A stretch of DNA of 64,000 nt. Source: Chloroflexus sp. Y-396-1 (GTDB lineage Bacteria > Chloroflexota > Chloroflexia > Chloroflexales > Chloroflexaceae). Position numbers and translations under genes: made by a program. The number at the start of each line of letters is the position of its first letter. The stretch's first letter is position 1. This document shows, in pieces, positions 1 through 64,000 of the stretch. Below the pieces are notes generated by a model, which saw only the letters and a list, made by a program, of their open reading frames with translations, searched no databases and was not told the DNA's origin. The DNA is taken from positions 1 through 64,000 of the forward strand of contig NZ_KI911784.1 in the NCBI RefSeq assembly GCF_000516515.1, written 5' to 3'.

Positions 1-13
1 ACATGTCCACTCA

Positions 14-134
14 TTATCCACATGAAACCATCGCTGGCGACTGGCATGCTCTGATCGCGACCGAGAGCATCACAATGCGAACTATGGCTTTACAGATGAC
101 CGACCTCAGAAGAAGTTATCCACAATTATCCACA
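14..134. other. oriC: Putative replication origin region with three DnaA boxes
   Basis: Three exact copies of the DnaA box TTATCCACA lie at 14-22, 116-124 and 126-134, all on the plus strand. The last two are almost adjacent. They stand about 290 bases upstream of dnaA, where origins commonly lie. The unwinding element and further boxes may be to the left of the window, which is probably the arbitrary start of a circular chromosome. The boxes are seen directly; origin function is inferred. Confidence 0.7.
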
Positions 135-418
135 ACTCAATCTCAACATAATACGTCACTCTATTGACCAAGATCACAAGAAACCATCGATTATCATCGC
201 CTGTCATTATAAGAAACCGTTATAGATTTCTCGTATTATGTTGCTTGAAATAAGAGCGTAGTTCGAGTATGATGACATCACGTCAACAGAAGACTTGCTG
301 CCCGCTCTCACCATGAGCGCACTGCTGATGACAACAACGATGTTGTGACTCCCGCGTTTCGGCGCGGGTGATTCATTATGTGTGCAATGGAGAAGCGCGG
401 CTCGCAAGGAGGCGCAGG

Positions 419-1852
419 GTGAATCTGATACAAATCTGGAAAACAACTTTAACAGCCCTTCAGCCGCAAACATCTCGTCACGACTATGAGGCGTTGTTGC
501 GGCCGGCAACACTCTTGTCACTTGATAACGGCATCGCGTTAATCGGTGTCTCATCACCTAGACAAAAGGAAGGGTTGGAGAATCGCTTGCTTATGCCACT
601 GCGGAACGCACTTGCCCGCGTGGTAGGTTACCCGGTTCAGGTACAGGTGCTGATAGCCACCCCCTCACCGCGTCCTGAAGTGGCAGTTCCTATGGTCAAC
701 GGTTCGCGCACACATCCAGAACCAGAACCCATCATTGCCGAGACGCCATCCGCTACGTTTATGTCCGGTAACGGCAACGGTGAGCGTGCAGTTCAACTTG
801 ACCTGGCCAGCGCAATGCGATCTGGAATGCTGAACCCACGCTATACGTTTTCGAGCTTTATTGTGGGGTCAAGCAATCGTCTTGCACACGCTGCCTGTCT
901 GGCCGTTGCCGACAATCCTGGTCAGGCGTACAACCCGCTCTTCTTGTACGGCGGTGTCGGCTTGGGAAAGACCCACCTGTTACACGCTATTGGAAACCGT
1001 GTGCTTGACCGCGATCCAGAGATCAATGTGCTGTATGTCTCGTCAGAAAAGTTCACAAATGATTTGATTAACGCAATTCGGCGGCAGCAGACCGAAGAGT
1101 TTCGGATGCGCTATCGCAACATTGATGTGTTGCTCATTGACGATATTCAGTTTATTGCTGGGAAAGATGCAACACAAGAAGAGTTTTTTCATACCTTTAA
1201 TTCGCTTCACTCGGCCTCAAAGCATATTGTGATTAGTTCTGACCGCCCGCCGAAAGCGATTGTAACGCTCGAAGAGCGCCTACGTTCGCGGTTTGAGTGG
1301 GGGCTGATTGTCGATGTACAACCCCCTGATCTCGAAACACGCACTGCAATTCTGCGAGCTAAAGCCGAACAAATGAGTGTGCATATTCCTGATGAAGTGA
1401 TCGATTTTCTGGCTCATAAGATTCAGAGCAATATTCGTGAACTGGAAGGTAGCCTCAACCGGGTTGCTGCGTATGCAGAACTGAACCGTGTGCCAATTAC
1501 CATCGAGACGGCAACCACCGCACTCGCCGATCTGCTCGGTAATCAGCGTCGCCGCCGTATCAGTGCGGAAGCCATCTTGCAGATTGTAAGTGAACATTAC
1601 GGGATTGAAGTTGAACAACTGCGGGCACGGAATCGCTCGCGGCATGTCGTGGTTCCCCGCCAGGTCGCAATGTATCTGCTTCGTGAAGAGACCGAGAGTT
1701 CGCTGGTTGATATTGGTAATCTGCTTGGCGGGCGCGACCACACTACGGTAATGTACGGTTGCGAGAAGATTGCCGAGGAGATTAACAGTGATAGCCGCCT
1801 ACGTAGTGAAATTATGGCGATCCGAGAGCGCATTCAGATGATGCGCGGCTAG
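419..1852 (+). CDS. dnaA: Chromosomal replication initiator protein DnaA
   Basis: DnaA binds DnaA boxes, opens the origin with ATP and recruits the helicase. The protein shows the N-terminal interaction domain, a variable linker, the AAA+ domain with Walker A ([10 protein letters not shown]) and Walker B ([10 protein letters not shown]), and the C-terminal helix-turn-helix signature with GGRDHTTV that contacts the box. A longer frame opens at 368, but an AAGGAGG ribosome site at 406-412 with a six-base spacer points to GTG at 419, giving about 477 residues, normal for the family. It stands alone on its strand behind the putative origin. DnaA boxes 116-134 lie in its upstream region, so autoregulation is likely. 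The identification is secure; only the start is a judgement. Confidence 0.98.
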
Positions 1853-1873
1853 CACACTCATAATCGTTCGGCC

Positions 1874-1897
1874 CAGGGGTACTGAACTGTACCCCTG
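1874..1897 (+). terminator. Hairpin after dnaA, possible terminator
   Basis: A perfect 9-bp stem (CAGGGGTAC / GTACCCCTG) with a 6-base loop lies 21 bases after the dnaA stop. No T-run follows, so intrinsic termination is uncertain. It resembles the other AGGGG..CCCCT hairpins of this window and may be a dispersed palindrome. Confidence 0.45.
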
Positions 1898-2365
1898 CAC
1901 GTTCAATCAGACTGGCAAGAGTTGGCTAACAATCCGTCCTTGCCCTGCTCACTTCTCATTTCTCGCTCGTCACTCCTATTAGAGCTTTTCAAAGTATTCA
2001 TCCTACCCAACAGAGATTCCATGAGGAACAAGGGGAGAGGAGTGAGCAGTGAGAGAGATAGTGTGACTCCCAACTCGTCCGTAGACTGCCAACAGCGCGC
2101 AGATTCCCGTTCCAACGGTGGTCTGCGGTCAACTCCCCACTTGCCGCTCTTGCACGTTAGCGTAGCAAGAGGCATTCGCAGCGGATTAGTAGAGGTTCAT
2201 CGCTGTCGCCCTGTTGTGGCATCTTCCGAATATCGAAGGTGATCCAAAACTGAGAACGCTGAAAAGCGCTGCTTTCCTAACCAATAGCCGGTGATATTTG
2301 TGACTCGGCGATGGTATAATAGGGCAACTATTTTGTTTCCCTCGAAATACTATTGCAAACTCGCA
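1898..2365. other. Intergenic region without supported gene
   Basis: About 470 bases between dnaA and prpE. Two overlapping opposite-strand frames of 90-106 codons exist here, but neither has a ribosome site or recognisable protein character. A promoter for prpE is likely near 2310-2340 (AT-rich, GGTATAATAGGG containing TATAAT), but I see no convincing -35 box. Confidence 0.5.
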
Positions 2366-2378
2366 GAGGAGGATCGCC

Positions 2379-4280
2379 GTGGGCTACGAAGCCGTCTATC
2401 GCCGATCAATTGAGGAGCCAGAAGCGTATTGGGCAGAGTTCGCTGCTGAACTACACTGGTTCAAACCATGGGAGAAGGTGCTTGATAATAGTAATCCGCC
2501 GTTCACACGCTGGTTTGTCGGCGGTGAAACAAACCTGTGCTACAACGCGGTTGACCGTCACGCCCTTGGAAAACGACGTGGTCAGGCAGCTCTCATCTGG
2601 GAGAGTGCGGAAACCGGTCAATCACGCACGCTGACCTTCTTCGAGCTATACCGCGAAGTCAATCGACTAGCCGGTCTGTTCCATAATTTGGGTGTGCGTA
2701 AGGGTGATCGGATCATCATCTATATGCCGATGGTCCCTGAAGCCATCTTTGCAATGCTGGCCTGTGTCCGAATTGGGGCCATTCATTCGGTTGTGTTTGG
2801 CGGTTTCTCGGTTACTTCGCTTGCATCACGGATCGACGATGCCGAACCGGTGCTGATCGTCACTGCGGATGCAGGCATGCGCAAAGGTCAACCAGTACCG
2901 CTGAAAGAAATTGTCGATAAGGCGCTTGCCGAGGCTAATACCGATAGTGTACGCGATGTTCTAGTACTAAACCGTGGTCTCGTGCCGGTTGAATTGAAAA
3001 AGGGACGTGACCTTGACTGGTATGAACAACTGGCGAAACGTGGTGAACGGTATGTCGAACCGGTACCGGTCGCCAGCACCGATCCCTCGTACATTCTTTA
3101 TACTTCAGGTACAACCGGCAAACCCAAAGGAGTAGTACGTGATACAGGCGGCTACATGGTAGCGCTCTACGCCAGTATGAGCACCATCTACAACTGCGGC
3201 GACGGCGATGTCTTCTGGAGCACCAGCGATATTGGTTGGGTCGTCGGCCATTCTTATATCGTCTATGCCCCCCTTCTTAAGGGTGTACCGACCGTGGTTT
3301 ACGAAGGGCGTCCCGATCATCCAGATCCCGGTGTCTGGTGGCGTGTGATCGAGAAGTATGGGGTCACGCATGTCTTTACTGCGCCGACTGCCTTGCGTGC
3401 GCTGCGCAAATTCCCCGAACACTGGATGCGTGACGCTGATATTAGTTCGCTAAAACTCCTTTTTGCTGCTGGTGAGCCACTCGATGCGCCCACTTATGAA
3501 TGGGCAACCAACACGCTTGGAGTGCCGGTCATCGATCACTACTGGCAGACCGAAAGTGGCTGGCCGATGGTCACTAATCCGGTTGGCGTCGAGTTGCTAC
3601 CGATTAAGCCCGGTTCCCCAACCAAACCGGCATTTGGTCATCGGCTTGAAGTGGTTGATGCTGATGGTAATCCGGTACCGCCAGGCGAGAAAGGTTTTCT
3701 GGTCGAGCACGGCCCACTACCGCCCGGTACATTACTCACGCTGTGGAATGACGATGAACGCTTCGTGAAGGGCTATTGGGGACACTTCAAAGACAAGCTC
3801 CTCTATATGACCGGTGATTATGCCATCAAAGATGAAGATGGTTATCTGTTCATGCTTGGGCGAGCCGATGAAGTGCTCAACGTAAGCGGTCATCGTCTGG
3901 GAACCCGCGAGATTGAAGAGGTGATCTCGGCCCATCCGGCGGTTGCCGAGGCTAGTGTGATCGGCGTGCGCGATGAGCTGAAGGGTGAAGATGTGCTGGT
4001 GGTGGCCGTGCTTAAGCAGCACATCACACCGCAGATGCAAGACGACATCGCCAATGAAATCCGGCAACTGGTTCGCGAACGGATCGGTCCCATCGCCACA
4101 CCAAAAGCGGTGCATTTCGTAAGTATGCTGCCCAAGACACGGTCGGGGAAGATTATGCGTCGTGTCATTCGCGCCGTCTATCAAGGTGATAACTTGGGCG
4201 ATTTGAGCACGATTGAAGACGACGCTACCGTTGATATGGTGCGTGAAGCGATTGAGTTACTGCGCGGCGATCTCTCGTAG
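2379..4280 (+). CDS. prpE: Propionate--CoA ligase (PrpE-type)
   Basis: Acyl-adenylate-forming enzyme that activates propionate (or acetate) to its CoA thioester with ATP. At 633 residues it follows E. coli PrpE along its length from memory: an N-terminal YRRSIEEPEAYWAE block, the P-loop YTSGTTGKPKGV, SDIGWVVGHSYIVYAPLL, the adenylate motif YWQTESG, and the C-terminal PKTRSGKIMRR with the acetylatable lysine. These features place it nearer PrpE than Acs. The start is GTG 2379 with GAGGAGG just upstream. The next gene is a paralogous Acs. Because Chloroflexus fixes carbon through propionyl-CoA, a stand-alone propionate activator would feed that pool. Substrate preference is inferred from family resemblance. 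Confidence 0.88.
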   Translation: MGYEAVYRRSIEEPEAYWAEFAAELHWFKPWEKVLDNSNPPFTRWFVGGETNLCYNAVDRHALGKRRGQAALIWESAETGQSRTLTFFELYREVNRLAGLFHNLGVRKGDRIIIYMPMVPEAIFAMLACVRIGAIHSVVFGGFSVTSLASRIDDAEPVLIVTADAGMRKGQPVPLKEIVDKALAEANTDSVRDVLVLNRGLVPVELKKGRDLDWYEQLAKRGERYVEPVPVASTDPSYILYTSGTTGKPKGVVRDTGGYMVALYASMSTIYNCGDGDVFWSTSDIGWVVGHSYIVYAPLLKGVPTVVYEGRPDHPDPGVWWRVIEKYGVTHVFTAPTALRALRKFPEHWMRDADISSLKLLFAAGEPLDAPTYEWATNTLGVPVIDHYWQTESGWPMVTNPVGVELLPIKPGSPTKPAFGHRLEVVDADGNPVPPGEKGFLVEHGPLPPGTLLTLWNDDERFVKGYWGHFKDKLLYMTGDYAIKDEDGYLFMLGRADEVLNVSGHRLGTREIEEVISAHPAVAEASVIGVRDELKGEDVLVVAVLKQHITPQMQDDIANEIRQLVRERIGPIATPKAVHFVSMLPKTRSGKIMRRVIRAVYQGDNLGDLSTIEDDATVDMVREAIELLRGDLS

Positions 4281-4363
4281 AACCTGATCAAAAAGCCAGC
4301 TTTCTCATTGGGCACGTACCGTGCTCGCACAACCATTGCGTGAGGGGCCACCCTCACCCCCGG

Positions 4364-4390
4364 CCCCTCTCCCGCACTGCGGGAGAGGGG
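4364..4390. repeat. 13-bp palindrome of the CCCCTCTCCCGC type
   Basis: The arms CCCCTCTCCCGCA and TGCGGGAGAGGGG are perfectly complementary with a single-base loop. The sequence context (CCCTCACCCCCGG before it) is that of a dispersed palindromic element common in GC-rich bacteria. It could act as a transcription block after prpE, which ends at 4280. Confidence 0.7.
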
Positions 4391-4451
4391 TGATCTGGTT
4401 CGTAAACGCGGTATCGTTGACAGGCGCAGGATCGCCCTTGCTCTGCTCATC

Positions 4452-4542
4452 CCCCCCTTCCTCTCCCGCAGCGTGGGAGCAGAAGAGGGAAGGTGAGGAG
4501 CACAATCTCCCCCCTTCCTCTCCCGCAGCGTGGGAGCAGAAG
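4452..4542. repeat. Direct repeat of 34 bases, two copies
   Basis: Two identical 34-base units at 4452-4485 and 4509-4542, each holding CTCCCGCAGCGTGGGAG, which can itself fold. They sit in the non-coding stretch between prpE and acs (4281-4743) together with the palindrome at 4364-4390. No gene is supported in this stretch. Confidence 0.75.
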
Positions 4543-4743
4543 GGGGTTGGGGGGAAGGTGAGGGCATGAATTGATGATTTGGCAAAACTTTACCGTATCT
4601 TTAATCTCCGATCACAATCATTCGCTATCGTGAAAATATCCACAGGAGACTGGTTGACACGAGTACGCGGCACTGCCTATAATCGGCATATCCACAATGA
4701 TATGTAGACTGCCGTGCAAACACGTAACAAGGAGGTTCGACTC

Positions 4744-6678
4744 ATGACCGAGACTCGCGAAGTGGCGCTGCCTGACACAAGTGAAATGTATTACCCTGAC
4801 CCGACGCTGGTTGAGCAATCAAATGTAATGGCTTATGCCCGCAAAAAAGGCTTCAACTCCTACGACGAACTCTACCAATGGACGATCACCCACCGCGAAG
4901 AGTTTTGGGCCGATATGGCCAGCGAACTAGAATGGTACCAACCCTGGGAGAAGGTGATCGACGACAGCAACAAACCCTTCTACAAGTGGTTTGTCGGTGG
5001 CAAAACGAACATTGTCGCCAACGCCATTGATCGCCATCTCAAAACCTGGCGCAAGAACAAGCTGGCCCTGATTTGGGAGGGCGAAGATGGTAGCCAGCGC
5101 ACCTATTCCTACTACCAGCTCAATTATGAAGTGTCGCGGATTGCTAACGTCTTGAAGAGCATGGGAGTTAAGAAGGGCGACATTGTTACCATCTACATGC
5201 CCCGCATCCCAGAGTTAATGTTTAGCATGCTGGCCTGCGCCAAGATTGGCGCCGCTCACAGTGTTGTCTACGGTGGGTTTTCGGAAGCAGCGCTGGCCGA
5301 CCGCCTAGCTGACGCTAAAAGCAAGGTCCTGATTACCGCCGATGGTGGCTACATGCGCGGCAAGATCGTTGAGCTGAAGAAGATCGTCAACGAGGCGTTG
5401 TCGCGTACCCCCACCGTACAAACCTGCCTTGTCTTCCGGCACACAAACCACGGCGTACCCATGGAGCAGGGGCGTGACTTCTGGATGCATGACCTGCTCG
5501 GCTTGCCAATCGCGAACGGTCATTGCCCAACCGAGGAGATGGACGCCGAGGATATGCTCTTCATCCTCTATACGTCAGGAACAACGGGCAAGCCCAAGGG
5601 GGTCGTCCATACGCACGGCGGTTACATGGTCGGGACGTACACGACCCTGAAGTTTGTCTTTGACATCAAAGACGAAGATCGGTACTGGTGTGCTGCTGAT
5701 CCGGGATGGATTACCGGTCACTCGTTCATCGTGTACGCGCCATTGATTAACGGTGCAACCTCATTTATGTACGAGGGCGCACCGAATTACCCCTATCCCG
5801 ACCGCTGGTGGAGCATGGTTGATAAACACGGTATTACTATTCTTTACACCGCACCCACTGCAATTCGCGGTCTGATGCGGTTTGGTGATCTCTGGCCGTC
5901 TCGCCATAACTTAAGTACGCTCCGCCTGCTCGGTTCGGTCGGCGAACCGATCAACCCCGAAGCGTGGAAGTGGTTCTACGAAAAGATCGGTCACAACCGC
6001 TGTCCAATCATGGATACCTGGTGGCAAACCGAAACTGGGCATTTCATGATTACGCCAACACCGGCAGTACCGCTGAAACCAGGCTCAGCGACGCGGCCGT
6101 TCCTCGGCATTGAAGTGGATGTTGTACACGAAGATGGCACGCCATGCGCGCCAGATGAGGATGGTCTGCTCGTTATCAAGAGTCCATGGCCCGGTATGAT
6201 GCGCACTATCCTCAATGATCCGCAGCGCTACGTCGAAGGGTACTGGCAAAAGGTGCCGCCGTATTACGCCGCAGGCGATAGTGCACGCAAAGATAAAGAT
6301 GGCTACGTCTGGGTCATCGGTCGGCTTGACGACGTTATTAAGGTATCGGGCTACCGGCTTGGTACTGCCGAAGTCGAGAGTGCGTTGGTCAGCCATCCAG
6401 CAGTAGCCGAGGCAGCGGCCATTGGTCTGCCTCACGAGGTAAAGGGCAATGCGATTCACGCATTCGTCATCCTGCGTGCCGGTTACGAGCCAAGCCACGA
6501 GCTGGAAGAAAAGCTGCGTGCACACGTTGGACACGAATTAGGCCCCATCGCCCGGCCTGACTCGATCACGTTTGTAACTTCGCTACCGAAGACTCGGTCG
6601 GGTAAGATTATGCGCCGTGTCTTGCGAGCACGTGCGTTGGGTCTGCCTGAAGGTGATATTTCAACGCTTGAAGAGTAG
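4744..6678 (+). CDS. acs: Acetyl-CoA synthetase
   Basis: Converts acetate, ATP and CoA to acetyl-CoA. The 644-residue length fits the Acs family. Visible motifs are the P-loop YTSGTTGKPKGV, DPGWITGHSF, the adenylate motif DTWWQTETG, the hinge region RLDDVIKVSGYRLGT, and the C-terminal PKTRSGKIMRR holding the regulatory acetylation lysine. The start is ATG 4744, set by AAGGAGG at 4729-4735; the frame also opens ten codons earlier without a ribosome site. It follows the paralogous prpE but is separated by a repeat-rich 460-base gap and a likely promoter (TATAAT at 4678-4683), so it may be transcribed on its own. A strong terminator follows. Confidence 0.95.
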   Translation: MTETREVALPDTSEMYYPDPTLVEQSNVMAYARKKGFNSYDELYQWTITHREEFWADMASELEWYQPWEKVIDDSNKPFYKWFVGGKTNIVANAIDRHLKTWRKNKLALIWEGEDGSQRTYSYYQLNYEVSRIANVLKSMGVKKGDIVTIYMPRIPELMFSMLACAKIGAAHSVVYGGFSEAALADRLADAKSKVLITADGGYMRGKIVELKKIVNEALSRTPTVQTCLVFRHTNHGVPMEQGRDFWMHDLLGLPIANGHCPTEEMDAEDMLFILYTSGTTGKPKGVVHTHGGYMVGTYTTLKFVFDIKDEDRYWCAADPGWITGHSFIVYAPLINGATSFMYEGAPNYPYPDRWWSMVDKHGITILYTAPTAIRGLMRFGDLWPSRHNLSTLRLLGSVGEPINPEAWKWFYEKIGHNRCPIMDTWWQTETGHFMITPTPAVPLKPGSATRPFLGIEVDVVHEDGTPCAPDEDGLLVIKSPWPGMMRTILNDPQRYVEGYWQKVPPYYAAGDSARKDKDGYVWVIGRLDDVIKVSGYRLGTAEVESALVSHPAVAEAAAIGLPHEVKGNAIHAFVILRAGYEPSHELEEKLRAHVGHELGPIARPDSITFVTSLPKTRSGKIMRRVLRARALGLPEGDISTLEE

Positions 6679-6701
6679 TCGTTCAACAATGTGCATGAAG
6701 A

Positions 6702-6734
6702 AGGGGCGTACCGCGGTGCGCCCCTATCATTTTT
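6702..6734 (+). terminator. Rho-independent terminator after acs
   Basis: An 11-bp stem from 6702 to 6725 (AGGGGCGTACC pairing with GGTGCGCCCCT, with one G-T pair) is followed by ATCATTTTT. It lies 24 bases after the acs stop. Confidence 0.82.
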
Positions 6735-6985
6735 AGAGCGCGGTCAGCAGTACGGCTGCCTACCTCCTCACTTCCCCCGCCAGGTGAGGATGTGGCTGGC
6801 CCCTCACCTTGTCCCCCTTCAACCCACCTACGGAGAGAAAGGGAAAACAATTCATTCTGGCAGCTTCTCATTGCTGCCGGGTCGGCTGAGAATGTTGACC
6901 GGTCTTCGCGGGCGACAGCATACCCAGTTCAGAACGAAGGGGAAGTTAGCGCAGAAACAACCACAAGATACAGCCTCGCTAATCC

Positions 6986-8431
6986 TCACTTCCTGACCCA
7001 GATTGTACCGGTCAAACGTGCCCGATAGGTGATTTGGTCATTGCTCTTGCTTATCTGCTCGGGTTTTCCGATGTAACTGATGGGAATGTTTGAGTTGATC
7101 TGAGTTTGCGCACCGTAATCTTGTTGAACCTGGCTGCGGAAAGCCTCCCGGAAAGCGGCAAGAATTTCTTCGTCAGTAGTATTAGACGGAACGGTTATCT
7201 CTAGCTCATACGTAACTTGAAGGGGTTCACCGACGCCCGAATTGGCATTGTCACCTGATACCAGATCGATGATTGGTGTCAGCAAACCTGGTCGGGTCAC
7301 CGTCGCAAATGTAGCCAACATGATCAACCCAATCAACCCTAGCATGACAAACCAACCGATACACCGTGCTGCTAATCGACGCGGTGGCGCCTTCGGTGAT
7401 TGAATTGCCGTGCCGGTTGCCAGCGCTGGCGGTGACTGAGGTATCGCAGGCGAGGCTGTTGTCACCGGTGCAGCTTGCGATGAAGAAACAGCCGGACGAG
7501 CGGCCGGTGTGGCTGGTGCAGGCTTTGGTATAACGCGCACCTGTACCGGTTGTGGTTTCACGGTGGGAATCAGCGCTGCTCGAAACTCATCCATCGTAGC
7601 AAAGCGATCGGCCGGTACCTTTTGCAGTGCCCGTTCTAACGCAGCACTCGTTCGTTCCGAAATGGTTGGGACCAGTTTCCGCGCTGGTGGAAACGAAAAC
7701 GGCAATTCTTGCGTTGGATCACGCCCTGTCAGCAGGTGATGCAACGTGGCCGCTAATGCATAAACATCAGATTGTGGAGTTGCCAACCCCTGATACTGTT
7801 CGGGCGGTGCATATCCTGGTGTCCCTATTTGTGTACCGCGCTCGGTAGGCTTAAAGAGCTTTGCGATGCCGAAGTCGATCAACTTCACATCACCACTCGG
7901 CTCGATCATCACATTGGAAGGCTTCACATCACGGTAAATAAAGCCTTTCCCATGCAGATAACTGAGCACATCGCAAATCTCGTCAGCCCAGCGTAACACC
8001 CGCTGTTCGTCAATGCGCCCCTCTCGTTCGAGGATTTGTTCAAGGTCTTCACCACGAATGAAATCCATGGTCAGGTAATGGCGGCCTTCGTCGGTAAAAT
8101 GACTGTAGACACGTGGAATGCGTGGATGGCGCAATTGTTGTAACAGCTCGGCTTCGGCGTTAAAACGTGCAACCGCCTCGGCCCGCTCTTTCGGATCGGC
8201 GAAACGGTCAAGCATTTCTTTGATCGCATATATCCGACCGTGCTGATCGATCCCTTCGTACACCGCACCCTGACCACCGCGCTTGATGATCCGCGTAATG
8301 ACGTAACGCCGATCATCGCTCGGCTGATCATTATTCAGCACGACGTCATGACCGCAATGCTGACAAAACTTCGCTCGCCGTAAATTCGGCTTATGACAAA
8401 TCGGGCAGAGGATCTCGGTTACCTCAGCCAT
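6986..8431 (-). CDS. Membrane-anchored Ser/Thr protein kinase with zinc ribbon
   Basis: Hanks-type kinase of 481 residues. An N-terminal double-Cys zinc ribbon (CPIC and CQHC, residues 9-26) precedes the kinase domain with the glycine loop RGGQGAVYEG, the ATP lysine in AIKEM (about 71), the catalytic loop FIYRDVKPSN and the metal-binding DFG. A Pro/Ala-rich linker, one transmembrane helix (FVMLGLIGLIMLATFATV) and an extracytoplasmic C-terminal domain of about 90 residues follow. The ATG at 8431 is preferred over a longer frame from 8467 because AGGAA precedes it. No partner phosphatase or FHA protein is nearby. The catalytic HRD histidine is replaced by tyrosine (YRD), which is tolerated in many kinases. 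The signal is unknown. Confidence 0.92.
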   Translation of the reverse strand: MAEVTEILCPICHKPNLRRAKFCQHCGHDVVLNNDQPSDDRRYVITRIIKRGGQGAVYEGIDQHGRIYAIKEMLDRFADPKERAEAVARFNAEAELLQQLRHPRIPRVYSHFTDEGRHYLTMDFIRGEDLEQILEREGRIDEQRVLRWADEICDVLSYLHGKGFIYRDVKPSNVMIEPSGDVKLIDFGIAKLFKPTERGTQIGTPGYAPPEQYQGLATPQSDVYALAATLHHLLTGRDPTQELPFSFPPARKLVPTISERTSAALERALQKVPADRFATMDEFRAALIPTVKPQPVQVRVIPKPAPATPAARPAVSSSQAAPVTTASPAIPQSPPALATGTAIQSPKAPPRRLAARCIGWFVMLGLIGLIMLATFATVTRPGLLTPIIDLVSGDNANSGVGEPLQVTYELEITVPSNTTDEEILAAFREAFRSQVQQDYGAQTQINSNIPISYIGKPEQISKSNDQITYRARLTGTIWVRK

Positions 8432-8694
8432 AGTGTTTCCTGTTGCAGAGATTGGCGAGCGTTGCACGTTTCCCTCTACCTTACCCGCACGTTACAACAG
8501 CATTTCTGTATCTGATCGCTTCGCTATAATGAAAACCACTGTTCGGCTAGAAAAGGGAACGAACATTCTTGATGGCAAGCGTGTCGGCGACAGATAACTA
8601 TGCGTTCGTCGGTCACAAATACTGCACCTTTTCTAACCCTGGCTATAGCGATGAGCTATCGAATAATACGTAATCGGCGGCAGGAAAGTTGCAA

Positions 8695-10104
8695 CTACAG
8701 AAAGTTCTTTGCCCGATACCCCAACCAACTGAGAGCACTCGGATCATCTCGCCAATCAGGACGCACTTTCACCCATAGATCAAGATAAACCGGACGACCA
8801 AGCATACGCTCAATCGAAGCGCGGGCTGCACTCCCGATCTTCTTCAGCATACTCCCACCGGCGCCGATCAAGATACCTTTTTGGCTCTCTTTTTCGACAT
8901 TAATCGTCATACGGATGTACGTAACATTCTCTTTTTCCTGCCACTCTTCCACTTCAATGGCAATCGCGTGGGGCACCTCTTGTTGCAGGTAGAAGAGTGC
9001 CTTTTCACGCACAAATTCGGCTGCCAGTTGTTGCTCACTCTGATCGGTAATCTGATCGAGCGGATAAAGTGGTGGTCCCTCCGGTAATCGCGCACTAATT
9101 TCGGAGAGTAACGCAGCCAGACCCAGTTGGCGCTGAGCGGAGATTGCAATCTCCATCTCCCACGGTCCCAATTCGCGATAGGCAGACAGGTAATTTTCGC
9201 CGGGACGCTTTGGTTTCTTGTCTACCTTGTTGAGCACCAACAGCTTGTGACCACGAGCACGCTGGACCTGTTGCGCAATCATGCGATCCAGGCGGGTAGG
9301 TGGCTGACTAATATCAACCATAAAGCAGATCACATCGGCGTTGGGTAGCGTGCGTTCGGCGAGTTCGACCATCAATTGCCCCAACCGATGGTTGGGCTGG
9401 TGAATACCAGGTGTATCGATAAAAATAATTTGCTCGCCAGGTCGCGAGAGGATTCCACGCACCGGAACCCGTGTTGTCTGCGGACGAGGCGATACAATCG
9501 CCACCTTTTCACCCAGCAACGCATTGAGTAAAGTGCTCTTGCCGACATTTGGCTTCCCTACCAGAGCGACAAACCCCACACGCCACCGATCCAACGGGAT
9601 GCCCTCACCTGTGGTTGCATCAGATTCGGTCGATAGTTCAGCAGAGATCGCACTCGGTGGTGGCGTCAACACCACTGGTCCTTCGCCGGCAACCGGCTCA
9701 TCATCAAACGACACCATGAGTGGCATTAGACGCTGTAGCCGTTCGGGAGTACGCCACTCTGGAGGTAGTGCTAGCTCGATCCCCAGCACCAGATCATCAT
9801 CATCGAGATCGAGAATCGCCGTTTCGCTGAGTGGAATCACTTCGGTCGGGTCTTCATCGGCCAGGCGGATGTAAAGATGACCGTATTCGCCGTCAAGCCA
9901 GTTGTACGGCGCATCGAGGATTAACTCCAGTTGGCTGAGGATCACTTCATCATCGAGATCAACCCGACAACCAAAGATGGCTCCCTGCACATCGAGGAGC
10001 AGGCTTACCGGATATTCCATTGTTGCCGTCGCCTGACCTTCTTCGAGGTCGGTAAAATAGAGATAGAGCGTACCGGCATTCGTATCAAGCGAGCAATATT
10101 TCAT
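8695..10104 (-). CDS. era: GTPase Era with N-terminal DUF2283-like extension
   Basis: Era binds the 16S rRNA 3' end and assists small-subunit assembly. The core starts near residue 172: G1 GKPNVGKS (183-190), DTPG, NKVDK and a C-terminal KH domain with GILIGAGGSMLKKIG. Before the core lie about 170 residues that are not part of ordinary Era: two stretches (about 5-55 and 70-115) with the pattern LYLYF...LLDVQGAIFGCRV and LYIRL...ILDLDDDDLVLGIEL, each resembling DUF2283, then a Pro/Ser-rich linker. The long start is supported by AAGGA before ATG 10104 and by the permease stop just two bases upstream, so the extension is translated. The 469-residue length compares with about 300 for the family. 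Confidence 0.93.
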   Translation of the reverse strand: MKYCSLDTNAGTLYLYFTDLEEGQATATMEYPVSLLLDVQGAIFGCRVDLDDEVILSQLELILDAPYNWLDGEYGHLYIRLADEDPTEVIPLSETAILDLDDDDLVLGIELALPPEWRTPERLQRLMPLMVSFDDEPVAGEGPVVLTPPPSAISAELSTESDATTGEGIPLDRWRVGFVALVGKPNVGKSTLLNALLGEKVAIVSPRPQTTRVPVRGILSRPGEQIIFIDTPGIHQPNHRLGQLMVELAERTLPNADVICFMVDISQPPTRLDRMIAQQVQRARGHKLLVLNKVDKKPKRPGENYLSAYRELGPWEMEIAISAQRQLGLAALLSEISARLPEGPPLYPLDQITDQSEQQLAAEFVREKALFYLQQEVPHAIAIEVEEWQEKENVTYIRMTINVEKESQKGILIGAGGSMLKKIGSAARASIERMLGRPVYLDLWVKVRPDWRDDPSALSWLGYRAKNFL

Positions 10105-10106
10105 AA

Positions 10107-11267
10107 CTATCCTTGTGAACCGAGCGCCATCTCACCGGTCACCGTCTCGGTCGGAACATCGACGTGCGGTTGGTCGGTATCAGACGGCACTTCGGGCTGA
10201 TCGGTCAACTTACGGTAGAGATAACTGAGAACAATCCGGATCACGGCTGCAATGGGAATTGAGATAAAGAGACCGAAAGCACCAGCCAGCGCACCGCCGG
10301 CTAGAATAGCAAAGATGACGACACCCGGATGCAGCCGTACCAGCGGCCCCATCACGTTGGGAATAATAAAATGGTCTTCGATCTGGCGTAACACAAAGTA
10401 GATGATCCCCAGTAATATCGCCAGCGCTACATTAGAGAGACCAAACGGCGTCACCGGCTGAAAAAGCGCTACTGTCATTGCAATACCAGCAGCCGACCAC
10501 GGGCCAATAATGGGTAAAATTTCGAGTACGCCGGAGGCCACCGCAATGACCAGCGCGTAAGGCACTTGCAGAATGGAAAGCGGGATGTAGAGCAACACCG
10601 ACATAATCACGATCAGGATCAATTGACCGCGAATATACGCACTGAATACCTGATCAATCTGTGAACCGAGGTGACCGATCTCACGTCGGTATGGAGCCGG
10701 TATGAGATGATAGGTCCAGGCTTTCAACTGCGGCGCCTGTAATAGCAGATAAAAAGTGATTATCAAATAGACTAAGAGATAGATCACGCTTTCGAGGGCT
10801 GAGAATACGATCTTTGGTACATTACCACTGAGCCAACCGGCTCCATCACGAATCAGCCCAATAACTTGCGCTTCGAGAGGGGCAAGACTAATTACACCCC
10901 CCCCAATCTCAATCGTCTGGTTTTGCTCAAAAAAGATGGTCAGCTCTCGGATAATGATTGGCGCATTCGCAGCTAAATCCCGACTTTGCTGGACAATTCG
11001 CGGCCAAAGAGCGGTAAAAAGACTGTATAGTACAATAAAGGCGACAATGTAGAGTATGACAATCCATACCGCCCGACCAACACGGGTACGACGGTGCAAC
11101 CAACCGATCAAAGGGTTAAACAGGTAAGCGGTAATAATAGCCGCAATAAACGGTGGCAAAATATGCGTCACCGCAAACAAAAACCAGATCGTCAACACTA
11201 TTACCAGACCACTAACGATCCACCTGGCCTGATATGAAAACCGAATAGGCCGATCACTACTCTCCAT
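10107..11267 (-). CDS. AI-2E family transporter (PerM-like membrane protein)
   Basis: A polytopic membrane protein of about 386 residues with the hydrophobic pattern of the AI-2E/PerM exporter family: N-terminal helix pair (VIVLTIWFLFAVTHILPPFIAA), a central soluble stretch, then GILEILPIIGPW-like and LHPGVVIFAILAGGALAG segments near the C-terminus. Members export small molecules or ions; the substrate here is unknown. The ATG at 11267 (AAGGA about nine bases before) is preferred over the longer frame from 11360. It is two bases upstream of era, so the two are cotranscribed. It follows minE after a hairpin and may be part of the same transcript. Confidence 0.85.
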   Translation of the reverse strand: MESSDRPIRFSYQARWIVSGLVIVLTIWFLFAVTHILPPFIAAIITAYLFNPLIGWLHRRTRVGRAVWIVILYIVAFIVLYSLFTALWPRIVQQSRDLAANAPIIIRELTIFFEQNQTIEIGGGVISLAPLEAQVIGLIRDGAGWLSGNVPKIVFSALESVIYLLVYLIITFYLLLQAPQLKAWTYHLIPAPYRREIGHLGSQIDQVFSAYIRGQLILIVIMSVLLYIPLSILQVPYALVIAVASGVLEILPIIGPWSAAGIAMTVALFQPVTPFGLSNVALAILLGIIYFVLRQIEDHFIIPNVMGPLVRLHPGVVIFAILAGGALAGAFGLFISIPIAAVIRIVLSYLYRKLTDQPEVPSDTDQPHVDVPTETVTGEMALGSQG

Positions 11268-11300
11268 AGCTTTTTTCCTTACCACCACCAACGTTGAAAC

Positions 11301-11337
11301 GGGCGCCAAATCACATGGGGTTGTGATTCGGTCGCCC
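11301..11337 (-). terminator. Imperfect hairpin between minE and the AI-2E transporter gene
   Basis: The arms GGGCG.CC.AATCACA and TGTGATT.GG.CGCCC form a stem of about 14 pairs with one mismatch and one bulge. On the minus strand it is followed by GTTTCAA, a weak T-tract. It may end or attenuate the minCDE message. Confidence 0.45.
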
Positions 11338-11368
11338 TTCATTATAGCGGCAACTACCAACGGTGAAG

Positions 11369-11650
11369 CTACCGATGAGACGGCGGATCAACCGAACGAC
11401 GGAGTGGCACATCAGCCTTCAGTAAATCGTGTGCCTCCCCACGACTGAGGGTAACCTCGATCTGATCGGCATCAATGGCCGGAAGGTAGCGCCGAAGAAC
11501 CTCGGCAAGATCGGCCTTTAGTTGGGCCATCATTTCTGGTGTTAGTTTGTAACGGTCGTCGATCAGCACCGTCAACAGCCGTTGCTTGGCCAGTTCGGCA
11601 CTTGAGTCGCGTTTCCGACCGAAGAGGCCATTGAAAAACGACACAGGCAC
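11369..11650 (-). CDS. minE: Cell division topological specificity factor MinE
   Basis: MinE stimulates the MinD ATPase and drives pole-to-pole oscillation of the MinCD division inhibitor. At 93 residues it is of normal length. The N-terminal FFNGLFGRKRDSSAELAKQRLLTVLIDDR block is the typical amphipathic targeting and anti-MinCD region, followed by the C-terminal topological domain with LPAIDADQIEVTL. It starts nine bases after the minD stop with AAAGGAGT in between. The C-terminal tail (VDPPSHR) has no obvious function. Confidence 0.93.
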   Translation of the reverse strand: MPVSFFNGLFGRKRDSSAELAKQRLLTVLIDDRYKLTPEMMAQLKADLAEVLRRYLPAIDADQIEVTLSRGEAHDLLKADVPLRRSVDPPSHR

Positions 11651-11659
11651 TCCTTTCGT

Positions 11660-12460
11660 CTATGTCCGTCGCCGCCCAAACAGACTGAGCAAGCGGTCAA
11701 GCACGCCTTGCTGATCAGGGATTGCCATAATCGGTACATCTTCACCAGCCAATCGCTGCGCAATATTGATATACGCACGACCAGCCAGAGAATTCGGATC
11801 ATAGACAGCCGCTTCACCCCGATTAGTGGCAATCACAATCGTCTCGTCTTCTGGCACGATGCCGAGTAGCGAAATGGCTAGCAACTCAAGCACATCTTCT
11901 ACCGACAGCATCTCCCCACGGCTCACCAAACGCGGCTTAATACGGTTGATAATCAGCGAGGCTGGCCCCTTCTCTGCCGCTTCAATCAAGCCAACGATCC
12001 GATCAGCATCACGCACCGCCGACACTTCTGGCGTCGTTACAATAATCACCTCATCAGCACCGGCAATCGCATTGCGAAAACCAGCTTCAATACCAGCAGG
12101 ACTGTCGATCAACACAAAATCAAACTCAGCCCGTAATTGTTGCGTGAGATCAATCATCTGCTGAGCATTGACCGCATCTTTATCACGTGTCTGGGCAGCC
12201 GGAAGCAGACACAGCTCTGGCAGGCGCTTATCCTTAATCAAGGCCTGCCGCAAGCGGGCGCGGCCCTCCACTACGTCCACCAGATCGTACACAATGCGGT
12301 TTTCAAGCCCCATGACCACATCGAGGTTGCGCAAGCCAATATCGGCATCAACCACAGCGACCCGTGCGCCACGCATTGCCAGCGCCGTTCCCAGGTTAGC
12401 GGTGGTTGTCGTCTTACCAACGCCCCCTTTCCCCGATGTAACGGTAATGACTCGCCCCAT
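11660..12460 (-). CDS. minD: Septum site-determining ATPase MinD
   Basis: Membrane-associated deviant Walker ATPase that recruits MinC. The N-terminus MGRVITVTSGKGGVGKTT holds the deviant Walker A with both lysines; ADIGLRNLDVVMGLENR and DSPAGIE follow. The C-terminus (GVLDRLLSLFGRRRT) forms the amphipathic membrane-targeting helix. The ATG at 12460 gives 266 residues, the usual length; the frame opens 23 codons earlier inside minC without family similarity. It starts 10 bases after the minC stop, in the order minC-minD-minE. Confidence 0.96.
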   Translation of the reverse strand: MGRVITVTSGKGGVGKTTTTANLGTALAMRGARVAVVDADIGLRNLDVVMGLENRIVYDLVDVVEGRARLRQALIKDKRLPELCLLPAAQTRDKDAVNAQQMIDLTQQLRAEFDFVLIDSPAGIEAGFRNAIAGADEVIIVTTPEVSAVRDADRIVGLIEAAEKGPASLIINRIKPRLVSRGEMLSVEDVLELLAISLLGIVPEDETIVIATNRGEAAVYDPNSLAGRAYINIAQRLAGEDVPIMAIPDQQGVLDRLLSLFGRRRT

Positions 12461-12470
12461 TATAACCCCA

Positions 12471-13139
12471 CTAACGCTTAAACGTTTCCCATCCATCAAC
12501 AATAATCTCACCGGCAACAACACGCGCAAACTCAGGCCGATTGACCTGATGCTGATCCGGTGCGCGTGCGATCAAATCGGCAATACGTAATTGCGTCGGA
12601 CGTAACTCGAGCGCACAGATGATCGCACTGCTATCGCCCAATGCCCCGGCGTGCACCAAACCGCGTAACCGCCCCCAAACGACAACGCTCCCACCAGCGA
12701 TGATCTCAGCGCCAGGATTCACATCACCAATCAGCGTAATATGCCCGGTGTGACGCAAGACCTGCCCTGACCGCAATGTACGTATTACAAGAAGTGCCTC
12801 AGCTTCAGGCATCGGCATCGGTTCAGGGTAACGCGCTATCGGACGGGTTGCTAATCCAACAGCCCGTGCCGCCATACGGGTAGCCCGCTCTGACGAGTCA
12901 ATGGCTGTGGCCTGTACTCCATGCTGACGAATCAGGGCCAGCATTTCATCTAATTGGGCCGATGAAACCTCACGATCACCTAGATCGATCACAACACTAG
13001 CGCCGTGAAAGAAACTACGTCGTTCGCCCAAATGATGATCGAGTCGGCTCAACAGTTCCGACCATGCAGCGTTGGCATCTAAGCGAAGCCGTAGTCCATC
13101 GCGGCTACCCTTTATACTGATCAGATCGCTCATGGTCAT
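12471..13139 (-). CDS. minC: Septum site-determining protein MinC
   Basis: Division inhibitor that blocks FtsZ assembly when carried by MinD. The 222-residue protein has a divergent N-terminal domain (1-100) and a well conserved C-terminal beta-helix domain (LRSGQVLRHTGHITLIGDVNPGAEIIAGGSVVVWGRLRG, then ALELRPTQLRIAD), which mediates dimerisation and MinD binding. It is the first gene of minCDE. ATG 13139 is probable; a second ATG lies two codons in. Confidence 0.93.
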   Translation of the reverse strand: MTMSDLISIKGSRDGLRLRLDANAAWSELLSRLDHHLGERRSFFHGASVVIDLGDREVSSAQLDEMLALIRQHGVQATAIDSSERATRMAARAVGLATRPIARYPEPMPMPEAEALLVIRTLRSGQVLRHTGHITLIGDVNPGAEIIAGGSVVVWGRLRGLVHAGALGDSSAIICALELRPTQLRIADLIARAPDQHQVNRPEFARVVAGEIIVDGWETFKR

Positions 13140-13468
13140 ACTACCATATAGAACGTATGATTGTCTGCAATTATAGCATAGTGAACTCTTTTTTTGTGAG
13201 AATGACCAGATCTATCCCAAGTTTTCAACATTGTCAGTCTTTGTCATGCCTGAGCCAGGGGGAGATGATATTTCATAACCCCCGCCGCTTACCAACCAGT
13301 GTCGTTGCACTAGAAACGTGAGCCTCCGACCTATAGTGGAGATGGTGCTCAACCGGCTGGCCGCCGCCAGTGTCTGAGCACACCAACAGCGGTCGGTTCA
13401 GAACCCATCCGCTCTCCTTATTCTATTACCTTACGCCAGCTTGTAGAACGCCCAACAATCGAGTACAA
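13140..13468. other. Divergent intergenic region, minC to GAPDH
   Basis: About 330 bases with no supported gene. It separates the divergently transcribed minCDE and the arsenic-related GAPDH gene and should hold both promoters. The minC-proximal part is AT-rich (13170-13200). Confidence 0.5.
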
Positions 13469-13492
13469 TTATATCAATCTCGAATGATATAA
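13469..13492. promoter_or_regulatory. Palindromic operator candidate before the ars GAPDH gene
   Basis: TTATATCA and TGATATAA form a perfect 8-bp inverted repeat with an 8-base spacer, directly before the AGGAG ribosome site (13496-13500). The position between promoter and start and the A/T-rich dyad fit an ArsR-type repressor site. The dyad is seen; the regulator is inferred. Confidence 0.6.
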
Positions 13493-13508
13493 CTCAGGAG
13501 GCAAACAT

Positions 13509-14516
13509 ATGGCGGCACGGGTAGGGATCAACGGGTTCGGACGGATCGGACGGCTCGCCCTCCGCGCGGCGTGGGAATGGCCAGAGCTAGAGATTGTACA
13601 TATCAATGAGATTGGCGGCGATGCAGCAACGGCAGCCCACCTGCTTAGTTTCGACTCTACGCAAGGGCGTTGGTCGCACGACGTACAGGGTGAAGGTGAT
13701 CGGTTATATATTGACGGCAAGGAAATCAGCTTCAGTCAAGAAAAAGATCCCGGCGCTGTGCCATGGGCAACAATGGGAGTTGACATCGTACTCGAAGCAA
13801 CGGGCAAGTTCCGCACTGTCGCCCAACTGGCAAGCTACTTCACCGCTGGCGTGAAAAAAGTGATCGTTGCGGCGCCGGTGAAGGGTGAAGCGCTCAATGT
13901 CGTGATGGGAGTCAACGATCACTGGTACGAACCGGCCCGGCATCATCTGCTAACCGCAGCCTCTTGCACAACCAACTGTCTGGCCCCAATTGTGAAAGTC
14001 ATTCACGAAGGAATCGGTATTTCCCATGGTATGATTACCACTATTCATAGCTCAACCAATACCCAGAGCGTGCATGATCGTCCGGCGAAGGATTTACGGC
14101 GGGCACGAGCCGCCAGTCTGTCGCTCATCCCCACGACGACCGGTTCAGCTACCGCGATTGGGATGATCTTCCCCGAATTGCAGGGAAAACTTGACGGCCA
14201 GGCAGTACGTGTTCCGCTGCTCAACGCCTCGCTAACCGACTGTGTTTTTGAGGTACGCCGACCAACGACAGTAACTGAAGTAAACGAACTGTTACGAACA
14301 GCAGCAGAAGGCCCTCTGCGAGGAATCCTTGCGTATGAAACACGCCCCCTCGTCTCAATCGATTTTCTCGGCAACCCACATTCGGCGATTGTCGACTCGT
14401 TATGCACGATGGTCACCAACGGAACGCAAGTCAAGATATATGCGTGGTACGACAATGAATGGGGCTACGCAAACCGGTATGTCGAATTAGCACGGAAGGT
14501 AGCACAACTGCTATGA
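13509..14516 (+). CDS. ArsJ-associated glyceraldehyde-3-phosphate dehydrogenase
   Basis: GAPDH of 335 residues with the NAD-binding [10 protein letters not shown], the catalytic SCTTNC and C-terminal [16 protein letters not shown]. In the ArsJ pathway this enzyme adds arsenate to glyceraldehyde 3-phosphate to give 1-arseno-3-phosphoglycerate, which ArsJ exports. Support for that role rather than glycolysis: the next gene is arsJ with a 4-base ATGA overlap, and the segment [24 protein letters not shown] matches what I recall of the ArsJ-associated subgroup. The start is ATG 13509 with AGGAG upstream. A palindromic operator precedes the gene, so arsenic-dependent induction is likely. Confidence 0.9.
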
Positions 14517-15814
14517 ATACAGCACCTTCAACGCACGAAACACCGGCTACGCTGGCCCAACGCCAGGCTGACCGCCGTAATTACACCCTGGTAACGCTGG
14601 CTTACTGGGCCGATACGCTCACCGACGGCGCCATTCGGATGCTGGTACTGTTTTATTTTGCACAACTCGGTTATTCGCCGTTTGCCGTTGCCTCGCTCTT
14701 TCTGTTTTACGAAGTATTTGGGATTCTCACGAACCTGTTTGGTGGTTATCTCGGCGCCCGTTTTGGCCTCAAGACCACCCTCTTTGCCGGTCTGGGCACA
14801 CAACTCGTTGCCCTCAGCATGCTTGCCTTCGCGCCACCCTCTTTGCTGGTAGTTCCCTACGTCATGGCGGCACAGGCATTGTCAGGGATAGCCAAAGACC
14901 TGACCAAGATGTCGTCGAAGAGTGCAGTGAAACTGGTGGCAGGCAGTGGAGAAGGTCAACTGTACCGTTGGGTCAGCGTTCTTACCGGATCAAAGAATGC
15001 GATCAAGGGTTTGGGCTTCTTTGTGGGGGCTTTATTGCTCAGCCTGTTTGGGTTTCAAACCGCACTGCTCATCCTGGCGACCCTGGTACTCACCGCTCTG
15101 ACCGGCGCAGTCAGCACCATTAGCGGCGATCTGGGCAAGGCTGACAAGAAGGCCAAATTCAAGCAAATCTTCTCGCCAAATCAGGCCGTCAACCTGCTTG
15201 CGGCAGCCCGCATCTTTCTGTTCGGAGCACGTGATGTCTGGTTCGTCGTTGGCCTTCCCGTGTTCTTCATTACCGTTCTGGGGTGGGATTTCTGGCTGGC
15301 CGGTGGCTTCATGGCAGCATGGACGATTGGTTACGGATTTGTTCAGGCCGCAACACCAACCTTGATCCGGCGGCGGGTTGCCGAGGCACGTGCGCCTGAT
15401 GGTCGTACTGCGATGTGGCTGGCTTTTGCTCTGGCAACGTTCCCGGCGGCGATTGCTCTGGCACTAAACTCCGGGCTTGCACCAACGGTGGCCGTCGTCG
15501 GTGGATTACTGGCTTTTGGTGTGGTTTTTGCTCTCAACTCAGCCGTGCATAGCTACCTGATCCTGGCTTATGCCGACGATGCCAAGGTAGCGATGAACGT
15601 CGGTTTTTACTATATGGCGAATGCTATGGGGCGATTGACCGGTACGGTCTTGTCCGGCGCGCTGTACCAGTGGGGGATGCAGCAAGGCTTGTACGATGGA
15701 TTGACAACCTGCCTGTGGGCTTCGACCGGATTTTTACTGCTGGCCGGTTTGATCTCACTTCGCCTGCCAACGCCAACACGTATTGTTACCGGTACGTGGA
15801 AGGTGTCTGAGTAG
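14513..15814 (+). CDS. arsJ: Organoarsenical efflux MFS transporter ArsJ
   Basis: Major facilitator of 433 residues with about 12 membrane helices. It opens with [26 protein letters not shown] and carries the [19 protein letters not shown] segment that I associate with ArsJ. ArsJ exports 1-arseno-3-phosphoglycerate, which then falls apart to arsenate outside, giving net detoxification. ATG 14513 overlaps the GAPDH stop (ATGA), so the two are translationally coupled; the longer frame from 14459 lies within the GAPDH gene. The pair forms a complete two-gene arsenate resistance unit. Confidence 0.92.
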
Positions 15815-15937
15815 GGTATCAGGAGGGGATGAGAGAGCTGATAGTGTTATTGGGCAGTAAATTGAGATATGGTATCTATAACACGAAAACGATAATTATC
15901 ACTATCGTGCACGATCGCTGAGCCACAGCTCCCGACG

Positions 15938-16351
15938 TCACACAGTATCTTCCGCAGTCCAGTCACGTACTGCGGCACAGACACAGTCTGCCCACGGCGT
16001 AGCTACCTGCCTGCTACGCTGACGAAGTTCGATAAGCTGTGCCCGCAAGGTCTGAAGTTCGTTGATACGATGCTCAACAACAGCAATCTGGTGATCGAGC
16101 GTTGCCAGCATCTCACCACAAGGAACCTCGCCACGATCGTTGAGTGTCAGGACAGCCGCAATCTCACGTAATGAGAGACCAAGGCGTCGGGCGCTTACAA
16201 TGAAGCGCAGTCGATCAACAATCTCCGGTGCGTAGAGCCGATAATTGTTTTCCATCCGCTGCGGTGGGGGGAGCAGACCAACCTGTTCATAGTAGCGAAT
16301 AGTCTTATCCGGTACACCGGTTTGACGAGCAAGCTCACCAATTCGCATCAT
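15938..16351 (-). CDS. MerR-family metal-responsive regulator
   Basis: A 137-residue regulator with the N-terminal MerR helix-turn-helix (MRIGELARQTGVPDKTIRYYEQVGLL), the dimerisation helix (LDHQIAVVEHRINELQTLRAQL) and cysteines in VPCGEM (about 80) and DCVCAA near the C-terminus. Those positions fit metal-sensing cysteines of the Hg/Pb/Cd/Zn branch. It is convergent with arsJ, and no metal transporter sits directly on its strand, so the target may be its own promoter or a distant gene. The likely start is the ATG at 16351 or the next codon, with AAGGAG upstream. The metal is not predictable with confidence. Confidence 0.88.
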   Translation of the reverse strand: MMRIGELARQTGVPDKTIRYYEQVGLLPPPQRMENNYRLYAPEIVDRLRFIVSARRLGLSLREIAAVLTLNDRGEVPCGEMLATLDHQIAVVEHRINELQTLRAQLIELRQRSRQVATPWADCVCAAVRDWTAEDTV

Positions 16352-16390
16352 GACACACCTCGAAGGAGATATAGAGTTGTAAAGTAACTA

Positions 16391-16589
<199 letters not shown>

Positions 16590-16886
16590 AATTCAACTAT
16601 AGCATATCAGGGTTTCTCAACTTTTTCTACTTCGGGTTCCATACGATGACCGAACGGTTCAAAAACGGAGTGACACCGACAAACGCCATGCACTCGTTGA
16701 TGACGACGCCCGACCTGCACGGTTTTCCTGGGTGCGCGAGCCGCTAGCCTGCATCCTAGAGTGTACGGCTGAAACCCGTCATTTATCGTATTAGCACGCC
16801 ATCAACTCCCCCAGGCTCCACATCCGTTGCCGGCTCGTTGTCAGTATGCAGAAGGAAAGCTAAGGTTGTGATCTCTTCACTCACAC
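16590..16886. other. Intergenic region with fragment of a dispersed repeat
   Basis: Nearly 300 bases without a supported gene. Positions 16709-16751 (CCCGACCTGCACGGTTTTCC onward) match 54636-54680 with few differences and mark a second dispersed repeat family. Confidence 0.5.
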
Positions 16887-16902
16887 ATTCAAAAAATTGA
16901 AT
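16887..16902. promoter_or_regulatory. ArsR operator candidate (autoregulatory)
   Basis: ATTCAAAAAATTGAAT is a perfect palindrome (arms ATTCAA/TTGAAT, AAAA centre) directly in front of the arsR start. An almost identical site (ATTCAAAAAATTGCAT) precedes the permease gene at 17567. Both are embedded in CACATTCAAAAAATTG. Confidence 0.75.
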
Positions 16903-16905
16903 ATA

Positions 16906-17283
16906 ATGTCAGCTATGACAAGCACAACTGCGACCAAACAGGCACGCCTTTTCAAGGCCCTCATGCACCCAATCAGGATCAAAATCCTCGATATTCTACG
17001 CGAGGGCGAGGCTTGTGTTTGTCATATTGAAGCTGTATTAGGTCTCCGGCAGGCGTATGTCTCACAACAACTGGCCGTACTCCGTAAGAGCGGGCTTATT
17101 ACAGATCGTCGTGATGGTTCGAATATCTACTACCGCATAACCCAACCGGAGATCCTGGCCATACTCGATCTGGCTCAGACGATAGTTGGAGAAGATACGT
17201 CAGCAGAGACTATTACCGCTTTATGCTCGTGTCCACGTTGTACGACTATCTCACGAACAAGAGGAGAAGCCAGCTATGATTAA
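16906..17283 (+). CDS. arsR: ArsR/SmtB-family repressor
   Basis: Winged-helix metalloregulator of about 125 residues. LMHPIRIKILDILREGEACVCHIEAVLGLRQAYVSQQLAVLRKSGLI holds the recognition helix and the CVCH motif that in ArsR binds As(III)/Sb(III). A second Cys cluster (CSCPRC) lies at the C-terminus and may add a binding site. No ribosome site precedes the ATG at 16906 (or 16915); the operator ends only three bases before it, so the message may be almost leaderless. The reading frame also allows TTG 16897 inside the operator. It overlaps the next gene by eight bases. It likely represses itself and the permease operon through the two identical dyads. Confidence 0.93.
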   Translation: MSAMTSTTATKQARLFKALMHPIRIKILDILREGEACVCHIEAVLGLRQAYVSQQLAVLRKSGLITDRRDGSNIYYRITQPEILAILDLAQTIVGEDTSAETITALCSCPRCTTISRTRGEASYD

Positions 17284-17509
17284 TGTCAAAATCCTGGGAC
17301 CGGGTTGTCCGAACTGTCGTAAGCTGGAAGAGCGTGTCCGTAACCTCGTGCAACGCTTCCAGGTGGAAGCCGAAATTGAAAAGGTTACTGACTACGCACA
17401 AATCATGCGTTGGAATGTTCTGCGAACACCAGGCCTCGTCGTGAACGATGTGCTGGTTGCTTCTGGCCGTATCCCCTCAGAAGAGGAGATTGCCGGCTGG
17501 TTGAAGTAA
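17276..17509 (+). CDS. Small thioredoxin-like redox protein (CPNC)
   Basis: A 77-residue thioredoxin-fold protein, shorter than thioredoxin, with the active site GPGCPNC near the N-terminus and the cis-proline segment RTPGLVVND. It belongs to the redox-active disulfide protein 2 group often linked to metal-resistance permeases. ATG 17276 overlaps the arsR stop by eight bases and has GAGGAGAAG upstream. It may reduce or hand over arsenical or thiol-bound metal to the permease encoded next. The fold and motif are visible; the role is inferred from neighbours. Confidence 0.9.
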   Translation: MINVKILGPGCPNCRKLEERVRNLVQRFQVEAEIEKVTDYAQIMRWNVLRTPGLVVNDVLVASGRIPSEEEIAGWLK

Positions 17510-17525
17510 CCGTGTCCTGGCAACG

Positions 17526-17551
17526 AGAGCGGGCAAAAAGTAACCCGCTCT
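17526..17551 (+). terminator. Hairpin between the thioredoxin-like gene and the permease
   Basis: AGAGCGGG and CCCGCTCT form an 8-bp stem with a 10-base A-rich loop, followed by TCTTACTA. It lies just before the second ArsR-type operator, so the permease probably has its own promoter. Confidence 0.55.
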
Positions 17552-17566
17552 TCTTACTAGCAACAC

Positions 17567-17582
17567 ATTCAAAAAATTGCAT
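17567..17582. promoter_or_regulatory. Second ArsR operator candidate, before the permease
   Basis: ATTCAAAAAATTGCAT repeats the arsR upstream dyad with one changed base and the same flanks (CACATTCAAAAAATTG, ATATA). It stands 18 bases before the GTG start of the permease and overlaps its presumptive promoter. Confidence 0.72.
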
Positions 17583-17599
17583 ATATAAGGAGGAGCATT

Positions 17600-18655
17600 G
17601 TGGAACAAACCATATCCCCAACCGTACATCAGCAATCGCCATGGCGTGCGTGGGCAATAGTTATTGGAGCTGGCATCATCTGGCTCATCGCGTACAATCT
17701 GGTGCAGCCGCTGGCGCAGGTAGTAACGTTTCGTGTGCTGGGCCTTCAGAAAGGCTCACATCTCGGCGAAGCGGTCGCGTTCTTTCTCTACGATGTACCG
17801 AAAATTCTGTTACTGCTAAGCGGAATGATCTTTCTGATCAGTACCATTCGCTCATTCTTTAGCCCAGAACGCACCCGTGAACTATTGGGTGGAAAACGAG
17901 AAGGTATCGGCAACATCCTGGCAGCCGGACTCGGTGTCCTAACGCCATTTTGCTCGTGCTCAGCGGTACCGCTCTTTATCGGCTTTGTTGAAGCAGGGAT
18001 TCCGTTGGGCGTGACCTTCTCGTTTCTTATCGCGGCGCCGATGGTGAACGAAGTAGCACTGGTGATGCTCTTTGGAATGTTTGGCTGGCAGATAGCCTCC
18101 CTTTATCTGATTGCCGGGATGAGTGTCGCGATACTGGCGGGAATGATCATCGGACGTTTACACCTCGAACGCTACGTGGAAGACTTTGTCTGGCAGATTA
18201 AGGGAGGTGACGGTGCAACTGCATTGACCCGTCTCACCTGGCATCAACGCTTTGCTATGGCCTGGGAAAACACACGCGAGATCGTTGGAAAGGTATGGCT
18301 CTACGTTATCATTGGCATTGCCGTCGGCGCCGGCATTCATGGCTACGTGCCAGAAGATGCCCTGGCTGGTGTGCTGGGACGAGAGGCGTGGTGGTCGGTG
18401 CCGGTAGGGGTCATCCTTGGCGTACCCCTTTATTCCAACGCCGCCGGTATTATCCCGGTAGTACAGGCCTTGATGGCAAAAGGGGCAGCTCTCGGAACGG
18501 TACTGGCTTTTATGATGGCAGTGGTGGCACTCAGTTTACCCGAAATGATCATTCTGCGTCGCGTCCTCAAACCACGTTTAATTGCAATTTTTATCGGAAC
18601 GGTTACGACCGGAATTATCGTTGTTGGCTACATATTTAATCTGATAGTGAGCTGA
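17600..18655 (+). CDS. DUF318/ArsP-type permease
   Basis: Membrane protein of 351 residues with about eight to nine helices. The signature block LTPFCSCSAVPLFIGFVEAGIPLGVTFSFLIAAPMVNEVALVMLFGMFG has the paired cysteines of the DUF318 permease family, whose ArsP branch exports trivalent organoarsenicals. A repeated half (GVPLYSNAAGIIPVVQALMAKG) follows near residue 275. Start GTG 17600 is set by AAGGAGG at 17587-17593. An ArsR-type operator lies directly upstream and a thioredoxin-like gene precedes it, so arsenic-linked export is plausible. Other members handle other metals, so the substrate is not certain. Confidence 0.88.
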   Translation: MEQTISPTVHQQSPWRAWAIVIGAGIIWLIAYNLVQPLAQVVTFRVLGLQKGSHLGEAVAFFLYDVPKILLLLSGMIFLISTIRSFFSPERTRELLGGKREGIGNILAAGLGVLTPFCSCSAVPLFIGFVEAGIPLGVTFSFLIAAPMVNEVALVMLFGMFGWQIASLYLIAGMSVAILAGMIIGRLHLERYVEDFVWQIKGGDGATALTRLTWHQRFAMAWENTREIVGKVWLYVIIGIAVGAGIHGYVPEDALAGVLGREAWWSVPVGVILGVPLYSNAAGIIPVVQALMAKGAALGTVLAFMMAVVALSLPEMIILRRVLKPRLIAIFIGTVTTGIIVVGYIFNLIVS

Positions 18656-18736
18656 GAGATTGATAGCGAGCTACAAAGCGCTTGCAACGCTGTCGTGCGC
18701 TGCTCAGCTTACCGTAATCAGGTAGGGAGGTAGAAG

Positions 18737-19497
18737 ATGTTTACGTTTTATCTCTTGCTGACGGTCATTGTATTTATTCTTTCCTTCTTGTCAGGTATGA
18801 TGGGATTAGGTGTTGTGTTCGTTGCTACACCGGTACTCGGCCTGTTTGGGCTGGATCTGAAGCATGAAATTATGCCATTGTCGCTGTGGCTCAATGGAAT
18901 TACTGCTATTTCCAGTGCGATAACGTTGCACGGAAAGGAATGGTTGATTGGCGAACTGCTATTCCTTTACTCATATTAACAACATCGGTAGCACCGATAG
19001 GAGTCTGGCTTTTGCAATTTGTTGCTACGACTACTATCTGGTGGATCTATGTCGGCGTAATCTTATTTCTTTCATATCGAATGGCTTTCCCGCCACCCCA
19101 GGATGATGATAAACCTGGTGTTATCAATGATCAGAATCGTATCAAGGCTGGGATTGCCAGTATCGCGATTGGTATCTTCGCTGGCTTTTTAGGTGTTGGT
19201 CCCGGTTTCTTAATGATGCCAACTCTCGTTCTCCTCGGCTACACGGCACGCATTGCAGCTGCAACAAACGCGGTAATTGTCACGCTGCCCTCCTTTTCGG
19301 CTTTTGTAACCCATCTGATCAATGCTCAGTTTGACATTCTTTTGCTTGGTCTTACCTCGGTCTCAGCAGTATTAGGTGCACAAGCTGGAGCATCCTTCAT
19401 GGCTCGGCGGGTAAAGAGTCTCGTATTGACTCGTATCTTCGCCACAGCGCTTGTATTCCTTGCTCTTCAGCGGCTATGGCCTCTCATGATTGGATAA
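18737..19497 (+). pseudogene. TSUP/TauE-SafE family permease with a frame change
   Basis: Two overlapping frames together make a complete permease. 18737-18979 gives the first half (MFTFYLLLTVIVFILSFLSG, GVVFVATPVLGLFG), ending at a stop. The second frame, readable up to 19497, continues with VDWRTAIPLLILTTSVAP, GIFAGFLGVGPGFLMMPTLVLLGY and ATNAVIVTLPSF, the second TSUP repeat. The joining point is near 18940-18955, where a change of -1 restores about 253 residues. No classical slippery heptamer is visible, so this is a lost base by mutation or a base-call error. The family exports sulfite, sulfur compounds or organic acids. AGGGAGG precedes the ATG. Confidence 0.85.
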
Positions 19498-19516
19498 CGT
19501 ATAGACAACAGGTGAT

Positions 19517-19557
19517 CCCCCTTCCACTTCTTAATATCTCAAGAATGAGGAAGGGGG
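19517..19557 (+). terminator. Hairpin after the TSUP permease
   Basis: CCCCCTTCC (19517-19525) pairs perfectly with GGAAGGGGG (19549-19557), with a partly complementary interior. It sits between convergent genes (TSUP permease and ctaAB). There is no strong T-run. Confidence 0.55.
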
Positions 19558-19684
19558 CAATCAGCCGGAAGATTTCAACACAAGGTGAGACCGATAGCTG
19601 ACACCCTTTTAAAAGTCGCTGTGGTAGGTATTTGAATTCTACATACCCTATTGCAGCACACAGTTTACCGGTCTTTCGCCAAAT

Positions 19685-21448
19685 CTATCCAATGATCAAC
19701 CGGTCGGCAACCATTACCGCGAAGAGAAGTGCCAGGTACAGCAGAGAGTATTTGTACAACCCCCAAATCGCAGCCTGATCACCAACCCGCCAGACAGCCC
19801 AGGCATCGCGCATGAAGCGGAAACCGAGCAGCACCGCCCCGATCAAATAGATCCAGCTCATCGCACCAATTGCCACCGGCAGCAGTGATACCGCCATCAT
19901 AATCGCCGAATAGACCAGAATCTGCCAGCGTGTCTCCGCTTCACCAGCCACGACCGGCAACATCGGCACTCCAGCACGGGCGTAATCCTTCTGCTTCACA
20001 AGGGCCAGCGCCCAAAAATGTGGAGGGGTCCAGTAAAAGATTATCGCAAACAACACGACTGCCATCAGGCTCACCGAACCGGTCACCGCCGTCCAACCGA
20101 CGAGCGGCGGGATCGCACCGGCGCCACCACCGATGATAATGTTCTGCCAGGTGGTTCGCTTGAGCCAGCCGGTGTAGAAGTAGGCATAGTAGACAATCCC
20201 CAGGAAAGCGAACAAGGCGGCCAGCGGCGTAGTAAAGACCCAGAGCACAATGATCGACAATATGCTCAGAATTGCTCCGAAGATAAAAGCCGCACGTGGT
20301 GAAATACGACCGCTCGGCACCGGGCGACGGCTGGTACGGCCCATATTGACGTCAATGTCACTGTCAAACGCACAGTTTATAGCACCGGCGCCACCAGCGG
20401 CCAGATAACCACCGATCATTGTCCAAAGAACCAGCCACCACGAAGGAATTCCAGCCTCGGTAATAAACATTGTTGTAAGAGTGGTAACCAGTAGCAGGGA
20501 GATCACCTTCGGCTTCGTCAGGCTAATGTAATCGGCGATGACGGACCTCCAGGCAGGAGCTGGACGGGCAACCACCGGGGTTGATACAACGTGAAACGGT
20601 ATCCGTTGCAGAGTAACAGCTATCGCCAAGGTACCGGCCCAAAGGATAGTTCCTGCGATCAAGCTTAGCAGATGACCACTTGGCGTGATAAATAATCCCA
20701 CCAGCGCTAGCAGTGCTAATCCCGGCAAGAGGATGCTATAGCGTGGCACCGCTATCGCCAATGCCACTGGCTGTGCAACCGGTTGCAGATGACGGCGCAG
20801 TTCAATCACCATCCAGACCGACAGCAAGGTAGCAAAGCTGACAGCACCAACACTATTTGCCGGTATCGCTGTTGCCATTTCTACCGTTGGCACAACACTT
20901 CGTGCGCCAATCGCCAATACGGCTACACCGGCAGCGGCTGCCGACCACCACGCCATACGGCGTAGACGACGCTGGGTTTGAGCCGCACGTCCGGAAACTC
21001 GCTCTGCCGAAGACTGTTCTGGAATAACGACGAATAAGAGGGTTAGAGTCTGTGCACCAAAAGCCAACAGTGCTCCGCTCAAGTGCCAGACATCGGCGAC
21101 CATTGCCGGTACACCCCAGACCAACAAGGCACCGGCCAGCGCCTGCAAGACAAACAGAAACGCTGCAACAGATGCAAATATACGCGGCAAACCGGCCGTT
21201 TCTGGCCGATGCCAGACGGCAACCATCCCAGTGACGACGGCTAGCAACGCCAGGGCAACCAGTGCCCGGTGGGCTAATGAAATCCAGATCAACGGATTCT
21301 GACTGTTACGTAGTTCTTCCAGACACAGCGGCCACGATAGACACGTCGTCGAACTGCCCGAAACACTCACCAATCCACCGGAAATGATCGTTGCCAGTGT
21401 TAAAAGCCATCCAATCAATAACACTCGAAGAAGAGTACGCGCCGCCAT
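19685..21448 (-). CDS. ctaB: Fused heme A synthase-like / protoheme IX farnesyltransferase (CtaA-CtaB)
   Basis: A 587-residue membrane protein in two parts. Residues 1-150 resemble the first half of CtaA/COX15 (GGLVSVSGSSTTCLSWPLC with paired cysteines, His60 and His122 as heme-ligand candidates). Residues 165-285 add further helices. Residues 300-587 are a UbiA-type prenyltransferase with FDSDID (361-366) and MGRTSRRPVPSGRISP, the CtaB signature for making heme O from heme B. Together they would supply heme O or A for an aerobic terminal oxidase. Similar ctaAB fusions are known in Thermus. The second, conserved half of CtaA is weak here, so full heme A synthase activity is less certain than CtaB. 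Confidence 0.9.
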   Translation of the reverse strand: MAARTLLRVLLIGWLLTLATIISGGLVSVSGSSTTCLSWPLCLEELRNSQNPLIWISLAHRALVALALLAVVTGMVAVWHRPETAGLPRIFASVAAFLFVLQALAGALLVWGVPAMVADVWHLSGALLAFGAQTLTLLFVVIPEQSSAERVSGRAAQTQRRLRRMAWWSAAAAGVAVLAIGARSVVPTVEMATAIPANSVGAVSFATLLSVWMVIELRRHLQPVAQPVALAIAVPRYSILLPGLALLALVGLFITPSGHLLSLIAGTILWAGTLAIAVTLQRIPFHVVSTPVVARPAPAWRSVIADYISLTKPKVISLLLVTTLTTMFITEAGIPSWWLVLWTMIGGYLAAGGAGAINCAFDSDIDVNMGRTSRRPVPSGRISPRAAFIFGAILSILSIIVLWVFTTPLAALFAFLGIVYYAYFYTGWLKRTTWQNIIIGGGAGAIPPLVGWTAVTGSVSLMAVVLFAIIFYWTPPHFWALALVKQKDYARAGVPMLPVVAGEAETRWQILVYSAIMMAVSLLPVAIGAMSWIYLIGAVLLGFRFMRDAWAVWRVGDQAAIWGLYKYSLLYLALLFAVMVADRLIIG

Positions 21449-21475
21449 AACAACCCTCTCTACTCAACTCAGCGG

Positions 21476-21688
21476 CTATGGCAATGCCAGATACGCAGCA
21501 GCAAACAGCGCCAGCGTGGCCAGCGCAGTTAGGATCGTCCAACCCAGATCAGCCCGGCCATCACTGCGTGGCACGTTAGCCAGCGCGGGATGCGGTTGAC
21601 GATACAGGCGCCACGCGGCAAAAATCAATGGAATCTGCCCGCCGATTGCTACAAAAGCTGCAACCCAAAAGATAAACCAGGCCATCAT
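21476..21688 (-). CDS. Small two-helix membrane protein upstream of ctaAB
   Basis: A 70-residue protein with two predicted membrane helices (WFIFWVAAFVAIGGQIPLIFAAW and GWTILTALATLALFAAAYLAL) joined by a short charged loop. It ends 27 bases before the ctaA-ctaB fusion on the same strand and is probably cotranscribed, which suggests a part in oxidase or heme assembly. The second helix resembles the first helix of oxidase subunit II but has no copper ligands. I do not recognise the family. Confidence 0.65.
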   Translation of the reverse strand: MMAWFIFWVAAFVAIGGQIPLIFAAWRLYRQPHPALANVPRSDGRADLGWTILTALATLALFAAAYLALP

Positions 21689-22094
21689 AAGGTCACCCGA
21701 TATTTTGTGGATTCTTTCACGATAATAATACCGACAGCATTATACCATGCGCCAGGTAGCGTTAACAATGAACATTTCGATACAGATTGTCTGCTACCGC
21801 ATCAAGAAGCCCAAAATTCGGTTAAGATCCGTTAACTCTTAATGTGAGGATTGAGAAGTGATACAAGGAGAAGGCATTCCCTATCACCGCTACTCTGATG
21901 CCGCCAGGGGTACGGCGGCGCCGTGCCCCTACATGTCGCCGAAAGGCCCGTATCACATGCCCATCGTCACCTGAACAGGGTCTCAGCTTGTGGGGCAGGG
22001 CGCGTGCGGAATCGCAACGATCTGGCTGAAAGGCAAATGCGTGACCTTAAACTGCTGCTGCAAGATAATGTCGAATAGGCGCTGAGACCAGCAC
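21689..22094. other. Intergenic region with AGGGG palindrome
   Basis: About 400 bases without a supported gene. It holds a 10-bp hairpin at 21906-21930 (AGGGGTACGG / CCGTGCCCCT, one G-T pair), a member of the hairpin family also seen at 6702 and 26330. The ctaAB promoter should lie near 21700-21760. Confidence 0.55.
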
Positions 22095-23036
22095 CTAGCG
22101 CAATCGCACATGATCGATAATCACTGCACTGGTACCAAAGGCTTTCGCCGCATGCTTCATCATCGCCGCTTCACGCGACAGTTCGTCAACCGTCACGCCA
22201 GAGCGGCTCGAAACGCCGCCGATCGCCATTGCCCCTATTGGTATCTGATGTAAATTGCCAGCCCGATCGTAACCGATCAGATAGCCACGCTGACGATCCA
22301 TTTCGTCGTACAATGGTACAATGGCCTGCTCATACTGCGTAACCAGCCATAGCGATAGATCAGCAGCAATAGCCGTTGGACAGAGGATCACGAAATCATC
22401 GCCGCCCACGTGGCCCACAAAGATAGAATGAGGTGCAAACAGTTGTTGCCCCCGTTCGCAGAGCTGAGCGATCAGACGGATAACTTGATCACCACGGGCA
22501 AAGCCATACGCATCGTTAAAGGCTTTAAACTCGTTGACATCAATGTAGAGCAGGGTAAAAGCATCACCCCGCTGGAGGCGATAGCGAATCTCTTCCCCGA
22601 TAAGCACATTGCCGGGTAAACCGGTGAGTGGATTACGCACCGAACGTTTTGTCGTGCGCCGCAGCAATGACCGAATGCGTGCAATCAATTCGGCATCATT
22701 GAACGGTTTAGTTACATAATCATCGGCACCTGTATCAAAACCGATAACCACATCAGCCGGATTGGTCCGTGCCGTGACAATCATAATCGGCAGATGGGCC
22801 GTGCGAGTATCATTACGTAGTTGCCGAATAGCTTCGTAGCCATCAATGCCAGGCAACATTAGGTCGACCAGAATAATATCTGGCAACCGATCTTGCGCCA
22901 TTTGAATCAACGAGTAGCCGTTATCGGCAGTGAGCACCGTGAAGCCGGCTCTTGTCAATGTATCACTGAGCAAAAAGTGAATATTTGGATCGTCGTCGGC
23001 AATCAGGACTGTTGGGATGTGATCTTCTTCAGACAC
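22095..23036 (-). CDS. Response regulator with GGDEF-type output domain
   Basis: About 313 residues. An N-terminal receiver domain (IADDDPNIHFLLSD, phospho-acceptor Asp in IILVDLMLPGIDG, conserved Lys in VTKPF) is followed by a GGDEF domain with VGGDDF in place of GGDEF, a variant usually compatible with diguanylate cyclase activity; the N-terminal GGDEF block NPLTGLPGN and DVNEFKAFND are also present. No I-site RxxD is obvious. The preferred start is GTG 23036, overlapping the dehydrogenase stop by eight bases; the frame continues to 23087. No histidine kinase is adjacent. Confidence 0.88.
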   Translation of the reverse strand: MSEEDHIPTVLIADDDPNIHFLLSDTLTRAGFTVLTADNGYSLIQMAQDRLPDIILVDLMLPGIDGYEAIRQLRNDTRTAHLPIMIVTARTNPADVVIGFDTGADDYVTKPFNDAELIARIRSLLRRTTKRSVRNPLTGLPGNVLIGEEIRYRLQRGDAFTLLYIDVNEFKAFNDAYGFARGDQVIRLIAQLCERGQQLFAPHSIFVGHVGGDDFVILCPTAIAADLSLWLVTQYEQAIVPLYDEMDRQRGYLIGYDRAGNLHQIPIGAMAIGGVSSRSGVTVDELSREAAMMKHAAKAFGTSAVIIDHVRLR

Positions 23037-23973
23037 AGAGCAAAACCTTGAGTTGACCGGGTGCAACCGAAAACGCTTGCAAACCATCGGCGAGTGAATA
23101 GCGAGCGCTAATCAAGGGTGTGGTAACGATGAGTTGACGCTCGAGCAAGCGTAATGCCGGAGCAAAGGGGCCACAACGTGATCCGATGATTTGCACTTCA
23201 TCAACCACCACCATACTCAAATTAAGCTGCGTTTCGGCGGCAAATGTACTTTTCAGGATCAGTCTTCCCCGTGGGCGCACCAATTGACGAGCAATCGCCA
23301 AACCTGACGGGTTACCGGTACAATCGACCACTACATCAAACTGATCATTCTTGATTTCCGCGCTTCTGATGCATTGCACCCCCTGTTGACGATACAACTC
23401 CCATCGTTCAGGATGACGACCAATCAGGGTGAGTTCACAACCGGTCAGTCGCAACACCTGAACAATCATTGCGCCGAGCTTCCCGTCACCGATAACGGCT
23501 ACCCGCTCGGTTGGACGGATATGACTCTGCTCGACAATTTCTAGCGCGGCAGCCAGCGGTTCGGTAAATACAGCCGCTTCATCAGAGACGGTTGCCGGAA
23601 CTTCGTGCAGACAGGATTCGGGTAACGTGAACAGATCGGCCATTGCGCCATCACGCCGATAAATACCGAGCGTGGTACGATGCGGACAGTGGCTGGCATC
23701 ACCGCGTAAACAGGTTGAACAATGCCGACAGGCAGCATTAATCTCGCCGACGACCCGTCGCCCTCGCCAATAGGGGTTATCACTGTCAACTACGGTGCCA
23801 ACGAATTCATGACCGAGGATACCATGAAAATTCATGTATCCGCGAGTGATTTCCAGATCAGTATTACATATTCCGACCAAATGCGGGCGTATCAAAGCTT
23901 CGCCTGGCAGGCGTTGAGGCTCAGGATAATCGGTGCTATATTGGAGATCGCCGTTAAAAAAGATTGCTCGCAT
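23029..23973 (-). CDS. Zinc-dependent MDR-family dehydrogenase
   Basis: A medium-chain dehydrogenase of 314 residues, somewhat short for the family. Catalytic zinc ligands appear in GICNTD (Cys) and GHEFVG (His-Glu), and the structural zinc cluster in ACRHCSTCLRGDASHC. The NAD-binding segment is AVIGDGKLGAMIVQVLRLTG. It resembles threonine or sugar-alcohol dehydrogenase relatives, but the substrate cannot be named. It overlaps the response regulator by eight bases, so the two form an operon of unclear logic. Confidence 0.87.
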   Translation of the reverse strand: MRAIFFNGDLQYSTDYPEPQRLPGEALIRPHLVGICNTDLEITRGYMNFHGILGHEFVGTVVDSDNPYWRGRRVVGEINAACRHCSTCLRGDASHCPHRTTLGIYRRDGAMADLFTLPESCLHEVPATVSDEAAVFTEPLAAALEIVEQSHIRPTERVAVIGDGKLGAMIVQVLRLTGCELTLIGRHPERWELYRQQGVQCIRSAEIKNDQFDVVVDCTGNPSGLAIARQLVRPRGRLILKSTFAAETQLNLSMVVVDEVQIIGSRCGPFAPALRLLERQLIVTTPLISARYSLADGLQAFSVAPGQLKVLLCV

Positions 23974-24030
23974 AACAGAATCTTTTTGTAGATGACAATG
24001 ACAAACTCTATTATACTATATTCCGCTGCC

Positions 24031-24047
24031 TACCGTGTCGCACGGTA
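24031..24047 (+). promoter_or_regulatory. Hairpin in the fmt leader
   Basis: TACCGTG and CACGGTA form a perfect 7-bp stem with loop TCG, ending four bases before the GAGGAG ribosome site. A TATACT -10-like box lies at 24012-24017. It could tune translation or stabilise the message. Confidence 0.4.
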
Positions 24048-24062
24048 AGCGAGGAGAGAGGT

Positions 24063-25004
24063 GTGGAAATGCGTGTTTTGTTCCTGGGAAGTCCATCGTT
24101 TGCCGTGCATGCGTTAGAGGCGTTGATCGCAGCCGGTCATGAGATCGTTGGTGTGGTCACCCAACCCGATCGACCAGCCGGTCGCGAGCGACGGCTTACA
24201 CCACCGCCGGTCAAAGTCGCAGCTCAGGCTCACAATCTGCCCGTTCTTCAACCAGAAACGCTGCGCGACCCGGCAGTTATTGACGCCCTGAGCGCTCTCC
24301 AACCGGAAGTTGGCGTTGTCGCCGCGTATGGTGAGATTCTACGGCGAGCCGTGTTACAAATTCCACCACTGGGGTATCTGAATATTCATCCTTCATTGTT
24401 ACCACTCTACCGTGGACCAACGCCAGTTGCCGGTGCAATTCTGGCCGGTGAGACGGTGACCGGCGTGACCATTATGCTTCTCGATCCAGGGATGGATAGC
24501 GGGCCAATTCTGGCCCAGGCGGTTGTCGATCTCCCACCAACGGCGCGTACCGGCCCGCTAACGGATGAGTTATTCCGTATTGGTGCCCAACTACTGGTAG
24601 AGACCCTGCCACGTTATGCACGGGGAGAAATTGAACCGCGTCCGCAGGATCACAGCCGAGCGACTGTTACCAAAATGCTGAAGAAAGAGGATGGTCGTAT
24701 CGACTGGTCGTTACCGGCTATTGTCATTGAGCGTATGACACGAGCGTATGATCCGTGGCCGGGTGCGTATACCTTCTGGCGTGGTCAACCACTACATATC
24801 ATCAGTGCAGCCGTCGTAGCAAACGAATCGACGGCATCACCAGGTACGGTTATCGGGCGAAGTGAACGGGGGAATCCGCTGGTTCAGACCGGCGGCGATG
24901 TACTTGAACTCCTTGAAGTACAGCCAGCCAGTCGACGGGCAATGAGCGGCTCAGCATGGCTGGCCGGTATCCACGCCGATACCATCAAGTTGGGGAATGG
25001 GTAG
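24063..25004 (+). CDS. fmt: Methionyl-tRNA formyltransferase
   Basis: Formylates initiator Met-tRNA with 10-formyl-tetrahydrofolate. The 313-residue length is typical. The N-terminal FLGSPSFAVHALEALIAAGHEIVGVVTQPDRPAGR, the catalytic Asn-His context NIHPSLLPLYRGPTPV and the LLDPGMDSGPIL block are characteristic; the C-terminal domain with ITRAYDPWPGAYTF-like sequence follows. The start may be GTG 24063 or ATG 24069; GAGGAGAG lies just upstream. No def gene is nearby, unlike many genomes. Confidence 0.95.
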   Translation: MEMRVLFLGSPSFAVHALEALIAAGHEIVGVVTQPDRPAGRERRLTPPPVKVAAQAHNLPVLQPETLRDPAVIDALSALQPEVGVVAAYGEILRRAVLQIPPLGYLNIHPSLLPLYRGPTPVAGAILAGETVTGVTIMLLDPGMDSGPILAQAVVDLPPTARTGPLTDELFRIGAQLLVETLPRYARGEIEPRPQDHSRATVTKMLKKEDGRIDWSLPAIVIERMTRAYDPWPGAYTFWRGQPLHIISAAVVANESTASPGTVIGRSERGNPLVQTGGDVLELLEVQPASRRAMSGSAWLAGIHADTIKLGNG

Positions 25005-25142
25005 CAGATGGCTATGATAGCAGGAGAGATAACGCGATGCGTTATCCCGTCTTGCATTCTACTGCCGAACCTCGTATAATCACAGCTACAGGATTGATCC
25101 AAAACAGTCCCGTTATTGCTTAGCGGTAGGGAGAGCTGAACA

Positions 25143-25577
25143 ATGCCATTCTTCAAAGACGAAGCAGAGCTACGTCAGATTTTGGGCGCACTTTACGATC
25201 AGGTGAAATGCGACCCACAGATTGCGCCACGTATTTGTGAAGGCCGGATCGTCATTCAATTTCGCTACGAAGAGCCCCATGGGATTGCCACGATAGATGC
25301 AGCCCATCCACCAACCCAACCCGGCGCGTATTGCGATGTGTTCTGGGGAGAAGTAGATCTGAAGCCAGATGTGGAGATGAGCATGAAAGCAGATATTGCT
25401 CATCAATTCTGGCATGGCAAGATCAATCTGATGACTGCTCTGGCCCGCCGCCAGATCATCGCGAAAGGTCCCATTCCCAAGATTCTAAAACTCTTGCCGG
25501 CTGTCGAACCGATGTACACACTGTACCCACGAATGCTGCGTGAGATGGGGCGCGAAGACCTGGTGTTGACCAAGTAG
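25143..25577 (+). CDS. SCP2 sterol-binding domain protein
   Basis: A 144-residue single-domain protein. The pattern IVIQFRYEEPHGIATIDA, VEMSMKADIAHQFWHGKINLMTALARRQIIAKGPIPKILKLLPAVEP is that of SCP2-like lipid-binding proteins, which carry fatty acyl-CoAs or other hydrophobic ligands. It has no signal peptide, so it is cytoplasmic. GGGAGAG stands just before the ATG. It ends a few bases before the SH3-type gene. Confidence 0.8.
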   Translation: MPFFKDEAELRQILGALYDQVKCDPQIAPRICEGRIVIQFRYEEPHGIATIDAAHPPTQPGAYCDVFWGEVDLKPDVEMSMKADIAHQFWHGKINLMTALARRQIIAKGPIPKILKLLPAVEPMYTLYPRMLREMGREDLVLTK

Positions 25578-25599
25578 TTTGGGTTCAGCTTCTTCGCCT

Positions 25600-26196
25600 A
25601 TGCCAACCACCAGCGAGATGTACGAACTTGGTGCTGCTGATGCTGAACGCGGTGAATTTAACCCCTTCTACTATCAACACTACTATTACTATCGGCTGGG
25701 GTATGATTCGGTACGCCGTCGGAAGCGGCCAAGATCGGTGATAATTGGCTCGCTAATCCTGATTGGCAGCATCGGGGTACTGTTCATCGGAGCACTGGTA
25801 TGGTTAAGCGGTCGACTCGGCCCGGCTGCTGTTGCTCAGCCAGGTATTACCACAACGGTAATAGTGTTTGTCGAGACACCGTCGCCAATACCACCAACAC
25901 CGACCACACAGCCTTCACCAACCCCCTCACCAACACCAGAACCACCGAGGTTACAAATTGGCGCTCGTGCCGTAGTGGTCAACATCGGCGAATCGGCGCT
26001 GCGTCTGCGCGCCTCACCCGGCTTAACAGCACGAGTGATTGCGCGCATTCCTGCCGGGCGTGAAGTCGTATTGCTCGAGGGTCCGGTTGTGGCCGATGGG
26101 TATACCTGGTGGCGTGTCGCAGTTGGCTCACAGAGCGGCTGGTGTGCAGTGACAACGCCTGACGGGGTGAATTTTCTAGAACCACTCGCGCCGTGA
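25600..26196 (+). CDS. Membrane-anchored SH3-like domain protein
   Basis: About 198 residues: a Tyr-rich N-terminal stretch (YYQHYYYYRLGYDSVRRRKRP), one membrane helix (VIIGSLILIGSIGVLFIGALVWL), a Pro/Thr-rich spacer (PTPTTQPSPTPSPTPEPP) and a bacterial SH3-like domain (ALRLRASPGLTARVIARIPAGREVVLLEGP...WWRVAVGSQSGW). Such domains bind cell-wall or peptide ligands outside the membrane. The start is uncertain: ATG 25600 is chosen, with TTG 25579 possible and no clear ribosome site for either. Confidence 0.75.
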   Translation: MPTTSEMYELGAADAERGEFNPFYYQHYYYYRLGYDSVRRRKRPRSVIIGSLILIGSIGVLFIGALVWLSGRLGPAAVAQPGITTTVIVFVETPSPIPPTPTTQPSPTPSPTPEPPRLQIGARAVVVNIGESALRLRASPGLTARVIARIPAGREVVLLEGPVVADGYTWWRVAVGSQSGWCAVTTPDGVNFLEPLAP

Positions 26197-26329
26197 GGTC
26201 GAGAGACGGTTGTAACCACCCTTCCTGATCCGAAATATTATCCTCTTGGATGATATGGAGGATACGACGTCGCCTGCCTGTCAGATCATTACGATTCCGA
26301 CACAGACCCATTCCGCAGTAGAGGCACAG

Positions 26330-26354
26330 CGGTGCTGTGCCTCTGATAGCACCT
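26330..26354. repeat. 11-bp perfect hairpin
   Basis: AGAGGCACAGC and GCTGTGCCTCT pair perfectly around GGT. It lies in the non-coding stretch 26197-26473 between convergent genes and may terminate transcription from either side; there is no T-run. It resembles the AGGGG..CCCCT hairpins of the window. Confidence 0.6.
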
Positions 26355-26473
26355 TACCTCTCCGTAACGCAGGATCGTCCCCATAGTGAAACTGTGCTCG
26401 CGCTACAGAGTGCGTCTGGAGTCTCTTCACCGCAACCCATTGAGACAGGTATCAGGAAGCCACATCTGCCGCT

Positions 26474-27154
26474 TTATCTTCTCGCCGTTGTAGAAGATTC
26501 GAGCAAGGCGGCGTAAGGGCCACGCTGCGCCGGTGGTAGCATTGCCGCAATCTTCAACATCATCTCATTCGTCAACTGTTCCATGACATCAGTCGGAATC
26601 TTGTTGTCAGGAAGCGGGTCAACACGGTATGGCTCACCAATCGTTATATGCACCGGCTTACGCAATAACGTCCCGCGAAAACCATGCTCGGTACCGGTGA
26701 TAGCCATCGGAACAATCGGTACACCAGCTTGCATCGCCAATCGAACCGCTCCTCCACGACCGGGCTGTAATATCCCATTACGACTACGATGTCCTTCTGG
26801 AAAGATCAGCAACACCGCACCGTTGCGAAGCGCTTCGGTAGCGGCTTCAAGGGCTGCCAGATCGCGTTTACCACGTCGAATTGGGATTACGTCCATCTTG
26901 CGAAAGAACCAAGCGGCCAATGGATGCGAAAATATCTCGATCTTGGCCAGCCACGAGAGGCGATACCGGAAAGGCAGCATAGCACCCACTGCGGGAATGT
27001 CTACCCAGTTGATATGGTTCATCACCAGGATCATCCCGCCCTGTTCGCGTGGCGGTAAACGATCGAGGCCCTCGATAGACCAGCGCCACCAACCGATCAA
27101 ACGAAAGAAGTTGATGAGAAGATAGAGAAAACCATAGACAATGTAAGCAAACAT
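26474..27154 (-). CDS. plsC: 1-acyl-sn-glycerol-3-phosphate acyltransferase (PlsC family)
   Basis: Membrane-associated acyltransferase of 226 residues making phosphatidic acid. The catalytic motif NHINWVD (NHxxxxD), the substrate motif FPEGHRSRNG and the MAITGTEHGF block are present, after an N-terminal hydrophobic helix (YIVYGFLYLLINFFRLIGWW). ATG 27154 is chosen because GAGGAC lies just upstream and it leaves 10 bases to the preceding gene; the frame runs to 27202. It is third in a minus-strand group with yigZ and a DUF2231 gene. Confidence 0.9.
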   Translation of the reverse strand: MFAYIVYGFLYLLINFFRLIGWWRWSIEGLDRLPPREQGGMILVMNHINWVDIPAVGAMLPFRYRLSWLAKIEIFSHPLAAWFFRKMDVIPIRRGKRDLAALEAATEALRNGAVLLIFPEGHRSRNGILQPGRGGAVRLAMQAGVPIVPMAITGTEHGFRGTLLRKPVHITIGEPYRVDPLPDNKIPTDVMEQLTNEMMLKIAAMLPPAQRGPYAALLESSTTARR

Positions 27155-27164
27155 GCTGTCCTCA

Positions 27165-27602
27165 CTATCGGCCCAGATCAAATCCAAAGACGAGGCGACC
27201 ACCTAACCAGCCGCCCAACACCAGGAAAATCACGCCGGCGAAATGCCAACCGAGGTAGGCATTTCGCTGTGCCACATCGTTCAGAATAGCGTGCTGCCGC
27301 CGTCGCATCAGCCACACACGCCCGTAGCACAGTGTGGCGGCTAGACTCGCCGCGGCATGGCCGTTCACCCACAGAATGACCGGATCGTCAGGCGCAATTT
27401 GCGGGCCGGCGAGTTGCCAGGCAGCGTCGATCAAACCGCTTACTATTGCCAGCGCAGCCCCTATCAGGCCAAAGATCAGGCAGTGCCAAGAACTCTGTTC
27501 CCATTGCATACGACCGGTACGCAGGGCAATAAATGTGAATAGAGTGCTGGCCAACAGCAACCCGATAGGAATGTGAACCGTCGCAGGATGGAGTGCGTAC
27601 AT
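27165..27602 (-). CDS. DUF2231-type membrane protein
   Basis: About 145 residues with four hydrophobic helices. The opening MYALHPATVHIPIGLLLASTLFTFIAL is the DUF2231 hallmark, with two conserved histidines that may bind heme or metal; further helices are at CLIFGLIGAALAIVSGLID, AAASLAATLCYGRVWLM and WHFAGVIFLVLGGWLGGRLVFG. The function is unknown. ATG 27602 is preferred over TTG 27611. It sits between yigZ and plsC. Confidence 0.8.
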   Translation of the reverse strand: MYALHPATVHIPIGLLLASTLFTFIALRTGRMQWEQSSWHCLIFGLIGAALAIVSGLIDAAWQLAGPQIAPDDPVILWVNGHAAASLAATLCYGRVWLMRRRQHAILNDVAQRNAYLGWHFAGVIFLVLGGWLGGRLVFGFDLGR

Positions 27603-27613
27603 ATTCACCAAAA

Positions 27614-28237
27614 TTATATCACAGACGTTACCGGTTCAAGATGAGTACGACCGCCAGTCATCTCCTCGATCTGCTGGCGCACCGCGTAGAGACGATCAAC
27701 CGGCACATCGATCGTGATCATCACATCAGCAGCAAACGACTCCTCAACAATGATGGCAGCATGAGCTTCAAGCAGCCGACAGATCATGGCGTAGTCGGCA
27801 TAATGTATGTGCATCGTCACCCGTTGATACAGCACCCGTTGAGTACGGGGCACAATTGCCAACACAGCGCGGGTTGCATCGCTATAAGCACGTACCAACC
27901 CCCCAACACCCAACAGGGTACCACCAAAGTAACGGGTCACGATAACTGTGATGTCACCCAAATCGGCACCGCGCAGCACAGACAGCATTGGCCGACCGGC
28001 ACTCCCGGCTGGTTCACCATCATCGCTCATGCTGGCAATCGTGCTTGAACCGTAACCTATCAGGTACGCATAGCAATGGTGAGTCGCATCGGGCATTACT
28101 GCCCGTGTTGCCGCAATCGCCGTTCGTGCTGCTTCTACGGTTGGGGTAGGTATGGCCCGGGCGATAAAACGAGAACCACGCACAACAATTTCGGTTTGTG
28201 CCGGACTTGCAGGGATCGGATAGTGCGCTTTGGTCAT
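27614..28237 (-). CDS. yigZ: YigZ/IMPACT family protein
   Basis: A 207-residue member of the UPF0029/IMPACT family. The SRFIARAIPTPT opening, the core DATHHCYAYLIG, SDDGEPAGSAGRPML and VTRYFGGTLLGVGGLVRAY are classic, followed by a small ferredoxin-like C-terminal domain. The family is linked to translation stress and possibly proline dipeptide cleavage, but its bacterial role is not settled. ATG 28237 overlaps the preceding stop (ATGA), so it is coupled to the recognition-domain gene. Confidence 0.92.
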   Translation of the reverse strand: MTKAHYPIPASPAQTEIVVRGSRFIARAIPTPTVEAARTAIAATRAVMPDATHHCYAYLIGYGSSTIASMSDDGEPAGSAGRPMLSVLRGADLGDITVIVTRYFGGTLLGVGGLVRAYSDATRAVLAIVPRTQRVLYQRVTMHIHYADYAMICRLLEAHAAIIVEESFAADVMITIDVPVDRLYAVRQQIEEMTGGRTHLEPVTSVI

Positions 28238-29109
28238 AGCGTATGTACCTGCCACAATGGATTAGCAATCTCGGCAACCGCCGCCTCTAATGCCGCAATT
28301 TCGGCAGTCAGTGCATAATAGCGAGCGCGGTCCTCAGTGTGCCGGGCTACCCAGAAGGGTTGAAACGGTTCAGGGATCGGGTTCCGCAGTGCACGCACAA
28401 CCTCGGCCAACAGATCACGAAACTCTAATTCCCACCAGTGTTCAAGCGCCGGGCTTAGCTTACTGCCCGGTGGCCCGAAATCGGCCAATAATCGGCGGGC
28501 AAACTGTTGAGCCAGCGTCTGGCGTTCATGAGCTACCGCTACAGCCTGAGCGGCCAACTCGGCCAGACGCCCGGCCATTGCTGTTGGTACCGTTGGGAGC
28601 GAGATCGAATCCTGAGCCTGTCGGAGTACTCGCCGTCCACCCTCAGTCGCCAGGAGCGCTAGCGTGAGATGATCGGCAGGCGCAAGGATACGGATCGGCG
28701 CAAGAACGACAGTATTGCCGGTATCCCAGCAAAGAGCCGGATGATCACCGGTACCGATCAAAATGCGCGGTGTAGCGGTCATCAACGCTGCACTGGCTGC
28801 CGGCGGCATTTCCCACCAGTACGGTTCTGGCGTATCGGCATAGTGACTGAGCCGCAGCCGAAGCCCAGGATATTGCTGAATAAGGTCGGTAAACGTTGCA
28901 ATGTTCGCACGCTGGCTATAGCCGTGGGGAATGGTCAGCAACCAGCGCTCCCCAACAGGTGTATACCATGGTTGCAGAGTACCGACATCGACGACAGGCC
29001 GCAAAAGCGGTGCGCAGGCAGGATCGAAGATCACCGCCTGGTTTCGTTCAGCGCGGTGAAAGAACAGTGCCGATCTGGGTGTTGGAATACCTGAAATAAG
29101 TATGGGCAT
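28234..29109 (-). CDS. Orphan TaqI-like DNA recognition domain protein
   Basis: A 291-residue protein with no methylase motifs (no FxGxG or NPPY). It resembles the C-terminal specificity domain of TaqI/type IIG enzymes: GERWLLTIPHGYSQRANI, PGLRLRLSHYADTP...YWWEMPPAASAALMTATPRILIG, then LALLATEGGRRVL and a C-terminal helical region (ALTAEIAALEAAVAEI) like the coiled helices ending type I/IIG subunits. It may bind DNA without modifying it, or pair with a methylase elsewhere. It is cotranscribed with yigZ through a 4-base overlap. A decayed dispersed repeat (28610-28629) is translated as LRQAQDS. Family assignment is by eye. Confidence 0.6.
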   Translation of the reverse strand: MPILISGIPTPRSALFFHRAERNQAVIFDPACAPLLRPVVDVGTLQPWYTPVGERWLLTIPHGYSQRANIATFTDLIQQYPGLRLRLSHYADTPEPYWWEMPPAASAALMTATPRILIGTGDHPALCWDTGNTVVLAPIRILAPADHLTLALLATEGGRRVLRQAQDSISLPTVPTAMAGRLAELAAQAVAVAHERQTLAQQFARRLLADFGPPGSKLSPALEHWWELEFRDLLAEVVRALRNPIPEPFQPFWVARHTEDRARYYALTAEIAALEAAVAEIANPLWQVHTL

Positions 29110-29244
29110 TGCTATCTGGTCATGCTACAATAAAAAAGACTATAATACAGTATACAACTGTCCTGTGCATGTGTCAGCAACGGATATTGATCGATTGCAG
29201 TTCATGGTCTTTCAGCTTTTTCTGATCATTACAAGGAGCCATCC

Positions 29245-32200
29245 ATGACCGAACTGGCCGAACATGCGCCATCGGTTGCGGTAAGCGCCCCCTTACTCCC
29301 TCTGAAAATCACGCCGCCACCGGTGCGGCCCGACGAGATTCTGCGTCCTGATTTGCAAGCCATGCTCGCAGAGGTGCGCTTGCTACCGGTAACGCTGGTT
29401 GTCGCACCGGCAGGCTACGGCAAGACGACCCTACTGGCGCAATGGGCCGATCAGCTTGTCCAGACCGGAGCGCAGGTAGCCTGGCTTGGTCTGGAAGCCA
29501 GTGATCAAGAGCCAGCGTTACTTCTGGCATATCTCATCGGGGCAATCCGCCGCGTGATGCCCTTCATTGGTGAACAGGCGCTGCGGATATTGCAAAGTAT
29601 CTCTAGCCTTGATCGCAACTGGCCGCTGGTTGCGGGTGCACTGCTCGGTGATATCCAGCGCGAGCTTCAATCACCCACCGTGCTGGTTCTCGACGATGTT
29701 CATACCATTACTGAAGGGCCAATTACTACCGATCTACTCGGCTACCTGCTGCGGGCAGCACCGCCTCATCTGCACATTGTCATGGCATCGCGCCGCCCAC
29801 TCACCTTTGCGCCACTCCCCCGCTTACGCGCCGAAGGTGCGCTACTCGAGGTAGGTGCTCACGACTTGTTGTTGCGTCGCCATGAGGTGATTGAACTGTT
29901 GACACGCGCCGACGTTACTCTGTCTGATGAGGAAATCGATCTCCTGCTTGAGCGTACCGGCGGCTGGATGTTAAGTGTGCAGCTTGCAGTGCGCACCCTT
30001 GCCCGTCTAACACCAGCTCAGCGCTATCCGTACTTGCAGGGGCTGGCAACCAATCAGTACGATCTATTTGGGTATCTGGCATCTGAAGTGCTGTCTGAGC
30101 TACCCGAACAGTTGATTGACCGCCTGATTTGTGCTGCTTTGTTAGGACAGGTGAATCCAGCCTTGCTCGATGAGGCGCTACAAGTAAAGGATAGTGCACA
30201 ATTGATCGAGCAGGCAATATCACTTGGCCTGCCTATAACCCTCGAGACCAGCAATAGTATCAATGGTGAGCGAATCTTTCGCTTCCACCCACTCTGGCAG
30301 CGTTTACTCGCTGACCGGGCCTTGACGCGCTTTGATCGCGCCTTCGTCCGTGAGCTGCACCAACGATTCGGAGAAGTTTTGGCGCGTCATGACCAGATTG
30401 AGGTTGCGCTGCGTCATCTGGCGGCAGCAGAAAATCCGACTGCGATTGCCCGCGCCCTCCGCGAGCATGCCTGGCCGCTCATCGATACATTGCAACGCGA
30501 GAGTCTGCGGAGCTGGATCGAGCGTCTGCCACCTGAAGTACGTGAACACGATCCCGAACTGCTCCATATGTACGGCTGGAGCCTCTTCACAACGGATCGT
30601 GAACGAGCGTTGGAATTGATCAGCGAGGCGGCTGAGGCATATCGCCAGAGCGGACTACCAACCCAAGAATTACGAGCGTTGCGCGATATGACGATCCTGT
30701 TGTTTTGGGCTGACACACCATCGAAATTTGAACAGGTGTGTCGGCAAGTGATTGCTGCCGCGCAACGCGCCGCTGATCCATGGTCACGGGGCGCAGCACT
30801 AATCGGCTTAATGGCACTCCTCTACAACCGGGGCAAGTTCCGGGCGGCGCTGCGGGTCGCCCGCTGGGCTGATCGGCGTCCCCTTAGCGTTCTATGGCAG
30901 TGGTTACTGGCCATTTTACGCGCTTCGATCTATATTCAGCAGGGCTATCCAGCCGATGCCTTAGCTGCCATTCGTGCTGCGCTCGAATTGCCGCGCATTG
31001 ACCGCAACGACATGTTGCGTCAGTCGCTCTTGCTCTTGCAGGCGATGGCCCTGTACCAGCAAGGCAAGCGGGACGATGCGCTCAGTCAGGCGCAAGAGAG
31101 TTACCAACGCTTGAATGACTATGCCCCTGGTAGCGTTCTGACCGGTAATGCCGCTTTGATTCTAGCGATCCTGCTCATTGAACACGATCAAAGTGAAGTA
31201 GCAGAGACCTATCTGCAACGGGTACGCCAGATCGCCGCTCATCTTGATGACCGGTTACTCGCGATACGGGCCAGGATTATTGAGATTTATGTACTGTTCC
31301 GCAATGCGCAACCGACGGCTACCGCGCAAGCCTTGCAATTCTGGCGGCAAATATCAACGCAGCGTGAAGAGGGTGTCTTCGCGACCCTGTATGCCCAAGA
31401 GCTTTGGATGCAGAGTCTGTTACTGATTGTCCTTGGTGAAGGTGGCGAACAGGAGCAGGCCCTTGAGCTGGCACAAGAACTGATCGCGGCAATGGATCAT
31501 CGCAATGATGGGCTGTTTCGCGCTCTCGTCCATATCTATCGCGCCTACCTTGTTGCGCAAACTCGACCGAATGATCCATTAATTACGACCGATCTTACCA
31601 CCGCCTGCGTAATCTGTGATCAGGCTGGTGTTCAATCACTGCCTTTCATCCCACAGCTAGCAATGAAGTGGGCGATTGCCACTGCACTCCGACTCGGTTT
31701 GTCGAGTCAAGCGATGCTGGCTGCACTTCGCCAACTCGATGCAGCAACGTTGAGTGCAATGCTAACGCCGCTCCTCGACGAATCAGTACCGCTGAAGATT
31801 CGGCTGCGTAGCGCTACTCTGATCGGCGAATTAGGGTTGGTCAGTGCGTACAGCGCTCTGCGCAGCTTGTTGAAAGATCGCTCGTTACAGATGAGAACGG
31901 CGGCGAGCGAAGCGTTAGAACGTCTGATTTACCGTCCACCGTACCGCCTTGTCATACGTGCGCTGGGTGGCTTTCAAGTGCTACGCGGCGATCAAGAAAT
32001 CCGTGATCGCGACTGGCGCAGCGTGAAGGCTCGTCACCTCTTGCAGTTGCTGCTGATCGAGCGTGGTCGAATGTTACCCCGTGAACAGATCATGGATATG
32101 CTCTGGCCGGGATTGGATGCTGAGTCGGCGTCGAACAATCTACGGGTGACAGTGAGCAGACTGATCAGGGCGTTAGAACCGGATCGTCCTGAGGGCGCCC

Positions 32201-32718
32201 CTACTTACTACTTGCTACAACAGGGTGATACGTATGGCTTTAATATCGAGAGCGATCACTGGTACGATGTAGCCGAATTCGTGCGGGCAGTAGAACTTGG
32301 CCGACACGCATTGCAACGCAACCAGCTCAACGAGGCACGTAAAGCCTTTCAAGAGGCAGTAACGTTGTATAGCGGCCCATTTTTGCCTGACAGCCTCTAC
32401 GAAGATTGGTCGGTTGTCGAACGGGAACGATTAGGGTTACTGTTTACCGAAGCTGCCCTCAATTTAGGGCATATCCTGTTCGATGAAAAACAGTTCCACG
32501 ACGCTATCAAGCTAGGCTGGCGTGTGTTGGAATATGATAAAGCGCAGGAAGAGGCATATCAGTTATTGATTCGAGCCTACGGTATGATTGGTGAACGCAG
32601 CACGGCTATTCGTCTTTATCACCGTTGCGTTACCGCGCTGCGCGAAGAATTGGGGGTTGATCCATTACCGGAAACGGTCGCGCTGTTTGAGCAGGTGCGT
32701 GGAAAAAGAGCTTCTTAA
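29245..32718 (+). CDS. MalT/SARP-type transcriptional regulator with BTAD domain
   Basis: A 1157-residue STAND-type regulator. Residues 20-330 form a MalT-like NTPase with Walker A APAGYGKTT (54-62) and Walker B TVLVLDDVH; a long TPR-like helical region follows (about 400-880). At the C-terminus comes an OmpR-type winged helix (GGFQVLRGDQEIRDRDWRSVKARHLLQLLL...SNNLRVTVSRLIRALEP), then a bacterial transcriptional activator domain (AFQEAVTLYSGPFLPDSLYEDW...REELGVDPLPETVALFEQV). The order NTPase-TPR-wHTH-BTAD is common in Chloroflexota. The ligand and targets are unknown. AAGGAG precedes the ATG, and TATAAT lies at 29141. It stands alone. Confidence 0.92.
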   Translation: MTELAEHAPSVAVSAPLLPLKITPPPVRPDEILRPDLQAMLAEVRLLPVTLVVAPAGYGKTTLLAQWADQLVQTGAQVAWLGLEASDQEPALLLAYLIGAIRRVMPFIGEQALRILQSISSLDRNWPLVAGALLGDIQRELQSPTVLVLDDVHTITEGPITTDLLGYLLRAAPPHLHIVMASRRPLTFAPLPRLRAEGALLEVGAHDLLLRRHEVIELLTRADVTLSDEEIDLLLERTGGWMLSVQLAVRTLARLTPAQRYPYLQGLATNQYDLFGYLASEVLSELPEQLIDRLICAALLGQVNPALLDEALQVKDSAQLIEQAISLGLPITLETSNSINGERIFRFHPLWQRLLADRALTRFDRAFVRELHQRFGEVLARHDQIEVALRHLAAAENPTAIARALREHAWPLIDTLQRESLRSWIERLPPEVREHDPELLHMYGWSLFTTDRERALELISEAAEAYRQSGLPTQELRALRDMTILLFWADTPSKFEQVCRQVIAAAQRAADPWSRGAALIGLMALLYNRGKFRAALRVARWADRRPLSVLWQWLLAILRASIYIQQGYPADALAAIRAALELPRIDRNDMLRQSLLLLQAMALYQQGKRDDALSQAQESYQRLNDYAPGSVLTGNAALILAILLIEHDQSEVAETYLQRVRQIAAHLDDRLLAIRARIIEIYVLFRNAQPTATAQALQFWRQISTQREEGVFATLYAQELWMQSLLLIVLGEGGEQEQALELAQELIAAMDHRNDGLFRALVHIYRAYLVAQTRPNDPLITTDLTTACVICDQAGVQSLPFIPQLAMKWAIATALRLGLSSQAMLAALRQLDAATLSAMLTPLLDESVPLKIRLRSATLIGELGLVSAYSALRSLLKDRSLQMRTAASEALERLIYRPPYRLVIRALGGFQVLRGDQEIRDRDWRSVKARHLLQLLLIERGRMLPREQIMDMLWPGLDAESASNNLRVTVSRLIRALEPDRPEGAPTYYLLQQGDTYGFNIESDHWYDVAEFVRAVELGRHALQRNQLNEARKAFQEAVTLYSGPFLPDSLYEDWSVVERERLGLLFTEAALNLGHILFDEKQFHDAIKLGWRVLEYDKAQEEAYQLLIRAYGMIGERSTAIRLYHRCVTALREELGVDPLPETVALFEQVRGKRAS

Positions 32719-32779
32719 CTCTACACTGAATGATGTAGTCGATCTCGTGTGCTCTACCGGATACCGCTCGCCAGTGCGA

Positions 32780-33019
32780 CTAATCGCTGCCACCGATTAT
32801 CGGTTGGTCAGCACAATTTGCTGCACCACTGTTCACTCCAAGAGAAGCGGTGCTACGCAGGTGGCTGGCGATAAATGCCAGGAGTTCATCAAGCTGATCA
32901 ATACGGCTCTCGAAACCGGTACCGATATGCTGAATTTTTCCGTGCCACTGCGGGGTAGCTTCGTCGCTCTCAGCCACTACAATCCGCACCAGAAACGATT
33001 CGACTCGTCGAGTCGCCAT
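32780..33019 (-). CDS. Small conserved-looking hypothetical protein
   Basis: A 79-residue protein opening with MATRRVESFLVRIVVAESDE and carrying PQWHGKIQHIGTGFE and IDQLDELLAFIASHL. This looks like a family of short Chloroflexota proteins that I recall only vaguely. AAGGGA with a proper spacer precedes the ATG at 33019, which argues for a real gene. It lies convergent to the SARP gene. No function is known. The C-terminal third looks less protein-like. Confidence 0.7.
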   Translation of the reverse strand: MATRRVESFLVRIVVAESDEATPQWHGKIQHIGTGFESRIDQLDELLAFIASHLRSTASLGVNSGAANCADQPIIGGSD

Positions 33020-33119
33020 ATCTCTTCCCTTATGCTACCATCTGTGACATATCGTCGCACACTTATGAGTATTATATAGAGGCATTCTTACCATTTCATA
33101 ACCATTTGAGAGGTATATC

Positions 33120-34196
33120 GTGCAAGCAGTGATTGCAGTATTACCAGGTGACGGTATTGGGCCAGAAGTTGTTGCCGAGGGACTGAAAGTCCTCCAGGCG
33201 ATTGCGAATCGTTTTGGTCATCAGTTCACGTTTCACGAGGCACTGATCGGCGGCTGCGCGATTGATGCAACCGGTAATCCATTGCCAACCGAAACTGTTG
33301 CCGTATGTCGTGCTGCCGATGCTATTCTGCTCGGCGCAGTAGGTGGGCCAAAATGGGACGATCCCCAGGCCCGTGTACGTCCTGAACAAGGGTTGTTGGG
33401 CATTCGTAAGGAATTAGGGCTGTTTGCCAATCTGCGCCCAGTGCATATTTATCCGCAATTGATCGATGCCTCGCCACTACGGCCTGAACGTTTGCAGGGT
33501 GTCGATCTAGTCGTCGTGCGCGAGCTAACCGGAGGCATCTATTTCGGTGAGAAGCGCCGTGAACAGGGTGCACATGGCGAATGGGCTAGTGACCTCTGCC
33601 TCTACCATGAAGAGGAGATTATCCGAGTCGTGCGGGTGGCAGCGCACCTCGCCCGTCAACGTCGAAAAAAGCTGACGCTGGTCGATAAGGCAAACGTGCT
33701 TGAGACCAGCCGTCTATGGCGCAGTATTACCACTCGTTTCATCAAAACGGAATTCCCCGATTTGCAATTCGAGACGATGCTCGTCGATGCCTGCGCGATG
33801 CATCTGATCCGCCGACCGGCCGACTTTGACGTGATCGTGACCGAGAACATGTTTGGCGATATTTTGACCGACGAAGCCTCGATGCTGGCCGGTTCAATGG
33901 GGATGCTGCCATCGGCCTCGCTCGGTGACGGCCGAGCGGGGTTGTACGAACCGATTCACGGCTCGGCGCCTGACATTGCCGGACAAGGCAAAGCCAATCC
34001 GCTAGCGACGATCTTGAGTGTGGCAATGCTTTTACGTCATTCGTTGAATCTGCCCTCTGAAGCCGACTGCGTTGAAGCTGCGGTTGCGTCGGTGATCGAA
34101 CGAGGGATTGTAACGGCTGACATTGCCGTTCCCGGTCAGCCCACGTACAGCACAACTGCGGTCGGCGACGCTGTTGCCGCTGCCATTGCTGCCTGA
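33120..34196 (+). CDS. leuB: 3-isopropylmalate dehydrogenase
   Basis: Oxidises 3-isopropylmalate to 2-ketoisocaproate with NAD in leucine synthesis. The 358-residue sequence shows [25 protein letters not shown], the substrate arginines in [14 protein letters not shown] and [20 protein letters not shown], the Asp triad [30 protein letters not shown] and the NAD loop [21 protein letters not shown] 33120 has GAGAGG upstream. No leuA, leuC or leuD is adjacent. Confidence 0.96.
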
Positions 34197-34266
34197 CGGT
34201 GTGGCTATGCTATACTGAGGATCACGCTACCAAACCACAAATCGCGAACAGCGGAAGGAGCGCTCG

Positions 34267-34674
34267 ATGGAGCGAAAGATTCGTGTACTGGTTGCCAAAC
34301 CCGGTCTTGATGGTCATGATCGTGGCGCAAAGGTCATTGCACGAGCATTACGCGATGCCGGCATGGAAGTCATCTATACCGGTCTTCAGCAGACCCCCCA
34401 GATGATCGTTGAGGCTGCATTGCAAGAAGACGTTGATGTGATCGGTCTCTCGATCCTCTCTGGCGCCCACATGACGCTACTGCCGAAGGTCATGCAGTTA
34501 CTACGCGAACAGGGTATGACTGACGTGTTGGTCGTTGCCGGCGGCATTATTTCAGATGAAGACGCCGAGATTCTCAAACGCGAGCATGGCATTGCAGAAG
34601 TATTCGGCCCCGGTTCGTCAACACAGGCCATCATTGATTTTATTCGTTCTCACGTCGAGCTGACGCGGGGTTAA
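34267..34674 (+). CDS. mcmA2: Methylmalonyl-CoA mutase B12-binding subunit
   Basis: A 135-residue stand-alone cobalamin-binding domain: [20 protein letters not shown] holds the base-off DxHxxG motif, followed by [10 protein letters not shown] and [10 protein letters not shown]. With a separate catalytic subunit it isomerises methylmalonyl-CoA and succinyl-CoA, a step of the 3-hydroxypropionate bi-cycle. AAGGAG precedes the ATG. It is four bases upstream of meaB, so the two form an operon. The large subunit is not in the window. Confidence 0.93.
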
Positions 34675-34678
34675 AACT

Positions 34679-35629
34679 ATGAATGAGCACGAATTGGTAA
34701 CGCGCCTGCGCAACGGCGAGCGGCGGGCGTTGGCGCGTGCCATTTCACTAGTCGAACAGGGTGGCCCAACTGCCCGTGCACTGATGGCAGCGGTGTACCC
34801 GTATGGTGATGCACACCGAGTAGGAATTACTGGTCCACCTGGGGCCGGGAAATCGACGTTGGTAACTGCTCTGGCACAGGAATGGCGCAGACGTGGGGTT
34901 CCAATTGGAATTGTCGCTGTCGATCCCTCTTCACCTTTTAGTGGCGGCGCTGTACTCGGTGATCGCATACGTATGCAGGCACTTGGTGGAGATCCCGGTG
35001 TCTTCATCCGCAGCATGGCCAGTCGTGGCCGAATGGGTGGACTGGCGCGGGCCACGGCTGATGCAGTTACCTTAATTGCCGCAGCCGGTTTTCCGGTTAT
35101 CTTGATCGAAACCGTTGGTGCCGGTCAAGATGAGGTTGATATTGCGCAAACTGCCGACACGACGATTGTCGTTGAAGTACCCGGTATGGGAGATGATGTG
35201 CAGAGCATCAAAGCCGGGATGCTTGAGATTGCCGATGTCTTTGTAGTAAACAAAGCTGATCGTCCTGGTGCTGATCAAACAGTACGCCAACTGCGCACCA
35301 TGCTGCAATTGGGTGCACCATCACCTGACGGTTGGTCACCACCGGTACTTACGGCCATCGCGACTACCGGCGAAGGTTGCGCACAAATTGTCGATGCAAT
35401 AGAGCAGCATCGACAGCACTTAATCACTGCCAACATCAAAACCCAACGAGCATTAACGGCTGCCGAACGCGAGCTAACGGCTGCCGTTCAGGAGCTTATC
35501 CTCGAACGGCTGCGGGGCGAGCGTTGGAATGAACTGGTACAACAGATCGCTACTCGCCAGCGCGATCCATACGCTGCTGCAAGTGAGTTGTTACCTACCG
35601 ACCTCACTATCCGCAGTGGGTTAGCGTAA
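34679..35629 (+). CDS. meaB: Methylmalonyl-CoA mutase chaperone GTPase MeaB
   Basis: G-protein chaperone that protects and reloads methylmalonyl-CoA mutase with cofactor. The 316-residue protein has the P-loop GPPGAGKST, switch region VDPSSPFSGGAVLGDRIRM, ETVGAGQDEVDIAQTADT (MeaB signature), VNKADRPGAD and a C-terminal helical dimerisation arm. ATG 34679 follows the mutase subunit stop by four bases, which confirms the functional link. Confidence 0.95.
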   Translation: MNEHELVTRLRNGERRALARAISLVEQGGPTARALMAAVYPYGDAHRVGITGPPGAGKSTLVTALAQEWRRRGVPIGIVAVDPSSPFSGGAVLGDRIRMQALGGDPGVFIRSMASRGRMGGLARATADAVTLIAAAGFPVILIETVGAGQDEVDIAQTADTTIVVEVPGMGDDVQSIKAGMLEIADVFVVNKADRPGADQTVRQLRTMLQLGAPSPDGWSPPVLTAIATTGEGCAQIVDAIEQHRQHLITANIKTQRALTAAERELTAAVQELILERLRGERWNELVQQIATRQRDPYAAASELLPTDLTIRSGLA

Positions 35630-35824
35630 TCATCATACACGCCGGATATGGTACGATAGCGGTGTAAAACCATCCCTGAAAGGAACTGTCGCCGAGCACA
35701 ATCACAATTGAAGCGCCGTCAAACATCGCGAAACCCTGCAATAACGCCTGGTACGCTTTATTACTCGACGACACACCGTTTTGCAGCGAGCAGTCGGGGA
35801 TTATCCGGCGGAAGGAGGAAAACT

Positions 35825-37168
35825 GTGCAAGTGAATCCGGCTATTTTCAAGGCCTACGATATTCGTGGCATCTATCCAACTGAACTGAACGAAGAGATTG
35901 CCTATCTCATCGGACGCGCCTTCGTCACCTTTCTCGGCGCAGACACGGTCATTGTCGGGCGCGACATGCGTACTTCGGGGCCGGTGCTGTTCGATGCGGT
36001 GACGCGGGGGATTATGGATCAGGGTGCTGACGTGGTAGACATCGGCATGGTCAGCACCGATCAATACTATTTTGCATGTACCCAACTGGGATTTCCCGGT
36101 ATGATGGTAACGGCCTCGCACAACCCCAAGCAGTACAATGGGTTCAAGATGGTACGGCGCATGCCATACCTCTTGTCGGGCGATGAGGGTATTCAAGACT
36201 TACGCCGCCTGGTCGAGAGCGAAGCCTTCCCAACACCAACCCGCCGTGGGCAACGTCGCGAATACGATTTCAAAGCGCAATTCGTCCAGAAAGTGCTCTC
36301 TCTCATTGATGTCGAGGCGATCAAGCCGCTCAAAGTCATCGTCGATACCGGTAACGGCATGGTAGGGCCGATTTTACAGGAGGTTTATTCCCACCTACCC
36401 ATTCAGTTAACCGGCATGTATCTCGATCCCGATGGCACGTTGCCCAACCATGGCCTCGATCCGTTGATGCCAGAAAATCGGGCTGAATTGCAGCAACGGG
36501 TCAAAGATGAAGGGGCCGACATCGGCTTTGCTTTTGACGGTGATGGCGACCGCTTCTTTGCAATTGATGACCGCGGGGAGTTTATTTCAGGCGATTTCCT
36601 GACCGCTATTCTGGGTCGTTACCTACTTGAGAAAGAGCCGGGAGCGAAAATCATCTACGATGTACGCGCTTCGTGGGCAGTTCCCGACGAAGTACGAGCT
36701 GCCGGCGGAATTCCACTGATTGAACGAGTCGGTCATGCGTTTATCAAGCGACGGATGGCAAACGAAGATGCCATCTTTGCCGGTGAAGTTTCTGGACACT
36801 ATTACTTCAAAGCCTTCGCGTTTGCCGATTCGGGGATCATTCCCTCACTCTATCTGTTAGAGATGCTCTCAAAACGTGGTGTCAAGATGAGCGAACTGCT
36901 CAGCCGACTCGAATCGCGCTACTTCATTTCTGGCGAAATTAATTCACGGGTCAGCGATGTCGCTGCCAAACTCAACGAAATCGCCGAACGCTACAGCGAT
37001 GGCAAGATTGAACGCATTGATGGTATCTCGGTGAGCTACGACACCTGGCATTTCAATGTACGCGGCTCGAATACCGAACCGCTCATCCGATTGAACCTCG
37101 AATCGATTGCCTCGCGAGCCGAGATGGAAGCCAGGCGTGATGAAGTGCTGGCGATTATTCGTTCATAA
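35825..37168 (+). CDS. manB: Phosphomannomutase/phosphoglucomutase
   Basis: Alpha-D-phosphohexomutase of 447 residues. It opens with FKAYDIRGIYP, has the phosphoserine loop VTASHNPKQYNGFK, the metal loop FDGDGDRFFAID, sugar loop GEVSGHYYF and phosphate loop RGSNTEPLIRLNLE. It interconverts hexose 1- and 6-phosphates for polysaccharide and nucleotide-sugar synthesis. GTG 35825 is chosen because AAGGAGG precedes it; the frame extends to 35708 without ribosome site. It precedes the ATP-grasp operon by 98 bases. Confidence 0.93.
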   Translation: MQVNPAIFKAYDIRGIYPTELNEEIAYLIGRAFVTFLGADTVIVGRDMRTSGPVLFDAVTRGIMDQGADVVDIGMVSTDQYYFACTQLGFPGMMVTASHNPKQYNGFKMVRRMPYLLSGDEGIQDLRRLVESEAFPTPTRRGQRREYDFKAQFVQKVLSLIDVEAIKPLKVIVDTGNGMVGPILQEVYSHLPIQLTGMYLDPDGTLPNHGLDPLMPENRAELQQRVKDEGADIGFAFDGDGDRFFAIDDRGEFISGDFLTAILGRYLLEKEPGAKIIYDVRASWAVPDEVRAAGGIPLIERVGHAFIKRRMANEDAIFAGEVSGHYYFKAFAFADSGIIPSLYLLEMLSKRGVKMSELLSRLESRYFISGEINSRVSDVAAKLNEIAERYSDGKIERIDGISVSYDTWHFNVRGSNTEPLIRLNLESIASRAEMEARRDEVLAIIRS

Positions 37169-37266
37169 ACCGTTCAGCACGAGCGCAACTGCACTGCTGT
37201 TGCCTTGTGCTACAATCAGCCTTGCCAGCTCGCCAATCATGCCATTGCCATATAAGGAGGTTTGTT

Positions 37267-38343
37267 GTGAGTGTCAAAAAGATCGGTATTCTGGTGGGTC
37301 GTGAGTGGTCGTGGCCACCTGCATTTATTGAAGAGGTCAATCGTCGCAACGTCGGAGTGCATGCCGAGTTTATCAAGTTGGGCGGTACACGCATGGCCGA
37401 GCTGTGCGATTACGACGTGATCGTTGATCGCATCAGCCACGAAATACCATACTATCGCACGTTCCTGAAAACTGCTGCGCTCAGCGGTACCCGAATCGTG
37501 AATAACCCCTTCTGGTGGAGCGCCGATGATAAGTTTTTCGGCGCTTCGCTGGCAACTGCACTCGGTATTCCACATCCGCGTACTGTAGCTCTCCCCTCTC
37601 ACTCGTACATCGAAGGCGTCGTTGAAGAGTCACTGCGGAATCTGCAATATCCAATTCCCTGGAAAGAGCATGTTGATTACGTCGGTGGCTTTCCGGTTAT
37701 TCTCAAGCCGGCCTGGGGTGGTGGTTTCAAGAAGGTCTACAAAGTTCATTCATATGAGGAACTGTGGCGAGCGTACAACGAGACCGGCATCGAGTGCATG
37801 ATGTTGCAAGAGTACATCCCCTGGGAGAAGTACGTGCGCTGTATCGTGATCGGTCGTCGCCACATCATGACCATTAAATTCGATGCGAATGCACCCTGGC
37901 CACACCGTTATTTCCGCGATGACAACTATCTCACCCCCGACGAAGGACGCCAGGTTGTAGATGCTGCGCTCAAACTTAATCAGGCGCTCGGCTATGACAT
38001 GAACACCGTTGAGTTTGCCATTCGGAACGGCGTGGCTTACGCGATTGATTTCACCAATCCAGCACCCGATTTTGATGTCAATTCGCTGACCCCCTATTAC
38101 TTCGACTGGGTGGTGCGCACGATGGCCGATTTCACTATCGAACTGGCATTGCAAGGTCGGGCCAAACCGGAAGAATTGGCGTGGCATCGCTTCCTCAATG
38201 GGCCAATGGTACCGGTGAACAATTCGGCTCCTTCGACTACACTGCCGAACGACAGTCCAAAAGCCAACTCATCGACTGACGAAACCCCTGCCGCTCCCAA
38301 GCGACGACGAACAACGAAGAAGAAAGCTGCTGAAGAGGCCTGA
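37267..38343 (+). CDS. ATP-grasp family ligase-like protein
   Basis: A 358-residue protein with an ATP-grasp core: an N-terminal alpha/beta domain (GILVGREWSWPPAFIEEVNRR), the lysine-bearing strand GGFPVILKPAWGGGFKKVYKV, the adenine-binding MMLQEYIPWEKYVR and the metal-binding VEFAIRNGVAYAIDFTNPAPD. ATP-grasp enzymes join a carboxylate to an amine or thiol; the substrate here is unknown. The C-terminal 40 residues are disordered and end in a Lys/Arg-rich tail (KRRRTTKKKAAEEA). GTG 37267 is set by AAGGAGG at 37254-37260. It is first in a set of five genes. Confidence 0.82.
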   Translation: MSVKKIGILVGREWSWPPAFIEEVNRRNVGVHAEFIKLGGTRMAELCDYDVIVDRISHEIPYYRTFLKTAALSGTRIVNNPFWWSADDKFFGASLATALGIPHPRTVALPSHSYIEGVVEESLRNLQYPIPWKEHVDYVGGFPVILKPAWGGGFKKVYKVHSYEELWRAYNETGIECMMLQEYIPWEKYVRCIVIGRRHIMTIKFDANAPWPHRYFRDDNYLTPDEGRQVVDAALKLNQALGYDMNTVEFAIRNGVAYAIDFTNPAPDFDVNSLTPYYFDWVVRTMADFTIELALQGRAKPEELAWHRFLNGPMVPVNNSAPSTTLPNDSPKANSSTDETPAAPKRRRTTKKKAAEEA

Positions 38344-38353
38344 TAATTATGTT

Positions 38354-38390
38354 GAGCAGTGAATGGCTCTGCGCCGGTCATTCACTGCTC
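38354..38390 (+). promoter_or_regulatory. Strong intercistronic hairpin between the two ATP-grasp genes
   Basis: GAGCAGTGAATG and CATTCACTGCTC are perfectly complementary over 12 bp with a 13-base loop. The hairpin ends 16 bases before the next start codon. There is no T-run, so message processing or translational control is more likely than termination. Confidence 0.55.
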
Positions 38391-38406
38391 GCAAAGGTAC
38401 GATACT

Positions 38407-39822
38407 ATGACACTTGCGCAGGCAATTGCCGATTACCACGCTTTACTTGAACCGACGCTGGCAACCGAGTCGTGGCACCGGTTAACCGAAGAGATGCGTG
38501 CTCGCCAGCTCTATTTCGGTGAGCGGCCACTAGCGACCGTACTGCGACCACGACTCATCACCGCATCACAATACGATCTCCTCCGCCGTGGTACGCAGCA
38601 GGTCGCCGAGGCAGCACGAGCCATCGTGGCGGTGGCACTCGAATCTTCAGAGATGGGGCAGGCAGTGCGGGAAGTTCTGATGCTAACCCCACTTGAAGAG
38701 CAACTGATCGCGATGCATCCTGGTTATCTCGAACCGAGTGCCCATTCACGGATGGACACATTCCTGACCATTGACGGTACCTCACTACGATTTGTTGAAT
38801 ACAATGCCGAGAGCCCGGCGGCAATTGCTTACGAAGATTTGCTGACACAGGCGTTTCTGGCGATGCCGGTGATGACCGAGTTTATGAAGCGTTACTCGAT
38901 TACACCCCTACCGGCCCGCCAATATATGTTGCGCACCTTGATCGATTGCTGGCAAGCGGCGGGAAGTCCCGGTCAGGAACCGCGCGTCGCAATCGTTGAC
39001 TGGCGCGGGTTGCCAACTGCCACCGAGTTCGAGATGTTTCGACGTTATTTTACCGAACATGGTCTGCCAACCGTCATTTGCGCACCGCAAGACCTCACCT
39101 TCCGTGATGGTCAATTACTGGCACCGACACCCGAAGGTGGTGATATGCCGGTCACCATTGTTTTCAAACGGGTGCTGACCAGCGAGTTTCTTACTTACTA
39201 TGGCAATGAAGCGTTAACCCACCCGCTGGTGCAGGCGTATGCCGCTGGCGCCTGTGTAATCGTGAACTCATTCCGCGCCAAACTCTTGCACAAGAAATCG
39301 CTCTTCGCCCTCCTCTCTGATGAGCGCTTCCATGATCCACTGAACGCCGCACAGCGTGCGGCAGTGGCGGCTCATGTGCCCTGGACAAGAGTAGTACGGC
39401 CTGGTGTCACAACTTACCAGAATGAACAGATCGATCTCCTTCCCTTCATCCGTGAGTATCGTGAACGTCTGCTGTTGAAACCTAACGATGAATACGGTGG
39501 CAAGGGTATCACAATTGGTTGGGAAGTGAGCGCCGACGAATGGGATGCTGCACTGCAAGCGGCGCTTACTTCACCGTTTGTAGTGCAAGAGCGCGTCACT
39601 ATCGCATATGAGCCGTACCCTGCTCTGATCGACGGTCGAGTGGTGATTAGCGAGCGCCTGGTCGATAGTGATCCGTTCTTATTCGGCACTGAAGTCAACG
39701 GATGTTTGTGTCGTCTCTCGACAGTGACCCTCTTGAACGTCACTGCCGGTGGAGGGAGTACCGTTCCGGTCTTTATTATCGAGGACTCACCTGCGTCAGG
39801 AGCAGGCAATGATAGTCTATGA
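38407..39822 (+). CDS. Circularly permuted ATP-grasp family protein
   Basis: A 471-residue protein resembling the circularly permuted ATP-grasp group (glutathionylspermidine-synthase-like). Visible are FLTIDGTSLRFVEYNAESPA, RVAIVDWRGLPTATEFEMFR, INSFRAKLLHKKSLFALLSD-type sequence (with VNSF here), LLLKPNDEYGGKGITIGWE, the ATP lysine region, and FVVQERVTIAYEPYPALIDG. The family forms amide bonds on peptides or polyamines; the substrate is unknown. ATG 38407 is chosen. It overlaps the next gene by 14 bases and is separated from the first ATP-grasp gene by a hairpin. Confidence 0.82.
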   Translation: MTLAQAIADYHALLEPTLATESWHRLTEEMRARQLYFGERPLATVLRPRLITASQYDLLRRGTQQVAEAARAIVAVALESSEMGQAVREVLMLTPLEEQLIAMHPGYLEPSAHSRMDTFLTIDGTSLRFVEYNAESPAAIAYEDLLTQAFLAMPVMTEFMKRYSITPLPARQYMLRTLIDCWQAAGSPGQEPRVAIVDWRGLPTATEFEMFRRYFTEHGLPTVICAPQDLTFRDGQLLAPTPEGGDMPVTIVFKRVLTSEFLTYYGNEALTHPLVQAYAAGACVIVNSFRAKLLHKKSLFALLSDERFHDPLNAAQRAAVAAHVPWTRVVRPGVTTYQNEQIDLLPFIREYRERLLLKPNDEYGGKGITIGWEVSADEWDAALQAALTSPFVVQERVTIAYEPYPALIDGRVVISERLVDSDPFLFGTEVNGCLCRLSTVTLLNVTAGGGSTVPVFIIEDSPASGAGNDSL

Positions 39823-40612
39823 TGCGCTTGGACGACGCATAGAACTGACAGCGCCGCCACAGCGTATTGTCTCGCTGGTGCCGAGTATGACTGAGTGGTT
39901 GTTCAGCGTTGGCGCCGGAGATCGGGTAATCGGCATTACCGACTACTGCATTGAACCGGCGGCAGCGTTGCAACGTCTGCCACGGCTACGGGGAACAAAG
40001 AATCCGGATCGCGCTGCCATTCTTGCACTCAAGCCTGACCTGATCATTGCCGAGCAAGAAGAGAACCGAGAACGGGACGTGAACGCTCTGAGCGCCGCCG
40101 GGCTTCAGGTATATGTGACTGCGATTCGGAGTGTCGCCGATGCCGCCACTCAACTGGCAGCGTTGGCGGCGGTTTTAGATGTCGTTGCAGAAGCAACACC
40201 GCTTACTGATGCCTTGCAGCAAGTGCTTCTTGATCCACCATTGCCAACGTATCGTGTGCTAGCCATGATCTGGCGTGACCCCTGGATGGCTATCGGGCGC
40301 GACACGTATGCTGGTGATCTGCTCCGGCTAAGTGGTTGCAGGAACGTCGCAGAGGCACTTCCAGGTCGCTACCCACGGGCAGCACTGGCCGATTTCCTCG
40401 CTCTCGAACCAGAAGTGATCTTACTACCAAGCGAGCCGTATCCTTTCGGTGAACGCGATAGGCTGACACTGATCGAAGCCGGTGCTCGTTGCCGGATCGA
40501 GTTCTGCGATGGAATGGCACTGACCTGGCCCGGTCCACGCACACCAGCAGCAATTGCAATGTTTCGTCGAATGTTCGGGGGAGATGATGAACCCACTCAT
40601 CCGCTTGCGTGA
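39809..40612 (+). CDS. BtuF-like metal/cobalamin-binding protein without signal peptide
   Basis: A 267-residue member of the helical-backbone substrate-binding family (BtuF/FhuD-like): RIVSLVPSMTEWLFSVGAGDRVIGITDYC, LKPDLIIAEQEENRERDVNALSAAGLQVYV, AIGRDTYAGDLLRLSGCRNVAEAL and LALEPEVILLPSEPYPF. Such proteins usually deliver B12, heme or siderophores to ABC importers, but this one has no signal peptide or lipobox with ATG 39809 (CAGGAG upstream), and no permease or ATPase is adjacent. It may act in the cytoplasm. It overlaps both neighbours, so coupled translation is likely. Confidence 0.82.
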   Translation: MIVYDALGRRIELTAPPQRIVSLVPSMTEWLFSVGAGDRVIGITDYCIEPAAALQRLPRLRGTKNPDRAAILALKPDLIIAEQEENRERDVNALSAAGLQVYVTAIRSVADAATQLAALAAVLDVVAEATPLTDALQQVLLDPPLPTYRVLAMIWRDPWMAIGRDTYAGDLLRLSGCRNVAEALPGRYPRAALADFLALEPEVILLPSEPYPFGERDRLTLIEAGARCRIEFCDGMALTWPGPRTPAAIAMFRRMFGGDDEPTHPLA

Positions 40613-41459
40613 AGCAGCGCTCAATACCTTACTGGGAACTCGCGAGCACGAGGTGCTGAACGATCCCCCACCACCACCTGTTGCTGTCGATGGGGTCACT
40701 CTGGCGGCTGAACTGAAACGGGCCGTGAACCGCTTTAAGGCGATGGCAATGGATGAAGAAGGCAGACAGGTAGCGTACCAACGCCTGCGTAACAATCCGG
40801 ATTACCTCGCGTATCGCGCCGAGCTAACCCCTCTTTTACAGGGGTTTGATCCCGCTTCCCTGCCGGATCGCCAAACCCGGCTGGCCTTCTGGATCAATCT
40901 CTACAACGCGCTGGTTATTGATGCCGTCATTACCTTCGGAGTCACAACCAGCGTTGCCGAGCAGTGGGCTGGCCTTAGCTTTTTTCGAGCGGCAGCATAC
41001 CGGATCGGTGGTCAACGCTGTTCACTCGATGATATTGAGCATGGCATTCTCCGCGCCAATCGTGGTCACCCGTTCATTCCCGGCCCCCAGTTTGCCGACA
41101 ATGACCCACGGCTCACCTGGATCATCGATCCACCCGATTACCGCATCCACTTTGCGCTCAACTGCGCTAGCCGCTCGTGTCCACCGATTGGAGTGTACAG
41201 CGCTGAACAGATCGAACAACAGCTCGATCTGGCGCTACGTAATTTCGTGGCCGCCGATGTCACTATCGATCCAGACCGCGCTGAGATTCATCTGTCGCGT
41301 ATTTTTGACTGGTACCGCGACGATTTTGGCGGGCCGAACGGGATTATTCAACTCCTCCGCCAAGCCCTACCAGATGACGAACGGCGGGCATGGCTCATGC
41401 AAGCGCGGCGTGGTCGGCTGGTCTATCGCCCTTACGACTGGACATTGAACATTATCTGA
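40584..41459 (+). CDS. DUF547 domain protein
   Basis: A 291-residue protein with the DUF547 hallmarks RLAFWINLYNALVIDAVI and FALNCASRSCPPI, plus the C-terminal LSRIFDWYRDDFGG. The family looks like a papain/transglutaminase-related fold with conserved Asn, Cys and His, and no settled function. No signal peptide is visible, though many members are exported. ATG 40584 or 40587 follows GGGGGAG and overlaps the BtuF-like gene by about 29 bases. Confidence 0.85.
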   Translation: MMNPLIRLREAALNTLLGTREHEVLNDPPPPPVAVDGVTLAAELKRAVNRFKAMAMDEEGRQVAYQRLRNNPDYLAYRAELTPLLQGFDPASLPDRQTRLAFWINLYNALVIDAVITFGVTTSVAEQWAGLSFFRAAAYRIGGQRCSLDDIEHGILRANRGHPFIPGPQFADNDPRLTWIIDPPDYRIHFALNCASRSCPPIGVYSAEQIEQQLDLALRNFVAADVTIDPDRAEIHLSRIFDWYRDDFGGPNGIIQLLRQALPDDERRAWLMQARRGRLVYRPYDWTLNII

Positions 41460-41469
41460 TGGAACACCT

Positions 41470-42294
41470 ATGGCTGACGACTGGCGCAAACGATCGCTGA
41501 AAGAACTCTACCGCTTAACCGGTCAAATCTTCTCGCAGATTCCAGAGCTAGCGCGTCTGTGGGGAGGTGCTTATCAGGCACTCAACTTCGCCGATGTTCC
41601 CTTCACTCCTCTACGCAAACCGCTGTCCGAGTGTCGCCTGGCGCTTATCACTACCGGCGGTGTACACCGGCGCGATCAGGAACCGTTTGACATGGATGAT
41701 CCACGCGGCGATGCTACGTATCGTCGTATTCCTGCCTCAACTCCCTTGCATGAATTGACCATTACCCACGACTACTACGACCACAGCGATGCCGATCGTG
41801 ACCTGAACATTCTCTTCCCTCTCGAACTTGTGCGGCATCTGGTGAGTCGTGGTATCATTGGCAGCCTGGCCGACAGCTACGGCTTCATGGGCCACATCGA
41901 ACCACCTCACCTCAACACACTGATCCAGCAGACTGTGCCGGAAGTTGCTACCTTCCTCAAACAAGACCAGGTTGATGCAGTCTTGCTGACACCTGGCTGA
42001 GGGCTCTGTAATCAGTCCGTGGGACTGATCGCACGTATTATCGAGAACGCTGGCATCAGCACAATCTGTATCGTGAGTCTGAAAGCAATTGCTGAACAAG
42101 TTCGTCCGCCGCGCACCCTGCATTTGGCGTGGCCGTTCGGGCATCCCCTCGGCGAGCCAGGGAATCGGATACAGCAGCTTGCCGTGCTGCACGCAGCGTT
42201 GCAGGGACTGGTTACTGCGCAACCAGGGCAAATTTTGGAACCAGGCTGGCGTTGGCGACGCGAACAGTATACGCTGCCGGAGGGGTGGGGGTAG
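41470..42294 (+). CDS. GrdB-family reductase with in-frame TGA, candidate selenoprotein
   Basis: Reads as one 274-residue protein if TGA at 41998-42000 is decoded as selenocysteine (residue 177). The part before shows the glycine/betaine/sarcosine/D-proline reductase subunit B pattern (CRLALITTGGVHRRDQEPFD, LVRHLVSRGIIGSLADSYGFMGHIEP, VDAVLLTPG). The same frame continues GLCNQSVGLIARIIENAGIST to TAG 42294. The motif becomes U-G-L-C, at the redox-active Sec/Cys position of the family. A SECIS-like hairpin follows. The alternative is a nonsense mutation of a Cys codon; then 41470-42000 would be a 176-residue truncated product. The substrate is unknown, and no GrdA or thioredoxin partner is adjacent. 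Confidence 0.78.
42007..42033 (+). promoter_or_regulatory. Candidate bacterial SECIS element
   Basis: ATCAGTCC (42011-42018) and GGACTGAT (42022-42029) form a perfect 8-bp stem with apical loop GTG; three more pairs (42007-42009 with 42031-42033) extend it past one mismatch. The loop begins 19 bases after the TGA and its first base is G, which fits the bacterial SECIS model as I recall it (short G-bearing loop at about 16-37 bases). Confidence 0.7.
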
Positions 42295-42408
42295 AGCCTT
42301 ACCGCGAAACCATCTCAGCATTACGGCGAAACTGAGTCATGCTTACCATCTTCTATGTGTTAGAATAGAGATCAGGATACACAAAAATGTCTGTATAAGG
42401 GCGCGGTC

Positions 42409-43019
42409 ATGTTGCTGGTATTGTGGATACTCCCGGCGCTCATCATATTTTTCATTGGCCTGATCTATTTCTTTGGTCTGATCTACATCCGCCTGGATAC
42501 GGCAGGACAAGCAGCAGTAGCACAGCGATGGAAAGATCGTTTCGTGCCAATGCTATTCTTTGGCGTTGCGATCCTTCTTATCTACTACTCTGTCCTTGCT
42601 CGCGTTGAAGAGGGTATTGCTCCATCTCAAGAGAATGATACATTATCTATAACTACAAACAAGGATGAGTATACGCTGTTCATTTTGTATCCGCGCACAA
42701 TTCACACTGACACTGTGACGAATTCATCACCCGAACTTGTGCTTTGGCTGAAAAATAATGGGAACGTGCCTGCATTGACCGTCACAGTTGAATTTTCCAG
42801 CACCATTCCTTTCACGTTCACCGACAGTACCGGCAACCAGTCGCATTACCGTTATCATTAACAGCCGACAACACTTCACGCCAGCAGCGCCTGGTGGTGC
42901 AATTCCTGCCCATAAGTGATATGATGGAAATCGAGATCAAGGTCAGCGATAAAAATGGGCAGAGCGAGACAAAAAAGATCGGTATCACGTATGAAACACA
43001 GTTTGCGTTCTTCTGGTGA
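42409..43019 (+). pseudogene. Membrane-anchored protein with a frame change
   Basis: The N-terminal frame (42409 on) has two hydrophobic helices (LLVLWILPALIIFFIGLIYFFGLIYI and FVPMLFFGVAILLIYYSVLA) and an extracytoplasmic beta-rich region with NNGNVPALTVTVEFSST. It ends early at 42861, but a -1 change near 42840 restores ALPLSLTADNTSRQQRLVVQF through ITYETQFAFFW to a TGA at 43017-43019, giving about 203 residues. The restored sequence reads as a natural beta-sandwich end. It is the first gene of the NTPase cluster. Decay and base-call error are both possible. No family is recognised. Confidence 0.62.
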
Positions 43020-43055
43020 ACGTTAAGAAACTTCGTTGGTGAAGAGGGTCTAGGG

Positions 43056-43796
43056 TTGGCGGCTGCATCGGCTGTATTCGGTATCGGCTGGCAAATATTT
43101 AGCGAGCGACGACAGGAGCGATTGGCTCAACAATCTGAACGTATTCGTGAAATACGTGATCTTTTTGAACGTGATCTTGTTGAATGGCATCTCGCTGCTG
43201 AGACGCTTTTGCGGGAAGAGAGCCGACACTGGGAAGATCAGACGCGCAGCGAACTGAAGAAAACCATTGAAGACCAACGTCAACAATTGACCAGTATTGC
43301 TATAAAAGAGCGGGTTATCCGTCTCTTGCAGGACGCCGCAGGGTACTATCGTGCGGGAGATGACAGAAGATTGAAAAGCATTTTCGAGTTGCTCAAGTTG
43401 GCGAAGCAAGAGTTTCGTCCTGAAACTGACTTATTGCTACTGCCGCCAGTGTATAATCAAAAGAGTGCAAAAACCACACTTGATATTTGTGCGAGCATTT
43501 TGAAATGTTTTGAGGTGAATGGCTACGAACTGATCATCGCAATGCTTGAGAGGCTGGCTTCCCATGCTGAAGGGAGACAATACCTCTTGCAGCGCATTAG
43601 AGAAACTGGGAATGTCACCACACCCAATGAGAACGTCTCCGACATGCGCGAAGTCATCAAACTTGCATCAAACGATCCGCGCATCCGTCAGCATCTTGCT
43701 GATAGACTACCTCCAACTTATGCATGGCCGTTGTTTACTCTCCACATCCAAAGAATATTGTCCGGCCTAAACCAATCACTGATTGGCTGGAAGTGA
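43056..43796 (+). CDS. Coiled-coil protein with N-terminal membrane helix
   Basis: About 246 residues from TTG 43056; the frame is open back to 43020, and no good start or ribosome site is visible, so the start is uncertain. A short hydrophobic segment (LAAASAVFGIGWQIF) is followed by charged helices (RRQERLAQQSERIREIRDLFERDLVEWHLAAETLLREESRHWEDQ). The C-terminal half is globular. The final 24 codons overlap the next gene in a -1 frame, and the last residues lose protein character, so the two may once have been one gene. No family is recognised. Confidence 0.6.
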   Translation: MAAASAVFGIGWQIFSERRQERLAQQSERIREIRDLFERDLVEWHLAAETLLREESRHWEDQTRSELKKTIEDQRQQLTSIAIKERVIRLLQDAAGYYRAGDDRRLKSIFELLKLAKQEFRPETDLLLLPPVYNQKSAKTTLDICASILKCFEVNGYELIIAMLERLASHAEGRQYLLQRIRETGNVTTPNENVSDMREVIKLASNDPRIRQHLADRLPPTYAWPLFTLHIQRILSGLNQSLIGWK

Positions 43797-44851
43797 ATGA
43801 ATTATCGATCAATCCTTTCGATCTGGAAGAATTGCAAGGTTTTGGCAAGTTCTGGGAAAGTATCGAATTAACTCGCAATCTGGAAGAATTGCAAGATTTT
43901 GGCAAGTTCTGGGAAATTATCGAATTAACTCGCAATCAGCAACATGCTACAATTGTTGCTAGTAGCAAGTTCGACTGTTACATCGCTGCATTTGCGCTGT
44001 ACAACGAACTCCGCAAACCGAATACACAGCGTCTCCCTTTCCTGGTTTTTCTATCCGATTTTGATCCGATTACCTGCGGGAGTCTGATACATTTTATCGG
44101 ACGTAAAGCTGGAAAATATTGGTGCACTGCGCTGGCCCGTCAGCCCGAGACGATACTCTGGCTGTTAGAAGATGAACAGATATTACTGGCCGAGTGGATG
44201 ATCTGGGTCAGCGGATCGTTGCCAACACTGCGGAGAACCTTACGCAATCAGAGTTTACAAAACCAGAGCTCGCAAAGCCAGGGTTCACAAGACAGGGGTT
44301 CAAAGAGCGATGTGGTCAGACAAATCGTGCTCCATCTTCTCGATAGGTTGTTATCCAATGCTACACCGAAGATACCGGATGCCAGAACCGTGCTGGATTG
44401 GTTGACTATCTGCCCACTCGGTATCAAACAGATGCACCTAATCGTTATTGACGATACCGGAGACGATCGAGCTAGGCAACTCACCACATTGATGCATGAT
44501 CTGCAACGCGCTGGTCTTACATGCACCTTATTTACAACATCCATACATACTGGCAAACACGGACATTCCGAAAGTATCCGGTTGCGCTGGACAGAAAAGG
44601 ATTTGCTGTCGCTGCTGGATAGTACAGTTGTTATTGTCAGTGAACAAAAGCGGTCTCTACTTGGACTGATCGAATTAGGAAACTCTGCAACAAATAAAGA
44701 GGAATTCGTAACAGAAATACTCAAGCGTGCCCATGGCTCATTCGCACGAAGTCTGATCATATTTCAGCATGCATTGGAACGACACTTGGTGTTATATCGC
44801 GATCAGAACGATCCAGCGTATAGTCTTCTTCAAGAAAACGACTTCAGATGA
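43724..44851 (+). CDS. P-loop-like protein lacking a Walker A motif
   Basis: A 375-residue protein of the same general layout as the NTPases encoded next: NPFDLEEL near the N-terminus, then ATIVASSKFDCYIAAFALYNELR where the neighbours have their P-loop, but without GxxxxGKT. MHLIVIDDTGDD resembles a Walker B strand. A 57-bp in-frame duplication (19 residues) lies at residues 34-71 and a four-fold Gln/Ser repeat at about 175-194. It overlaps the previous gene by 73 bases in another frame and the next one by an ATGA. It is probably an inactive paralogue in the complex. No characterised family is recognised. Confidence 0.62.
   Translation: MAVVYSPHPKNIVRPKPITDWLEVNELSINPFDLEELQGFGKFWESIELTRNLEELQDFGKFWEIIELTRNQQHATIVASSKFDCYIAAFALYNELRKPNTQRLPFLVFLSDFDPITCGSLIHFIGRKAGKYWCTALARQPETILWLLEDEQILLAEWMIWVSGSLPTLRRTLRNQSLQNQSSQSQGSQDRGSKSDVVRQIVLHLLDRLLSNATPKIPDARTVLDWLTICPLGIKQMHLIVIDDTGDDRARQLTTLMHDLQRAGLTCTLFTTSIHTGKHGHSESIRLRWTEKDLLSLLDSTVVIVSEQKRSLLGLIELGNSATNKEEFVTEILKRAHGSFARSLIIFQHALERHLVLYRDQNDPAYSLLQENDFR
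43823..43936 (+). repeat. 57-bp in-frame tandem duplication
   Basis: Two 57-base units (43823-43879 and 43880-43936) differ at only a few positions and encode LEELQGFGKFWESIELTRN and LEELQDFGKFWEIIELTRN. The near-identity implies a recent duplication that keeps the frame. Confidence 0.9.
44246..44305 (+). repeat. 15-bp in-frame tandem repeat, four units
   Basis: Four degenerate 15-base units encode NQSLQ, NQSSQ, SQGSQ and DRGSK, a Gln/Ser-rich linker. It resembles the SSQG repeat in the NTPase gene at 47849. Confidence 0.8.
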
Positions 44852-46245
44852 TAGACCATATAGACAATTACAACACGATTATTTCCACTGAAGCGCTCGA
44901 TACACTGGCTGCAGAGCGCGAATCCCATCTGCAACCGCCAGTGTTTGTCGAGCCGGACCGGTATGCCGCCTATACCGGTATGCGCTCGCTGGTCATCGTC
45001 GGTGACAGTGGTTCAGGAAAGACGGCGCTACGTTTGGCGCTGACTCGCCAAGTCGCCCCGGAAAATACCTCGCCAACATACCTGGTGGTAAACTGGCAGC
45101 CGGAACCGTTCGAAGATGTGCATGGCAGTCCAGCAGTGCGGGTCTTTGTGCGCCAGGCACTGCATGCCTGCGCAACAACACTACTCACGATCTTAGTCAA
45201 ACACCCTGACCTGTTTCGCCGCGCACCACCAACTGTTCAGATGACGTTCCACCGGTTTATTCAGGCACACATCAGCGCCGACAGACAACATCTGTGGGCG
45301 TCTATGGCAAAACAAGCGGTTAATGACGAAGGTAAAGCGCTCGGTCAGCATCTGATATTTGAGCCGGCGACAGCAATCCTATACCCTGATACAACCGAAC
45401 AACGTATCATTGCTTACCTGACTGCAACTCTCCAGCGGATTGGGATACGTGGTGTATGGGTAACGATTGATGGGTTCGATCCCTGGCTACGAGGATCAAC
45501 CGCTCTCATGTCAGAACTAATAATTGCCATCCTCTCAACGCTCGAACTTCTCGATCTGAATGGTTTTGCAATCAAAATGTTTGCGCCACGTGCTCTCGAA
45601 TCAGATATTACCAGAAGTTGGGGTATCGTTAAAGGTCGCATTGAGCTAGACACTCTCACGTGGACGCCAGAACAATTGACGACAATCACCGAACGCCGCA
45701 TTGCAGCGAAGATAGGAAAACCATCACTGCACTTGAGCGACCTCTGTGTGGCCGATCGGGATATTCGTGACTGGTTGCAACGCTACGGCGGAAGCACGCC
45801 ACGCGGCTGGCTCAGATTGATTCGCCCGGTGGTTGATGCTTTTGCCGCTGCTGGTGCATCGCATTCGCTTCCTCATAGCGTATGGAATTCGCTCAAGCGC
45901 ACCCATCCGCCCCGTCTCTCCATTGACCTTAAAGCCGACCGTGTCTTCATCGGTGAGGCCGAGATTGTCGGGTTGCAACCACGTTCCTACCGGCTGCTTC
46001 GCTATCTATACGAGAACCACTCGCGGCGTGTCCCGCGCAGCGAACTCTACTACCGCGCCTATCTGGGTCTGGCCGAAGAGCCGCGCACCCACGACGATCA
46101 CGGTTGGGAGGATCCTGCCAACTGGACAAACGTTCTCGATAATGCCATCCTGCGCCTGCGTCGGATCATCGAACCTGATCCCCGCCATCCGATTTATATC
46201 ATTACTAATCGTGGTTGGGGAGTTAAACTAGAACATGCTATTTGA
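44848..46245 (+). CDS. P-loop NTPase fused to an OmpR-type winged helix
   Basis: A 465-residue protein. Walker A is GDSGSGKT (52-59) and Walker B is VWVTIDGFDPW. The last 110 residues form an OmpR/PhoB-like DNA-binding domain: ADRVFIGEAEIVGLQPRSYRLLRYLYENHSRRVPRSELYYRAY, then DNAILRLRRIIEPDPRHPIYIITNRGWGVKL, with the typical C-terminal hairpin. This suggests a regulator that links nucleotide state to transcription. ATG 44848 overlaps the preceding stop (ATGA), so translation is coupled. A non-coding gap of about 300 bases follows. It shares its general plan with the SARP-type regulators but has no TPR or BTAD part. Confidence 0.85.
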   Translation: MIDHIDNYNTIISTEALDTLAAERESHLQPPVFVEPDRYAAYTGMRSLVIVGDSGSGKTALRLALTRQVAPENTSPTYLVVNWQPEPFEDVHGSPAVRVFVRQALHACATTLLTILVKHPDLFRRAPPTVQMTFHRFIQAHISADRQHLWASMAKQAVNDEGKALGQHLIFEPATAILYPDTTEQRIIAYLTATLQRIGIRGVWVTIDGFDPWLRGSTALMSELIIAILSTLELLDLNGFAIKMFAPRALESDITRSWGIVKGRIELDTLTWTPEQLTTITERRIAAKIGKPSLHLSDLCVADRDIRDWLQRYGGSTPRGWLRLIRPVVDAFAAAGASHSLPHSVWNSLKRTHPPRLSIDLKADRVFIGEAEIVGLQPRSYRLLRYLYENHSRRVPRSELYYRAYLGLAEEPRTHDDHGWEDPANWTNVLDNAILRLRRIIEPDPRHPIYIITNRGWGVKLEHAI

Positions 46246-46551
46246 AATGATTCATGCCGGTTCCCATCCTGCCGATTGTAAAGTATCTGTTCACCAGCAG
46301 TCTCTGCAGGAAACACCTGATGAGGTTTTGGTGAGATGATATTCAGTATTCTATCAGCATACCGTTAGCAGCTTGAGGGATAAGTGTAAATGTGGAGTAG
46401 TATGATTCGATATAGCGTTTTATGAGTAAAGAAATGAACATTTGTTCTAATTTATCCCAATGCGAAAAATCTCTTTCTCAAGAGTGAAGTACTACATTCT
46501 CAATGGCTAAACGCGCCAATAAAGAAACGGTTAACACATGGGTAAGATAGT
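46246..46551. other. AT-rich intergenic region in the NTPase cluster
   Basis: 306 bases between two cotranscribed-looking NTPase genes, without a gene. It is markedly more AT-rich than its surroundings and probably holds a promoter for the second half of the cluster; I see no clear operator. Confidence 0.5.
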
Positions 46552-47757
46552 ATGACTACTCGGGACAAGAACGAATATCCCGATGAGCATTCTCTCACAT
46601 CTACCGACTGGTTTCGCCGCATCGGTCTGCGGTTCGATCCGTATGTTCATCTGGAAGCATCAAGCGATCCCCATCTATCCGAATACACTGTCAACCTCGA
46701 CATATTTCGTGTCGCACTGGACAATAAACCAACCATCATTGTCGCTCCGCCGGGCGGTGGTAAAACCGCTATGCGTGTCGCAGTTACACGGACATGCTGG
46801 TTCGATATTGGCGGAACATACCCGTTCCCATTACCCTATAATTTGGGTATAGCACCCCTCACCGGTACCCCACCAACTACTAGGGAGCACCTGCGTCTGT
46901 TGCTTGAAGCAGGTACCTGCGCGCTACTCACCGGTCTGGCCTTTCGTCCAGAGCGGTTGTTTAGAGCATCAAGTACGGATATCCGAACCATAACCGCCAT
47001 TTTGCGCGCTGGTTTATCCGGACCACTCGATTACTACCTTGCTATTCTACGTGAAACCGGTACTCCGGCCGGATTGACCCCACTCCTAGAACGAACATAC
47101 GCTCTCACTGCACCGCCGCCACCTGATGTTCTTGATCGGTTTTGCAATACGTTAGCAACGTCTGGAACCGACGCTATGCGTGGGCGGATGGAGGAGGTCT
47201 TTCAGACATTTGTCGAGGTCGTGACCGACGCGCTCGGCTTCAGCCATGTTCTGCTTCTAATTGATGGTCTCGATGCAATGTATGAAAATCAGGAAGACGC
47301 TCAACATGCAGCACCATGGGCTTTCGAGCTATTTGATCGCTCTGAGACGTGGGCTAAATCGAAAACCTTTATCAAACTATTCATCCCCGATTCGTTAGAA
47401 TCCGCTATAACTGAATACCTTCACCACCATGCTATTCCCACGCAGATAGCTCGTATCATTTGGAACCACGACTTACTGGTAAGTATGCTACGGAAACGCA
47501 TTTCCGTTGCTTCCGAAGAACGCTTCGAGTCGCTCGACGCTATTAGCACGCCGGCACTAACCAATGTCGAACAACAGATTGTGAAAAATCTGCCGCCTTT
47601 GCCGCGCATTGCACTCCAGGTAACTCGGAAGGCAATCTTACACTACGCGGCGCGTTTGAACGACGGATGGCAACTTGATGAGGAGGACATTCGCTATGCT
47701 ATCGCCTGGTATCACCATTACGCAACCCAGCGCAGTCTATCGCCGCCATCGCGTTGA
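46552..47757 (+). CDS. P-loop NTPase, uncharacterised
   Basis: A 401-residue protein opening with RRIGLRFDPYVHLEASSDPHLSEYTV, Walker A APPGGGKTAM (65-74) and Walker B VLLLIDGLDAMYENQED. The N-terminal block before the P-loop is shared with Chloroflexota NTPases that I recall as unnamed. It has no DNA-binding or enzymatic tail. The start has only a weak GGGTAAG upstream. It ends 91 bases before the next NTPase gene. STAND-like or AAA-like activity is inferred. Confidence 0.78.
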   Translation: MTTRDKNEYPDEHSLTSTDWFRRIGLRFDPYVHLEASSDPHLSEYTVNLDIFRVALDNKPTIIVAPPGGGKTAMRVAVTRTCWFDIGGTYPFPLPYNLGIAPLTGTPPTTREHLRLLLEAGTCALLTGLAFRPERLFRASSTDIRTITAILRAGLSGPLDYYLAILRETGTPAGLTPLLERTYALTAPPPPDVLDRFCNTLATSGTDAMRGRMEEVFQTFVEVVTDALGFSHVLLLIDGLDAMYENQEDAQHAAPWAFELFDRSETWAKSKTFIKLFIPDSLESAITEYLHHHAIPTQIARIIWNHDLLVSMLRKRISVASEERFESLDAISTPALTNVEQQIVKNLPPLPRIALQVTRKAILHYAARLNDGWQLDEEDIRYAIAWYHHYATQRSLSPPSR

Positions 47758-47848
47758 TAAGAACCAACACAGTCTAGCCTGGCAGGGCACCGGCTCCATG
47801 TCCAGGATTTCAAAAATGTTCGGCGATCAACGAAACGGGAGGATAAAC

Positions 47849-49297
47849 ATGACACAAACCGATCTGCCGGTGTACAAAGCCGATCTCTTTGTCAATCGCG
47901 ATAAAGAGATCGAAACGGTAACTAAGGCTCTTGAGAACATTGCACGCGGCGATGCTGAGCAGGTGCGGACAATAGTGTTTCAAGGCGAACGTGGATTAGG
48001 CAAAAGCTGGCTGGCGCTTCATCTCCATCGCTTTGCTATAAAAGAGAAAGCATCCCCTCGGATACCAGATTATCGCATCGTATCGTTCTTAATCAGTCTT
48101 ACACCGCCCCCTGAAAGATTGCAAAAAGGTGAACGAGAATGGTATATCCCCAACAATGATATATCTCAGATCGCGAGCGGGGATGAGCGGCACTACGAAC
48201 ACTTGCTTCAGGAGCTTCTTGCCTGGATCGCGAAACAACTTGACATTGTTCGCACACCTTACGCTTCATTGCGCGATCTCTCCGCGTGGCTGGCACAGGA
48301 CGTCAGAAAGAAGCTGGAGTCAGAACGAAAGCTGATAATCTGCCTGATTCTAGACTCGGTGTTCGAAGCAAACAGGGGCTTCCTCGATTATCTAGAACGC
48401 TACCTACTCGCCGCGTTTGCAGCGTTACCACGTGTTTTAATCATTATGACAGGCCGTGGCCGTCCATATCTCTGGAAATCTCCTTATCTGCGCATCGAAC
48501 GTGAAGACCAATCGCTCACTCCTTTCTCGCATAAACAGGTTGCCGAGCAGATAAAAAAATCACTTCAAAAATCATCTCAAGGATCATCTCAGGGATCATC
48601 CCAAGGATCATCTCAAGGATCATCTCAAGAATCACCTCAAGAATCACCACACGATACATCCATAGCTGCCAATCTTTCCGACGAAGCGATCGAACAACTA
48701 GCAGGGAAAGTGATCAACCTAGGTGGTGGGTATCCGCTGACGAATGAGTTGCTTGCCAGAGCCTTGGTACATCAAGTGCTCGACAGATCACCGAAGAGTG
48801 ATGATCTCGAACAAGCAATCAATAGCGCGACCATTGATAACAAAGTGCTAGAGGATGTAGCAAGCCGCTTGTTAGAAGTGATACCCACGGAACGGCGCGC
48901 CAAGTTGCGAGAAGTACTCGATGCGCTGTGTGTGCTTAAGGATGGGTTTCGCGAACATGAGATGCCTTACTTTCTAGCGGAACTGCGTGATACGAAACCG
49001 GAGGGACCAGAATACACGATTACAGCTATGCGTGACTTGCGAGATCTTCTGCTTGAAACGAACCTAGGACGCTGGCAAGATGCAAGGTACGTCCTCGACG
49101 AAGCAGTGCGTACTGTTCTTGAACAGCTTCTGAAATTGCAAAAGCAAGAAGTCTGGCAACGCTTGCACAAACGGGCTGCAAATCTGTACGAAGACTGGGC
49201 GAAAAGGTATCCGAACAGTAGGCAGTACTTTGAACAGCGCGCCACATACCATCGTAGCGTGCTAGCGGAAGCGAAAGATGGCGGTCATTCTGTTTGA
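47849..49297 (+). CDS. AAA/STAND-type ATPase with SSQG repeat linker
   Basis: A 482-residue protein. It opens with KADLFVNRDKEIETVTKALENI, the usual lead-in of STAND/AAA ATPases, followed by Walker A FQGERGLGKSWL (44-55) and a Walker B-like LIICLILDSVFE. A Ser/Gln/Gly repeat at about residues 238-267 separates the NTPase from a helical C-terminal half (DEAIEQLAGKVINLGGGYPL, LREVLDALCVLKDGF), resembling the winged-helix part of NB-ARC proteins. ATG 47849 is set by GGGAGG; the frame opens earlier at 47675 inside the preceding gene. The next gene follows after 29 bases. Confidence 0.8.
   Translation: MTQTDLPVYKADLFVNRDKEIETVTKALENIARGDAEQVRTIVFQGERGLGKSWLALHLHRFAIKEKASPRIPDYRIVSFLISLTPPPERLQKGEREWYIPNNDISQIASGDERHYEHLLQELLAWIAKQLDIVRTPYASLRDLSAWLAQDVRKKLESERKLIICLILDSVFEANRGFLDYLERYLLAAFAALPRVLIIMTGRGRPYLWKSPYLRIEREDQSLTPFSHKQVAEQIKKSLQKSSQGSSQGSSQGSSQGSSQESPQESPHDTSIAANLSDEAIEQLAGKVINLGGGYPLTNELLARALVHQVLDRSPKSDDLEQAINSATIDNKVLEDVASRLLEVIPTERRAKLREVLDALCVLKDGFREHEMPYFLAELRDTKPEGPEYTITAMRDLRDLLLETNLGRWQDARYVLDEAVRTVLEQLLKLQKQEVWQRLHKRAANLYEDWAKRYPNSRQYFEQRATYHRSVLAEAKDGGHSV
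48560..48643 (+). repeat. 12-bp in-frame tandem repeat, seven units
   Basis: Seven units related to TCATCTCAAGGA encode an SSQG-type run ending in SPQE. The units are near-identical, so copy number is probably unstable between strains. Confidence 0.9.
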
Positions 49298-49326
49298 TTC
49301 GCCTGAACGACAAAGAGGACTTTGCT

Positions 49327-52300
49327 ATGAGTGAGCATGAACTTGAGCGTTATACCGGAGCATGGGCAACTCCTGACCTGGTTGGACGGCATGCGATACT
49401 TAAACAGATTGATACAGCGATCTCTAGTGCTTCAGGAGCATCTATTATTGCCCTGTATGGTAAGGGTGGTATCGGCAAAACGCGCATTTTGAACGACACG
49501 TTCAAGCGACGCAAACCCGGACTCTTCCTGGCACAGCAGGTAGTTGATCTGTACGACATGCAGTATCACAGCAGTCTAGCGCTTGCCAGTGCGATCTACG
49601 CCTCACTGAACGTTGCCAATAGTGGTCACTTCCGCACCTTTGAGGAAAAACGTGCGCAGCAGTACAAAGCGCAGATCTCGGGGGATGTGCGTGCGATTGC
49701 CGAAGCAACCCAGGAGACATTGCAAGCATTCATCACCGACTTCAACCGTTTCTCGCAGTCGCAGCACGTCGTGATTGCGCTTGATACGGTTGAACGCATT
49801 GCTTACGGCGCAACTGAGCAACGTCCGCCATTTCAGGTGGCCGCAGCCTGGCAATGGCTGATCGAGACCCTTCCCAACTGGGGCAACGTTACTGTTCTGG
49901 TCGCTGGGCGCAACCAGATTCGCCATCTCTTCCCAGACCCTGAGAACCATCCGGCAATTCGTCTGACCACTATCGAAGTAGGACCATTCACCCTAGAGGA
50001 AACAAACGAATATCTGGACGCAGTGGCGCGAGCCGCCGAACAAGCGGGTGAGCAAGCGGTTGCAAATGCACTGCGCAGTCTAAACCCGCAGTACAGGGAG
50101 CGAGTGTACCGCTACTCCGGCGGTGCGCCGATTATGCTTGCACTTTTGGCCGATTACATTAGCATTTCCGGATTCGGGCAAATACCAGACATCCTCGATG
50201 TCGATACCGATCCTGCGCGTGCACAAGAGGAACTCGAGCGACAGATCGTCAAGCGAATGATAGACACTAAAGGCATCCGGGATATGCTCCCTATGCTGGG
50301 GCGAGTACCAAAAGGCGTTGATGAAGAATTGCTGGCGTATCTGCTCGAGATTTCAGTTGAGGAAACACGTGATCGACTCGAGCCTGTTAAGCGCCTGTCG
50401 TTTGTTAAGGTGCGCGATGGTCGTTACTTCCTGCACGACGAGATGTATGCTATCCTGGCGCGGCAGATTTATAGTGCACCAGGCGACGCACCTGAAGCTG
50501 CGCGCGTCAACGAAACAATCATTAAATGGTACAAGAAACAGATTGACGAGTACCGAGAACGACTCAATAACCTGTACAAGCCAATAGAGGAGGAACATCG
50601 CATCGGCCATGTAACCTTGCACCTCGATTACGGACACATCATTGGTGTCCAGCAGGCAATTAATCGCCTGCTGGTTGAACACATGTACTATATCTTACGA
50701 CTTAATCCACTTGACGGATTTCGGGAGTATTTCCGATTGAGCTTCTACACAACTTTCACTGGTAACACCATGCTCGACATTCAGCTCCAGGCAGAGTTGC
50801 TGGTATTTCTCAACGAGCGCGATCCATTAGGACAGCAATCGTTCATTGATGGTCTGGAACGTGAAGTTGCCCTGGGTGTTGCCGCACTTCGCCCGATTGT
50901 GCGCCTGTATACAGAGAATAATTACGTTGGCGTCATTCAACGTGCACAGCTCCTGCGTAAGGAAGAGCCACATACACTGCAAACCGCTGGCAGGACAACC
51001 GAAGCAGCGCTCAATATCTGGGAAGCACTGGCGCGGCTTGGACGTGCCAGCAAAGAGGAGCAGGACCTTACGCACGCCGATCACCTGCTGGATTCTGCGA
51101 AACAAATCCTGGAAGCAATCGATACATCGCCAGACGTTTCTGAAGCGCAACGCTGGCTCACCAGAAGTCTGCTGGCACTGGCACACCATGCAAGTGGATT
51201 CGGGTTGCGGGTACGCGGGCAGATACGTTCGGCAATCAAAGAATACCGTCTTGCCGCTGCTCGTTGGCGGCAGGTTGATGTACCGATTTGTCTAGCCTGG
51301 ACATTAAACAACCTTGGTTTTGCTGAGAGTGAAGAGGGGAACTTTGCCGACGGACAGAGACTGGTTGAGGAAGGTCTCGTTATCCGGAAGAAGCTGGGTG
51401 CACGGGCATTGATCGGCGTAAGTTACGCCACTCTCTCGCTCGTCCTTGTCTACGCAGGCAACTACATACTGGCACGGGTCAATGCAGAGCGTGCGTTGCG
51501 ATTATTCCAGGCAGTCGAATATCGTTTGGGGCAGAGTCTAGCACTGAGGAACCTCGCCGAGACACTGCGTCGATCAGTAAAGCGCGATGATGATCCTGTT
51601 CATCGCATTCAGATCTTGCATGAGGCATACCAATCTGCGCAAGTAGCCTATAAACTCTTCGAAGAGATAGGTGATCGTCCACGCCAGATCGAGTCGCTGA
51701 TAGAGGCGGGGAAGGCGCTACGTGATTGCATCGGTATCAAACACGATTATCCCTCATTGCTAGAAGACGACCTTGACACCCTGATGCAGCAGAGTATGAA
51801 TATACTAGAACACGCTGCCGAACTTGCGCGCCAGACTAACAATTTCTTCCATGCAATTGATGCCTATATTAACATCGCCTCTGCTGGCTTTGATGGCAAA
51901 CGGATAGACATCAGCGAGAAGTATCTAACAACAACGCGCGAAGCAATCCCTGATAACTATCTGATCACTCGTCAGAGAATTCCAAATCCCGACGACCAGA
52001 ACCAGGTACAAAACCGCCAGTTTTTCACCTTACTGGCACGCATCCATTTCCTGATCGGCAACCGTCTACTGATGAATTACCGCAATCTTAGCAAGCAACC
52101 AACAGATAACGAACGACTAGAAGATCTCACTCACGAGTATGCCAGCATTGCCGCACGATTCATTGATGAAACTCCTGCGAATATTCAGACAGTTGATGAT
52201 TGTCTGCGATACGCGATTCATCATTACGCACTATCGTTTGAGTATGATCGGCTATACAATCCCAACCATCCCTATGGATTACGGGCACGAAATATTTTTT

Positions 52301-52437
52301 ACGAGCGATTGAAAGGTTTGAACGCCGAAGAATTAGACATCGTTGCGCAGGCAGTACGCACTTTTGAGCATGATTATCCGGTAGGCAAGTCGGCGATGCG
52401 CGATCTCCTCGAACGTTGTGCGCTACTGATCGAATAG
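49327..52437 (+). CDS. STAND NTPase with TPR-like C-terminal repeats
   Basis: A 1036-residue protein with NB-ARC/STAND architecture: Walker A YGKGGIGKTRIL (44-55), Walker B HVVIALDTVE, a Sensor-like VTVLVAGRNQIRHLF, the GGAPIMLALLADY motif typical of the NB-ARC winged-helix entry, then a long alpha-helical region with TPR-like units (ALNIWEALARLGRASKEEQDLTHADHLLDSAKQIL; AWTLNNLGFAESEEGNFADGQRLVEEGL; ALRNLAETLRR). No effector domain is recognised at either end. ATG 49327 has AGAGGA upstream. Such proteins act as sensors that oligomerise on a ligand, often in defence or development; here the role is unknown. Confidence 0.85.
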   Translation: MSEHELERYTGAWATPDLVGRHAILKQIDTAISSASGASIIALYGKGGIGKTRILNDTFKRRKPGLFLAQQVVDLYDMQYHSSLALASAIYASLNVANSGHFRTFEEKRAQQYKAQISGDVRAIAEATQETLQAFITDFNRFSQSQHVVIALDTVERIAYGATEQRPPFQVAAAWQWLIETLPNWGNVTVLVAGRNQIRHLFPDPENHPAIRLTTIEVGPFTLEETNEYLDAVARAAEQAGEQAVANALRSLNPQYRERVYRYSGGAPIMLALLADYISISGFGQIPDILDVDTDPARAQEELERQIVKRMIDTKGIRDMLPMLGRVPKGVDEELLAYLLEISVEETRDRLEPVKRLSFVKVRDGRYFLHDEMYAILARQIYSAPGDAPEAARVNETIIKWYKKQIDEYRERLNNLYKPIEEEHRIGHVTLHLDYGHIIGVQQAINRLLVEHMYYILRLNPLDGFREYFRLSFYTTFTGNTMLDIQLQAELLVFLNERDPLGQQSFIDGLEREVALGVAALRPIVRLYTENNYVGVIQRAQLLRKEEPHTLQTAGRTTEAALNIWEALARLGRASKEEQDLTHADHLLDSAKQILEAIDTSPDVSEAQRWLTRSLLALAHHASGFGLRVRGQIRSAIKEYRLAAARWRQVDVPICLAWTLNNLGFAESEEGNFADGQRLVEEGLVIRKKLGARALIGVSYATLSLVLVYAGNYILARVNAERALRLFQAVEYRLGQSLALRNLAETLRRSVKRDDDPVHRIQILHEAYQSAQVAYKLFEEIGDRPRQIESLIEAGKALRDCIGIKHDYPSLLEDDLDTLMQQSMNILEHAAELARQTNNFFHAIDAYINIASAGFDGKRIDISEKYLTTTREAIPDNYLITRQRIPNPDDQNQVQNRQFFTLLARIHFLIGNRLLMNYRNLSKQPTDNERLEDLTHEYASIAARFIDETPANIQTVDDCLRYAIHHYALSFEYDRLYNPNHPYGLRARNIFYERLKGLNAEELDIVAQAVRTFEHDYPVGKSAMRDLLERCALLIE

Positions 52438-52472
52438 CATCACTTCTGATTGCCTACAACATTACCTATTTC

Positions 52473-52530
52473 ACCGCAGCGAACGTGGAGAGTGATTTGG
52501 AAAGCGTTGTACTCCTTGCGTCGCTGCGGT
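52473..52530. terminator. Long-loop hairpin between convergent genes
   Basis: ACCGCAGCGA (52473-52482) and TCGCTGCGGT (52521-52530) pair perfectly over 10 bp around a 38-base loop. It lies between the ends of the STAND gene and the radical SAM gene and may end both messages. Confidence 0.4.
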
Positions 52531-52574
52531 ACACTTTTGCAACGGAGTCAAATCTGGAGCCGAATATGACTGCT

Positions 52575-53933
52575 CTACGAGCACGGCAGCAATGTGTTCG
52601 GCTGTCCACCAGCGTACCGTAGCAAGCGTAATCCCTCTAACCGCAGCACTTCTGGAAAGAGGGCTTGATAGATACGGCAGTTCGGCGACTTGATATCGAA
52701 GCGACCCGTTACACGATACGTCAGCGCCGGGCTGCCACCAGCGCACCAGTAGCGCCACGTACACGTCCGACATCCTTCTTTTTCATCAACCGGAATGTAT
52801 TGAATACCTTTGGTATCCTCGCGAATCAGACGCAGTGGATCAGGCGCATCAACATCGGTAATCGTCTGCTCAATCGCCATATGACACTTTGCTACCCTTC
52901 CACGTTGGTCAATAACCATATACGAATTGCCGACACCACAGGTATAATCGTGAGGAACATCGAACCGCACCAGATCGAGCAGTGCGAGACTGTACGGTGG
53001 CAGATGTTGTTCGATAACCGCAAAAGCCGCTTTCATTGCCGCAATGATCTCCTCCTCGCTAAACGCAAGGTCGGTGTATGCGGCAGCATAGTCATTTGCA
53101 CGATAAAAGTTCAGCGAAAACGGTAATCCTCGATTCAGCGCATACGCGACGGTTTCAGGTAGCCCTGCAAGATTACGATGTGACAGGGTGATGGAGAGCG
53201 ACGGTGTCACACCGTGCTGTGCCAGTCGGTTGAGTGTTTGTACGACACGGGCAAACGAACCGCGACCGTTGACGAACCGCCGCTGGCTATCGTGTAGGTC
53301 ACCGATACCGTCAAGTGAGATCATCAAGCGCAAGTCGTTGTCGCGGATCTGACGAATCTGGTGGTCACTGAGGGCAACGCCATTGCTGAGTATAACACCA
53401 TCGAGAGTCAGATTGTGCCGTGCTGCGCTGTCGCGTGCGTACTGGTGAAGCGTAATAACTAAAGGAAGGTTAAGCGTTGCCTCTCCACCTGCATATTTCA
53501 ACTTTACCCGCCGAAACTGGTTTGCCACCGCAGAACGGATCACGGCATCAACCGCCTGCCGACCACGCATCTCATCCATTGCCTCAGATGTCTTCTTGAG
53601 GAAACAGTAGTCGCAGCGCAGATTGCACGCATTCGTTATGTGCAGCCAGGCAGTTAACGTCTGCGATGGCACACGTCGCATAGCTGATAGGCGATCAACA
53701 GGCTGCACCAATTGCAATTTAGCCAGACGAAGTATGCCTTGCTGCACCATGAGCGCATTATCGCCTTCATAAACGGCATCGAACAATCGCTTGGGTTGAC
53801 GAAACCGGTGAAGGAGTTGCCATGCGGTCTGATCAAGGACGATCACACCAGCGTCGCCCTGCGGATTAAATGCCAGAGTCCAGTCTTCTGAAAGAGGAGC
53901 AGTATAGAGTGCGGGCAGCGTGTAGGTAGCCAT
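52575..53933 (-). CDS. Radical SAM/SPASM enzyme with PqqD-like N-terminus
   Basis: A 452-residue peptide-maturase-like enzyme. Residues 15-80 (WTLAFNPQGDAGVIVLDQTAWQLLHRF...ILRLAKLQLVQPV) look like a PqqD-type recognition element. The radical SAM cluster is CNLRCDYC (Cys103, 107, 110). The C-terminal SPASM region has cysteines in CGVGNSY, VAKCHM, GCRTCTWRYWCAGG and SPNCRIY for two auxiliary Fe-S clusters. Such enzymes make thioether or carbon-carbon links in ribosomal peptides. A small frame with a good ribosome site lies just upstream. The N-terminus may extend through a -1 shift (see that entry). The natural substrate is unknown. Confidence 0.9.
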   Translation of the reverse strand: MATYTLPALYTAPLSEDWTLAFNPQGDAGVIVLDQTAWQLLHRFRQPKRLFDAVYEGDNALMVQQGILRLAKLQLVQPVDRLSAMRRVPSQTLTAWLHITNACNLRCDYCFLKKTSEAMDEMRGRQAVDAVIRSAVANQFRRVKLKYAGGEATLNLPLVITLHQYARDSAARHNLTLDGVILSNGVALSDHQIRQIRDNDLRLMISLDGIGDLHDSQRRFVNGRGSFARVVQTLNRLAQHGVTPSLSITLSHRNLAGLPETVAYALNRGLPFSLNFYRANDYAAAYTDLAFSEEEIIAAMKAAFAVIEQHLPPYSLALLDLVRFDVPHDYTCGVGNSYMVIDQRGRVAKCHMAIEQTITDVDAPDPLRLIREDTKGIQYIPVDEKEGCRTCTWRYWCAGGSPALTYRVTGRFDIKSPNCRIYQALFPEVLRLEGLRLLRYAGGQPNTLLPCS

Positions 53934-54100
53934 CGGATCGATGTTGATACCTGCTTGCAGAGGAACAGGTTCGTATGGGCAGGCACAGTCAGTCTCTGGG
54001 AAAGCAAAATGGGTAACTCATTCACTACACTATCCTCTACATCCGTTGTGCACAGGATAAGCGGCATTGAATGAATTGGTGCAGCAACGTCCTCCGGCAT
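53843..54100 (-). CDS. Small open frame, possible RiPP precursor or 5' end of the radical SAM gene
   Basis: An 85-codon frame opening with MPEDVAAPIHSMPLILCTTD, preceded by AGAGGAGA with proper spacing at 54105-54112, so translation is likely to start at ATG 54100. It overlaps the radical SAM start by about 90 bases in another frame. Alternatively, a -1 shift near 54020 would join it to FAFPETDCACPYEPVPLQAG, which runs in frame into the enzyme. Either reading gives a Cys-bearing peptide at the maturase. The product is not recognised. Confidence 0.4.
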   Translation of the reverse strand: MPEDVAAPIHSMPLILCTTDVEDSVVNELPILLSQRLTVPAHTNLFLCKQVSTSIRWLPTRCPHSILLLFQKTGLWHLIRRATLV

Positions 54101-54917
54101 CTTGTCTCTCCTCTGTTTACTTACACGAGGAGTAAACGTACAGCTTAGCTGCAACGGAACTCCTACGCATTTGTAGCTTGTACATAAGCCTACTATACCT
54201 CATTTTTGACAACTGTCTATCTTTCTATGAACAGTGTTTAGTCCAACAATAAATTGTGAGGTTCGGGTGAGATAATCTTGCTTTCTTTTGTGAGATAGGG
54301 ACTATCGGAACGCAGGAAACCTCTCACTCTGGTTGCGAACGGTTTTGATATGCTGCAAGCAGGCAAATAGCCTATAGAAGCAAGTCAGAAGGGATAAAGT
54401 CCTGGACTTCAAGACTCTCTTGATAATTGTCATTGCCGCAATCTTGCTTCGAGCGGGATACTGGTTGTTCAGCGTACTGGTTGAGACTCTCATCAAACTG
54501 ATTAGTGCACTTGTAAGGATCGTCGGTGCAATTAGCCTGATTGGCATCTTTGTCTGGCTGTTGAGCAGTATTACATAGTGCACATAGTGCGATCGATCAG
54601 GTGAATGCGCCATCACACACTTGCTGCTAATACCTCCCGACCTACACGGTTCTCCTGTGTGCGCAGGCTTCTGGCCTGCGTATACGGTATATGGCTACTA
54701 CTCATAGGTTGGCTCATCCGTATACCGTCACTTTCAGATCCCATGTTTGCAGCACGCTCCGGGATCTCTACTTGCAGACCTTCTCACTCCCCTGCTTGCA
54801 AGGGGAGTGAAAGGCATTGGCGATTCGATAAGACGTACTATGGTTCTATTCACGCCTTGCGGAACGCGGGCCAGAGGCCTACGCACTCGGGCATACGCTA
54901 CGGAGCTGAGAGCGTGA
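54101..54917. other. Intergenic region with repeat fragments
   Basis: About 800 bases with no gene that is fully supported. It holds a short hydrophobic frame (54420-54578), a dispersed repeat (54636-54680) whose last part folds (CGCAGGC / GCCTGCG at 54662-54680) and a 9-bp hairpin CACTCCCCT / AGGGGAGTG at 54785-54809. Confidence 0.5.
54420..54578 (+). CDS. Very short hydrophobic frame, doubtful gene
   Basis: A 52-codon frame from TTG 54420 to TAG 54576-54578 encodes almost only membrane-type residues (LIIVIAAILLRAGYWLFSVL, then VRIVGAISLIGIFVWLL). The frame is open to a few codons earlier without ATG or ribosome site. It may be a small membrane protein or a gene remnant. Confidence 0.3.
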   Translation: MIIVIAAILLRAGYWLFSVLVETLIKLISALVRIVGAISLIGIFVWLLSSIT

Positions 54918-56129
54918 TCAATTCTCAAGTTTCTGACGCACGCTACACCCCCTCTCATCGGGTGCGCAGAGTGACAACGACACGACAGCCCGCCTAGCCA
55001 AGACAATCAGCAGCAACAAGCAATACCCCCACCACAATGAACCAAACAATCCATACGCAAAGCGGGTAAATCCTGGTAACGTATCAAGAGTAAAAGGGAA
55101 CATATCGGCTGCTGCGTACAGATACAGTCCGAGCAGCGCAAGCGTCGAAACAACAGTGTATAGGATTACGTACCATCGTTGGTCGGCCGTTGCCATTATC
55201 ATAAACGGTAACACCCACAACAAATATTGTGGTGAAATACCTGCGTACACCACGTAAAACAATAAAAAAATGATGGTTGCCTGCATTGGCAACGTGATGC
55301 GAACGCGACTCATATACCACACCGCCCATCCGTACAGACCAAGAAAACCGTAAGCCGACAACGAAATCACTTGCAGCGTTGTATCAACCGGAAAACGTTC
55401 ACCGGTCAGCGGCACATAAATTGTTCGTACCGGCACCATTACACCGAGCAGGGCATGCCCACGATAACCGAACAACTCACGGATCACGGCTGCTGCATCG
55501 AAGATCAGAAAGGGCAACAGCAGGAGCAGCACTGGAAGTATGACGTACAAGCTAAAGCGAATCTGTTGGGACAACGGTCGTTGCAAGCGTGCAAATACCG
55601 GCAACAGCAATACCGGAAACGACTTTAGCGCAATTCCAATACTAAGAGCACCGGCTGCCCGCCGCCAATGGTGTTCGGCGAGGAGTATAGCTAGTGCCGC
55701 TCCAAAGACTGGGAGTGCATCAAACTGACCGTGCCAGCACGAGATGATGATCGAGACCGGATTTAAGGCGTAGAGCGTAGCAGCCAATAACGCTCGCCGC
55801 GAGTTATGAGAGAGAGTATGTACATACTTCCAGATAATCGCACCAATCCCAACATCGGCAATGATGATTGGGAGGCGAATTGCCAGTGAAAACGGTAATA
55901 TATTCTGCTGGTGGAGCCACCATGCAGCGACTTCAAAGCCAACCCATACTGGCGGGTATGGGTAAATACCCGGCGTATGGGTGTACAAACCAAATATCCC
56001 AAATTGATGAATAATCTCCGCCACTCGCTGATAATTATGAATATCGATAATATCACGTGCAGATAAACTTGCGCATAAACGCACAACAACGGCCAGGATC
56101 AGTAACCAGGCAATACGAAACATCAGCAT
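54918..56129 (-). CDS. Polytopic GT87-like glycosyltransferase
   Basis: A 403-residue membrane protein with about ten helices. An acidic motif in the first loop (SARDIIDIHNYQRVAEII), PPVWVGFEVAAWW and LNPVSIIISCWHGQFDALPV are characteristic of polyprenol-phosphate mannosyltransferases of the GT87/GT-C class. Such enzymes transfer sugars on the outer side of the membrane, in keeping with a neighbouring GT2 glycosyltransferase. The C-terminal 15 residues (APDERGCSVRQKLEN) are hydrophilic. The ATG at 56129 or 56123 is plausible, with no strong ribosome site. Confidence 0.8.
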   Translation of the reverse strand: MLMFRIAWLLILAVVVRLCASLSARDIIDIHNYQRVAEIIHQFGIFGLYTHTPGIYPYPPVWVGFEVAAWWLHQQNILPFSLAIRLPIIIADVGIGAIIWKYVHTLSHNSRRALLAATLYALNPVSIIISCWHGQFDALPVFGAALAILLAEHHWRRAAGALSIGIALKSFPVLLLPVFARLQRPLSQQIRFSLYVILPVLLLLLPFLIFDAAAVIRELFGYRGHALLGVMVPVRTIYVPLTGERFPVDTTLQVISLSAYGFLGLYGWAVWYMSRVRITLPMQATIIFLLFYVVYAGISPQYLLWVLPFMIMATADQRWYVILYTVVSTLALLGLYLYAAADMFPFTLDTLPGFTRFAYGLFGSLWWGYCLLLLIVLARRAVVSLSLCAPDERGCSVRQKLEN

Positions 56130-56169
56130 TTCCTATTTGTTTGCAAACATCGAACCGTAGAGAAGTGAT

Positions 56170-56312
56170 GATACTACTGTTGATACGGTGCGTTTGCCAT
56201 GATCGCTTTCTCGATAATCATACTATACCGCCACCCCATAGCCAGGGAAAACGGCAAGACACCCTGCCGGTGAAGCCACAATGCAGTCATTTCCAAGCCG
56301 ACCCACACCAGT
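56170..56312 (-). pseudogene. Chimeric glycosyltransferase remnant
   Basis: Read on the minus strand, 56312-56217 gives WVGLEMTALWLHRQGVLPFS, matching WVGFEVAAWWLHQQNILPFS of the adjacent GT87-like gene. The following segment (KAIMANAPYQQ then stop) matches the C-terminal [13 protein letters not shown] of the downstream GT2 gene. The piece is thus a decayed fusion of two glycosyltransferase fragments, cut off at 56313 by the repeat array. No start or full domain remains. Confidence 0.7.
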
Positions 56313-56313
56313 C

Positions 56314-56774
56314 TACTGTAAAAACTCACCACCGAGCACACCGAGTACACAGAGCACGATAAAGCTATTTTTAGCCTCTGTGCTCTCCGTGCTCTCGGTG
56401 GTGAGAACATTACCTTTGCTGATGCTCACCACGGAGCACACAGAGCACACAGAGTAGGCAAGGTTTATGAATAAATGTATATAGCTTTTGACCGTTTATG
56501 GTATATAGAAACGTTTTCGCAACACCATCTTTGATGAAAGATACATCTACTTTTAGCCTCTGTGCTCTCCGTGCTCTCGGTGGTGAGAACATTACCTTTG
56601 CCAATGCTCACCACGGAGCACACAGAGCACACAGAGCACGACAAAGCTATTTTTAGTCTCTGTGCTCTCTGTGCTCTCGGTGGTGAGAACATTACCTTTG
56701 CTACCACGCACCACCGAGCACCCAGAGCACGATAATCTCTTTTTAGCCTCTGTGCTCTCTGTGCTCTCGGTGGT
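56314..56774. repeat. Array of four CACCACGGAG-type palindromic elements
   Basis: Four copies at about 56327-56403, 56427-56584, 56609-56685 and 56709-56774. Each has left arm CACCACGGAGCACACAGAG and right arm CTCTGTGCTCTCCGTGCTC plus CGGTGGTG, and three are followed by AGAACATTACCTTTG. Copy two is a long form whose interior shares AAGGTTTATGAATAAA and GATGAAAGATA with the element at 16397-16589. The first copy begins with an ACTGTAAAAACTCACC end like that element. Confidence 0.9.
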
Positions 56775-56800
56775 AAAAACATTACCTTTGCCACCACGCA

Positions 56801-57637
56801 CTATTGTTGTTTTTTATACCACACGTTTGCAATCATCGCTTTCAGGAGCGTGTGATACACGGTCAGCCCAATTGTGAGTAACCAGGTTGCGGGTGGCCCA
56901 TAATGCTTTTGATAAAAATAACGCAAACTGTTGCGGTAATGATGACCGGCAACTTGGGGAGCGGGCCAGCTCTGCCCGCCAAGATGAACAACCGCGAAGG
57001 TAGGAATATACATCACTTTCCAACCAGCTTTCCGCATTCGTAGACACCAGTCGTTATCTTCAAAATAGAGGAAGAAGTGTTCATCAAGCAAACCAACCTG
57101 CTCGAACGCGGCCCGTCGCACACACATACACGCCCCAGAAACCCAATCCACTTCCAGAGGTGACCGGACACCCCAATCATGCAGTGGACCACGCCTGAGC
57201 AAACGGTAGAGACCGCGTTTGAAGAGGTAAGGTAATGTCGGATCGTTACCATACGCGAAGGCCTGGGGTGTTCCGCTAACCGTTAACAATTGCGGCGATA
57301 AGATGGCAGCATGGGGATATGCGTCAAGCAATGCAGGCAAACGAGCCAATGTCGTAAAAGGAGCCAGTACGTCACTGTTCAGAAGGATTACTGCCCGACC
57401 AGATGCCTGGCGGAGGCCGAGATTATTACCGGCAGCAAAACCCAGATTCTCCTTACTCCAGATGACCTCTACCTGTGGAAACTCCCGCCTGACCGCCGGT
57501 ACCGTCTCGTCGTGCGAGGCGTTGTCAACCAGAATGATTTGCCAACCGGCCCGATCCGCTTCCGTAGCGAATTGACTCAGACAAGCGAGTGTGAGTTCAC
57601 GGGTGTTGTGGCTAAGAACAATGACAGACGTCGTCAT
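56801..57637 (-). CDS. GT2-family glycosyltransferase
   Basis: A 278-residue inverting glycosyltransferase of the rhamnosyltransferase-like group. [45 protein letters not shown], the metal-binding LLNSDV (DXD-type), [43 protein letters not shown] and the C-terminal amphipathic helix are typical. It adds a sugar to a lipid-linked or protein glycan. ATG 57637 is chosen, with AGG about seven bases before; GTG 57646 is possible. It ends 27 bases from the repeat array, which crowds its 3' end. Confidence 0.9.
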
Positions 57638-58337
57638 CGGTAGCACCTGTGTCTTTTCTGGTCGTGAACCTGCATTGAAGATAGTATCACGTTCCGCAAC
57701 AAGATAGTTTACTGATTGTGGACGGGGTTTTCAAAATTTCCGATTTTTGGCCATGTTCGACACCAATGAACCTCATGCACGCACCATAGACAACCCTCGA
57801 CCAGCACCGCTTACCTAAGATCCCTACGGTGAGCGAGATGAAGAGGTGAAGATGAACCGGCAAGAGTGGAGGCGAACTCGCCTGCGGGAATGGGCAGTAA
57901 CCCAGGATATTCGCTGTGCGTCAATCGGTTGAAAACGTAATGCCAGAGCGGTAAATATAATGGTTCACAACACACAGTTCGTTAAACTTTTTCAAACAGA
58001 CAAATCGGTCATTAATACATCTTCAATACACCAGAAACATCATACATACAATTCTTCATATCGTTCTGATAATGTTCAGGCATAACGCAATCCCGCAGAG
58101 AAATATTGATTTCTTTCATAAAATGTTAAAAATTTGTAATAATTTTTGTAAAGCAACCAGGTTTTACGATATTAACAGCCGGTAAAGAAGTTTTTCTAAT
58201 CCAAGTCTACAGATGAGATGTACACTTACATCAACCGATTGGTTTATCGTCGAACACCTATGAAAACACCACCACCCATCAGCCACCTATAAGCCCCTTA
58301 TGGAGTTCTGTTGCAAGCCTGTGCCAGGGAGAATACA
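57638..58337. other. AT-rich intergenic region before the secreted proteins
   Basis: About 700 bases with no supported gene. The part from 57950 to 58310 is strikingly AT-rich (AAAATGTTAAAAATTTG and similar) and probably carries the promoter of the following large secreted protein. I see no tRNA or clear operator. Confidence 0.5.
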
Positions 58338-61300
58338 ATGTCACCCCTTCGTTCCACTTCCAGCCGCTGGTTCATCAGGACGCTCATGCTGCTGATCCTT
58401 GTCGTTTGGTCAGGTGATCGGGAAGCGTTTGGGCAACAGAATCAGCTTACACCAATGTACGTTGGCCCCCGAACGGTCCATCTCCACTACTCGTATACAG
58501 ATTATTGTAATTATCATCATTGTGCATACCAGCTCATGGGCACAAGCACCACCAGCACCGCTGAGGTCGTATTACGCCAGGAAACAGTTTCACAAGGAAC
58601 AACACACCAGTTTACCGGTACATTCCATTATAACAATTTAGTTCCTAAGACCTACCAATTTTCATTGGTGAAATTAGCTTATAACGATAAGAGTGAACTG
58701 CAAGACCAAATCGTTCTACTCTCCAGCACTGCTGCTGTGGATGGCGAGTCGGCAATTGGTTCGCTCCTCTTTGATGAAGTGTGGAACGGCACCGTTCGCT
58801 GTGGATCGGTTTCTGTCCCCAGCGACCGATCACTTCAGGTTCAGGAGACAACCCTATACGATGCAGGAGAGAATGCGCCGTGCGTTGTCAGGGTTGGCGG
58901 GATGATTGAGCTTGATAACGATTCTGACATCAGCAGGGCTGAGTTCGTGCTGTATCGAACGCACCACTTGACAGATCTGCGCCAGACAACGATTACGCTT
59001 GCCGACGGCAGCGAAGGATCATCCATCAAAGATGCAACAAATATTACGCTGTATATACAGGTGCCCATGCACATTGAAGATAGTGATCATGTGGAAATAT
59101 CTGTTGATAAAGCAGTTGATGGTGATATTTCTATCAAGAACATTTCACAACTCCGTTTTAATCACATCAAATTACGGAACAATGATTTGTTACAGATAGA
59201 ACAAAGTACTCTGACCGGCGGTATTTCTGCCGATGGAGGAAGTGTTATTGTTCAATCCTCTCAATTTTCTGGGATGACAAGTATAATAGGTTGGAATAAT
59301 AGATTGATCGTTCGTAATTCGGTATTTATCGGTAGTGTCGATGTCTCTGGAAAAGATATTCAGATTATTGAGAACGAATTCAATGATAGGGTAACATTGC
59401 ATGGTAATCAGCAGATACAGATTCAGGATAATGTATTCCTCGGCCCAATAGTCTTTAACGATGCCTGTTATTTTACCGAATACGATGTGCAGGTGCAGGG
59501 AAATAGTTTTCTCGGGCGTGAAGCACTGAAGGTAGGTGATTGGCAGAATTGGCGTTGTCGCAATCCGATTGCAATTGGTAGCAACTACTACGGTGATACC
59601 ACAGGGCCAGTGATGGCTTTGCGGGATCAACCGAATCAGCAATTTCTTGAGCAACGCAGCGCAACGGTAGAGGTTGGACTCTACTCCCAGTTTTTCACGC
59701 TAGATCGTCCGTTACCTACGGGCAGGTATCGCCAAAACACCCTGACCTTTCCATCCATTTGGATGAGTGGGTACCGGCTTGGCCAGAGTCTGTTAGTCGA
59801 TGACTACCGTCTCTTACCCTTGATTCGGGGTAAAGAGACCCTACTCACCATCGATCTCGCTGTAAGTGAACGTTCGCTACGTGGAGTACAGGTGTACGCC
59901 GAGTTTGACAGTCAGGTGGTTTACCCGACGAACCGTACTATCACCCTTCACCGAGACCTGGCCGATTACGGACGGTATGATACAGAGCGTGGCCTCAGTA
60001 CGGTGAATTTTATTTTACCGCCGGTTAGCCAGCCAACAGCGACCCTAAAGGTTTTTCTGGATACCCGTGGCGTGACCGGTTATAGTGAGACCGGTAGACT
60101 GCAACAGATCGAGGGAATTCCAGAAACGCTTACCTTTTCTCCGCCACCGGCTCAGCGGCCTGTGACCTTCCGGGTTGTTCCGGTCGAGTTGCCCGAGGGA
60201 CGGGCGAACATCGCAGAAACAGTACGTGCTGTGCATACGTTACTCCCGGCAATGTTTCCCATCTTACCTAGTCAGGTGCGGGTAGAGGTGGCGCCGATAT
60301 TGAAGATTTCCTCATATTGGACGCGCATCGGCTTAATGAACGGCATTGCAACGAAGCTCGCGGCTGATAACACCTATCGTCGTTATCGTCAACAACAAGG
60401 GGTCGATTTTATTATCGCGGTGATGCCACACCGAAGCCTTGGTGAAGAGGTACACGGCGCCAATCTCCCACTCCGGCGGAGTGTCTTGTTCGTTGATGAA
60501 CGTTATCCTGCGGCATTTATTCACGAGATGGGGCATGCGCTTGGGCTTTACACCCTGAGAGAGCAATACGAGTGGCCGCATTATCCGCCGGTAGGTATGC
60601 AGCTTCAGGATGCAACCTTCTTCCTTGGTGTACCGGATACCGTTGCACAGATTAGAGGGCAGTTTGCCGGTTGCGATCAAGGACGGATTTGCCACACTCC
60701 CGGCCGCTTTGCTTCTTGGCGGGCAATGGGAGAGTGGTATGACGTTATGGGGTTAGTGCTCGCATCGTTGCGTGAATGGCCGTCCAATGCGACTATTACG
60801 ACGTTTGAGCAGTTCTTCAGGAGCCTGTCAGCAGCTCCTGCGCCAAGTGAATCGGCACCGGCAGCGACGTCGGCAGTACCCACAACGAGCACCGGACGTT
60901 TCGTAGCGTTTCAGGCTCATTACGAGCTGATAGAGACGGAAGGGTATACCAGAGGTTATACATGGGAACCATGTCTGCAATGGCGAATTATTCCTGACAC
61001 TATCCGCCTGGTTGCATTGCCGACCGGAACAGCAGGGATGCAGGATTCCTTGTTCACAGAAATGTCGGTGGCAGGTTATCTCTCTCAGACGGAGAGTCTG
61101 TTGCCATTGTGTAGCAGCACTTATCAACCCGTCTACCTGACAAGTTACGATGCCAGTGGTCGCCTCCTTAGTGGCGGTACGGTCGGAAGATCGCTCTCGC
61201 CACCTGATCCACGTCAGCGACATGACACATTATTTGAAATCATTCCAATTGATCCGGAAGCTGTGCGGATCGAGATCGCTCGTACCCTATCTGGAACACC

Positions 61301-62660
61301 TCTGGCAACCTTCATCACCGGCAACTTATCGGCGCCACGGATTGTCTCGCCATCGCCTGGTGCAAACCTCGCCCCAACCGGTGCGGCAACGTCAACCATC
61401 AGCTTACAGTGGGAGTATCGTGCTGGTGTTACCGGTCAACCAACGTTAAGCACGAACCCATCATTAACGTATGTGGTGGAATATAGCCCAGACGATGGAG
61501 CAAACTGGTACCCGCTAGACGCATTCGTCGAAGAGACGAGCCTATCGATCCCGGTGACGGCATTGCCCGTCTGCAACCATGCGCGATTACGGGTCATCGC
61601 ATCGGATGGCTTTAATACAAGTAGCGCCGAGGTGAGCGGTCTCGTTCGGCCAGACTTGCGACCACTCGTGAATATTCTCTCACCACCGGCTGGTGTCGAG
61701 GTGAGCGCTGGTACACCATTGCTCCTTCAGGCAACCGCGCATGATCCAGAGACCCAGGCTTTTCTTGAGGGTACCTGGCGTACCGTAACCGGAACGCTGG
61801 GCGTCGGTTCAACACTGGCGAATATCGTGTTGCCTGCGGGTCAACATACGCTGAGCTATGAAGTTGTTGATCAGCATGGTCATCGGGTAAGTAACTCTGT
61901 ACAGGTAACTGTGGTTGAGTCACCGACAATCGATGTACGACTTGAGGCAGACGCGCTGTCAGTCGTTGCTCCGCAACCACTGCCGGGGGCTGCACCACTG
62001 ACCCTGATGCGAGGCGTCACTAACACGCTGCGATTACAGATTGCGCACGTGGTGCAGCCAGGAAGTGCTGAGCTTGCCCTGTATGTCCAGCCGCCAGGGG
62101 GGCAGGAAACTCTGGTAATCAGCCGCGAAGTTGCTCTACAACCGGCTCAACGATATGTGCTCGATGTTCCTTATAATCCGCCGGTGAATGGTTCGTACAT
62201 CTTCCGCGCCGTCATCAATAGCGTCAATCCACCGGACACTAATACTGACAATAACCAGCGAACCTGGACGGCGGTGACGATACAACCACCCACTATCGGC
62301 ATCAGTCTAGCCGAATCAACCACCATGACCGCATCAGTTGGCTTCTCCTTCACTCTTCCGGTCACCATTACCAATACCGGTGATCGGCCATTGCTCGTAA
62401 CCAACATTGCATTTGGTGGTGCTGATGCTGCCCGCTTTGCCATCAGTCAGGATCGTTGCTGGGGAACAGCAATTGCAACGGGCGCATCTTGTACCATTGA
62501 CGTCCGTTTTCGGCCACTCACGACTGGCCCGGTAAGTACGGTGCTTCAAATAACCAGCACCGACCCTCTGCATCCGTCGAGCGAACGAACCATCCACGGA
62601 ATCGGCATCGAACCGAGACGTATCTATCTCCCCCTTATTCAACGGCGCTTGGAATGGTAA
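58338..62660 (+). CDS. Large secreted protein with zincin motif and Ig-like repeats
   Basis: About 1440 residues. Signal peptide at 1-34 (WFIRTLMLLILVVWSGDREAFGQ). Residues 150-380 carry repeats of right-handed beta-helix type (IEQSTLTGGISADGGSVIVQ, IIENEFNDRVTLHGNQQIQI). FIHEMGHALGLY at about 727-738 gives HExxHxxGxx, a metzincin-like zinc site. After it come Ig-like or fibronectin-like regions (RIVSPSPGANLAPTG), a CARDB-like part and an abnormal-spindle-like choice-of-anchor domain (CTIDVRFRPLTTGPVSTVLQI). The tail RRIYLPLIQRRLEW is of the YLPLI type common on Chloroflexota secreted proteins. It is probably a surface protease or adhesin. ATG 58338 has CAGGGAG upstream. Confidence 0.82.
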   Translation: MSPLRSTSSRWFIRTLMLLILVVWSGDREAFGQQNQLTPMYVGPRTVHLHYSYTDYCNYHHCAYQLMGTSTTSTAEVVLRQETVSQGTTHQFTGTFHYNNLVPKTYQFSLVKLAYNDKSELQDQIVLLSSTAAVDGESAIGSLLFDEVWNGTVRCGSVSVPSDRSLQVQETTLYDAGENAPCVVRVGGMIELDNDSDISRAEFVLYRTHHLTDLRQTTITLADGSEGSSIKDATNITLYIQVPMHIEDSDHVEISVDKAVDGDISIKNISQLRFNHIKLRNNDLLQIEQSTLTGGISADGGSVIVQSSQFSGMTSIIGWNNRLIVRNSVFIGSVDVSGKDIQIIENEFNDRVTLHGNQQIQIQDNVFLGPIVFNDACYFTEYDVQVQGNSFLGREALKVGDWQNWRCRNPIAIGSNYYGDTTGPVMALRDQPNQQFLEQRSATVEVGLYSQFFTLDRPLPTGRYRQNTLTFPSIWMSGYRLGQSLLVDDYRLLPLIRGKETLLTIDLAVSERSLRGVQVYAEFDSQVVYPTNRTITLHRDLADYGRYDTERGLSTVNFILPPVSQPTATLKVFLDTRGVTGYSETGRLQQIEGIPETLTFSPPPAQRPVTFRVVPVELPEGRANIAETVRAVHTLLPAMFPILPSQVRVEVAPILKISSYWTRIGLMNGIATKLAADNTYRRYRQQQGVDFIIAVMPHRSLGEEVHGANLPLRRSVLFVDERYPAAFIHEMGHALGLYTLREQYEWPHYPPVGMQLQDATFFLGVPDTVAQIRGQFAGCDQGRICHTPGRFASWRAMGEWYDVMGLVLASLREWPSNATITTFEQFFRSLSAAPAPSESAPAATSAVPTTSTGRFVAFQAHYELIETEGYTRGYTWEPCLQWRIIPDTIRLVALPTGTAGMQDSLFTEMSVAGYLSQTESLLPLCSSTYQPVYLTSYDASGRLLSGGTVGRSLSPPDPRQRHDTLFEIIPIDPEAVRIEIARTLSGTPLATFITGNLSAPRIVSPSPGANLAPTGAATSTISLQWEYRAGVTGQPTLSTNPSLTYVVEYSPDDGANWYPLDAFVEETSLSIPVTALPVCNHARLRVIASDGFNTSSAEVSGLVRPDLRPLVNILSPPAGVEVSAGTPLLLQATAHDPETQAFLEGTWRTVTGTLGVGSTLANIVLPAGQHTLSYEVVDQHGHRVSNSVQVTVVESPTIDVRLEADALSVVAPQPLPGAAPLTLMRGVTNTLRLQIAHVVQPGSAELALYVQPPGGQETLVISREVALQPAQRYVLDVPYNPPVNGSYIFRAVINSVNPPDTNTDNNQRTWTAVTIQPPTIGISLAESTTMTASVGFSFTLPVTITNTGDRPLLVTNIAFGGADAARFAISQDRCWGTAIATGASCTIDVRFRPLTTGPVSTVLQITSTDPLHPSSERTIHGIGIEPRRIYLPLIQRRLEW

Positions 62661-62688
62661 CATCACGTTTCATTTACGGAGGTGATGT

Positions 62689-64000
62689 ATGCGTTCCCGT
62701 ATCAACTTCTGGTCAATCATTGGCGGAATTATGCTGCTAGGCGGGCTGTTGCTGGCCGGTACAGTGGCACGTTCAGCAACCGTCCCAATGACAGTACCAC
62801 CCCAACCACAGGAAATCGTGCCTGCGTGCAGCCCAATTACCACGGATACCACCTGGACAACGGGGAATGTGTATGTAGTGCAGAACTGTGCTCTGATAGT
62901 ACAAGCCGGCGCCACATTGACGATCCAGCCGGGCGTGGTGGTGAAGTTTTTAAACTATTCAACCGGGCTGGGTGGAGCTGCTGGTCTGCGGGTAGACGGA
63001 CGCCTAATCGCCCAGGGTACAGCCGATCAACCGGTTGTCTTCACTAGTCTGGCTGATGACAGTGTAGGTGGTGACACCAACGGCGACGGAAATAGCAACG
63101 GCACAAAGGGCGATTGGTACGGGATGGTTTTGACCAACGGCAGTGAGACGATCCTCGACCACGTGAGTGTACGGTATACTAGCATGAGCGGGCTTCACAA
63201 CTTTGCACTTGGTTGGAATCAGGCCCAGATTGAGGTACGGCAGGGAGCGCGGTTTACCCTGACCAATAGCGAAGTACGTGATGGTGGTTTGTTAGCAGTC
63301 TATCTGAATGGTCGGGGTTTGACCCCCACTATTCGCAATGTCATAATTATGACTATACCGTTCATCAATCAACACCAAACATGCAGCCTACCTACGCCGA
63401 TCTGACGTTTAGTAACAATACGCGCAACGTGGTATCAATTGGCGGAACATACACCACTCTCACGCAGGATGTTACCCTGGGCGGGACAAATTTTGAAATC
63501 GCGCCGTGCGGCTATACAGCTTGTACTCTCACTATTCCAAGTGGACGAACATTGACCATTATGCCCGGTACAACGCTCACATTCAATGGTGCACCTGAGA
63601 AAATTATTGTGGCCGAGGGTGGGCGATTGATCGCCGAAGGAACGGCAACGCAGCCGATCACTATAACTGCAGCTACGGCGAACGCCTTTATGGGTATAGA
63701 GGCAAAAGGAGGAAGTACGTTGCGGCTGCGTCACTGCGATATAAGCAAAGCTAAAGAGTACGCTACTGCCTTAACAATAGCTACCGATGATGCCCAAGTG
63801 GCAAACTGTAACATTCATCATAACCTGGATAGAGGAATAAATATTTTGGCATGTGACGGATCGAGTTCTTGCGCAGGCAGGACAATCACGTTTACCGATG
63901 TCAATGTTTACAGTAACGGTGGCGAAATCACTCAACATAATCAAGACGGCATAGGCGTCTATTTAGTTGGTCGGCCGAACGGTACTCTCAGGTTGCCATG
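62689..64000 (+). pseudogene. Secreted beta-helix protein, frame change, cut by window end
   Basis: Signal helix at 1-30 (FWSIIGGIMLLGGLLLAGTVARS), then TTGNVYVVQNCALIVQAGATLTIQPGVVVKF and WYGMVLTNGSETILDHVSVRYT, a right-handed beta-helix pattern. The frame stops at 63405, but a -1 change near 63340-63350 restores NYDYTVHQSTPNMQPTYADL, TLTIPSGRTLTIMPGTTLTFNG and runs open to the window edge without a stop. Both parts share the same repeat style, so they are one gene. It follows the zincin-type secreted protein by 28 bases, with GGAGGTG upstream of the ATG. The product may be a surface polysaccharide-binding or adhesive protein. The end is not seen. Confidence 0.78.

Follow-up and report, generated by a model that had tools for sequence, protein, structure and literature searches.

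The window, i.e. the 64,000-nucleotide stretch of DNA of Chloroflexus sp. Y-396-1 that was analysed, lies at the beginning of a genome that is complete in one contig of 4.89 Mb (4,890,986 bases). It contains a gene for a PrdB-like protein with one in-frame TGA codon, preceded by a gene coding for a DUF547 protein and carrying a SECIS-like stem-loop within its coding sequence (Table 1). Translation of this gene with TGA read as selenocysteine (Sec, U) resulted in 274 residues followed by a stop codon, the single TGA being codon 177, beyond which the frame runs on for 97 codons. The sequence around codon 177 reads LLTPG-U-GLC-NQSVGLIARIIENAGIST, and translation thus bore out the original observation of one TGA within a continuous 274-codon frame, giving U-G-L-C.

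Table 1 Features of the PrdB-like locus in the window, and the double-TGA paralogues found in other genomes
Feature	Position	Strand	Details and basis
DUF547 protein gene	40554..41459	+	PF04784, 139.9 bits; ends 10 nt upstream of the PrdB-like gene
PrdB-like selenoprotein CDS (predicted), 274 residues	41470..42294	+	ATG start, TGA as Sec at codon 177, TAG stop; translation, TIGR04483, PF07355, full-length homologues all with TGA
UGA codon, probably read as Sec177	41998..42000	+	First position of the UxxC motif U-G-L-C (Sec177...Cys180); TGA kept in homologues, Cys180 invariant
Bacterial SECIS-like stem-loop within the CDS	42007..42033	+	Stem 42011-42018 with 42022-42029 (8 bp), loop GUG 42019-42021, basal 3 bp 42007-42009 with 42031-42033; fold and conservation
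Double-TGA paralogues, L195-L201 (G009, G013, G363, G378, G360, G380, G326)	e.g. L195 from 1999		L195 reads U-P-I-U-H-Q-S-V-A

With the standard bacterial code (table 11), the locus falls apart into a 176-aa ORF ending at position 42000 and a separate 91-aa ORF (42019-42294). A gene caller using this table would yield two fragments, which makes the locus a clean example of a hidden selenoprotein. The window contains 23 TGA-terminated ORFs with a length of 150 codons or more, and readthrough for at least 90 codons is possible in two of these, namely the PrdB-like gene and the ORF at 40846-42000. The latter is a chance shadow frame overlapping the DUF547 gene. Chance readthrough of the PrdB-like frame is unlikely, because homology flanks the TGA on both sides and is continuous in relatives, as was seen in every full-length relative in the order Chloroflexales and in nearly all wider relatives.

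Family assignment and known relatives

The best family match of the protein was PrdB, the 26-kDa Sec subunit of D-proline reductase (Clostridium sticklandii type). The corresponding model (TIGR04483) matched residues 45-250 (174.3 bits, E = 2.7e-51) and hence spans the TGA; however, the equivalog cut-off of 300 bits was not reached. The PF07355 (GRDB) model passed its gathering score (32.7 bits versus 22) with a match restricted to residues 38-174, whereas the GrdB-type models TIGR01917, TIGR01918, NF040794, and NF040795 scored 43-52 bits against cut-offs of 65-800, thus all below. The original assignment to the GrdB family was corrected in this respect, the protein being nearer to PrdB than to GrdB (174 versus 43-52 bits). 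Besides the homology, it has in common with PrdB a single short chain and a predicted Sec residue in a UxxC motif at the matching place. With GrdB, GrdF, and GrdH, the substrate-specific selenoprotein B of glycine, sarcosine, and betaine reductases (PF07355, TIGR01917/8), it shares the superfamily and the UxxC motif, although their models comprise approximately 431-435 positions, compared with 274 residues for the Chloroflexus chain.

The PrdB match and the position of the UxxC motif, which is right for PrdB, would agree with a genuine component of a D-proline (or glycine/betaine) reductase, the pyruvoyl partner of which would then be too divergent for detection by PF09338 (Gly_reductase), the family to which PrdA, the pyruvoyl-forming partner subunit, is assumed to belong. 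This alternative is improbable in view of the score below the equivalog cut-off and of the PF09338 search, which gave no match in the complete host genome or in any of 60 members of the order. This absence is meaningful, because the same search matched strongly (up to 421 bits) in four control genomes (G118, G212, G303, and G235), being members of the phylum chosen for their GrdB-length relatives. In addition, the adjoining genes in the window are not of the prd or grd type according to Pfam, and no such neighbour recurred in relatives. Both PrdB sensu stricto and GrdB sensu stricto were rejected on the basis of score and missing partner. As the pyruvoyl-type partner subunit is missing, the protein is unlikely to act on D-proline, glycine, sarcosine, or betaine, and is probably neither a D-proline nor a glycine reductase. 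The host is a member of the Chloroflexales and not an amino-acid-fermenting Clostridium, in contrast with that of PrdB.

It seems fairly likely that the gene exemplifies a broadly distributed branch within the PrdB/GrdB superfamily (Chloroflexota, Nitrospirota, Nitrospinota, Desulfobacterota, Rokubacteria, and others), which represents a pyruvoyl-independent, stand-alone selenoenzyme that also occurs in phototrophic and aerobic bacteria and is mislabelled as 'proline/glycine reductase'. The missing pyruvoyl subunit indicates that 'proline reductase' labels on this PrdB-like branch are probably wrong, and raises the testable question of what the stand-alone PrdB-like selenoenzyme reduces.

PrdB-like Sec proteins from the surface ocean were reported between 2005 and 2008 (PMC1088965, PMC2398784). 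In both the Sargasso Sea (42 sequences; PMC1088965) and the Global Ocean Sampling set (235 sequences; PMC2398784), Sec-containing 'PrdB' proteins with UxxC ranked among the most frequent selenoproteins. These sets of 'Proline reductase PrdB' consist of Pfam07355-type UxxC selenoproteins of aerated waters, mostly Sec forms with fewer Cys forms, and probably belong to the same broad family as the Chloroflexus gene. They differ in being metagenomic and named by best match, whereas the completeness of the Chloroflexus genome makes the absence of the partner demonstrable. Three selenoproteins were credited to Chloroflexi in 2006 (PMC1794560). Two reviews, from 2022 and 2026, include PrdB and GrdB with UxxC and leave Chloroflexota unmentioned (PMC9312934, PMC13188914), and Sec is expected to be rare in aerobes (PMC13188914). 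A Sec-containing member in a phototrophic or aerobic Chloroflexus-like host, originally considered unusual, turned out to be less so, as the gene occurs commonly among Chloroflexales and surface-ocean metagenomes are rich in PrdB-type UxxC selenoproteins (PMC1088965, PMC2398784). The family itself was known before, and the Chloroflexus gene is a newly found, well-supported addition to it, extending the filamentous phototrophs and their relatives with a well-defined selenoprotein.

Selenocysteine machinery, TGA conservation, and SECIS-like hairpin

All four genes of the Sec machinery were retrieved from the complete host genome, namely selA (563 bits), selB (318 bits versus a cut-off of 242), selD (383 bits), and selC, coding for tRNA-Sec(UCA) (70.8 bits, at 2902841; tRNA-SeC with anticodon tca according to ARAGORN). 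The selD gene possesses an in-frame TGA near the N-terminus (CAG-U-AAKLGPG), presumably at the usual Sec position of SelD, followed by a stable GC-rich hairpin, and is thus itself a TGA-containing selenoprotein gene.

A PrdB-like match was present in 30 out of 60 Chloroflexales genomes, two of the matches (L026 and G013:C53) representing the double-TGA paralogue described below. Codon 177 was TGA in all 27 order-level homologues spanning the site, down to 31-34% identity, and never TAA, TAG, a Cys codon, or another sense codon. TGC or TGT in close relatives devoid of a SECIS, as expected for a strain-specific nonsense mutation, was accordingly not encountered. The phylum search added more PrdB-like loci, and a wider contig scan revealed at least 80 further ones in Chloroflexota, Nitrospirota, Nitrospinota, Desulfobacterota, Rokubacteria, SAR324, and others. 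Among 90 mapped loci of this wider set, the site was TGA in 87, TGC in one, TGT in one, and GGA in one, a proportion that is biased, since these loci are the best-scoring scan matches and come partly from the same genomes as the order set. Residue 177 is hence predicted to be Sec in the homologues and rarely Cys, the Cys-encoding ones being L183 and L184. Invariant residues in the alignment include Sec177, Cys180, H100, Y103, H105, D111, R85, and G141. In the phylogenetic tree, the Chloroflexaceae sequences formed one supported clade (100/95) together with one sequence from another family, a pattern that fits inheritance within the group. The GGA codon (Gly) occurs in L145 (from 4490), in which the full SECIS hairpin is retained; either Sec was lost recently in this homologue or the assembly contains an error.

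The mRNA just 3' of the UGA can pair as AUCAGUCC-GUG-GGACUGAU, forming a perfect 8-bp stem with a 3-nt loop that starts 18 nt after the UGA and has G as its first base. No Rfam family reached its gathering score in the window. In terms of folding energy, the hairpin region did not stand out (z = -1.2), and the case for a SECIS therefore rests on conservation. Indeed, the hairpin is conserved in the 27 order-level homologues, with standard pairs in 96.5% of the pair cells, compared with at most 38.5% in slid registers. Similarly, when 66 columns with a conserved degenerate amino acid were ranked by codon conservation (26 homologues), the top six were TGA177, CAG182, TCC183, GTG184, GGA185, and CTG186, codons 182-186 being the five stem-loop codons. 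Double changes in the stem were few among the 27 closely related sequences. Among 90 distinct sequences, the pair 18-28, which joins the third base of codon 182 to the first of codon 186, was G-C in 78 and A-U in 12, the latter form arising through the synonymous, compensatory changes CAG>CAA and CTG>TTG. Pairing in these 90 sequences amounted to 96.3%, versus at most 53% in slid registers and at most 93.6% in 1000 shuffles; the shuffle test ignores kinship, but the A-U form was nonetheless found in several separate taxa. The hairpin was absent from both Cys-encoding homologues. With respect to the presence of a SECIS, a hairpin thus occurs just 3' of the UGA and is strongly constrained.

At a UGA codon, Sec insertion is always in competition with termination, which leaves room for a regulated switch, whereby most ribosomes would stop at low selenium and the resulting 176-residue product would have a role of its own. 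This possibility is very slight, as this form would contain neither the redox motif nor the last third of the domain, and as nothing in the analysis points to a separate role for it. The chance that the TGA is a nonsense mutation in a decaying pseudogene, or that the two ORFs of the table-11 reading are separate genes, is negligible, given the full Sec machinery, the synonymous sites just past the TGA being the most constrained of the gene, and the same TGA in all order-level homologues and across phyla, on account of which a sequencing error was rejected as well.

The reading of the UGA as a Sec codon is, in contrast with decay, well supported by these comparisons, and the original preference for recoding was upheld by all computational checks suggested along with it, namely the Sec machinery, the TGA kept in homologues, and the constrained hairpin. 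Mechanistically, SelB would bind the short mRNA hairpin just 3' of the UGA and bring Sec-tRNA(UCA), which would result in a full-length product of 274 residues with Sec at position 177 in UxxC.

Proposed function, gene neighbourhood, and distribution

The best explanation overall, with a probability of roughly 0.85, is a full-length Sec protein produced by means of a SECIS, being a stand-alone relative of PrdB that functions as a UxxC selenol-thiol oxidoreductase. The latter role is a best guess, suggested by the UxxC motif and the predicted fold. A structure predicted on the basis of eight relatives (pLDDT 83.1, pTM 0.83) displayed a helical N-terminus of low confidence and an alpha/beta core, in which Sec177 is located between a strand (170-174) and a helix (178-193), directly before the latter. 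Fold comparison returned weak, mixed Rossmann-like matches, and a search by sequence for solved relatives found none. Microcystinase C, the top VIA row (Z 9.2, 3.8 Å, 157 residues, 12% identity), was too weak a match to name a function. According to the mechanism proposed, Sec177, situated in an alpha/beta (Rossmann-like) domain at the N-terminus of a helix that follows a strand, may attack the substrate and then form a selenenyl-sulfide with Cys180 as the resolving residue, after which a dithiol reductant, for instance thioredoxin, would reset Sec177. In one Chloroflexales family (f3; G002, G022, and G025), a thioredoxin-like gene adjoins the homologue, which fits such a reset step without proving it; adenylate-kinase-like genes are neighbours in this family too.

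In Chloroflexus, the DUF547 gene may be co-transcribed with the Sec gene. Among the relatives, those from Chloroflexus and from one additional genus share this gene order, which does not recur elsewhere. The longer upstream run of genes for an ATP-grasp protein, a periplasmic binding protein, and the DUF547 protein is kept in Chloroflexus only, and partly in one other genus. Neighbours in some Desulfobacterota and Nitrospirota encode a P-type ATPase with YHS and heavy-metal domains, and cytochrome c or rhodanese-like proteins, whereby neighbour genes of relatives outside Chloroflexus were named by eye from their sequences and not by Pfam. No common partner gene was found among the neighbours of the relatives, and the neighbours say little about the substrate, because they are unconserved beyond close relatives. 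Directly 3' of the Sec gene, the window contains a run of genes (42409-52437, + strand), some of which encode NTPase-like proteins, including AAA_16-like ones, a protein with a Trans_reg_C winged helix, another with SQGSSQGS repeats, and an NTPase-like protein of 1047 aa. This run was not seen at the matching place in relatives, and PADLOC gave no match for the five of its proteins that were examined.

The presence of the PrdB-like gene is linked with that of the Sec machinery. Among the 60 genomes, it occurred in 28 out of 46 with selA and in 2 out of 14 without selA (Fisher one-sided P = 0.0024, a value that ignores kinship, related genomes not being independent). Both selA-less genomes with the gene are incomplete assemblies. 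The complete genome G041, of the same genus, lacks the PrdB-like gene, selA, selD, and a selB above the cut-off. An intact-looking tRNA-Sec gene (L037), accepted by ARAGORN, persists in G041, and is possibly a relic of a recent loss of Sec use. Three genomes of the same family (G004, G008, and G050) possess tRNA-Sec, selA, selB, and a TGA-containing selD, and lack the PrdB-like gene; these genomes must encode a further selenoprotein, unless selD is the sole one found so far.

Finally, a paralogous PrdB-like clade was found in the class Chloroflexia, in which two in-frame TGA codons occur and UPIU replaces UxxC in all seven genomes concerned. UxxU motifs are described in the 2026 review for other families, and not for PrdB-like proteins (PMC13188914). 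The six double-TGA paralogues placed in the tree formed a single supported clade (100/100). Judging from the two codons, both redox positions of this paralogue seem to be Sec (UxxU).
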